Positions 1 through 36,820 of a DNA stretch of 36,820 bases are shown here, one piece after another. The translations under genes were made by a program, and so were the position numbers. The notes under the pieces are model-generated. The model did no database searches. It was not told the DNA's origin and saw only the letters and a program-made list of their open reading frames with translations. The first letter of the stretch is position 1, and every line of letters starts with the position of its first letter. Source of the DNA: Mycoplasmatota bacterium (GTDB lineage: Bacteria > Bacillota_I > Bacilli_A > Acholeplasmatales > Acholeplasmataceae); assembly GCA_024650045.1 (NCBI GenBank), contig JANKMU010000017.1:1-36820 (forward strand), given 5' to 3'.

Positions 1-55
1 AAACAAAAAAAGTAGACACCTTTTTTTTAATGTCTACTTTTTGGGGTTCAGTTCA
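1..55. mobile_element. Terminal end of an IS3-like insertion sequence
   Basis: Read on the minus strand from 55 inward, the sequence begins TGAACTGAACCCC and ends AGTAGACA. This matches the element end at 36771-36795 at 19 of 25 positions by eye. The form TG..CTG..CCCC followed by AGACA resembles terminal inverted repeats of the IS3 family (IS2-like). The body of the element would lie left of position 1, so no transposase is visible. The inner part also holds a hairpin (GTAGACA at 11-17 pairing with TGTCTAC at 31-37, flanked by A and T runs) that could stop transcription leaving or entering the element. Family assignment is inference from the end sequence only. Confidence 0.5.
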
Positions 56-73
56 GATTGTAGTTCTTTTTTA

Positions 74-102
74 TTGAGAGTAGAATAATATTGTGATATT
101 AT
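74..102 (+). promoter_or_regulatory. Sigma-A promoter of the metal-resistance operon
   Basis: TTGAGA at 74-79 and TATTAT at 97-102 are separated by exactly 17 bp. Transcription should start near 109, immediately before the operator palindrome at 112-133, so a bound repressor would cover the start site. Confidence 0.6.
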
Positions 103-111
103 ATATATGAA

Positions 112-133
112 CATATGAGCAATCACTCATATG
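112..133. promoter_or_regulatory. Operator palindrome for the ArsR/SmtB repressor
   Basis: A perfect 8-bp inverted repeat, CATATGAG at 112-119 and CTCATATG at 126-133, is separated by 6 bp. The core TGAGCAATCACTCA has the TGA(N8)TCA form of SmtB/CzrA/CadC-type operators. It lies just after the predicted transcription start and just before the ribosome binding site of the repressor gene, the expected place for autorepression relieved by metal. Confidence 0.6.
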
Positions 134-145
134 ATGGAGGGTAAA

Positions 146-505
146 ATGGAAGATTATTTATGTGACGCAATATTCATTCATGAGGATGCAATCAAAGAGG
201 TACAACAACATATATTAAAAGATAAAGAATTAGATACTGTTAGTCGTTTCTTTAAAGCTTTATCTGATCCGACCAGAATTAAGATTCTTTTCGCATTAGA
301 AAAAAGAGAATTATGTGTATGTGATATTGCTGTTGTTCTTAAAATGACACAAAGTGCAATTTCTCATCAATTGAAAATTCTTAAGGATATTGATTTGGTA
401 AGATCAAAAAGATCTGGTAAATCAATATTCTATACATTAGCTGATGAACATGTGCATGTAATATTCAATCAAGCAATAACACATATCAAGGAAAGCATAA
501 AATAA
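146..505 (+). CDS. ArsR/SmtB-family metal-sensing repressor
   Basis: This is a 119-residue winged-helix repressor. I chose ATG at 146 over the in-frame ATG at 131 because ATGGAGG (133-139) gives a good ribosome binding site; starting at 131 would translate through it. The DNA-recognition helix is around residues 62-80 (MTQSAISHQLKIL). Two metal sites can be read. An alpha3N-type site has ELCVCD with Cys57 and Cys59 plus Cys6 near the N-terminus. A complete alpha5 site D-x-H-x10-H-x2-E uses Asp100, His102, His113 and Glu116. Alpha3N thiolate sites in CadC-type proteins sense Cd/Pb/Bi and alpha5 sites sense Zn. The gene lies 2 bp before a CPC-type ATPase gene, so it very probably controls that pump. 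Which metal induces it cannot be read from sequence. Confidence 0.9.
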   Translation: MEDYLCDAIFIHEDAIKEVQQHILKDKELDTVSRFFKALSDPTRIKILFALEKRELCVCDIAVVLKMTQSAISHQLKILKDIDLVRSKRSGKSIFYTLADEHVHVIFNQAITHIKESIK

Positions 506-507
506 TA

Positions 508-2601
508 ATGAGAAAAAAGTATAGTATCAAAAATATGGATTGTGCAAATTGTGCATTGAAAATAGAACAAAAATATAGTGAACTTGACGGTGTCAAAGCT
601 GTTAGAGTTGATTTTGGTCGTGAAAAAGTCTTTATTGAGGGTGATATTGAACAATATGATTCAAAATCATTACAGAAAATAGCGAGGAAAATTGAGTCAA
701 ATATCATTGTAAACGATGAAAATGAAAAATCAAATGAAAAAACAACATGGATCAATAAAATAGAATTACCAATAAACCTCATCGGTGTTGTTTTAGTCAT
801 TTTTGCTTTAATGTTTAATTTTATTGATTCATTTGTCATTAACCAAACATTATTAGTGATAGTTTATGTTATCTCATATCTTTTTATTGGGGGCAAAGTC
901 ATCATTAGAGCATTGACCAATCTGTTGAGAGGAAAAATCTTCGACGAGAACTTTTTAATGACTTTAGCAACCATTGGTGCATTAGCTATTAATGATTACT
1001 TAGAAGCAGTAGCAGTTATGTTGTTTTATAGAGTTGGCGAATATTTACAGGACCGATCAGTTGATAAGTCTAGGAAAAATATTAAAGATTTAATGGATAT
1101 AAAGCCTTTAATTGCACATTTAGTGAACGGTAAGTTTCAGACTGAAGTTAGCCCCGATGATTTGGAAATTAATCAGATTATTATCGTTAAACCAGGAGAA
1201 AAAATCCCTGTCGATGGGATAGTCATTGAGGGAAGTTCATCAGTTGATGCAAGCAGTTTAACGGGCGAATCGATGCCCAAGGATATTACTAAGGGCCAAG
1301 AAGTGATTTCGGGCTCTCTAAATATCAATGCCCCACTAACTGTCAAAGTGTTAAAAAAATATCAAGATTCCACAGTTGCAAGAATTCTAGATTTTGTGGA
1401 AAACAATGCAAATAAAAAAGCAAAAACTGAAAAATTTATCACAAGATTTGCAAAATATTACACACCAATTGTTGTAGGCTTTGCAATTATTCTAGCATTT
1501 GCTGTTCCACTCATAATATCTAGTATTATAGGAACTAGTTTTCAAGATGAATTTGCTATTTATTTTAGAAGAGCATTAATATTTCTTGTAATTAGTTGTC
1601 CATGTGCGCTTGTTTTATCAATTCCATTGTCATTTTTCGCAGGTATTGGCGCATCCTCGAAACAAGGCATATTATTTAAAAGCGGAAGTGATCTAGAGAT
1701 GATGACTGAGATTAATCATTTCGTCTTTGATAAAACCGGAACTTTAACCAAAGGTAGATTTGAAGTATCGAAAATTGTATCAAAGAACGAAGATAAGTTA
1801 TTGGAATATGCAGCTCACGTAGAGTCACAATCAAATCATCCTATATCACAATCAATCCTATCTGCATATGGTCATCAAATCAAAAATAAAGTTGACAACA
1901 TTAAAGAAATATTTGGTAAAGGGATCCAAGCAATATATAATGAGGAACAAATTTTTGTGGGAAATGCTATTTTCATGAAAGAAAATGAGATTGACTATCA
2001 AAATCCAACTGAAGTAGGAACGATAATTCATGTAGCAACACATCACGAATATTTAGGACACTTAGTAATAAAAGATCAAATAAAAGAGTCTTCAATATCA
2101 TTGATGGAACAGTTGTTTAAACAGGGTAAGAGTATATCAATGGTTACTGGTGATCAAGAATCATCAGCAAGAGATATAGGAAAGCAATTAGGTATTGACT
2201 CCATCTATTATAGTTGTTTACCAGAGGATAAAGCTAGAATCGTTAGTGAACTCACACTTAAGGATAAAGTTGCTTTTATTGGAGATGGAATAAACGATGC
2301 ACCTGTACTCACTGTAGCAAACTTAGGTATTGCCATGGGTGGTATAGGCAGTGATGCAGCTATTGAAGCATCAGATGCAGTTATCATGAATGATAATCCA
2401 TTACAGATTTTGGTAGCCCAAAAAATAGCACAAAAAACAATGAAAATTGTTGTTCAGAATATTATTATGGCATTGGGAATAAAAACGATAGTCTTAATAT
2501 TAGGAGCATTAGGATTTGCTAATCTATGGTTAGCGATATTTGCTGATGTTGGTGTATCTATTCTTGCAGTATTTAATGCAATGAGAATTTTTAGCAAATA
2601 A
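508..2601 (+). CDS. P1B-type heavy-metal ATPase (Zn/Cd/Pb exporter type)
   Basis: This is a 697-residue ATP-driven metal exporter in the membrane. It has one N-terminal HMA domain with the metal-binding MDCANC (residues 10-15), transmembrane segments from about residue 85, the actuator TGES at 252-255, the CPC transport motif at 364-366, phosphorylated Asp408 in DKTGT, the SNHP motif of the nucleotide-binding domain, and GDGINDAP near 591. The last membrane pair carries a Lys (ALGIKTIV) and D-V-G followed by N-A-M-R, the pattern of P1B-2 (ZntA/CadA) pumps and not of Cu pumps. The start overlaps the preceding stop region (2-bp gap), so the two genes form an operon sharing the operator at 112-133. 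It is intact. The name cadA or zntA would be reasonable, but the substrate is not proved, so I leave the symbol empty. Confidence 0.93.
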   Translation: MRKKYSIKNMDCANCALKIEQKYSELDGVKAVRVDFGREKVFIEGDIEQYDSKSLQKIARKIESNIIVNDENEKSNEKTTWINKIELPINLIGVVLVIFALMFNFIDSFVINQTLLVIVYVISYLFIGGKVIIRALTNLLRGKIFDENFLMTLATIGALAINDYLEAVAVMLFYRVGEYLQDRSVDKSRKNIKDLMDIKPLIAHLVNGKFQTEVSPDDLEINQIIIVKPGEKIPVDGIVIEGSSSVDASSLTGESMPKDITKGQEVISGSLNINAPLTVKVLKKYQDSTVARILDFVENNANKKAKTEKFITRFAKYYTPIVVGFAIILAFAVPLIISSIIGTSFQDEFAIYFRRALIFLVISCPCALVLSIPLSFFAGIGASSKQGILFKSGSDLEMMTEINHFVFDKTGTLTKGRFEVSKIVSKNEDKLLEYAAHVESQSNHPISQSILSAYGHQIKNKVDNIKEIFGKGIQAIYNEEQIFVGNAIFMKENEIDYQNPTEVGTIIHVATHHEYLGHLVIKDQIKESSISLMEQLFKQGKSISMVTGDQESSARDIGKQLGIDSIYYSCLPEDKARIVSELTLKDKVAFIGDGINDAPVLTVANLGIAMGGIGSDAAIEASDAVIMNDNPLQILVAQKIAQKTMKIVVQNIIMALGIKTIVLILGALGFANLWLAIFADVGVSILAVFNAMRIFSK

Positions 2602-2606
2602 AAAAT

Positions 2607-2640
2607 GAAACCAATAGATATGTTGGTTTCTTTATTTATA
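2607..2640 (+). terminator. Rho-independent terminator after the metal ATPase gene
   Basis: GAAACCAA (2607-2614) pairs with TTGGTTTC (2623-2630) over an 8-nt loop, followed by a T-rich tail. It separates the metal operon from recG. Confidence 0.7.
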
Positions 2641-2675
2641 TAGTGAATGAAGTATAATAGTTATAGGTGATTAAA

Positions 2676-4640
2676 TTGGAAATAAAGCTTGATCAAATTA
2701 AAGGTGTAGGACCAAGTTTATTACATGCATTTAGAAATCAAGGTATATGGTCAACATATGACCTTATTTTAAATTATCCCAAATCCTATGAAGATTTTTC
2801 AATCACATCTTTAGAGCATGTGAAACATAAGGATATCATTACTGTACAAGGTATTATCACAACAGAACTTAAAATGTCTAGGTATGCCAAATCTTCACCA
2901 GTTTCGTTTAAAGCCAAAGTTTTAAATGAAACAATCGATGTCATCGCATTTGGTCGAGGATATTTATTAAAAGTACTACAAAAAAATGATGAGGTGGTTA
3001 TTAAAGGCACATATGATTTATTTAAAAATCAAATCAATGCATCTTCAGTTATGAAAGTCGATAAAAAGGTGCCTATTAAACCACTATATAAAATAGAAGG
3101 TATCCATGATAAAACGATATCTAATATTGTATCGACTATTTTTAATGAGAAACGAGTTAATATCTTCGAAATAATTCCGCAGACATTAATCAATCAGTAT
3201 AAGCTTTTACCAAGACTTGAAGCTTATCAAAAACTACATCTCCCAAATTCTTTTAATGATGTAGAAAAAGCGAGAAGAAGATTTAAATATGAAGAAGCAT
3301 TTTATTTACAACTAAAACTTATATCTAATCAGCCTTCTAGTCACCAAAGACCTCCTAAATCATATGATATTCACATGGTAAAAGATTTGATTCATCACCT
3401 ACCATATGAGTTAACTCAAGACCAAAAAGAGGCTGTAAACGATATTTTTAGAGATTTCAAGAAGGATGTTGCAAGCTATCGCTTAATTCAAGGTGATGTC
3501 GGTTCAGGTAAGACGTTAGTTTCATTATTAGCTGTTTATGCAACAATCACTGCAGGTGAGCAAGTTTCTTTTATGGCACCTACTGAATTACTTGCTAATC
3601 AACACTTTCAATATTTTAGTAACTATTTAAAAGATGTAAAGATTGTGTTATTAACTGGAAAAACTAAAAATAAAGATCTATTAAAAGAAAAAATTAAAAA
3701 TCATGAATATGATTTAGTTATCGGAACACATGCATTAATAGAAAAAGATGTCGTTTTTTCGAATTTAGGACTAGTTGTTATAGATGAACAACATAAATTT
3801 GGTGTCCAAACAAGAGAAGAACTAATCGAGAAATCAAATTCAAAGGATATTATCTATTTATCAGCAACACCAATTCCTAGAACTTTAGCAATGATCGCTT
3901 TTGGAAATTCTCATGTAAGTATCATAAAAGAGAAACCGAAACATAGAATTGCGATTGACACAAGGGTCATAACTAAAAATCAAATTCAGAGAATGTATGA
4001 TGATATGCATTCAGCTATTATTCGAAAAGAACATATCTTTTTAGTCGTTCCAGCAATTACTTCAACAAAAGTAGATGACAATATCGAAACCGTATATGAA
4101 TCGATTAAAGATGAGTTTAGTTCACCGATTTTTGTACTGCATGGAAAACTTTCCAACAATGAAAAAGAGAGTATTATGGAGCAGTTTATCTACACCCCGG
4201 GTAGTATTTTAATAGCAACAACAATGATTGAAGTTGGTATTGATATACCTACAGCTACTTTAATTGGTATTTTTTCTGCAGAAAATTTCGGGCTCAGTCA
4301 ACTCCATCAATTAAGAGGTAGAATAGGACGAGGAACATTAGCTAGTGTTTGTTATCTAATATCAGAAAAAGAAGATTTAGAAAGACTTGCTTTGTTATCA
4401 AAAACAAATGATGGATTCAAATTATCAGAGTATGATTTGGTTTCAAGAGGTCCAGGTGATTTTCTTGGTGTTGAGCAAAGTGGATATTTAAAATTCAATT
4501 TTTTGGAATTATTAAAAGATTATCCAATACTAATAGAGGCACAAAAAAATGTAAATGAGCTGATTTCAAAACCAGACTTTAAAACAAATCCAGCCTATAA
4601 ATATTTGAACAAGTACATTACAGAGTCTTTGAAGATATGA
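2676..4640 (+). CDS. recG: ATP-dependent DNA helicase RecG
   Basis: RecG remodels stalled replication forks and branched recombination intermediates. The sequence shows an N-terminal helix-hairpin-like segment (IKGVGPSLL), the OB-fold wedge domain (about residues 50-150), then the two helicase lobes: Walker A GDVGSGKT (about 275), DEQH box (about 370), SATPIPRT, and RGRIGRG (about 547). The family C-terminal motif RGPGDFLG is present. Length (654) is normal for a Firmicutes/Mollicutes RecG. I prefer TTG at 2676, because AGGTGA (2665-2670) sits 5 nt before it; the in-frame GTG at 2667 lies inside this site and has none of its own. A TATAAT at 2653-2658 may be the -10 of its promoter, without a clear -35. 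Confidence 0.93.
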   Translation: MEIKLDQIKGVGPSLLHAFRNQGIWSTYDLILNYPKSYEDFSITSLEHVKHKDIITVQGIITTELKMSRYAKSSPVSFKAKVLNETIDVIAFGRGYLLKVLQKNDEVVIKGTYDLFKNQINASSVMKVDKKVPIKPLYKIEGIHDKTISNIVSTIFNEKRVNIFEIIPQTLINQYKLLPRLEAYQKLHLPNSFNDVEKARRRFKYEEAFYLQLKLISNQPSSHQRPPKSYDIHMVKDLIHHLPYELTQDQKEAVNDIFRDFKKDVASYRLIQGDVGSGKTLVSLLAVYATITAGEQVSFMAPTELLANQHFQYFSNYLKDVKIVLLTGKTKNKDLLKEKIKNHEYDLVIGTHALIEKDVVFSNLGLVVIDEQHKFGVQTREELIEKSNSKDIIYLSATPIPRTLAMIAFGNSHVSIIKEKPKHRIAIDTRVITKNQIQRMYDDMHSAIIRKEHIFLVVPAITSTKVDDNIETVYESIKDEFSSPIFVLHGKLSNNEKESIMEQFIYTPGSILIATTMIEVGIDIPTATLIGIFSAENFGLSQLHQLRGRIGRGTLASVCYLISEKEDLERLALLSKTNDGFKLSEYDLVSRGPGDFLGVEQSGYLKFNFLELLKDYPILIEAQKNVNELISKPDFKTNPAYKYLNKYITESLKI

Positions 4641-4646
4641 TATAAT
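4638..4646 (+). promoter_or_regulatory. Extended -10 promoter before plsX
   Basis: TGATATAAT is a perfect extended -10 (TGn plus TATAAT). It overlaps the recG stop codon and lies about 26 bp before the plsX start. No good -35 is visible. It would let plsX-rnc-dnaD-nth be transcribed apart from recG. Confidence 0.45.
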
Positions 4647-4671
4647 AAATTGAAATGAAAGAAGGTATTTT

Positions 4672-5679
4672 ATGATACGTATAGCTGTAGATGGTATGGG
4701 TGGAGATTACGCTCCAGAACCTATCGTTCAAGGAACATTGATGGCCTTAGAAAAATTTGATAATATTGAGATCACTCTTTTTGGTGATGAAACAAAAATG
4801 GCTCCATATTTAAAACAACATTCGAGACTTCATGTTGTTCATACACCTCATTATTTAGAGATGGGTGAAAAAGATCCAATCCGCGCCTATAGAAAGAATA
4901 AAGAGTTATCCATGTTTATGGCAATGCAACATGTTAAAGATGGGTTATCTGATGCTGTTGTTAGTGCTGGTCCTACACAAGCTTTAGTAGTAGGTGGGCA
5001 TTTTATTATTAGAAGAATGTCGACAATGCCTCGTGTAGCGATTGCACCAATTGTTCCATCTCTCGATGGAAAAGGAAGAATTTTATTAGATTCAGGAGCG
5101 AATGTTGATTTTAAACCTGAACATTTATTATCATTTGCTGTTTATGCATCGATTGTTGCCAATAAAGTCTTAAAAAGAGAAAATCCTCAAGTGGCCTTAA
5201 TCAACATAGGAACAGAAGATAGTAAAGGTAGAGATTTTGATAAAGAAACATTTGCGCTGCTAAAAGCAAGCAAAGACATTAATTTTTATGGAAATTTAGA
5301 ACCAAAAGAAATACTAACCTCTGAAGCAGACATCTTTTTAAGTGATGGATTTACATCAAATATCGTGATGAAGACTATGGAAGGTACTGCTAAGGGTATG
5401 GGGATGTTATTAAAAAGAGAAATCAAATCTTCGATTTTCGCAACCATTGGTGCGTTATTCATGAGAAAAGCATTGAAGCGATTTAAAAAGTCTTTGGATG
5501 CATCAGAAATTGGTGGTGCATTATTAATGGGTTTTGATGGTGTCGTTATTAAAGCACAGGGTGCTTCAAAATCTTATGGTTTTATGAATGGTATTCGTCA
5601 AGCTAAAGAAATGGTTGAAGCAAACGTTATTGAAACCGTATCGGAAGTATTAAAAAAGAAAGAAGCGGTAGGAGAATGA
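4672..5679 (+). CDS. plsX: Phosphate acyltransferase PlsX
   Basis: PlsX converts acyl-ACP to acyl-phosphate, the acyl donor that PlsY uses to start phospholipid synthesis, at the cytoplasmic face of the membrane. The whole 335-residue protein matches the family: N-terminal VDGMGGDYAP, then SAGPTQALV (the family normally has SAGNTGA here), a conserved LLDSGANVD, the INIGTEDSKG segment, and a C-terminal SDGFTSNIVMKT. A GAAGG ribosome site lies 7 nt before the ATG. In Bacillus the order is recG-fapR-plsX-fabD-fabG-acpA-rnc; here fapR, fabD, fabG and the ACP gene are absent and plsX runs straight into rnc with a 4-bp ATGA overlap. Confidence 0.95.
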   Translation: MIRIAVDGMGGDYAPEPIVQGTLMALEKFDNIEITLFGDETKMAPYLKQHSRLHVVHTPHYLEMGEKDPIRAYRKNKELSMFMAMQHVKDGLSDAVVSAGPTQALVVGGHFIIRRMSTMPRVAIAPIVPSLDGKGRILLDSGANVDFKPEHLLSFAVYASIVANKVLKRENPQVALINIGTEDSKGRDFDKETFALLKASKDINFYGNLEPKEILTSEADIFLSDGFTSNIVMKTMEGTAKGMGMLLKREIKSSIFATIGALFMRKALKRFKKSLDASEIGGALLMGFDGVVIKAQGASKSYGFMNGIRQAKEMVEANVIETVSEVLKKKEAVGE

Positions 5680-6350
5680 AAGCATTATTAAAAATGCTGA
5701 ATCTTCCCTATAAGGATGAATCTTTATATGAAATGGCACTTACACATAGTTCTTATGCTTATGAAAATCAAACTGAAAAGAATGAGAAACTTGAGTTTTT
5801 AGGTGATGCTGTAATTGAACTTTTAATGAGTGATTATCTTTATAATGAAGATTTAGCAGATGAAGGCGCAATGACAAAAAAAAGAGCACAAGCGGTTTGT
5901 GAAGAAGCTCTTGTTAAATATGCGACACAAATTAAACTAAAGAAATATTTAAAATTAGGAAAAGGCGAAGAAGCTAAAGGTGCGAATAACTCAATGATTG
6001 CTGATGCTTTTGAAGCGTTGTTTGGGGCTATATATTTAGATTTAGGATTCGACTCCGTAGTTAAGACATTCAATAAAGTTATTGTTCCTAATTTAAATTT
6101 AGTATGGAATATAAAGGATTATAAATCAACACTTCAGGAACTAATTCAAAGTGGAGATAAGAGAAACATTAGTTATCAAATTGTTAAGGAAACTGGACCG
6201 TCACATGATAAAGAGTTTGAGGCTGCAGTTAAACTAGATAATCATATCATATTAGGTATTGGAAAAGGTAAAACAAAAAAAGAAGCTGAGCAAAATGCTG
6301 CACATGATGCATTGAAGAAGGGGAATTATGATACTCAAGAGATTATATGA
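5676..6350 (+). CDS. rnc: Ribonuclease III
   Basis: RNase III cleaves double-stranded RNA in rRNA precursors and structured mRNAs. The 224-residue protein has the endonuclease domain with the signature KLEFLGDAV (catalytic Glu40 and Asp44), a second acidic pair Asp110 and Glu113 in IADAFEALFGA, and a C-terminal double-stranded-RNA-binding domain from about residue 150 to 220, ending in the KKEAEQNAAHDALKK helix. Length is normal. It overlaps plsX by ATGA and dnaD by 23 bp, so translation is probably coupled. Confidence 0.95.
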   Translation: MKALLKMLNLPYKDESLYEMALTHSSYAYENQTEKNEKLEFLGDAVIELLMSDYLYNEDLADEGAMTKKRAQAVCEEALVKYATQIKLKKYLKLGKGEEAKGANNSMIADAFEALFGAIYLDLGFDSVVKTFNKVIVPNLNLVWNIKDYKSTLQELIQSGDKRNISYQIVKETGPSHDKEFEAAVKLDNHIILGIGKGKTKKEAEQNAAHDALKKGNYDTQEII

Positions 6351-6942
6351 AGATTTCGATCTTTCGATTGAACGCATTTTAATCAAAGAATATAAACGTC
6401 TTAATTTAACAATGCAGGAGATGACGGTTTTACTTGCATTGTTTTCGATATATAAAAAGAGAAAAACTTTTTCAATTGCTTCAATATCAAGACGCGTAGA
6501 ATTAAGCAAAGATGAAATAGGAAGTGCTGTTGAGTCCCTACTAAATAAAAATTTTGTTAATATCACGTTAGAAGAAAAAGATAATAAAGAGCGAGAAGTT
6601 TTTGATCTCGATAGAACATTTAAGTTGATTGAGGAACTTTATCGTCAAGATGAAATTGAAAAAATCAAACAAGAAGAAGAATCTTCAGTTTATGAAACTA
6701 TACGTTTATTTGAACAAGGATTAGGAAGATCATTACGTCCTTTTGAACTAGAAAACATTAGAAGATGGTATGAGGAAAGAAGTTATTCACACGAAACTAT
6801 TAAACAAGCAATAGATGCATCCGAAGATAAAATAAGTATTAAATATGTAGAAAAGATTTTGAATCAAAATATTCCAGAGCCCATTGAGATCGATCAAGAT
6901 GTTGAAAGAGCTCTTGATGAGATATTCAAAAATATAAAATGA
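6328..6942 (+). CDS. dnaD: DnaD-family replication initiation protein
   Basis: DnaD takes part in loading the replicative helicase at the origin and in restart with DnaB/DnaI in Firmicutes. This 204-residue protein has an N-terminal winged-helix part (about 1-95) and a C-terminal DnaD_2-like domain (about 120-195) with the typical FEQGLGRSLRPFELENIRRW stretch, followed by YVEKIL. Charged helix residues link the two. The ATG at 6328 is preceded by AAGGGG and lies inside the end of rnc. Its stop overlaps nth by ATGA; a dnaD-nth pair is a conserved Firmicutes arrangement, which supports the name. Confidence 0.88.
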   Translation: MILKRLYEDFDLSIERILIKEYKRLNLTMQEMTVLLALFSIYKKRKTFSIASISRRVELSKDEIGSAVESLLNKNFVNITLEEKDNKEREVFDLDRTFKLIEELYRQDEIEKIKQEEESSVYETIRLFEQGLGRSLRPFELENIRRWYEERSYSHETIKQAIDASEDKISIKYVEKILNQNIPEPIEIDQDVERALDEIFKNIK

Positions 6943-7580
6943 CTAAAGCTGAAGATATTTTATTAGTTCTTGACCACATGTTTCCGGATGCTCATGTCGA
7001 GTTAAACCATCGAAATCATTTTGAATTGTTGATTGCAGTTGTTTTAAGTGCACAAACAACAGATGTCGGAGTTAATAAAGCAACCCCACAACTATTTGAA
7101 AAATATCCCACACCAGAAAAACTTGCTCAAGCTGATGTTTTAGAAATAGAAAGATTAATCAAAACGATTGGCTTGTATCGCAATAAAGCAAAAAATATAA
7201 AAATGCTCGCACAAGACTTAGTTGAAAAACATTCAGGCGAAGTTCCGAATCGTAGAGAAGCTCTTGAGGCACTTCCAGGTGTTGGAAGAAAAACGGCGAA
7301 TGTTGTTTTGAGTAATGCATTTGGAATACCTGCATTAGCCGTTGATACTCATGTAGCGAGAGTCTCAGTCCGCCTAGGATTAGCAAAGGAAAACGATTCA
7401 GTTTTCGAGATAGAAAAAAAACTGATGAAGAAGTTACCCAAAGAAAAATGGCAGAAAGCACATCATCAACTTATCTTTTTTGGGAGATATCATTGTTTAG
7501 CAAAAAAACCAAAATGTTATGCATGTCCATTGATAAAAATATGCACTTATAAAGACAAGAATCTAACAAAGATTGAGTAG
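6939..7580 (+). CDS. nth: Endonuclease III (base-excision DNA glycosylase/AP lyase)
   Basis: Nth removes oxidised pyrimidines and cuts the abasic site by beta-elimination. The 213-residue protein carries the helix-hairpin-helix LPGVGRKTANVV with catalytic Lys118, catalytic Asp136 in VDTHVAR, and the C-terminal [4Fe-4S] ligands Cys186, Cys193, Cys196 and Cys202 in the standard C-x6-C-x2-C-x5-C spacing. All key residues are present. It is the last gene of the recG-nth run and its stop codon lies inside the terminator hairpin. Confidence 0.95.
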   Translation: MTKAEDILLVLDHMFPDAHVELNHRNHFELLIAVVLSAQTTDVGVNKATPQLFEKYPTPEKLAQADVLEIERLIKTIGLYRNKAKNIKMLAQDLVEKHSGEVPNRREALEALPGVGRKTANVVLSNAFGIPALAVDTHVARVSVRLGLAKENDSVFEIEKKLMKKLPKEKWQKAHHQLIFFGRYHCLAKKPKCYACPLIKICTYKDKNLTKIE

Positions 7581-7594
7581 TCAATCTTTTTTTT
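7568..7594 (+). terminator. Terminator of the recG-nth operon
   Basis: AAAGATTGA (7568-7576) pairs with TCAATCTTT (7581-7589) over loop GTAG, followed by a run of T. The stop codon of nth is in the loop. Confidence 0.85.
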
Positions 7595-7604
7595 CTAATT
7601 TTTT

Positions 7605-7633
7605 TTGGATTTTTTCAAATTTTGTCGTATAAT
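7605..7633 (+). promoter_or_regulatory. Promoter of the XRE-HTH regulator gene
   Basis: TTGGAT (7605-7610) and TATAAT (7628-7633) are 17 bp apart. The predicted leader is about 25 nt long and ends in the GGGAGGG ribosome site. Confidence 0.65.
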
Positions 7634-7662
7634 TAAACTTAAAAATTAATTTGGGAGGGTTT

Positions 7663-8925
7663 ATGAAAATCAACATTTTACAGATTTACAAGCAAATTAA
7701 CAAAAGAAGGGAGGAAAGATTGTATGAAGCAGAACCTATAGGATCTGCAATCAAGTTTAAAAGAAAAGAAATGAATATGACTCTAGAAGAAAGTTCAGAA
7801 GGAATATGCAGTGTCTCATATTTGTCAAAACTAGAAAACAACCTGATCATTCCAGGCAGTCGATTCATTGAACAATTGAAAAAAAGATTTGATTTAACTG
7901 ATACAACTGGTGCTGATTACGAACATTATGTATCACATTTAAATGTTGTTATTGATTCAATGATCAATGAATCAGATTCACTGGATGAAATCGTATTGGA
8001 ATATGATAAAAGAAATGATTATCAAGCATTCCTCATACGCCTAGGTGTATACACAATCAAAAAAGATTATGATGAAGCAAGTAAACATTTTTGGGATATT
8101 AGATCATTGATACCCAATCTAAATGACAAAGAATTATCATTATTACTTATTTGTTTAAGTGACATATTATTTAGTCAACAACAATATGGTGATGCAAGTA
8201 AAGTATTAGCATGCATACCATCAACTAACAAATTGGACTCTAGACTCGTCATGTTATTCATGAAAAACAAGTTGTTAAATGCATTCCGTATGCACAAGAT
8301 TGCTGACATATTAAATTTGTACACAGAATATGTTAGTATATTAATTGAGTCTCAACATTATCATTTTCTTCAAGATATTAGGAGTGAATATATTTTATTT
8401 CAATCCATGTATCAAGATCCTAATGAGATAAAACAAAAACTGATGAAGATGAATCATACATCAGAAATTGAACAGAATTACACTTTAGCACAAGCATATT
8501 TTAATTATCAACAATATGATGAAGTTATGAAATATACTTCACCGTATTACAAAAAATGCTCCAAGTTTCTGATTATTCATTTAATTGCACTAGATTACAT
8601 GAAAAAGGAAGATGCAATCAATCAAGTTCTTGATGAAGTAAATCAAATGACTGATTTAAATCAAACTGCAAAACTCATTATTACACACTTAAAACACAAA
8701 TACAATATGGATAAATTAAGGTTATTGAATTACTTGAGAAGAGAGATTTTAGGCATCAAAGCTTTAACAGATGATTATCAAGTTCTAGACTACTTAATGC
8801 ATGATACACAACATCTGTTTTCAGAGCATCAACATTATAAAGAAGCAGTTCAGGTTGTTAAAAAGTTTCTACCAAAACTTAAGATGTTAAAAAGAGCTGA
8901 ACAACAAAGAAATACTGAAGATTAA
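7663..8925 (+). CDS. XRE-family HTH regulator with a helical (TPR-like) C-terminal domain
   Basis: The protein has 420 residues from ATG 7663, which follows GGGAGGG (7653-7659); the in-frame TTG at 7651 would put that site inside the gene. Residues about 25-85 form an XRE/Cro-type helix-turn-helix (IGSAIKFKRKEMNMTLEE, then SVSYLSKLENN). The remaining 330 residues are almost wholly helical, with repeated pairs such as YDEASKHF and YGDASKVLACIP, resembling degenerate tetratricopeptide repeats. HTH plus TPR is the layout of RRNPP (Rgg/PlcR/PrgX-type) peptide-responsive regulators, but no signal peptide gene is visible next to it. It has its own promoter and terminator and directly precedes the ABC exporter operon, a possible target. 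Exact role unknown. Confidence 0.75.
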   Translation: MKINILQIYKQINKRREERLYEAEPIGSAIKFKRKEMNMTLEESSEGICSVSYLSKLENNLIIPGSRFIEQLKKRFDLTDTTGADYEHYVSHLNVVIDSMINESDSLDEIVLEYDKRNDYQAFLIRLGVYTIKKDYDEASKHFWDIRSLIPNLNDKELSLLLICLSDILFSQQQYGDASKVLACIPSTNKLDSRLVMLFMKNKLLNAFRMHKIADILNLYTEYVSILIESQHYHFLQDIRSEYILFQSMYQDPNEIKQKLMKMNHTSEIEQNYTLAQAYFNYQQYDEVMKYTSPYYKKCSKFLIIHLIALDYMKKEDAINQVLDEVNQMTDLNQTAKLIITHLKHKYNMDKLRLLNYLRREILGIKALTDDYQVLDYLMHDTQHLFSEHQHYKEAVQVVKKFLPKLKMLKRAEQQRNTED

Positions 8926-8951
8926 GGCTTTTCTTAATCTTTTTTTCTTTT
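8918..8951 (+). terminator. Terminator after the XRE regulator
   Basis: AAGATTAAG (8918-8926) pairs with CTTAATCTT (8933-8941) over a 6-nt loop and is followed by a T-rich tail. The regulator stop codon is inside the stem. Confidence 0.85.
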
Positions 8952-8985
8952 TACCCCTATTTTTGTGCATTATGCCCTGAAAAAA

Positions 8986-9014
8986 TTGACTAAATTTGAC
9001 AATTCTTATATACT
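8986..9014 (+). promoter_or_regulatory. Promoter of the ABC exporter operon
   Basis: TTGACT (8986-8991) and TATACT (9009-9014) are 17 bp apart. A second TTGACA lies at 8996-9001 but has no -10 at proper spacing. CTTATATA is directly repeated at 9005-9012 and 9013-9020 across the -10. AAGGAGGG at 9025-9032 is a strong ribosome binding site. Confidence 0.65.
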
Positions 9015-9038
9015 TATATAGGCTAAGGAGGGAACATC

Positions 9039-10880
9039 ATGCGAATCATAAAATTATTCGGCTTAGCAAAGGGCTTTTTAGTACTCTTCATGGTAGCTGC
9101 TTTCTTAACAGCCTTTCACCAGTGGACTTACTCGAACGTTCCCTTGTTTACACAATACTTAATCAAGACACTTTTGGCGCAACCAGGTATCGCACCAGGA
9201 AGTGTAACTGTAGGTGAAGTTAACTTACCTTCTTTTCTGATAGCTTATTTCGAACAGAGTAGTGTTTTCTTAGAGGTGGTTATTAGAATAGCACTATCTT
9301 TAATGGTTCTTCAGATCTTTAGATTTTCTCTAAGATTTTTTGAAATGTGGCTTAAAGGATCAATTCAAGAACGTATGGCAGAAAAAATGAGAATTAGATT
9401 ATATGCACATATTCAAGACTTGAATTATGAGTTTCATAATAATGCAGATAGTGGAGATTTAATCCAACGTGTTACAACTGATGTTGAAGCTACCACAAGT
9501 TTTTTAACGGGTAGAATGTTAGATGTTGTTCATCTATCAGCTACTTTATTCTTTGGCGCATATCAACTCATTCGAATTAATCCAACTATGGTATGGGTAT
9601 CACTTGCTATCGTACCTTTAGTTGCAGTTTCATCAACAATTTATTTTGTTAAAATCGATAAAATATTTAAAAATATCGAGGAAACTGAATCAAAAATGAT
9701 GACAGTTGTTCAAGAAAATTTATCAGGAGCACGTGTTGTTAGAGCTTTTGCTAATGAAGTTTTTGAAATCGAAAAAATGGATACTAAAAATAGAGAGTAT
9801 GCAAATGCGCTTAAAAAAGCAAATAAAATTGTTGCCTTTTATTGGGGTGCAATGGACTTTGTTGGCATTAGCCAGTACTTAGTTATTATTGCTATCGGTG
9901 TTTATGCAGTTCAAAGAGGAACTATGGATGCTTCTGGTGTCGTAGCATCATTATCACTTGTAGGTATGCTTATTTGGCCAGTTAGAGGTCTAGGTAGAAT
10001 TATTAATGATTTTGGAAAAGCTTTGGTTGCATCAGATAGAATTAACGAAATTTTAGACAAACCAAGTGAATATGAGAACGATGGTACTCAAAAACCTGAT
10101 GTTAGAGGTTCAATTGAGTTTAGAGATGTATCATTTAAGTTTTCTGACACCAATGATCATTTACTTAAACAAGTTAGTTTTAACATAAAAGCAGGTCAAA
10201 CCGTTGCTATCATCGGTCGTACAGGTAGTGGTAAATCAACAATTATCAATCTATTATTAAGAATGTATGAATATGACCAAGGAGATATCTTAATTGATGG
10301 TATCTCATTAAAAGAAATTAGTAAAAAACACATTCGCAATCAAGTTGGAGTCGTTTTACAAGATCCATTTTTATACTCTAAAACAGTATTTGAGAATATT
10401 GCGATTGCACAAAAGAACGCGCAAAGAGAACGTGTTTATCGTGCTGCAGAAACAGCAGCACTTGCAAAAGATATTAGAACGTTCAAACAAGGTTATGAAA
10501 CCGTTGTTGGCGAAAAAGGAACTACTTTATCCGGTGGACAAAAACAAAGAGTTGCGATTGCTCGCGTCTTAGTTTCAGATAAACCGATATTGATATTTGA
10601 TGATGCACTAAGTGCTGTTGACAATAAAACGGATATGATGATTCGTGAAGCTTTACTCAACAAAGATTATAAGCATACAACAATCATTATTACTCACCGT
10701 ATAACAACTGCAAAAGAAGCAGATCAAATCATAGTCCTTGATCAAGGACGAATTGAAGCGATTGGTACTCATAAAGCTTTATCTAAACAAGAAGGCTTAT
10801 ATAAAAAACTTTGGGATATTCAAGGTAAATTAGAGCACGAGTTCCAAGCTTTATTAAAGGCAGGTGAAGACGATGCATAA
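9039..10880 (+). CDS. Heterodimeric ABC exporter, subunit with the degenerate catalytic site
   Basis: This is a 613-residue type IV ABC exporter half: a six-helix transmembrane domain (about 1-330) fused to a nucleotide-binding domain. Walker A is GRTGSGKST (about 393), the signature is a canonical LSGGQKQR (about 497), and the His switch is ITHR. Walker B ends in Asp521-Asp522, so the catalytic Glu is replaced by Asp. The partner gene has the opposite pattern. This is the known asymmetry of BmrCD, LmrCD and TM287/288 heterodimers. The segment between the first two membrane helices is unusually long (about residues 30-70, rich in Pro, Gly and Val). Substrate is unknown; drugs, lipids or peptides are all possible. 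Confidence 0.9.
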   Translation: MRIIKLFGLAKGFLVLFMVAAFLTAFHQWTYSNVPLFTQYLIKTLLAQPGIAPGSVTVGEVNLPSFLIAYFEQSSVFLEVVIRIALSLMVLQIFRFSLRFFEMWLKGSIQERMAEKMRIRLYAHIQDLNYEFHNNADSGDLIQRVTTDVEATTSFLTGRMLDVVHLSATLFFGAYQLIRINPTMVWVSLAIVPLVAVSSTIYFVKIDKIFKNIEETESKMMTVVQENLSGARVVRAFANEVFEIEKMDTKNREYANALKKANKIVAFYWGAMDFVGISQYLVIIAIGVYAVQRGTMDASGVVASLSLVGMLIWPVRGLGRIINDFGKALVASDRINEILDKPSEYENDGTQKPDVRGSIEFRDVSFKFSDTNDHLLKQVSFNIKAGQTVAIIGRTGSGKSTIINLLLRMYEYDQGDILIDGISLKEISKKHIRNQVGVVLQDPFLYSKTVFENIAIAQKNAQRERVYRAAETAALAKDIRTFKQGYETVVGEKGTTLSGGQKQRVAIARVLVSDKPILIFDDALSAVDNKTDMMIREALLNKDYKHTTIIITHRITTAKEADQIIVLDQGRIEAIGTHKALSKQEGLYKKLWDIQGKLEHEFQALLKAGEDDA

Positions 10881-12702
10881 ACAAGATGAACATGATATTC
10901 AGTACAAGATTCAGTTAAGTACATGGAAAAAGATTTTAAGCATCGTATTTAAATCGAAAAAAAATCTTATATTATTAGCCCTGTTTTCAGGGATGTTAGC
11001 CATTTTAGATGGAGCATTTCCTTTAATTAATCGTTATGCGATTGACGTATTTTTCGTTGAAGGAGATTATTCGACATGGCCATATTTTGTTGCTGTCAAT
11101 TTATTGGTTGCTGCAGGATTTGGTTTATGTGTATGGGGATTTATCCATCAAGCTGGTGTTATTGAAGCAGATACGAGTTATGAGCTACGTAGACAAGCTT
11201 TTAAAAACTTACAAACATTATCGTATTCATATTTTGATCAAACTCCACAGGGTTGGGTTATGGCGCGTATGACATCAGATGCAAGAAGATTATCACTCAT
11301 TATTTCATGGGGGTTAGTCGACTTTGTTTGGGCAGGGTTATCGATGATAATCATAATGATTGTTTTATATGCTACGTTTGCTAAGCTTGCGTTAATTATT
11401 ACAATCATTTTACCAATCATGCTTGCTGTAGCTTATGTATTTAGAAAACTCATTTTGAAACAACATAGAAAAGCAAGAAAATATAATTCACAGCTTACAG
11501 CACAATATAGTGAAGGCTTCCTAGGAGCAAAAACAACAAAGAGCTTAAGCATAGAAGAAAGCAACTATGATGAATTCGCTTATACCGCACAATTATTAAA
11601 AAAATCAAGTATTAAAGCAGTCATTTCGTCAGCAGTCTTTTCATCTATCATCTTGGTTTTAGCATATATCGCTGTTGCAACAACAATGGTTCGTGGATCA
11701 GTTTATGTACTAGAAGTCGTGATAACAGTTGGTACATTAGCAATGTTTATTGCTTATACAGTTAATTTCTTTGAACCAGTTATGGCAATTTCAAGAATTT
11801 TATCAGATTTCCAAAATGCACAAGCATCAGCTGAGCGTATTGTTGGTTTGATTGAGACTAAATCAGATCTTGTTGATACAAAAGAAGTTGAAGAAAAATA
11901 TGGCTCATTGTTTAATGATAAAAAAGAGAACTGGGAATTACTAAAAGGGGATGTTGAGTTTAAAGATTTAACATTCTATTACAATGAAGATGAAGTTATT
12001 TTAGATCATTTCAATTTGAAAGTTAAGGCAGGACAAAGTGTTGCTTTAGTTGGACATACTGGTTCTGGAAAAACAACCTTAATCAATTTATTATCAAGAT
12101 TCTACGAACCAAAAGAAGGCTCTATTCTAATTGATGGTAAGGATTATCGTGAAAGAAGTATCCATTGGCTGCACAGTCGATTAGGCTACGTCCTTCAAAG
12201 TCCACATTTATTTAGTACAACAGTGATGGAAAATATTCGTTATGGTAAATTAGACGCTACCGATGAAGAAGTCATTTATGCAGCGAAAATGGTTGGTGTT
12301 GATAGTTTTGTTTCAAAACTAGATTTAGGATATCAAACATTTGTTGGTGAAGGTGGTAACTTACTATCTGTAGGTCAAAAACAATTAATTTCATTTGCTA
12401 GAGCAGTCTTAGCTAATCCAAGAATACTAATTCTTGATGAAGCGACTTCTTCAATTGATTCGGAATCAGAAGTGATTATCCAAAATGCTACAGAAAAACT
12501 ATTAAATGATCGCACAAGTTTTATTGTTGCTCACCGATTATCAACTATTGTTAACGCGGATTTGATTGTCATGCTTGACATGGGACGCATTGTTGAAATG
12601 GGAACGCATGAAGAGCTTCTACAAAAAAGAGGCGAATACTTCGAGTTATACAAGAATCAATTTTTCAGAGAAAAAGGACAAGAACTCGAAGCAGTATTAT
12701 AA
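10873..12702 (+). CDS. Heterodimeric ABC exporter, catalytically complete subunit
   Basis: This is a 609-residue partner of the preceding gene, overlapping it by 8 bp. I prefer ATG 10873 with AGGTGA at 10862-10867; the GTG at 10864 falls inside that site. A transmembrane domain (about 1-325) is followed by Walker A GHTGSGKTT, a degenerate signature LSVGQ (498-502), Walker B ILILDE with catalytic Glu523, and H-loop VAHRLST. Thus the canonical ATP site is made by this Walker A/B plus the LSGGQ of the other subunit, and the silent site by the other Walker B Asp plus this LSVGQ. A linker of about 30 charged residues precedes the nucleotide-binding domain (VDTKEVEEKYGSLFNDKKEN). Confidence 0.9.
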   Translation: MHKQDEHDIQYKIQLSTWKKILSIVFKSKKNLILLALFSGMLAILDGAFPLINRYAIDVFFVEGDYSTWPYFVAVNLLVAAGFGLCVWGFIHQAGVIEADTSYELRRQAFKNLQTLSYSYFDQTPQGWVMARMTSDARRLSLIISWGLVDFVWAGLSMIIIMIVLYATFAKLALIITIILPIMLAVAYVFRKLILKQHRKARKYNSQLTAQYSEGFLGAKTTKSLSIEESNYDEFAYTAQLLKKSSIKAVISSAVFSSIILVLAYIAVATTMVRGSVYVLEVVITVGTLAMFIAYTVNFFEPVMAISRILSDFQNAQASAERIVGLIETKSDLVDTKEVEEKYGSLFNDKKENWELLKGDVEFKDLTFYYNEDEVILDHFNLKVKAGQSVALVGHTGSGKTTLINLLSRFYEPKEGSILIDGKDYRERSIHWLHSRLGYVLQSPHLFSTTVMENIRYGKLDATDEEVIYAAKMVGVDSFVSKLDLGYQTFVGEGGNLLSVGQKQLISFARAVLANPRILILDEATSSIDSESEVIIQNATEKLLNDRTSFIVAHRLSTIVNADLIVMLDMGRIVEMGTHEELLQKRGEYFELYKNQFFREKGQELEAVL

Positions 12703-12711
12703 AATAAAAGT

Positions 12712-12763
12712 AAAAGGATGTGATGTCCACTATCATAAGATAGAGGTGAAATCATGTCCTTTT
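12712..12763 (+). promoter_or_regulatory. Long hairpin covering the start codon of the Ig-repeat gene
   Basis: AAAAGGATGTGAT (12712-12724) can pair with ATCATGTCCTTTT (12751-12763) over 13 bp with two G-U pairs. A smaller hairpin CTATC/GATAG (12730-12734, 12739-12743) is nested in the loop. The 3' arm contains the ATG at 12754 and runs into T-rich sequence, so the structure could act as a terminator of the ABC operon or as a block to translation of the next gene. Function is inferred. Confidence 0.45.
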
Positions 12764-14823
12764 TATTATCGTTTTTTAGTTTCTTTACTGTATTAACTCA
12801 TCGAATTGATTGGATTAACGATTTTTTGACTCTAGAATTACACGATAATGTCGATGATTATATAGAAATGCCAGAAGCTAGATTATATATCAATGATAGG
12901 CGAGTATATGATCCAGATATGTATTATATAAGAAATGGTGTTGAATGGACATATATCTCAACTGTAAATACAAGTATAGTTAAAGCTTATACAATTAAGT
13001 ATCGTGTCTATTTTCCAACATACTCTATTTCACAAGTAAAAACGATAACATTTAATGTCGTAGATATCATTGCTCCAACATTCCATCATATTCCAAACTA
13101 TAAAATCCCATTAAACCAAAAATTACCTGATTTAGACTCAAATATCGTTTATAGTGATAATTATTACAAATTAGAAGAATTGAGTCTAAACATTGATACA
13201 ACTAAAATTGTATTAAATAGAATTGGTAATTATCCGATTGAGTACCGTATCTCTGATCCATCGGGAAATGTTACGATAAAAACTGGATATCTTGAAGTTT
13301 ATGATCACCTACCTCCAGAGATAAAACTAAAAAAAGAGTTAATCTTGCCTTATAATACTATATTTGTATGGCAAGATTACTTATCAATTATTGATAATTA
13401 TGATTTAGTTCTGCAAATTGATATTGATGATTCTCAAGTTGATTATTCTAAGTTAGGTGTATATCCTATTTCAGTAACAGCAACCGATCAAAGTGGGCTT
13501 AGTGAAACGATTATTCAAGATTTAACTATTATTGATAATGAAAAACCACAGCTTATCTTAAAAAGCCAACCACCGCCTATTGAAGTCTTTTCAAATTTAA
13601 GTGATAGTGAATTGAAATCATATATTATAGATATAAATGATAATTACGATGATTTATCTATTGATGATGTCATTGTTACACATGACATAGAATATGATGT
13701 GTTAGGGTATTACTATATTTATTATAGAGTATCAGATTATTCTAACAACATACTTGATACTAAAATAAAAGTTCAAGTCGTTGATCAAACAAAACCTGAA
13801 ATTTGGCTGAATGAACCACTTGTTTTTAATGTCTTTGATCCCATACCCTTCTTAGATACATATATAGATTACTCAGATAATTACACACATAAAGACCAAT
13901 TAATCTTAAAAATTACAGCTTCATTCAAAATGAATATCGTTGGTAAATCTATCGTTACTTTTGAAGTTAGTGATACTTCGAAAAATAAAACGACCTATCA
14001 TACATATATTGAAATCGTTGATATAACCCCCCCTGAACTATATCAAATCAACGATATCATTATCACTGATTTCCAAAAAAAATTATTAAGCTCTTTTTTT
14101 AATTATGAAGATAACTATGATGTAAAATCAAATTTAAAACTTGATATCAATGACCAGGATATTGATTATGAAAAAATCGGTAGTTATCCACTTTATGTTA
14201 CAGTTACTGATACCTCGGGTAATGTGATACAGTTAAGTTCGGAAATCATTGTCATAGATATTATTGAACCTACTTTATTGTTAAAACAAAGTGCAGTTCA
14301 AATACAAATTGGAAATGAACCCCTTGATCTATATTCATATATTTATCAAGCCTATGATAATTACGATAATTTAACCATTGATGATGTCGTTATCAATCAT
14401 CAAATTGACTATGACACAATCGGTGTTTATGAGGTTTTATACACATTATCTGATCAGTCGCAAAATATGAGTCAGCAAATATTGTATGTTTCAATTGATG
14501 ACCGGATTGCACCATGGATATCTGGTCCACCGGTCTCAATGACAATGCATGAATTTTTTAATCCTTTAGATGGTATTGAAGCAGGAGATAATCTTAACGA
14601 TTATGAAATAACTTTCTTTCCGAAAACAATTGATACATCGACACCAGGAGACAAAACAATAACATATGTTATTACCGATTCAAGAGGTAACTATACAACT
14701 TTTGAACGCACTATTACAGTATATCCAGCAAAGGAAAGACAAGAAGTAACGATATATATACCTGTTATGATTGTTACAGTTTTAGGGATAGCATCTTGTT
14801 TTTATATTTGGAAGAAAGTGTGA
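12754..14823 (+). CDS. Membrane-anchored surface protein with about eight Ig-like (DUF5011/HYR-like) repeats
   Basis: The product has 689 residues. GAGGTGA at 12743-12749 supports the ATG. An N-terminal hydrophobic stretch (residues 2-14) may be a signal segment, although it lacks basic residues in front. Then follow about eight units of 75-85 residues, each with the pattern DNYD, then IDYxxxGxYxxxYxVxD, then SGN or similar, then hhVhDxxxPxh (for example GSYPLYVTVTDTSGN). This is the beta-sandwich pattern of bacterial Ig-like DUF5011/HYR domains. Residues about 666-686 form one C-terminal membrane helix ending in a basic tail (IWKKV), so the repeats should face outward. Such proteins serve as stalks or adhesins. 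It follows the ABC operon by 51 bp; no separate promoter is seen. Confidence 0.75.
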   Translation: MSFLLSFFSFFTVLTHRIDWINDFLTLELHDNVDDYIEMPEARLYINDRRVYDPDMYYIRNGVEWTYISTVNTSIVKAYTIKYRVYFPTYSISQVKTITFNVVDIIAPTFHHIPNYKIPLNQKLPDLDSNIVYSDNYYKLEELSLNIDTTKIVLNRIGNYPIEYRISDPSGNVTIKTGYLEVYDHLPPEIKLKKELILPYNTIFVWQDYLSIIDNYDLVLQIDIDDSQVDYSKLGVYPISVTATDQSGLSETIIQDLTIIDNEKPQLILKSQPPPIEVFSNLSDSELKSYIIDINDNYDDLSIDDVIVTHDIEYDVLGYYYIYYRVSDYSNNILDTKIKVQVVDQTKPEIWLNEPLVFNVFDPIPFLDTYIDYSDNYTHKDQLILKITASFKMNIVGKSIVTFEVSDTSKNKTTYHTYIEIVDITPPELYQINDIIITDFQKKLLSSFFNYEDNYDVKSNLKLDINDQDIDYEKIGSYPLYVTVTDTSGNVIQLSSEIIVIDIIEPTLLLKQSAVQIQIGNEPLDLYSYIYQAYDNYDNLTIDDVVINHQIDYDTIGVYEVLYTLSDQSQNMSQQILYVSIDDRIAPWISGPPVSMTMHEFFNPLDGIEAGDNLNDYEITFFPKTIDTSTPGDKTITYVITDSRGNYTTFERTITVYPAKERQEVTIYIPVMIVTVLGIASCFYIWKKV

Positions 14824-14834
14824 CAGTATACTTT

Positions 14835-14863
14835 TTGACAAACCTGAATAATTACACTATAAT
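14835..14863 (+). promoter_or_regulatory. Perfect consensus sigma-A promoter of flavodoxin
   Basis: TTGACA (14835-14840) and TATAAT (14858-14863) both match the consensus exactly with the ideal 17-bp spacer. Confidence 0.85.
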
Positions 14864-14910
14864 GATTGCGTAGATATATTTATAAATTTAGTAAAAGGAG
14901 AATAATAAAC

Positions 14911-15342
14911 ATGGCAAATGTATTATTAGTATATTGGAGTGGAACCGGCAATACAGAAATTATGGCTGAGAAAATTAAAGAAGGATTAGAAAGTGCTGGT
15001 GAAACTGTAGATTTTAGAACAGTTGACGCAGTTGATCCTAGCGATGTTGCTGATTTTGATAAACTTGTATTTGGATGCCCATCAATGGGAGTTGAAGTAT
15101 TAGAAGAAGATGAATTTGAACCATTTTTTGAAGAAGTAGAAGGTAGTCTTTCAGGTAAAAAAGTAGCACTATTCGGTTCATATGGATGGGGTGAAGGTGA
15201 ATGGATGGATGCATGGCAAGAACGCGTAATCGCAGCTGGTGCAACTTTATTCAAAGATGAAGGATTAAAAATCAATTCAACACCAAGTAGTGAAGAAGAA
15301 GAAACTTGTGTTGAATTTGGTGAAGAATTCGCTAAGTTCTAA
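14911..15342 (+). CDS. Flavodoxin
   Basis: This is a 143-residue FMN-binding electron carrier of the short-chain type. The phosphate loop SGTGNT is at residues 10-15. The isoalloxazine-binding loops are GCPSMGVEVLEEDEF and GSYGWGEGEW, whose Trp and Tyr/Gly pattern is typical of clostridial flavodoxins. It is strongly acidic. ATG 14911 is preceded by AAAAGGAG (14893-14900); an upstream in-frame ATG-less extension to 14866 has no ribosome site and lies at the promoter. It is a single-gene unit between a perfect promoter and a terminator, so expression should be high. Partners (for example pyruvate:flavodoxin oxidoreductase) are not in the window. Confidence 0.93.
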   Translation: MANVLLVYWSGTGNTEIMAEKIKEGLESAGETVDFRTVDAVDPSDVADFDKLVFGCPSMGVEVLEEDEFEPFFEEVEGSLSGKKVALFGSYGWGEGEWMDAWQERVIAAGATLFKDEGLKINSTPSSEEEETCVEFGEEFAKF

Positions 15343-15350
15343 AATGTAGA

Positions 15351-15377
15351 AAAAATGCTAAGTTAGCATTTTTTTTT
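15351..15377 (+). terminator. Terminator after flavodoxin
   Basis: AAATGCT (15353-15359) pairs with AGCATTT (15365-15371) over loop AAGTT, continued by a T run. Confidence 0.85.
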
Positions 15378-15396
15378 AATTATATAACCATTAACT

Positions 15397-15405
15397 TGTT
15401 ATAAT
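15397..15405 (+). promoter_or_regulatory. Extended -10 promoter of dnaE
   Basis: TGTTATAAT is a full extended -10. No recognisable -35 is present because the upstream DNA is the flavodoxin terminator. Confidence 0.5.
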
Positions 15406-15422
15406 AAGACTAGGTGATGAAA

Positions 15423-18386
15423 GTGTTTGGTGTATTATACTTACAAAGTTCATATAGCATGTTGAAAAATGCAATCCCACTTTCTTCTTTAGTCAAAGAA
15501 GCGAAACACAAGGGATATGGCTTTATCGCATTAAGTGATGAAAACTTGCATGGCATGCTTACGCTTTTTAGAGAAGCTAAAAATGAAAATATTAAGCCGG
15601 TATTGGGGTTAAAGATCAATGTATCTTATGAACTCGATGAAACGGGTTTTTTAGTATATGTAAAAAACAATAAAGGTTTTCAAAACCTATTAAAAATACT
15701 GATGATTAAAAGTGAAACTCAAATAACATTCCAGCAATTAATTGAATACCAAAAAGGACTAATCTTTGTATCATCAGGACCTGATTCTATTATTGATCTT
15801 TCTATTTATGATGATAATCATGAAAAAGCTTTTGGCTATATTCAAGATTTCAAAAAAGTTTTTGATGACTTTTATCTGGGTATGTCACTAGATACTTTTG
15901 ATCATGAAATGAAAGTCGCGCCTTCTTTATATGATTTATCCGAAAAAACAAAAGTAAAACTACTACCAATTCATCAAACTTCATATTTGACTAAAGATGA
16001 CCGAGAGGCATATGAAGCCTTAGTAAAAATTGACGATGAAAAAAATGAGATTCCTAAAGATTCAAATTATGCATTTTTAGGTAAAAAAGAACTTATGAAA
16101 TTATTTTCTGATTATCCATTTATATTTGATACACTTAATAAAGTTATTGAATCGATTAGCTATCAATGGGTACAACCTAAGTTTGAAATGCCAATATATA
16201 AAGTTGAAAATGGTACACCATATGAATACTTAAAATCATTAGCAACAGTCGGATTGAAAAAGCGTTTGAAAAAGATTCCAAATGCTCATTTGAAAACTTA
16301 CCAAGAACGATTATATTACGAATTATCTGTGATTCATAAAATGGGTTTTGATAACTATTTTTTAATCGTATATGATTTCGTTAGATATGCAAAAACTCAT
16401 GATATACTAGTTGGTCCAGGACGTGGATCTTCTGCAGGTTCACTTGTTGCTTATTGCTTAGGCATTACTGATGTTGATCCAATTACATATGATCTTTTAT
16501 TTGAACGATTTCTAAATCCAGAGCGCATATCAATGCCTGATATTGATATGGATTTTCCGGATAATAAAAGAGATGAAGTGTTACAATATGTAAAAGAAAA
16601 ATATGGTGACAAGCATATCATATCAATCGTAACTTTCGGAACCTTTGCATTACGTTCATCTATTAGAGATATTGCTCGAGTTATGAAGATTGATACCTCT
16701 AGGGTTACAGGTATTATTCAAAGTGTAATAAACGATAAAATTGATACAACAGATGAAGAAATGACTAGACTTTTAAAGGTTGCAAAATCAATTGAAGGAC
16801 TGCCAAGACACACAGGAACACATGCAGCTGGTATGATTATGGCAGAGCAAGATTTATCTAAACACATCCCATTACAAAAAGGCTTATATGACTTCTATCA
16901 AAGTCAACTAGAAGCATCCGATTTAGAGTCATTAGGATTACTTAAAGTTGATTTTTTAGGAATTCGAAACCTAGCTATCATTGATGAAGTTGTCAAAACG
17001 ATAAATCGCAATGAAAAGCCCTTTTCACTTGTTGACATTCCATTAGATGATCAAAAAACATATGAACTTTTATCGCGATCAGAGACCAGTGGAATCTTCC
17101 AACTCGAATCAAATGGAATGCGTGCTGTTTTAAGAAAATTAAAACCAAACACATTTGAAGACATCATTGCCATATTAGCGTTATTTAGACCAGGTCCAAT
17201 GGATCATATTGATGAATATATTGAAAGAAGAAACGGGAAGAAGTTTACATACATTCATCCTAAATTGGAGACCATCCTTGATAAGACTTATGGGATTATT
17301 GTTTACCAAGAACAAATCATGAGAATTGCTAACGAATTTGCTGGATATACTTTAGCTGAAGCAGACCTCTTAAGACGGGGAATTTCAAAAAAAGATTTAA
17401 CGATTTTAGAAGAAGAACGTAAAAGATTTGTTGAGAAATGTCAGTCTCAAAAATACAGTCAAGAGATTGCTGAACAAATCTATGATTTAATTGTTAAGTT
17501 TGCAGACTACGGATTTAATCGAAGCCATAGTGTAGCATACTCAATGATTGCTTATCAAATGGCATATTTAAAAGCAAACTACTATGCAGAATTTATGACT
17601 ATTTTACTATCTAGTGTTACTGGGAATGACGGATTAACAAATGATTATTTAAATGAAATTAGAAAGCATCAAATTCAAATTTTACCCCCTGATATAAACA
17701 AAAGCACAGATCAATATATTTATGCTGAAAATTCAATCTATTTGCCATTGCTTTCCATAAAAAGTATTGGTCGTTTAACTGTTCAAAAAATAGTTGAGGA
17801 GAGAGACCAAGGAGCATTTAAAGACTATCAAGATTTTAAATTAAGAATGAAAAAAGACTTAAATGAAAAGAATGTTGAAATGCTTATTCATAGTGGAGCA
17901 TTAGATGCATTTCAACTTAACCACAAAACAATGAATTATCATAAGCAAATTGATGATGCTGGATATGAGCAATATATTACAGATTTTAAATTAATGACTA
18001 CAGAAGAGTATACATTTGCTGAAAAAGCACAATTTGAAAAAGAATCACTCGGTTTTAATGTATTATACAGTCCAATTATGGCACATCATGATATGATAAA
18101 GAAATACAAGTTAAAAACACTTGATGATTTAAATCATCATCAGCAAGTAGAAGTTCTGGCTTATATTAAAAAGGTAAAGACAATTAAAACAAAACAAGGA
18201 AAACCAATGGCTTTTGTTGAACTTGATGATGGCCTTACACAACTTGAAGCAACACTTTTTACAGACACATATGTTAAATATGAAAATCTTATTAATAAGG
18301 ATGTTCAGATTTTTCAAATTAAAACAAATCAATTTAGAAATAAAAAAACATATGTTATCGATCATATCAAACCGATTGATAAATAG
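15423..18386 (+). CDS. dnaE: DNA polymerase III alpha subunit, DnaE type
   Basis: This is a 987-residue C-family replicative polymerase, shorter than the 1100-1160 of most DnaE proteins. I chose GTG 15423 because AGGTGA (15412-15417) is 5 nt upstream and the protein then starts MFGVLYLQSSYS, aligned with the family start. The PHP domain (1-200) has lost the usual HxH metal motif (HLHVHSEYS in E. coli; LYLQSSYS here). The catalytic triad is present: Asp373 and Asp375 in PDIDMDFPD and Asp510 in VDFLGIRNL. GPGRGSSAGSLV and FNRSHSVAYSMIAYQMAYLKANY are conserved. The C-terminus (about 900-980) is an OB-fold. In low-GC Gram-positives DnaE works beside PolC in lagging-strand/primer extension; PolC is not in this window. 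Confidence 0.95.
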   Translation: MFGVLYLQSSYSMLKNAIPLSSLVKEAKHKGYGFIALSDENLHGMLTLFREAKNENIKPVLGLKINVSYELDETGFLVYVKNNKGFQNLLKILMIKSETQITFQQLIEYQKGLIFVSSGPDSIIDLSIYDDNHEKAFGYIQDFKKVFDDFYLGMSLDTFDHEMKVAPSLYDLSEKTKVKLLPIHQTSYLTKDDREAYEALVKIDDEKNEIPKDSNYAFLGKKELMKLFSDYPFIFDTLNKVIESISYQWVQPKFEMPIYKVENGTPYEYLKSLATVGLKKRLKKIPNAHLKTYQERLYYELSVIHKMGFDNYFLIVYDFVRYAKTHDILVGPGRGSSAGSLVAYCLGITDVDPITYDLLFERFLNPERISMPDIDMDFPDNKRDEVLQYVKEKYGDKHIISIVTFGTFALRSSIRDIARVMKIDTSRVTGIIQSVINDKIDTTDEEMTRLLKVAKSIEGLPRHTGTHAAGMIMAEQDLSKHIPLQKGLYDFYQSQLEASDLESLGLLKVDFLGIRNLAIIDEVVKTINRNEKPFSLVDIPLDDQKTYELLSRSETSGIFQLESNGMRAVLRKLKPNTFEDIIAILALFRPGPMDHIDEYIERRNGKKFTYIHPKLETILDKTYGIIVYQEQIMRIANEFAGYTLAEADLLRRGISKKDLTILEEERKRFVEKCQSQKYSQEIAEQIYDLIVKFADYGFNRSHSVAYSMIAYQMAYLKANYYAEFMTILLSSVTGNDGLTNDYLNEIRKHQIQILPPDINKSTDQYIYAENSIYLPLLSIKSIGRLTVQKIVEERDQGAFKDYQDFKLRMKKDLNEKNVEMLIHSGALDAFQLNHKTMNYHKQIDDAGYEQYITDFKLMTTEEYTFAEKAQFEKESLGFNVLYSPIMAHHDMIKKYKLKTLDDLNHHQQVEVLAYIKKVKTIKTKQGKPMAFVELDDGLTQLEATLFTDTYVKYENLINKDVQIFQIKTNQFRNKKTYVIDHIKPIDK

Positions 18387-18404
18387 GTTTTAGGAGGAGA
18401 CATC

Positions 18405-18938
18405 ATGATTACTGATACATGGAGTGAAGAAAAACAACAAGAGTTTGATATTGAGTACGGTAAACTTTTTGGTGGACAAGTACGTGCGATGAAATCTCTA
18501 TATAAAAACAAAAAGGATCCAATCTTTTTAAATGATATCCTAAATAATGTTAGTCAAAATGTTTATCAAACACTTATGCAAAATCGATTGGATTTTGCGG
18601 AAGCTTTCCTAGAAAGAATGCTCTTAAGTTCGCTAGATTATGACGTAGTAATTATTAATGGACATATTGAAAACGAGTTTTCAATATATGTTTATTTTTA
18701 TAATGATCATCACACCATAGAATATGATGAAATTCGGATAAAACAAGTTGAAGACGTCAAAATGTTAATCGAACTTATTATGTATATTGGTAATGTTTAT
18801 CGTAGTTTAGCTAGATATGATAAGGATATTGATAAAAATTTATTAGATTACGAATTTCATCTAGGATTTAAAGCAGATGTTTCAGTAGTTATCGAACAAT
18901 CAACAGAGATTGAGGAACCTAAAAGATTTTATAGTTAG
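18405..18938 (+). CDS. Conserved-looking protein of unknown function
   Basis: This is a soluble 177-residue acidic protein with no family I recognise. AGGAGGAG at 18391-18398 is a very good ribosome site. The N-terminal half is helical and charged (WSEEKQQEFDIEYGKLFGGQ, then KNKKDPIFLNDILNNVSQN); the middle has beta-like strands (YDVVIINGHIENEFSIYVYFYN); the rest is a helix with MLIELIMYIGNVYRSL. No Cys, no signal peptide, no membrane segment. It lies 18 bp after dnaE and 8 bp before a cation transporter gene, clearly in one operon, which says little about function. Codon use matches its neighbours. Confidence 0.75.
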   Translation: MITDTWSEEKQQEFDIEYGKLFGGQVRAMKSLYKNKKDPIFLNDILNNVSQNVYQTLMQNRLDFAEAFLERMLLSSLDYDVVIINGHIENEFSIYVYFYNDHHTIEYDEIRIKQVEDVKMLIELIMYIGNVYRSLARYDKDIDKNLLDYEFHLGFKADVSVVIEQSTEIEEPKRFYS

Positions 18939-18946
18939 GAAGAAAA

Positions 18947-19831
18947 ATGGCACAAGATCAAAAAAGAAAGTTATTGCGTGCAATAACAATTGGATTAATC
19001 GTTAACATTATTCTAGCAGTATTAAAACTTTCATTTGGAATATGGGGGAATGCTCAAGCATTAATTAGTGATGGGCTGAACTCATTTTCGGATGTTTTTA
19101 TTAGTACACTTATATTAGTTGTTATGAAAGTGGCAACTAAAAAACCGGATCATGATCATCCTTATGGTCATGAAAAATTTGAAGGATTAGCATATTTTGT
19201 TTTAGGCATCATCTTTTTTATGACTTCAATTTATATTGGTATCACATCAGTCACATCCATATTTAATTATTTTACAGTTTCAACACAAGTTATCAAACCA
19301 CATATTTATACTGTGATTATCTCAATCATTTCTTTAATCATTAAGTTTGTGCTATTCAAGTATTTCTTAATTATTAGCAAAAAATACAATAACCCAACCC
19401 TCAAAGCAGATTCGAAAAACCATTTACTTGATGCTTGGGCAACTTTATTTTCAGTTATTGGATTATCATTAGCTCAAATAAACTTAATTGTTTTTGACTA
19501 TATTGCAGCATTTATTATTGGAGTATTTATTTTTAGACTATCTTACCAAATTATTAAAGATGCTATTTCATATTTGGTCGATCAAGCTCCAACTCCAGAA
19601 GAAATTGATCAAATTCACAAAGTTATACTTGAAGTAAAAGGTGTTATTAGTGTCGATGACTTGAAAGTTAGAAGACATATGACCCAAAAATATGTTGATG
19701 TTGAAATTGGTGTAGAATCTTCACTTTCTCTAAAAGAAGCACATCTCATTGCTGAGAAAGTTCATCAGCAAGTTGAAGATGAGTTTCCCGAAGTCATTCA
19801 CTGTATGGTTCACGTTAATCCAGTGAATTAA
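18947..19831 (+). CDS. Cation diffusion facilitator (CDF) family metal exporter
   Basis: This is a 294-residue proton-coupled divalent metal exporter. Six membrane helices span about 12-210 and a cytoplasmic ferredoxin-like metal-sensing domain covers about 211-294. The family motifs SDGLNSFSD in helix 2 and HPYGHEKFE after it are present. By alignment to YiiP, the transport site reads Asn45-x3-Asp49 (helix 2) and Asn158-x3-Asp162 (helix 5), not the D-x3-D/H-x3-D of Zn transporters. Asn at the helix-2 position is seen in Mn-type CDFs, so Mn or Fe is a plausible substrate. The start follows GAAGAAAA weakly, 8 bp after the previous stop. Confidence 0.88.
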   Translation: MAQDQKRKLLRAITIGLIVNIILAVLKLSFGIWGNAQALISDGLNSFSDVFISTLILVVMKVATKKPDHDHPYGHEKFEGLAYFVLGIIFFMTSIYIGITSVTSIFNYFTVSTQVIKPHIYTVIISIISLIIKFVLFKYFLIISKKYNNPTLKADSKNHLLDAWATLFSVIGLSLAQINLIVFDYIAAFIIGVFIFRLSYQIIKDAISYLVDQAPTPEEIDQIHKVILEVKGVISVDDLKVRRHMTQKYVDVEIGVESSLSLKEAHLIAEKVHQQVEDEFPEVIHCMVHVNPVN

Positions 19832-19841
19832 GTATAAACCG

Positions 19842-19862
19842 AAATATAAAGTATTTATATTT
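19842..19862. promoter_or_regulatory. A/T-only perfect palindrome before the giant gene
   Basis: AAATATAAA (19842-19850) and TTTATATTT (19854-19862) are perfect inverted repeats around GTA. The palindrome lies 10 bp after the CDF stop and 2 bp before the predicted -35 of the next gene. It may be a weak terminator or an operator; it lacks the GC base of a strong terminator. Confidence 0.4.
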
Positions 19863-19864
19863 AA

Positions 19865-19893
19865 TTGTGTTTAAACTCCTTTTTTGCTAAAAT
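19865..19893 (+). promoter_or_regulatory. Promoter of the giant surface-protein gene
   Basis: TTGTGT (19865-19870) and TAAAAT (19888-19893) are 17 bp apart, with an extended TGC just before the -10 (19885-19887). The leader is about 28 nt long. Confidence 0.6.
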
Positions 19894-19927
19894 GGATGTA
19901 AGTAATCAATAGAAAGGCGGAATATAT

Positions 19928-22900
19928 ATGATGCCATCGTTATTGTTGATTCAATGGGGTGTTGTAGGCTTCTTCGTGGTCGCACACTTTTTAATAGGTT
20001 TCTTAAGAGGAACCAGTAAATCTACATATTTTACAATTGTCAACATCCTGATGACAATTGTTACTTTACTATTGATTTCATTGATATCGATCAATCTAAT
20101 CTTGTCACCTTCATTCACATTTGAAGATTTAGTGCTTCGTATACAAAGTATGACGGGAAATATTATCCCTCAAGATATTGTTACTTATCTAGTTGACCCA
20201 GCACTTACTGGATTTATTGTAGCAATCATTGATTTGGTATTAAGAATCGTTGGATTCTTTTCACTATACCCAATCATTAAAGGATTTTTTACTTTGATTA
20301 TTTTTAGACCAATATGGAGCTTTGGAATAAAAAAATCGTTACTTAGAAAACAAAATGAAAAATTACAAATAGAATTTAATGAAAAGCAAACAGGAAAAAA
20401 GAAATTTGTGCCTACTAAACGACTTAAGAAAAATATTTCAAGTCGCTTTTTTGGTGGAACAATTGGCGCAGTCAATGGTCTCTTGATTGCTTTTATATTT
20501 TTATTACCTGTTTTAGTCATGGCTAGTTTTGTTTCAGGGTTTAATGATACTTTAACAGTTGCCAATCAATCTGATACTGAACTTAGTACATCAAATGGAG
20601 AAATTATTACAATACCTAATGAAGTTCAACAATATCTTAATGAAGTTGCAGAAATGAATGAAAAAGGATTTTCTTCAATAACAAGACAAATTGTTGTTCA
20701 AGGAAAGCCAATTGATCGTTTAATATTTGATATGATTTTTACAACTTATGTCGTTGAAGAAGATGATAAAGTTCCAATAAACTTTATCGGTGAGTTAGAA
20801 GGTATCATTGGAATAGCTGAAGTTATATATGCTGGTGGTTATTTAGATGATGATTTTGACTATCGTGACATATCTAGTGATAATTTAGATGATCTAGATA
20901 AAATATTTGGTCATATAGGTAATTCTAACTTAATTGGTTATATGATTCCTTTCGCGACAAAATATGGGGTAGAAAATTTATTACCTGATTATATTGGTGG
21001 TACAAATCTTATGGATCGACCAGGAAGTGCAGCAGCACTTGATGAGTTTACAAGTATTGACTGGTCTGTTGAGTTCGATAACGTTTATGGTATCGTCGAA
21101 GCTGTTCTTGAGTTTGGTTCAGTTGCTGAAATATTAAATTATGCTAACAATCCAGAGTTATTACTTGAATTATCTCCTGAAGAAGGTGTTCGTTTAGCAA
21201 ATATCATAAGAGCAATAGGAGATATGGAAACATTCTCATTATTTAGTGCAGCTGCAGATTATGCTACAACACTCAATGAAGTTCAACAAGAGATCTCTTG
21301 GATGGACCCATTAGAAGTAGAAGATTATCTACAAGATCGACTATCATTTATTATTGATAATCCTAAATTTTTCACTGGTTCAGATGGTGAGATTTCTAGA
21401 ATTGCAAATTTAATTGAAGCTATATATTCTGATGAGTTCGGTGACGTTAATCTCGTAGAACTTGTAAATAGTGTAAATGATCCTCAGACATTCTTGGATA
21501 ACCAAAACGCAGAATGGACAGGTTCATTATTAGAAAAAATTGTTGAAATTCAACTATTAATAGAATCCATCCCAATTGGAGTAGATTACGGTGTATATAA
21601 TACATTAGGAGACCAAATTGAGCGAGAATTAGCTGATCAGATTTCTGAAAGTCTAAATGAAGTTGGTTGGGATGAGGAAATATTAAATGTTGGTGATATT
21701 TATAAAGAAGTTTTAAAATTAGGAATTTCCAGTATTCTTGGTGAAAATCCTAATTACTATGCATATGTTGATCAAGTTGCCGTTAATAACATGGATTCAA
21801 TAAGAACCATTGTTGAAAAAGTGTTTGAAGATAGCCAAGTAGTTAATACAGCCATAGAACTAGCAAGTCCCGTTATTATTGATACACTTGTAGAAGATCC
21901 AGAATTAAAAGAATTAATACAAGATGCTTTAATTAGCGATCCTGAATCCGGAGTTGTTGACTTTAGATTTGGGCAAGAAGTTAATCATTTATTGACGATG
22001 GTTGAATCTATTTATCAATTTACAACAGCTACTCAATTAGCTAATTTATCTTCGATGACTCAAGATGCTCAAATTGAGGTGTTTGCTAGTTTTGGGTCAC
22101 TTACTGAAATACAATATAATCGATTCACATCAGCAATCGAAGAACTTCAAATATTTGAACGTACTGGAGCAAACGGTCTAGAATTTGCAAAAAATAGATT
22201 CGCAATTGAACAGTTGTACGTTCCTGAAGAAGTAGAGTTAGGAAAAGAACTATCAGCAATTGTTGGTTTTGTTTACTATGCTGCTTCGTATACTTATGAG
22301 AATAGATTGAACTATGATACATATGAAGAGATAGATTTTGCACCTTTATTAAAAGATGAAGTCTTCAGATCGCATCTTTTATCAACTGAGTTAGAAAATC
22401 ATTCTAACTTATTACTCAGTAACATAGCTCATAATTTAATGGTTTATGCAGGAGATCAGGCAATTAGTCAATATCTTGCTATTCCTGAAAATCTAAGCAG
22501 TGCTTCTCCTGAAAGTGAAGATTGGATGGATGAGTTAAATGCTTTATTAGGTGCAGTATTTGATTTAGGTGGATCTTTTGAAGGTTCAGAAGCTATGACA
22601 TTATCCGTAAGAGATGTTTTGACAACGGTACAAAATCCTGTTTCAGCACCTATTTCATTAATCACACAATTCCAAGATATCGTTAAAGCTAATGAAGCGT
22701 TTGGTAGCTTGGATTCCTCTCAAATATTAAGATCTTCAATCGTCAATGCAATTGATACAATGGGACCCACATTTACCACAAGTTTAAATGGATATGAACT
22801 TAAGACACCAGAAATTGCACGTGATGGTAATATGATAAAAATAGGTATGATTGTCGAGTTAATCCATGGATTAGCGACAGTCTTTGACGATGCAAACACT

Positions 22901-25900
22901 ACGTTAAATTATCAAACATTTGCAGATTTTTCAAGTGCAACTTATAAATATGATTATGTGAATGCATTTAATCATTTAGAAGATTCATCATTAGAAACTT
23001 TAGCAGATATAACCTTGCTGAGAGGTTTTATTAGCGATGCAATGCTAAGCCCTGATTTACAGGCTTATGCTAGAGATATTGTTAATAATTCAGGGAACAT
23101 AACCGTCAGTGATGGTTTCTTAGCATTTGAAAGAGTAGATAATGTATTATCAACAACCGATTTATCTGAATTGTTTATTTCAGTTAAGTCAATGCAGATT
23201 ACTGAACCATTTTATGCGAGTCCAGGCACTGGTATTTATACATTCCTTCAAACATTTGATGATCAGAAATTAGATCAAGTTTTCGATTCTAAGATATTGA
23301 AAGAAATATTTACCTTTGCATTAGCAGATCCAGAAGCGCTTCAATCACTTGCTGGAATTGTAGAAACAGCATATTCGGGTGCTCAATCAACAAATGGCAT
23401 TTTAGGTGCAATCAATCCTAGATTCTTACCAATCGTGAGTGCTTTAGGGTCTTATAGAGATGAAGATGATTTATTTGATGTTAACGAGATTAAAGCATTA
23501 ATAAAAGCTTTCAATAATTTAAATGTTGAATCAGTTGCAGATTTAAATGCATTAGCAGATTTAACTGTTGCCCACAATAAAGTAAAGGATACGATGGTGA
23601 TTGAAGACCTATTTAGTTCAAATTGGTTATATGATCAAATCAATTATGTCTTTACTAATGATTTATTCTTAGAAGAACTTGCAGAGATTGCTTCACAACA
23701 AGTTCTAAATCAAACAGGTCTAAACAAACAATTTACTAAAGATGACGTCAGTTTTGCTCTAGATAAATACAACTTAATTGAAGTTGATGGTGCAAGAGAA
23801 GGCGGCGTTAAAGTTGAGGAAATTAAGAAATTTATTTTATCTGGAACAAGATTGGATTGGGGTACACTAGAACTTGGTGCAGGTGCAGGTATTGCATCTA
23901 ACCTATCTACGATTTTAATGCAAGATGGAACAGATGGTTTACGTCATATTGATGTCATGTTTGAATCCAATTTATTAGTTGCAATTTTTGATAAATTATT
24001 AAACTTTGAATACAATGGTATAGGTATGGATGAAGTTGCCATTGCATTCTTGAATACAAAACTTGATACTGTTGCTGCACTCGAAGGATTGCAATTACAA
24101 AAAGAGTTCTTACATTATGACATACGTGCATATGATGAAAATGAAGTGTTAAGAAAAGAAGAAATCATTGAAATGGTAGAAGCTGTATCCTTTGTTGATT
24201 TAACGCAAACCATAGGTATTCCTACTTTCGTTCAAATGATAGAAGATGATACGTTTGATGAAATTTTTGATTCATACATACTTCATAGTTTCATTTCTAA
24301 TGCATTAACAAATGAAGATGTTCAACAACTAGGTATTACCAAAGCGAATAACGCACAAGAAATTGTAGAATTAGCAAATGATTTCTTAGCTGTTGATCCT
24401 ATATTAATGGATGGAGATTTATTTAAATCAGAAGAGATTAAAAATATCTTAATTGCATTAAATACAATGGGATTAACGGATTCAGCAGGATTTAATAGCA
24501 TAGGTCTTGCTACATTCTCAGAACTCAATGGTAGAAATGTTGATATAGATACAGGTGAAGACGATTTTGATCGTGTGTTTAATGCTGGTTATATTTATAT
24601 TATTTTAGACCGTGCACTCAAACTTGAAAGTTTAGGTGATTATGTCGGAACGATGTTAGGTAATGCACTTAACACAACAATTGAAGATTTAGATACAACA
24701 CCATCAAATGCAATGCTTGGAACACTTCTAGATTCTGAAATTGAAAACAGTAGAGTTCCTAAAGCAGAATTTAGAAGAATGTTTACTTCATTTGGTTTAC
24801 TTGGTGATATTGGAGCAATCGGTTTAGGAACATTTACAAACATGGTTGATACAGCAGCTCCATCAGATGATTTTACAACATTTACCGAATCAGATTATAT
24901 TTATACTATATTAGCTAGATTATTTGATCATCCTGCATTTGGCGATTACGTTGGAGATATGTTATCGGGTGCATTTGGCGATGATGATGTCGACTTAGAT
25001 ATGACACCACCTAGTGACAGTAAAGGTACTGTTCTCGGTGATGTTGAAGAAGGTTTATTAACAAGATACGAACTAAGACAAATGATGATTTCATTTAAAT
25101 TCTTAGGTTTAGATGATGGAACAGATGTTAATGTTGAAACTATTATGAACTTAGTTGGCGAAGATACAGATGGAAATGGCGAAGATGACTTTGATCAATT
25201 CCTAGAGTCTATCTACATTAGAGACAAAGTATCTATTTTACTCATGTCTGATTCAATTATAGACAAACTAGCAAATGGTAGATTTACAGCAGAAGCATTT
25301 AGATTACTAATTCCACAAACAGCTACCGAAACAGTTGATGCTCGTGACCGTTTTACGAAAGTAGAACTTTATGATTTATTTAACGGATTAAAGATTTTAG
25401 GTGTTTCAGATCTTGAAGGATCGAATATCGGATTAGATACAGTTACAAGTCTAGAGGATGCAGAAGTTTTACAAGTATTAGATTCTTCATACTTATATGT
25501 AACAATTCATTTAATGCTAGATACTGAAGAAAGTTTGAATGTTCCATTAGATGCATATGAAGATACTGGTAATTATGATGGTTTAGTTAAAAAAACAGAA
25601 ATCGTTAATTTACTTAATGCATTTGATGTCTTTGGAACTAGTAATCCTGAAGAAATTGATGCTAATACAGTTACTATTGCTGAACTTCAAGAGTTACTTG
25701 ATTTAAATTCAGTTATTATTGATCAAATTATATCCGATGCGATTGTTGACGCACTTGATTCAATTCCAACAAGTTCATATAATGATGATCAATCAAGATT
25801 ATTAAAAGCAGAACTATACAATTTAGTGGAAGTTTTATTAATTCTAGCAGATAATGATGATACACAAACATTAGCAAGCTTAACACCGATAGATACAGAT

Positions 25901-28684
25901 GCAATAACGAGAGCTAAATTAAGAGGTTTATATGATTTAGATTCTAGATTGGTTGACCGCATATTGTCACAATCTATTATTGACAGTGGCATAAGTATTC
26001 ACTCTTTAAGTTATGATGAGGAAAGTGAATTAGATGAGTTTGACAATAAACTTGATTTAAAGAGAACTGAATTATTAGCATTAATTGATGCATTAGATAT
26101 ATTAGAAGTTGAAATCGCAGATGCGGATACTTTGGATACGAATACGTTAACACCAGATAATATTGATGCATTATTGGATTTAGGATCACCAATTATTTAT
26201 CGTTTAGTTGGTGAAAATATAATTACTCAAAATTTACATACTGATGAATCGCTTTCAGAAGTTGGTGATGTTAATTATGATGAAAACGCAATTGGTTCTG
26301 ATATAAAAGTGCCTGAGATGTATGCATTAGTTGAAGCAATGCGTGTCATGAACATCGTTAACTTAGGAACACCAATTGATGTTGATATAACAACAATTGC
26401 ACAACTTCAAGCATTACATTATCTTGGTTTAGGCATTGACCCAATCGAAGATTTACACCAATCACTCATTGTTCATAGATTGTTGTCAGAATCTATTATT
26501 GGAGCACTTGAAATACCAACAGATGCTTACATGACTGGAACTGTACTAGACTTAGTCCCTGATGAAATCCAAGGTGTTATTTATTCATTACTTGTATTAA
26601 GTGGTGGCGATGACACACAAACGATTTTAGGATTAACTCCAGTAGATACAACCGTCTTGACACCGGATGCGATTGAAGATTTACTCGATTTTGATGCACT
26701 CATTATTTACAGAATGGTTGCAAGTGGAATCATTGATCAAAACTTACAAACCGATGAATCATTAGCAGAAGTTGGAGATGTTAACTACGATGCAAACGCA
26801 ATTGGTTCTGACATAAAAGTGCCTGAAATGTATGCATTAGTTGAAGCGATGCGTGTGATGAACATCGTTAACTTAGGAACACCAATTGATATTGATACAA
26901 CGACAATTGCTCAATTACAACAACTTCATTATCTAGGTTTAGGTATTGATCCAGGTGTTGATGAATATGATTCGGTTATTGTTCATAGATTGTTATCGGA
27001 ATCCATTATTGGTGCATTAGTTATACCAACCGATGCTTATATGGTTGGAACATTACTAGACTTGGTTCCTAATGAAGTTCAAGGCGTTATTACTTCATTA
27101 CTCGTATTAAGTGGTGGTGATGATACACAAACGATTTTTGGATTAACTCCAGTAGATACTACAGTATTAACTCCAGATGCAATTGAAGATATCTTAGACA
27201 CAAACACATTAATTAATTATAGAATGGTTGCAGACGGAATTATTAGTGCAAATCTCGATACAGATGAATCACTGGCAGAAGTTGGTGATACTAACTATGA
27301 CGTAAATGCAATTGGATCAGATATTAAGATTTCTGAAATGTATGCATTAGTAGAAGCAATGCGTGTCATGAATATTGTTAACTTAGGTACACCAATTGAT
27401 ACCGAAAATGCAACGATTGCAAATTTACAATCTCTACATTATCTAGGTTTAGGTATTGATCCAGTTGTTGATGAGTATGAATCAGTTATTGTTCATAGAT
27501 TGTTATCAGATGGTATGATAACATCATTAACTATTCCAACCGATGCTTATATAGTAGGATCAATATTGGACTTATTACCTAGTGAAATACAAGGTGTCAT
27601 CGATGCATTGTTATTAATAAGTGGCGGGGATGGTTCACAAACATTAAACGATTTAACTCCAGTTGCAAATAGCACAATGACTCCAGACTTGATAGAAGAC
27701 TTATTGGATTTAGATAAGTTAATTATTTACAGATTAATTGCAGAAGGTATTATTAGTGCAAGTCTTGAAACAGATGAATCACTGGCAGAAGTTGGTGATA
27801 CTAACTATGACGTAAATGCAATTGGATCAGATATTAAGATTTTCGAAATGTATGCACTTGTAGCAGCAATGAGAATTATGAATATTGTAGATTTATCTGT
27901 AACGATGGATGCTACAACGATTACCATTGCACAATTACAAGATTTACATGATGTTGGTTTAGGTATAGGAACACCTAATGATTATGATTCAAGAATTGTA
28001 CATAGAATCTTATCAGATGGTATTATTACTTCATTAACTATTCCAACTGATGCATACATGGTTGGTTCAACATTAGATTTAGTTGCTGATGAAATCCAAG
28101 GTGTTATTGATGCTTTATTAGAAGTTAACGGTGGTGATGATACAGGAACACTATTTGGATTAACACCTATTGATGATTCAGCATTAACGCAATCTGTTCT
28201 TGCTAACTTGATTGCTATTGATACATTGATTGTTTATAGATTGATTGCAGAAGGTATTATTTCAGCAGGAATCGCAACAGATGAATCTTATGCAGTATTT
28301 GGTGATGATAATTTTGATTCTAATGCAGTTAATGCAGATATTAAGATTGATGAAATGAATCATATTGTGGAATCAATGGATATTTTGGGAATCACAAACA
28401 TCTTAACAGTTGCATCTGATATTACAGTTGCTAAATTGCAAGCATTAACAGATCCTGAAATTGAATCATTAATAGAAGCAGACACAGGTGGTCCAAATAC
28501 AATTATTTACTACATTGTTTCAGCAACAGTTGATCCAGACAATGATTTATATGACTTCTTAGTAGCGACTGATCCTGTAACATATCCAGGACCTGCAGAT
28601 GATTATTATGTACTAGATGCATTTGATAATAGACTAAGATTGAAGAGAACTGCAATTTCAGATGCTATCGATGAATTGCCTTAA
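19928..28684 (+). CDS. Giant (2918-residue) membrane-anchored acidic repeat protein with a CvpA-like N-terminus
   Basis: I do not recognise a family for the whole protein. Residues 1-210 hold about four membrane helices (5-25, 33-58, 95-118, 182-203). GFLRGTSKSTYF after helix 1 and RFFGGTIGAVNGLLIAF in helix 4 resemble CvpA-family proteins. Basic loops after helix 1 and between helices 3 and 4 put those loops inside and the remaining 2700 residues outside. That part is strongly acidic, has no Cys, is predicted mainly helical, and contains degenerate repeats of about 75-105 residues from at least residue 1450 (pattern SxhIhxRhhSxxII, then ExxxhhxAhxhhG, then LTPxxIxxLLD). From residue 2089 they form a regular 170-residue tandem array. 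A loop DTDGNGEDDFD near residue 1750 resembles a Ca-binding loop. No LPxTG. AAAGGCGG precedes the ATG; an ATG one codon later is equally possible. Confidence 0.85.
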   Translation: MMPSLLLIQWGVVGFFVVAHFLIGFLRGTSKSTYFTIVNILMTIVTLLLISLISINLILSPSFTFEDLVLRIQSMTGNIIPQDIVTYLVDPALTGFIVAIIDLVLRIVGFFSLYPIIKGFFTLIIFRPIWSFGIKKSLLRKQNEKLQIEFNEKQTGKKKFVPTKRLKKNISSRFFGGTIGAVNGLLIAFIFLLPVLVMASFVSGFNDTLTVANQSDTELSTSNGEIITIPNEVQQYLNEVAEMNEKGFSSITRQIVVQGKPIDRLIFDMIFTTYVVEEDDKVPINFIGELEGIIGIAEVIYAGGYLDDDFDYRDISSDNLDDLDKIFGHIGNSNLIGYMIPFATKYGVENLLPDYIGGTNLMDRPGSAAALDEFTSIDWSVEFDNVYGIVEAVLEFGSVAEILNYANNPELLLELSPEEGVRLANIIRAIGDMETFSLFSAAADYATTLNEVQQEISWMDPLEVEDYLQDRLSFIIDNPKFFTGSDGEISRIANLIEAIYSDEFGDVNLVELVNSVNDPQTFLDNQNAEWTGSLLEKIVEIQLLIESIPIGVDYGVYNTLGDQIERELADQISESLNEVGWDEEILNVGDIYKEVLKLGISSILGENPNYYAYVDQVAVNNMDSIRTIVEKVFEDSQVVNTAIELASPVIIDTLVEDPELKELIQDALISDPESGVVDFRFGQEVNHLLTMVESIYQFTTATQLANLSSMTQDAQIEVFASFGSLTEIQYNRFTSAIEELQIFERTGANGLEFAKNRFAIEQLYVPEEVELGKELSAIVGFVYYAASYTYENRLNYDTYEEIDFAPLLKDEVFRSHLLSTELENHSNLLLSNIAHNLMVYAGDQAISQYLAIPENLSSASPESEDWMDELNALLGAVFDLGGSFEGSEAMTLSVRDVLTTVQNPVSAPISLITQFQDIVKANEAFGSLDSSQILRSSIVNAIDTMGPTFTTSLNGYELKTPEIARDGNMIKIGMIVELIHGLATVFDDANTTLNYQTFADFSSATYKYDYVNAFNHLEDSSLETLADITLLRGFISDAMLSPDLQAYARDIVNNSGNITVSDGFLAFERVDNVLSTTDLSELFISVKSMQITEPFYASPGTGIYTFLQTFDDQKLDQVFDSKILKEIFTFALADPEALQSLAGIVETAYSGAQSTNGILGAINPRFLPIVSALGSYRDEDDLFDVNEIKALIKAFNNLNVESVADLNALADLTVAHNKVKDTMVIEDLFSSNWLYDQINYVFTNDLFLEELAEIASQQVLNQTGLNKQFTKDDVSFALDKYNLIEVDGAREGGVKVEEIKKFILSGTRLDWGTLELGAGAGIASNLSTILMQDGTDGLRHIDVMFESNLLVAIFDKLLNFEYNGIGMDEVAIAFLNTKLDTVAALEGLQLQKEFLHYDIRAYDENEVLRKEEIIEMVEAVSFVDLTQTIGIPTFVQMIEDDTFDEIFDSYILHSFISNALTNEDVQQLGITKANNAQEIVELANDFLAVDPILMDGDLFKSEEIKNILIALNTMGLTDSAGFNSIGLATFSELNGRNVDIDTGEDDFDRVFNAGYIYIILDRALKLESLGDYVGTMLGNALNTTIEDLDTTPSNAMLGTLLDSEIENSRVPKAEFRRMFTSFGLLGDIGAIGLGTFTNMVDTAAPSDDFTTFTESDYIYTILARLFDHPAFGDYVGDMLSGAFGDDDVDLDMTPPSDSKGTVLGDVEEGLLTRYELRQMMISFKFLGLDDGTDVNVETIMNLVGEDTDGNGEDDFDQFLESIYIRDKVSILLMSDSIIDKLANGRFTAEAFRLLIPQTATETVDARDRFTKVELYDLFNGLKILGVSDLEGSNIGLDTVTSLEDAEVLQVLDSSYLYVTIHLMLDTEESLNVPLDAYEDTGNYDGLVKKTEIVNLLNAFDVFGTSNPEEIDANTVTIAELQELLDLNSVIIDQIISDAIVDALDSIPTSSYNDDQSRLLKAELYNLVEVLLILADNDDTQTLASLTPIDTDAITRAKLRGLYDLDSRLVDRILSQSIIDSGISIHSLSYDEESELDEFDNKLDLKRTELLALIDALDILEVEIADADTLDTNTLTPDNIDALLDLGSPIIYRLVGENIITQNLHTDESLSEVGDVNYDENAIGSDIKVPEMYALVEAMRVMNIVNLGTPIDVDITTIAQLQALHYLGLGIDPIEDLHQSLIVHRLLSESIIGALEIPTDAYMTGTVLDLVPDEIQGVIYSLLVLSGGDDTQTILGLTPVDTTVLTPDAIEDLLDFDALIIYRMVASGIIDQNLQTDESLAEVGDVNYDANAIGSDIKVPEMYALVEAMRVMNIVNLGTPIDIDTTTIAQLQQLHYLGLGIDPGVDEYDSVIVHRLLSESIIGALVIPTDAYMVGTLLDLVPNEVQGVITSLLVLSGGDDTQTIFGLTPVDTTVLTPDAIEDILDTNTLINYRMVADGIISANLDTDESLAEVGDTNYDVNAIGSDIKISEMYALVEAMRVMNIVNLGTPIDTENATIANLQSLHYLGLGIDPVVDEYESVIVHRLLSDGMITSLTIPTDAYIVGSILDLLPSEIQGVIDALLLISGGDGSQTLNDLTPVANSTMTPDLIEDLLDLDKLIIYRLIAEGIISASLETDESLAEVGDTNYDVNAIGSDIKIFEMYALVAAMRIMNIVDLSVTMDATTITIAQLQDLHDVGLGIGTPNDYDSRIVHRILSDGIITSLTIPTDAYMVGSTLDLVADEIQGVIDALLEVNGGDDTGTLFGLTPIDDSALTQSVLANLIAIDTLIVYRLIAEGIISAGIATDESYAVFGDDNFDSNAVNADIKIDEMNHIVESMDILGITNILTVASDITVAKLQALTDPEIESLIEADTGGPNTIIYYIVSATVDPDNDLYDFLVATDPVTYPGPADDYYVLDAFDNRLRLKRTAISDAIDELP
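26192..28499 (+). repeat. Tandem 510-bp coding repeats in the giant gene
   Basis: Equivalent points recur at 26192, 26702, 27212, 27722 and 28229, a period of 510, 510, 510 and 507 bp (170 residues, one with a codon lost). Each unit has two related halves of about 78 and 92 residues, the second starting at VIVHRLLS (for example 26468, 26978). Copies 3 and 4 share 73 identical bases (27260-27332 and 27770-27842), which implies recent duplication or conversion. The fifth copy diverges and is incomplete. Confidence 0.85.
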
Positions 28685-28701
28685 GATTAATTAAGTAACA
28701 A

Positions 28702-28736
28702 AAAACCACTTTGGAATTATCCAAGGTGGTTTTATT
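28702..28736. terminator. Bidirectional terminator between convergent genes
   Basis: A 14-bp stem (28702-28715 with 28720-28733, one G-T pair) encloses loop ATTA. T-rich tails follow on both strands, so it can end the giant gene on the plus strand and the M20 operon on the minus strand. Confidence 0.9.
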
Positions 28737-28752
28737 TATAAATAATCATAAT

Positions 28753-30180
28753 TTATAATTGATCAATTAAGTTTAAATAAAAATTTACTCCACGAACAAC
28801 ATTGTCAATTGTTATATCTTCATCAATACCATGAATCTTAGCTAAATCAGCTTTTGATAAATCCATAGGTGAGAACTTATAAACTCGCTCACAGATTTCA
28901 TGATAATGTCTAGAATCAGTCGTAGCAACCATCAAATATGGTGCAACTATTACATCCGGCCATGTTTGGCAAATTGCTTTTTGTAACATATTAAATCCTT
29001 CATCTACTAAAGAAACTGTTGATGCTTCACAAACTGCGGTTGTTTCTACTTCAATGTTATGATTTTTAATAACCTTCTTGATTTTTTGAATGACTTGATT
29101 AGATGTCTCTCCTTGTCTTAAACGATAATTAACACCAATTGATGCAGTAGAAGGTAAAACATTAATTGCTTCACTACCTTCAGCTAACGTAAATGCTTGT
29201 GTTGTTCTAAACATAGACAAGAATTCTCCACCGGTTTTTTTAGCAATCAGTTTAACAACTGGAAGGAATAACCATAAATTAGCAAACAATACTTTAATGC
29301 CTAATGATTTCGAGTGAGGAGCTAAAGATTCAAATAATTGTCTTACTGGGTATGTCATCTTAAGTTTAAATTGTTTGTTTTTATTTAGAGCTATAACTGC
29401 TTTTGATAAATCTGTAATTGGTGTGTTTTTTGGAGGAGTAGATGCGTGTCCACCTTTTGAATGAGCAGTTAACTTAATATTTAAAAAACCTTTTTCTGCA
29501 ATACCTACAACAGCAGCTTTTTGACTTACGCCAGGAAACATCTTAGAAACGATTGCTCCACCTTCATCAAGTACCATATAAGGCTTTATGCCTTTTTCTT
29601 TTAGATAGTTAACAATTGATGGTGCTGATGGACCAAAGACTTCTTCATCACCTGAAAATGCTAAGTATAAATCATTTTTAAATGTTTTACCGTTTGCTAA
29701 TGCATGCTCTACAGATTCCATAACAGCATTTAAACTGCTTTTCGTATCTAATGCACCGCGTCCATATACAGTTTTCTCATCAATTTTTCCGCTAAAAGGA
29801 TTATGAATCCAATCTCCAGAAACAGGAACAACATCATAATGTGACATGAAGACTATTGGTTTCTCATCAGATTCACCTTTGATGAAAAATAATACACCAG
29901 CTTCATGTTCACTATATTCAGAGACTTCACTTACTTTAGGGAATCTTTCCTTAAGAAAATCTCTAAATTTTTTAAACTCAGCACGATCTACTTTTTTCTC
30001 ATCTAAATTAGAAACTGTTTTAAATTGGATCATTTGAGATAAAGACTCAACAACTCTTTTTTCATCTATTTCGTGTTTTTTCTTCATTTCAGGAAACTGA
30101 GTAGGTTTGAAGTTTGCTGTTCTAGTGACGATAACTAAGAAGATGATTATAGGTATGATTAATAGTGCATACCATTCCAT
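28753..30180 (-). CDS. Membrane-anchored M20-family metallopeptidase (CPS1/PM20D1-like)
   Basis: This is a 475-residue zinc carboxypeptidase or acylase. One N-terminal membrane helix (residues 4-19) is followed by a catalytic domain. Metal and catalytic residues are visible: His114 and Asp116 in HYDVVPV, Asp145 in GRGALDTKSS, Glu179-Glu180 in SGDEEVFG, Asp205 in LDEGG, and the last ligand His450 in IHGIDEDI. The layout fits the Gly-X carboxypeptidase CPS1/PM20D1 branch, which cut C-terminal residues or N-acyl amino acids; the true substrate is unknown. Two basic residues just after the helix are few, so side of the membrane is uncertain. It is the last gene of an operon, its ATG overlapping the preceding stop as TAATG, with AAGGGAA as ribosome site. 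Confidence 0.88.
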   Translation of the reverse strand: MEWYALLIIPIIIFLVIVTRTANFKPTQFPEMKKKHEIDEKRVVESLSQMIQFKTVSNLDEKKVDRAEFKKFRDFLKERFPKVSEVSEYSEHEAGVLFFIKGESDEKPIVFMSHYDVVPVSGDWIHNPFSGKIDEKTVYGRGALDTKSSLNAVMESVEHALANGKTFKNDLYLAFSGDEEVFGPSAPSIVNYLKEKGIKPYMVLDEGGAIVSKMFPGVSQKAAVVGIAEKGFLNIKLTAHSKGGHASTPPKNTPITDLSKAVIALNKNKQFKLKMTYPVRQLFESLAPHSKSLGIKVLFANLWLFLPVVKLIAKKTGGEFLSMFRTTQAFTLAEGSEAINVLPSTASIGVNYRLRQGETSNQVIQKIKKVIKNHNIEVETTAVCEASTVSLVDEGFNMLQKAICQTWPDVIVAPYLMVATTDSRHYHEICERVYKFSPMDLSKADLAKIHGIDEDITIDNVVRGVNFYLNLIDQL

Positions 30181-30839
30181 TATTCAATCATTCCCTTCTT
30201 ATAAAGGATTCTTGCCGTTACTAATGATATAACAACACCTACGGGTACCATAATACCAACTAAACCAGCACTTCCAGGGACGAATAAGAAGAAGATAACC
30301 ATGAATACAATCGGTAACACAGCAATCTTAACGCGCTTCATGACATAGACAATCCCTAAAGCACCAAATAATGCAGGAATAATATTACCAAATGCCGGTT
30401 GCAATGCTTCAGATTCTAATAAAGGTGTTAATGGAATAATTAATATTGCACCAACTAAAATAATTAATGTTGTAATTATACTACTAGATGCAACTGCGAT
30501 TGTTGAGAAAACATCGCCTTCTTCAGTGCCCTTTTCAATATCTAATGCATCTTGTGCATTGAGAGCAGCAGGTACTTTTAAGCTTGTTAAATTACCAGTA
30601 ACAAATGCTAAGTAACTACTTCCTGTACCGAGCATAGGAGTAAAGGTGAAAACTTCAATAGTTGTTACTGGCCAAAAAATAACAGCAGTAGCAATAAAGC
30701 CAGGGAAGAAGTGTTCAGCAGATGGCCATACACCAGTTATTGAACTGATGAGCAATGGAACACTAATAAACAGTGCTAATGCACCAAGCATCCAAATGCG
30801 ACCTTCAAAGTGTAGTTGATCTTGATATGAACGTTTCAT
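30180..30839 (-). CDS. Multi-pass membrane protein, partner of the DUF5058 protein
   Basis: The product has 219 residues with about five or six hydrophobic segments: 17-33, 45-63, 110-135, 147-163, 171-186 and 190-210. No enzyme motif or Cys is visible. A conserved-looking polar segment between helices 2 and 3 (PMLGTGSSYLAFVTGNLTS, then KVPAALNAQDALDIE) may form a substrate path. It sits between the DUF5058-type gene (1-bp gap) and the M20 peptidase gene (overlap), so the three are co-translated. I infer that it and the DUF5058 protein form one transporter; no biochemical role is established to my knowledge. Confidence 0.7.
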   Translation of the reverse strand: MKRSYQDQLHFEGRIWMLGALALFISVPLLISSITGVWPSAEHFFPGFIATAVIFWPVTTIEVFTFTPMLGTGSSYLAFVTGNLTSLKVPAALNAQDALDIEKGTEEGDVFSTIAVASSSIITTLIILVGAILIIPLTPLLESEALQPAFGNIIPALFGALGIVYVMKRVKIAVLPIVFMVIFFLFVPGSAGLVGIMVPVGVVISLVTARILYKKGMIE

Positions 30840-30840
30840 A

Positions 30841-31581
30841 TTATCTTACCCCCAAACTTGCGAATAACATAGCTAATGCCATTGCACCTACCATAGAAAG
30901 TGGTAATGCATAGTTTCTTAACCAATCCCACTTATATTTTTTGATTAACAAGCCAAAAACGATGATGAGTCCAGCTGATGATAACAAAACTAAAATTGAA
31001 AGAACTGATATATATGTTTCATTATCTACAGTAATTGGAGCTAAAACATATCCAACAAAAGCTGAAATTAATCCAAGAAATAACGCATCCATCATGATTC
31101 CGTTCCACTTATTATCTTTTTGCTTAACCTCTTTCATTTTTCCACTCATTTTTTTGAAGAACAAGGGAATAATAAAAAGAGGTGGAATACATCCGAATGT
31201 CATCACCCATAAAGCAGTGATAATAATTTCTGGAGATAAAGTATCACCAATATTTAAATTGAATACACCACTTATAACGTTGATTGCTGCAGGCAGTTCA
31301 TATGTAACAGCACCTAGTGTTCCTAATCTTAAACCAGAAATCATCGGACCGAAAACTTTGCTTAATGCAACCAATCCAATTAAAATTGCAAGCGACGGAG
31401 CAATGCTGAATATCATAGATGATGTTATAGTTTTATTAACTTGCTCTTTTGTATATCCTAAAGCGAAAGCTTTTCTTCTTGCTTTTAATAAAAAAATAGC
31501 AGATTGCATTAGAACATAGACAAAAACCATGCCTACAATCAAATAAATCCACCAAGATCCTAAAAATCCCATATTTGGCAC
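30841..31581 (-). CDS. DUF5058-family membrane protein
   Basis: This is a 246-residue protein with about six or seven membrane helices. The N-terminus (WWIYLIVGMVFVYVLMQ, then FLLKARRKAFALGYT) and the following SSMIFSIAPSLAILIGLVALS, then RLGTLGAVTYELPAA, agree with my memory of DUF5058 proteins of Clostridia, which are found beside M20 peptidases. It is the first gene of the minus-strand operon, with AAAGAGGG as ribosome site. The family is uncharacterised; a transport role for peptides or amino-acid derivatives is inferred from the peptidase neighbour. Confidence 0.75.
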   Translation of the reverse strand: MPNMGFLGSWWIYLIVGMVFVYVLMQSAIFLLKARRKAFALGYTKEQVNKTITSSMIFSIAPSLAILIGLVALSKVFGPMISGLRLGTLGAVTYELPAAINVISGVFNLNIGDTLSPEIIITALWVMTFGCIPPLFIIPLFFKKMSGKMKEVKQKDNKWNGIMMDALFLGLISAFVGYVLAPITVDNETYISVLSILVLLSSAGLIIVFGLLIKKYKWDWLRNYALPLSMVGAMALAMLFASLGVR

Positions 31582-31607
31582 CCTCTTTACTGTTGTTGTT
31601 TTATATC

Positions 31608-31638
31608 ATTATATACTAGTTTATTGATATTTTGACAA
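31608..31638 (-). promoter_or_regulatory. Promoter of the DUF5058-M20 operon
   Basis: On the minus strand TTGTCA (31633-31638) is followed after 17 bp by TATATA (31610-31615) or after 19 bp by TATAAT (31608-31613). Confidence 0.5.
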
Positions 31639-31639
31639 A

Positions 31640-31661
31640 AATAAAAGGCGCTTTCGCGCCT
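31640..31661 (-). terminator. Terminator of the PPi-phosphofructokinase gene
   Basis: On the minus strand AGGCGC, loop GAAA, GCGCCT (31646-31661) is followed by TTTATTTTT. It is GC-rich with a stable tetraloop, a strong terminator just after the pfp stop. Confidence 0.9.
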
Positions 31662-31667
31662 AATAGA

Positions 31668-32912
31668 TTATTTTTTTGGAACTCTTATTTTTTTAAGTTG
31701 TGCAAATCTTGGAAGACCATCAACTAATTTAGCTTTTGATTCGCCTTGGATTAATGGTAAAGCATAATCGATATATTCTTGAGTCATACCTCTACCATCA
31801 GGTAAAATCCACTCAAGTGGTACTTTTTGCTCTGTGTTTGCTGCTAGTCTTAGCGGCAACATAACATATTTGATTTTATATGGATTACTAGATACTCGCT
31901 TAAAGCCAACCATTTTATCTGTTGTTCCGGCAACTGCAGCTTTAACAGCTTTTACTCCTGATTTAAATGCTTCTTCAACATCAACTTTTGATGCTAAATG
32001 TGCAGCTGATCTTTGAAGTAAACTAAACTCGATAGCTCTTACTTTTGCATCAATTCTATTTGCAACTTCATTAGCTAATACTTGAGCAGTTCCACCAAGT
32101 TGAGCATGTCCGAAAGCATCTGTTTTTAATTCTCCATATTTTTCAGGAATATATTTTCCATCTTCGGTTTTAATACCTTCACTAACCGCAACAATAACTT
32201 TACCTTTTTGATCCAAAATTTTATGAACTTGTACAAAGAAGTCTTCTATATCAAAAGGTACTTCAGGAAGATAAATTAAATCAGGACCTTGATTCTTCAT
32301 TTGAGCTAAAGCAGCTGCAGCTGTTAACCAACCTGCATTTCTTCCCATAACTTCAACGATTGTAATCATTTTTGTATCATAAACAGTTGCATCATGATAA
32401 AGTTCCATTAATGTTGTTGCTACATATTTTGCAGCACTTGCATATCCTGGAGAATGATCAGTTGCATTTAAGTCGTTATCAATTGTTTTTGGAACACCTA
32501 TAACATTGCAATCATATTCTGACTTCTTAAAGAACTTGCTAATTTTATTACAAGTATCCATCGAGTCATTGCCACCATTATAAAAGAAGTAACGAATATT
32601 GTATTTTTTGAATACTTCTAAAAGTCGTACATATTCACTATCATCTTTTTTAGGGTCTTTCATTTTATATCTGACGCTACCGATAGCTGAAGAAGGTGTG
32701 TTTTTTAATAAAACAAGTTCTTCAACATCTTCTTGTCTAATATCATAAAAATCTTCATTCAATATACCCTTAATTCCGTGGATTGCTCCATAGACTTCAG
32801 TAATATTTTCTTGTTTTAGTGCCTCTAAAAATACTCCAGCTGCACTTGCATTTATTACACTTGTTGGACCACCTGATTGACCAAGAAGTGCTGCTCCTAC
32901 TAAATTTTTCAT
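31668..32912 (-). CDS. pfp: Pyrophosphate-dependent 6-phosphofructokinase
   Basis: This enzyme makes fructose 1,6-bisphosphate from fructose 6-phosphate with PPi, reversibly, in the cytoplasm. The 414-residue protein has the PFK fold with GQSGGPT at 11-17. The two residues that set donor choice are of the PPi type: Asp116 in GGNDS (ATP enzymes have Gly in GGDG) and Lys142 in PKTIDND (ATP enzymes have Gly in PGTIDND). MGRNAGWL and the long C-terminal part fit the long, single-subunit PPi-PFKs. It is transcribed alone, divergent from the ATP-dependent enzyme at 33111. GGTGAT precedes the ATG. The donor assignment is from residues, not assay. Confidence 0.93.
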   Translation of the reverse strand: MKNLVGAALLGQSGGPTSVINASAAGVFLEALKQENITEVYGAIHGIKGILNEDFYDIRQEDVEELVLLKNTPSSAIGSVRYKMKDPKKDDSEYVRLLEVFKKYNIRYFFYNGGNDSMDTCNKISKFFKKSEYDCNVIGVPKTIDNDLNATDHSPGYASAAKYVATTLMELYHDATVYDTKMITIVEVMGRNAGWLTAAAALAQMKNQGPDLIYLPEVPFDIEDFFVQVHKILDQKGKVIVAVSEGIKTEDGKYIPEKYGELKTDAFGHAQLGGTAQVLANEVANRIDAKVRAIEFSLLQRSAAHLASKVDVEEAFKSGVKAVKAAVAGTTDKMVGFKRVSSNPYKIKYVMLPLRLAANTEQKVPLEWILPDGRGMTQEYIDYALPLIQGESKAKLVDGLPRFAQLKKIRVPKK

Positions 32913-33000
32913 ATAATCACCATTCTTTTTTATTTTTATATTCTATACCATTGTTATTGTAACATAATTAAAGTACAAATAATAAACAAATACTGAAATA

Positions 33001-33008
33001 AAACGTTT
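33001..33008. promoter_or_regulatory. AAACGTTT palindrome (possible operator, distal copy)
   Basis: Within AAAACGTTTCCA, an imperfect match to the CcpA cre pattern (TGWAANCGNTNWCA, about 11 of 14). The same 8-mer recurs at 33103-33110. It sits in the spacer shared by pfp and pfkA. The role is a guess. Confidence 0.25.
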
Positions 33009-33059
33009 CCATAATTTACCAAAATGTAAGGTTTTCACATGCAATTTGACCCTTATATA

Positions 33060-33068
33060 TGCTATAAT
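33060..33068 (+). promoter_or_regulatory. Extended -10 promoter of pfkA-ppdK
   Basis: TGCTATAAT is a full extended -10. TTGACC at 33046-33051 is too close (11 bp) to act as its -35. The leader is about 36 nt and contains AAGGGAG (33095-33101). Confidence 0.5.
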
Positions 33069-33102
33069 GATGTTGCAGTATGTTTTTTTATATCAAGGGA
33101 GT

Positions 33103-33110
33103 AAACGTTT
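33103..33110. promoter_or_regulatory. AAACGTTT palindrome next to the pfkA start codon
   Basis: TAAACGTTTA is a perfect 10-bp palindrome spanning the space between the ribosome site and ATG 33111. It repeats the 33001-33008 motif about 100 bp away, so looping by one regulator is conceivable. Confidence 0.25.
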
Positions 33111-34061
33111 ATGAAAATCGGAGTTTTAACATCAGGCGGAGATGCGCCTGGAATGAATGCTGCAGTGCGTGCTGTTGTGCGTGTTGGAGATATACATGGC
33201 CATCAGGTTTATGGTATTCGTGATGGATATGCAGGCTTAATTAATGATGACATGTATTTATTGACTCATGAAAGTGTTTCAGGCATGATAGCTTTAGGTG
33301 GAACTTTCTTAGGGACTTCAAGATCTGAAGATTTTATGAAAATAGAAGGTAAACAAAAAGCAGTTGAAAATTTAAAAAATAGAGGCATCGAAGCATTGAT
33401 CGTCATCGGTGGCGATGGAACTTATCGTGGAGCAATGGATTTAACTAAAATGGGTATAAAAACCATTGGTCTTCCAGGAACAATCGATAATGATATTCCA
33501 GGAACGGATTTTACAATAGGTTTTCACACAGCTGTTGAAACAATTGTTGATGCGATTGATAAATTAAGAGATACATCCACATCTCATCAGCGTTGTAGTA
33601 TTGTTGAAGTTATGGGAAGACATTGCGGTGATTTAGCTTTATATGCCGGTATTTGTGGTGGTGCAGAATTTATTGTTACCCCTGAAAGTCCGATGAATAA
33701 AGACCAAATCATCAGTCGACTCAAAAAACATAAAGCTGATGGAAGAAGACACGCAATTATTGTTTTAACAGAAAATATTATTGATGCCCATGATTTTGCT
33801 AAAGACATTACTGAAAAATCAGGTTTCGATTCCAGAGCTACAGTCTTAGGATATATACAAAGAGGTGGTTCACCTTGTCCAGAAGATCGAATATTGGGTT
33901 CAAGATTAGGCACATATGCAGTAGAGTTACTAAATGATGATATATATGGTGTATGTGTAGGTGTAAGAGATAATAGAGTGATTCATTTACCGTTTGCTAA
34001 CGTTGTTGGTCAAAAGAGACCAAAAAATGAGCTCTATAATATGGTTAAGAAAGTTTCATAA
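33111..34061 (+). CDS. pfkA: ATP-dependent 6-phosphofructokinase
   Basis: This is the committed step of glycolysis, fructose 6-phosphate plus ATP. The 316-residue protein has the bacterial PfkA length. ATP-type residues are present: GGDG at 100-103 and PGTIDND at 122-128 with catalytic Asp126. TSGGDAPGMNAA, GTSRSEDF (phosphate-binding Arg71), MGRHCGD and QRGGSP are conserved. ATG follows AAGGGAG by 9 nt. It leads a two-gene unit with ppdK (51-bp gap, no terminator) and diverges from the PPi enzyme. Having both lets the cell choose a reversible PPi route or an irreversible ATP route. Confidence 0.95.
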   Translation: MKIGVLTSGGDAPGMNAAVRAVVRVGDIHGHQVYGIRDGYAGLINDDMYLLTHESVSGMIALGGTFLGTSRSEDFMKIEGKQKAVENLKNRGIEALIVIGGDGTYRGAMDLTKMGIKTIGLPGTIDNDIPGTDFTIGFHTAVETIVDAIDKLRDTSTSHQRCSIVEVMGRHCGDLALYAGICGGAEFIVTPESPMNKDQIISRLKKHKADGRRHAIIVLTENIIDAHDFAKDITEKSGFDSRATVLGYIQRGGSPCPEDRILGSRLGTYAVELLNDDIYGVCVGVRDNRVIHLPFANVVGQKRPKNELYNMVKKVS

Positions 34062-34112
34062 GTTTTATTTTAGATATAAATAAAAATTTAAATAGAAGAA
34101 AGGAAATAAACT

Positions 34113-36737
34113 ATGACTAAATTTGTATATTTATTCAAAGAAGGTAATGCAACAATGAAGAACCTTCTTGGTGGTAAAGGCGCGAATCTAGCTGAAATGA
34201 CTTCACTAGGTATGCCAGTTCCACAAGGATTTACCGTTACAACTGAAGCTTGTATTGATTACTATGCTAAAAAGAAAGTAATCTCAACAGAAATAATTGA
34301 TCAAATCAATGAAGCTTTAGACAAAACTGAAAAAGAAGCAGGTAAGAAATTTGGAGATTCTAATGACCCATTTTTAGTATCTGTTAGATCAGGAGCAAGA
34401 GCTTCAATGCCAGGTATGATGGATACAATCTTAAACTTAGGTTTAAATGATGTATCTGTACAAGGATTGGCAAAACTAACAAACAATCCTCGTTTTGCTT
34501 ATGATTCATATCGTCGTTTCATTCAAATGTTTGCTGACGTTGTTATGGACATAGAAAAAGCAAATTTTGAAGAATTGCTTGAAGAAATGAAGGAAGAAAA
34601 AGGTGTTGAGTTAGACACTGAATTAGATTCAAATGATTTAGTTGAACTCGTAAAAAGATTCTTGGCTAAATATGAAGAACTAAAAGGTGAACCATTCCCA
34701 CAAGATCCGAAAGTACAATTAATTGGAGCAATCACTGCAGTGTTTAGATCTTGGGATAACCCACGTGCTAACACATACCGTAGATTGAATCATATTCCTT
34801 ATGAATGGGGAACTGCAGTTAACGTTCAAGGCATGGTTTTTGGTAACATGGGTGAAGACTCAGGTACAGGTGTTGCATTCTCAAGAAATCCATCAGATGG
34901 AACGAACGAGTTATATGGAGAATACTTATTCAATGCACAAGGTGAAGACGTTGTTGCAGGTATTCGTACACCAAAACCTATTTCAGAACTTAAAGATGAT
35001 AACCCAGCTTTATATGAAGAATTCTATAACATTTCTAAGAAATTAGAAGCTCATTATCGTGATATGCAAGATATGGAATTTACTATCGAAAGAGGTAAAT
35101 TATATATGCTTCAAACACGTAATGGTAAACGTACAGCACAAGCTGCATTAAAAATAGCGATTGATTTAGTTGAAGAAGGCGTTTTAACTGAAAAAGAAGC
35201 AGTTCTTAAAGTTGAACCAGCTCAACTGGATTCTTTATTACACCCACAATTTAATCCAGATTCATTGAAAAAAGCAAGAGTAATTGCTACTGGATTAAAT
35301 GCATCACCAGGCGCTGCAACAGGACGTATTGCATTCAATGCAGAACGTGCTAAAGAAATGAAAAAAGCTGATGGTCTTCCAGTTGTTCTTGTTCGTCAAG
35401 AAACCTCACCAGAAGATATTGATGGTATGATCGTTTCATCAGGTATTTTAACATCACGTGGTGGTATGACATCACATGCTGCAGTAGTTGCTCGTGGTAT
35501 GGGTACTTGCTGTGTTGCTGGTGCTGGAACTGTCCGCGTGTTTGAATCTAAAAAATATTTTGAAGTAAATGGCGAGAAATTTAATGAAGGTGATTGGATT
35601 TCATTAGATGGTTCAACTGGTAAAGTTTACGGACAAAAAGTTGAAACTATGGATGCAACAGTTTCAGGTGATTTTGCTAAATTGATGGAATGGGCTGATA
35701 AGTTCAGAGCACTTAAAGTTAGAACAAACGCAGATAATCCAAGAGATGCAAAAGTAGCTTATAACTTTGGAGCTGAAGGTATCGGTTTATGCCGTACAGA
35801 ACATATGTTCTTTGAACCAGATCGTATTCCTGCAGTTCGAGAAATGATTGTTGCTAAAAATAAAGCTGAAAGAGAAAAGGCTTTAGCTAAGCTTCTTCCA
35901 ATGCAAAGAGAAGACTTTATTGGACTTTATAAAGAAATGAAAGGTTACGCTGTAACCATTCGTTACTTAGATCCACCATTACATGAATTCGTACCAACTG
36001 ATCCAAAAGATATTGAAGCTTTAGCTAAAGAAATGGGTCTAAGTTACGATATGCTTAAAGGAACGATTGATGACTTACATGAAACAAATCCTATGTTAGG
36101 ACATCGTGGAGTTCGTCTAAGTGTTACATACCCAGAAATAGCTAAAATGCAAACACAAGCAGTTATTGAAGCAGCTATCGCTGTTACAAAAGAAGGTATG
36201 ACAATCATTCCTGAAATTATGATCCCTCTAGTAGGAGAATTAAAAGAACTTAAATATGTTAAAGATGTTGTTGTTGAAACAGCAGATGAGATTATTAAGG
36301 CATCAGGTGTTAAATTAACATATACGGTTGGAACAATGATTGAAATCCCACGTGCTGCGTTAATGGCTGATGAAATTGCTAAAGAAGCTGAGTTCTTTAG
36401 TTTTGGAACAAATGACTTAACACAAATGACATTTGGATTTAGCCGCGATGACGCTGGTAAATTCTTGTCAGAATATTATGAAAAGAAAATATTCGCAAAC
36501 GATCCATTTGCACATATTGACATATTAGGTGTTGGTAAGTTAATGGAAATGGGTGTTAAATTAGGTAAACAAACAAGACCTAATCTAAAACTTGGTATTT
36601 GTGGAGAACATGGTGGAGATCCTCTATCAGTTGAGTTCTGTCACCAAATCGGTTTAGATTACGTTTCATGTTCACCATTTAGAGTACCAATCGCAAGATT
36701 GGCTGCTGCTCATGCAAATATTAAAAACCCAAGATAA
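34113..36737 (+). CDS. ppdK: Pyruvate, phosphate dikinase
   Basis: PPDK interconverts PEP, AMP and PPi with pyruvate, ATP and phosphate. The 874-residue protein has the same length as the Clostridium symbiosum enzyme. An N-terminal ATP-grasp nucleotide domain (from KGANLAEMTSLGMPVP, then SVRSGARASMPGMMDT) is followed by the swivelling phosphohistidine domain with catalytic His455 in GGMTSHAAVVARGMG, and the C-terminal TIM-barrel PEP domain with LCRTEHMFF and Cys830 in GICGEHGGDP. AGAAAGGA precedes the ATG. In organisms with PPi-PFK it usually replaces or aids pyruvate kinase and gains extra ATP from PPi. The gene is intact and ends 33 bp before an IS-like end. Confidence 0.96.
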   Translation: MTKFVYLFKEGNATMKNLLGGKGANLAEMTSLGMPVPQGFTVTTEACIDYYAKKKVISTEIIDQINEALDKTEKEAGKKFGDSNDPFLVSVRSGARASMPGMMDTILNLGLNDVSVQGLAKLTNNPRFAYDSYRRFIQMFADVVMDIEKANFEELLEEMKEEKGVELDTELDSNDLVELVKRFLAKYEELKGEPFPQDPKVQLIGAITAVFRSWDNPRANTYRRLNHIPYEWGTAVNVQGMVFGNMGEDSGTGVAFSRNPSDGTNELYGEYLFNAQGEDVVAGIRTPKPISELKDDNPALYEEFYNISKKLEAHYRDMQDMEFTIERGKLYMLQTRNGKRTAQAALKIAIDLVEEGVLTEKEAVLKVEPAQLDSLLHPQFNPDSLKKARVIATGLNASPGAATGRIAFNAERAKEMKKADGLPVVLVRQETSPEDIDGMIVSSGILTSRGGMTSHAAVVARGMGTCCVAGAGTVRVFESKKYFEVNGEKFNEGDWISLDGSTGKVYGQKVETMDATVSGDFAKLMEWADKFRALKVRTNADNPRDAKVAYNFGAEGIGLCRTEHMFFEPDRIPAVREMIVAKNKAEREKALAKLLPMQREDFIGLYKEMKGYAVTIRYLDPPLHEFVPTDPKDIEALAKEMGLSYDMLKGTIDDLHETNPMLGHRGVRLSVTYPEIAKMQTQAVIEAAIAVTKEGMTIIPEIMIPLVGELKELKYVKDVVVETADEIIKASGVKLTYTVGTMIEIPRAALMADEIAKEAEFFSFGTNDLTQMTFGFSRDDAGKFLSEYYEKKIFANDPFAHIDILGVGKLMEMGVKLGKQTRPNLKLGICGEHGGDPLSVEFCHQIGLDYVSCSPFRVPIARLAAAHANIKNPR

Positions 36738-36770
36738 ATAATGATTTATTAAACAAAAGGGATGTTAAAT

Positions 36771-36820
36771 TGAAGTGCTCCCCATTTAGTAGACAATAAT
36801 AAAAAGGGGTTAAGCATTTT
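36771..36820 (+). mobile_element. Terminal end of a second IS3-like element (body beyond the window)
   Basis: TGAAGTGCTCCCC through AGTAGACA (36771-36795) matches the inverted copy at 31-55 at 19 of 25 positions. After it come AAAAAGGGG and TTAAGC, which look like a leader with a ribosome site for a transposase first frame lying past the window end. No transposase residues can be read. The family is inferred from the end sequence. Confidence 0.5.

Follow-up and report, generated by a model that had tools for sequence, protein, structure and literature searches.

The window analyzed here, a stretch of 36,820 nucleotides, contained a single, intact open reading frame of 2,918 codons (the giant gene). 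At 8,757 of 36,820 bases (23.8%) and with exact coordinates 19928-28684, it agreed with the initial annotation, which had described one gene as using nearly a quarter of the window. The following features were assigned to it:

19928-28684, plus strand: giant gene, 2,918 aa; intact open reading frame with ATG start, and dN/dS determined against the L061 ortholog
19913-19920, plus strand: Shine-Dalgarno-like sequence AAAGGCGG, 7 nt before the ATG, read directly
19928-20542, plus strand: residues 1-205, putative four-helix CvpA-like membrane domain, with four hydrophobic peaks, invariant residues and a relation to PF02674
20306-20446, plus strand: residues 127-173, predicted cytoplasmic, basic loop between TM3 and TM4, net positive in 42/42 members
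20543-23107, plus strand: residues 206-1060, membrane-near part of the predicted ectodomain; profiles eA and eB (206-640) match 42/42 giants
23141-25531, plus strand: residues 1072-1868, first zone, repeats of about 100 aa
25514-28531, plus strand: residues 1863-2868, second zone, predicted helical repeats of 85/170 aa with the signature S-x-I-I ... K-x-x-E-L-x-x-L-x-x-A
26169-28387, plus strand: 510-nt repeat present at the DNA level in up to five copies (direct-repeat families D1-D3)

The encoded protein contained no cysteine, while 13 residues were expected at the cysteine rate of the 20 other tallied genes of the window (P about 2e-6). Its pI was about 4.05, with 474 Asp or Glu versus 127 Lys or Arg after residue 230. 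The composition was thus cysteine-free and acidic, as originally annotated, and this acidic, nearly cysteine-free character held across near relatives. The protein terminated in ...RTAISDAIDELP, with neither a hydrophobic tail nor an LPXTG motif, and started with a multi-helix domain, unlike LPXTG/sortase adhesins, whose layout of a cleavable signal peptide and a C-terminal anchor was not found in the window protein.

The source genome falls in the genus group of Peloplasma aerotolerans, a species of free-living, wall-less, non-motile cocci from a mud volcano (PMC11122141), and shows one copy of the giant gene. Comparison with the ortholog of P. aerotolerans M4Ah (L061, 85% identity) yielded a dN of 0.093, a dS of 0.861 and a dN/dS of about 0.11. 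In every segment dN was far below dS, with the lowest dN values for residues 1471-1870 (0.042) and the membrane domain (0.047) and the highest for the tip, residues 2641-2918 (0.192). Judged from these substitution rates, purifying selection acts on the gene over its whole length.

Upstream of the giant gene were located dnaE, a small open reading frame and a gene for a CDF transporter, while a convergent cluster encoding an M20 peptidase and a DUF5058 protein was found downstream. The order dnaE-CDF-giant was kept in about a dozen loci of group f1; outside f1 there was no constant partner. A fixed functional partner was rejected, DnaE and the CDF transporter being constant upstream only within f1. 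The 177-aa open reading frame between dnaE and the transporter gene (18405-18938) was kept in five relatives and gave no convincing family match. The downstream cluster (28753-31581, minus strand), which also encodes a 219-aa membrane protein, was conserved beside the giant in several relatives and possibly represents a transporter with a peptidase. Elsewhere in the window, an acidic 689-aa protein that combines bacterial surface Ig-like domains with a membrane helix at its C-terminus (12754-14823), encoded behind two ABC exporter genes, is likely a second surface protein. A candidate rotary-ATPase-like operon in the f5 neighborhoods was rejected, its genes coding for NUDIX, thioesterase, ABC-type ATPase and MatE proteins. 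At one locus (L076:979-9491), the giant was directly upstream of mutS2, with a 4-base overlap. Since mutS2 was apart from the giant everywhere else and five mutS2 surroundings contained no obvious cvpA, orthology to a cvpA locus by gene order was rejected.

Giant homologs, for which a search in related genomes had been proposed, proved to be widespread. The window protein matched 35 of the 61 genomes searched, the longest open reading frame there being 4,461 aa. Model A1, built from the membrane domain, had matches in 105 of the 395 genomes searched in the class, representing 59 genera, nearly always at the start of open reading frames of about 800-6,000 aa (the longest about 6,050 aa). Model A6, which joins the first ectodomain module to the membrane domain, matched 109 of 392 genomes of a phylum sample, mostly at the start of open reading frames of about 740-4,560 aa; some of its weaker matches were short CvpA-type proteins rather than giants. 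Members of the giant family occurred in a dozen or more families of the class. Nearly all of the 20 distant members that were inspected combined a start with four transmembrane segments with an acidic, cysteine-poor remainder, and relatives kept a constant N-terminus at total lengths between 1,047 and more than 6,000 aa.

Iterated profiles of residues 1-215, 206-420 and 400-640 matched 42/42 giants, all of which kept the order of membrane domain and juxtamembrane region; the repeats were common to most (37-38 matched by repeat profiles). Four members from f9 lacked these repeats and instead carried many copies of modules resembling residues 400-640. When giants were reversed or block-shuffled as controls, the ectodomain profiles gave no match below 1e-3 except one (4e-4), and the membrane profile matched three block-shuffled sequences (1e-5 to 1e-4), as would be expected where block shuffling leaves hydrophobic stretches intact. 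Genomes of genus g7 (0.5-0.9 Mb) showed no match to the family models, and those of f8 and f18 (0.6-1.2 Mb, some with in-frame TGA) gave only short matches; we take these to be phytoplasma- and Mycoplasma-like lineages. On the evidence of these profiles, the giant belongs to a large, unannotated family and is not a single oddity. No relative in Pfam, NCBIfam or PDB sequences covered the giant and no description of the family was found in the open-access literature. Within those three libraries, the original assertion that no described family has this architecture therefore stands.

In several distant genomes (L148:12082-14499; L140:9164-11998; L146:16559-19000; L147:18406-19998), a second, usually shorter member adjoined the giant on the same strand, an arrangement that hints at a two-part assembly. 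At L074:4452-11388 the giant was divided between two overlapping frames (1,875 and 448 aa), which may reflect a frameshift or an assembly error. At L091:1-10050, neighboring long open reading frames of 1,981 and 1,304 aa were both truncated at the borders of the stretch, and the second contained giant-like repeats.

The hydrophobic segments of the giant spanned residues 5-23, 37-55, 93-111 and 184-202. Residues G24, G28, K31, R173, G176, G180, G184 and P194 were invariant in 23 homologs. The conserved sites of the anchor were glycines and basic residues in the turn between TM1 and TM2 and where TM4 begins. CvpA (PF02674, the colicin V production protein family) likewise has a membrane domain of four helices, with conserved glycines at these two positions. 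The window protein gave no PF02674 match at E<=10, either as a whole or as residues 1-210, and did not reach the gathering score of 29.3 bits. Among 43 homologous N-termini, PF02674 matched 26 at E<=1 (11 of 23 near and 15 of 20 distant relatives; best E 6.4e-7), a number that no other family approached. These matches were mostly sub-threshold, with top printed scores of 28.4 and 28.8 bits, just below the cut-off. A6 additionally retrieved short proteins at E-values of about 1e-5 to 1e-13. Seven of ten that were scanned exceeded the PF02674 cut-off (35-82 bits); they were 226-267 aa long and, unlike the giant, had no large ectodomain. Direct profile-profile comparison of the anchor with CvpA was weak (probability 18.6 and 82.6%), and the N-termini of two giants weakly matched NF033740, the MarP family (best E 0.0011). 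By this transitive evidence through family members, the anchor is CvpA-like: the annotated relationship held through the relatives and through retrieval of short CvpA proteins, but not for the window protein itself. A match of the whole protein to the BCCP model TIGR00531 was discarded as spurious (19.8 bits versus a cut-off of 115.2).

Net positive charge in loops 1-2 and 3-4 together exceeded that in the N-terminal tail, loop 2-3 and the stretch after TM4 in 42/42 members; in the same 42, loop 3-4 was net positive and the 50 residues following TM4 were net negative. By the positive-inside rule, this distribution appears to place the ectodomain outside the cell in all 42 members, which supports, as a prediction, the outward topology originally assumed. 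Precedent for the layout is provided by MarP (Rv3671c), in which four N-terminal helices are followed by a periplasmic protease domain (PMC4992679).

Residues 206-1060 formed a conserved, mostly non-repetitive block, in which F267/D268 and E289 were conserved in the A6 alignment. From about residue 1072 to residue 2868, the giant consisted of repeat units of 85-90 aa, with 18 copies of an E-centered signature at a median spacing of 87 residues. The motifs h-x-S-x-I-I-x-x-T-I-S and K-x-x-E-[IL]-x-x-L-h-x-A were shared by 423-480 family units. An AlphaFold2 model of residues 2141-2480, based on an alignment of the giant's own repeats and those of its ortholog, had a mean pLDDT of 77 and a pTM of 0.74 and comprised 12 helices and only isolated bridge residues. 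Structural comparison of this model gave no convincing match to known helical repeat folds such as armadillo, HEAT or TPR. The annotation of helical repeats was thus upheld for this segment, but residues 206-1060 were not confirmed as helical. A model of residues 1-640 from two sequences reached a pLDDT of only 39, and the rod discussed below is therefore extrapolated from 340 residues. Comparison of residues 206-640 with the repeats gave a probability of 17.5%, too low for us to propose homology.

No enzyme or binding domain was recognized by Pfam in any part of the window protein, including a trypsin-like protease domain as in MarP, and no family of Pfam, NCBIfam or PDB sequences matched over the whole length. 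Partial D-x-D...E loops were visible by eye, but canonical calcium loops (D-x-D-x-D-G-x-I-x-x-x-E) were no commoner than in shuffled sequences (0 versus 0.2-1.2), and Pfam gave no match to EF-hand or dockerin repeats. The initial suggestion of a Ca-binding coat, as far as it relied on EF-hand-type loops, was accordingly abandoned (0 canonical loops versus 1.2 by chance).

By analogy, parts of the giant have precedents in CvpA, MarP and Gli349. MarP shares the four N-terminal helices and an extracytoplasmic domain, assigned in the giant from charge, but its described homolog is 397 aa long and carries a trypsin-like protease domain (PMC4992679). Gli349 of Mycoplasma mobile, compared here through its published description, is likewise a giant of the mollicute surface (3,183 aa); it has a membrane segment at its N-terminus and contains 18 repeats, each about 100 aa long (PMC7052211). 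In contrast to the giant, no CvpA-like four-helix domain has been described for it, and it works with Gli521 in a gliding machine, whereas no such partner was seen here. Since Gli349 and MarP share these features of layout, the characterization of the protein as the opposite of known giants in every respect was overstated. Giant1-5 of Apilactobacillus kunkeei are also very large surface proteins (3,000-8,000 aa) from small genomes; Giant1-4 differ in having a β-solenoid N-terminal domain, and the abstract mentions no CvpA-like anchor (PMC12863079).

The constant anchor, variable-length helical array, outward topology and fast-changing tip fit a surface stalk or scaffold. We give an even chance to the interpretation that the giant is a single-copy, N-terminally anchored stalk or scaffold for surface contact, a role that we infer from these features. 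Its CvpA-derived bundle of four helices would insert without a cleaved signal peptide, with the N-terminus out, the basic loops in and the C-terminus out, and would hold about 2,700 residues outside the cell. The conserved membrane-near region would be followed by a tandem array of largely helical repeats of 85-110 residues, together forming an elongated rod. Repeat copy number would set the length of this rod, and its distal end would evolve fastest. Such a stalk would most likely act as an extracellular scaffold or adhesive spacer that touches surfaces, neighboring cells or matrix. The gene, its conservation, the orientation bias, the repeats, the helical prediction for one segment and the CvpA relationship were computed; from them we infer the rod shape, surface expression and adhesive or spacer role. 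Against a stalk stands the description of P. aerotolerans, which carries the 85%-identical ortholog, as non-motile, with an electron micrograph legend that names only a membrane (PMC11122141).

Many copies of the giant might instead cover the membrane with a dense acidic layer, protecting against phages, solutes or predators without specific binding. Consistent with such a coat, the ectodomain was strongly negative in nearly all members and of great length, and giants occurred in most sampled f1 genera except those with small genomes. Genomes with a giant were also murG-negative somewhat more often than the others (68 of 98 versus 159 of 297), but this enrichment was clustered by family, so that the statistics are not independent. 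Giants also occurred in murG-positive families, which speaks against a coat; as 30 giant-bearing genomes were murG-positive, a tie to the lack of a cell wall was rejected. The single gene copy says nothing of protein abundance, and we consider a coat rather unlikely.

The primary function might alternatively reside in the membrane domain, as a CvpA-type role in envelope homeostasis, export or stress sensing, with the ectodomain serving it as a sensor or as an arm for capture. This domain is the most widely shared part of the giant and is CvpA-related, but CvpA itself has no established molecular activity and 2,700 residues are much for a sensor. Several f3 genomes encode both a short CvpA and a giant, which suggests separate roles and led us to reject the giant as a replacement of CvpA. 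E. coli cvpA mutants are sensitive to deoxycholate, and an exporter-like function has been suggested for CvpA (PMC6705877). Overall, we regard a primarily CvpA-type function as a minor possibility.

The giant might also be a conduit, its helical array moving lipids or solutes between the membrane and a partner outside the cell; an uninterrupted array of repeats on an anchor that is possibly transport-like would suit this. PDB sequences showed no similarity to a known transfer protein, Foldseek searches with the 340-residue repeat model (pLDDT 77) gave no PDB match at E<=0.001, and the best VIA-align Z was 2.9. To our knowledge, bacterial bridge proteins are β-rich, and we judge a conduit very improbable. 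Least probable, and barely credible, is an internal membrane-attached scaffold with cytoplasmic repeats, since the cell interior would suit cysteine-free helical repeats too but charge favors an outside C-terminus in 42/42 members and MarP offers a precedent.

With a surface stalk, one of the largest genes of many small genomes related to Mollicutes, unnamed in the main family libraries, would gain an identity that can be tested, and a cultured carrier exists in P. aerotolerans. Such a stalk would show surface display that requires neither signal peptide cleavage nor a sortase or lipoprotein anchor, and would link CvpA, a widespread membrane protein for which we know of no molecular activity, to extracellular architecture. 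More tentatively, and with slightly less than balanced confidence, the family may represent an ancient, undescribed bacterial surface appendage, in which a CvpA domain anchors a single-chain helical fiber of 1,000-6,000 residues; lineages of the class with and without a cell wall would have conserved it, and strongly reduced ones would have lost it.
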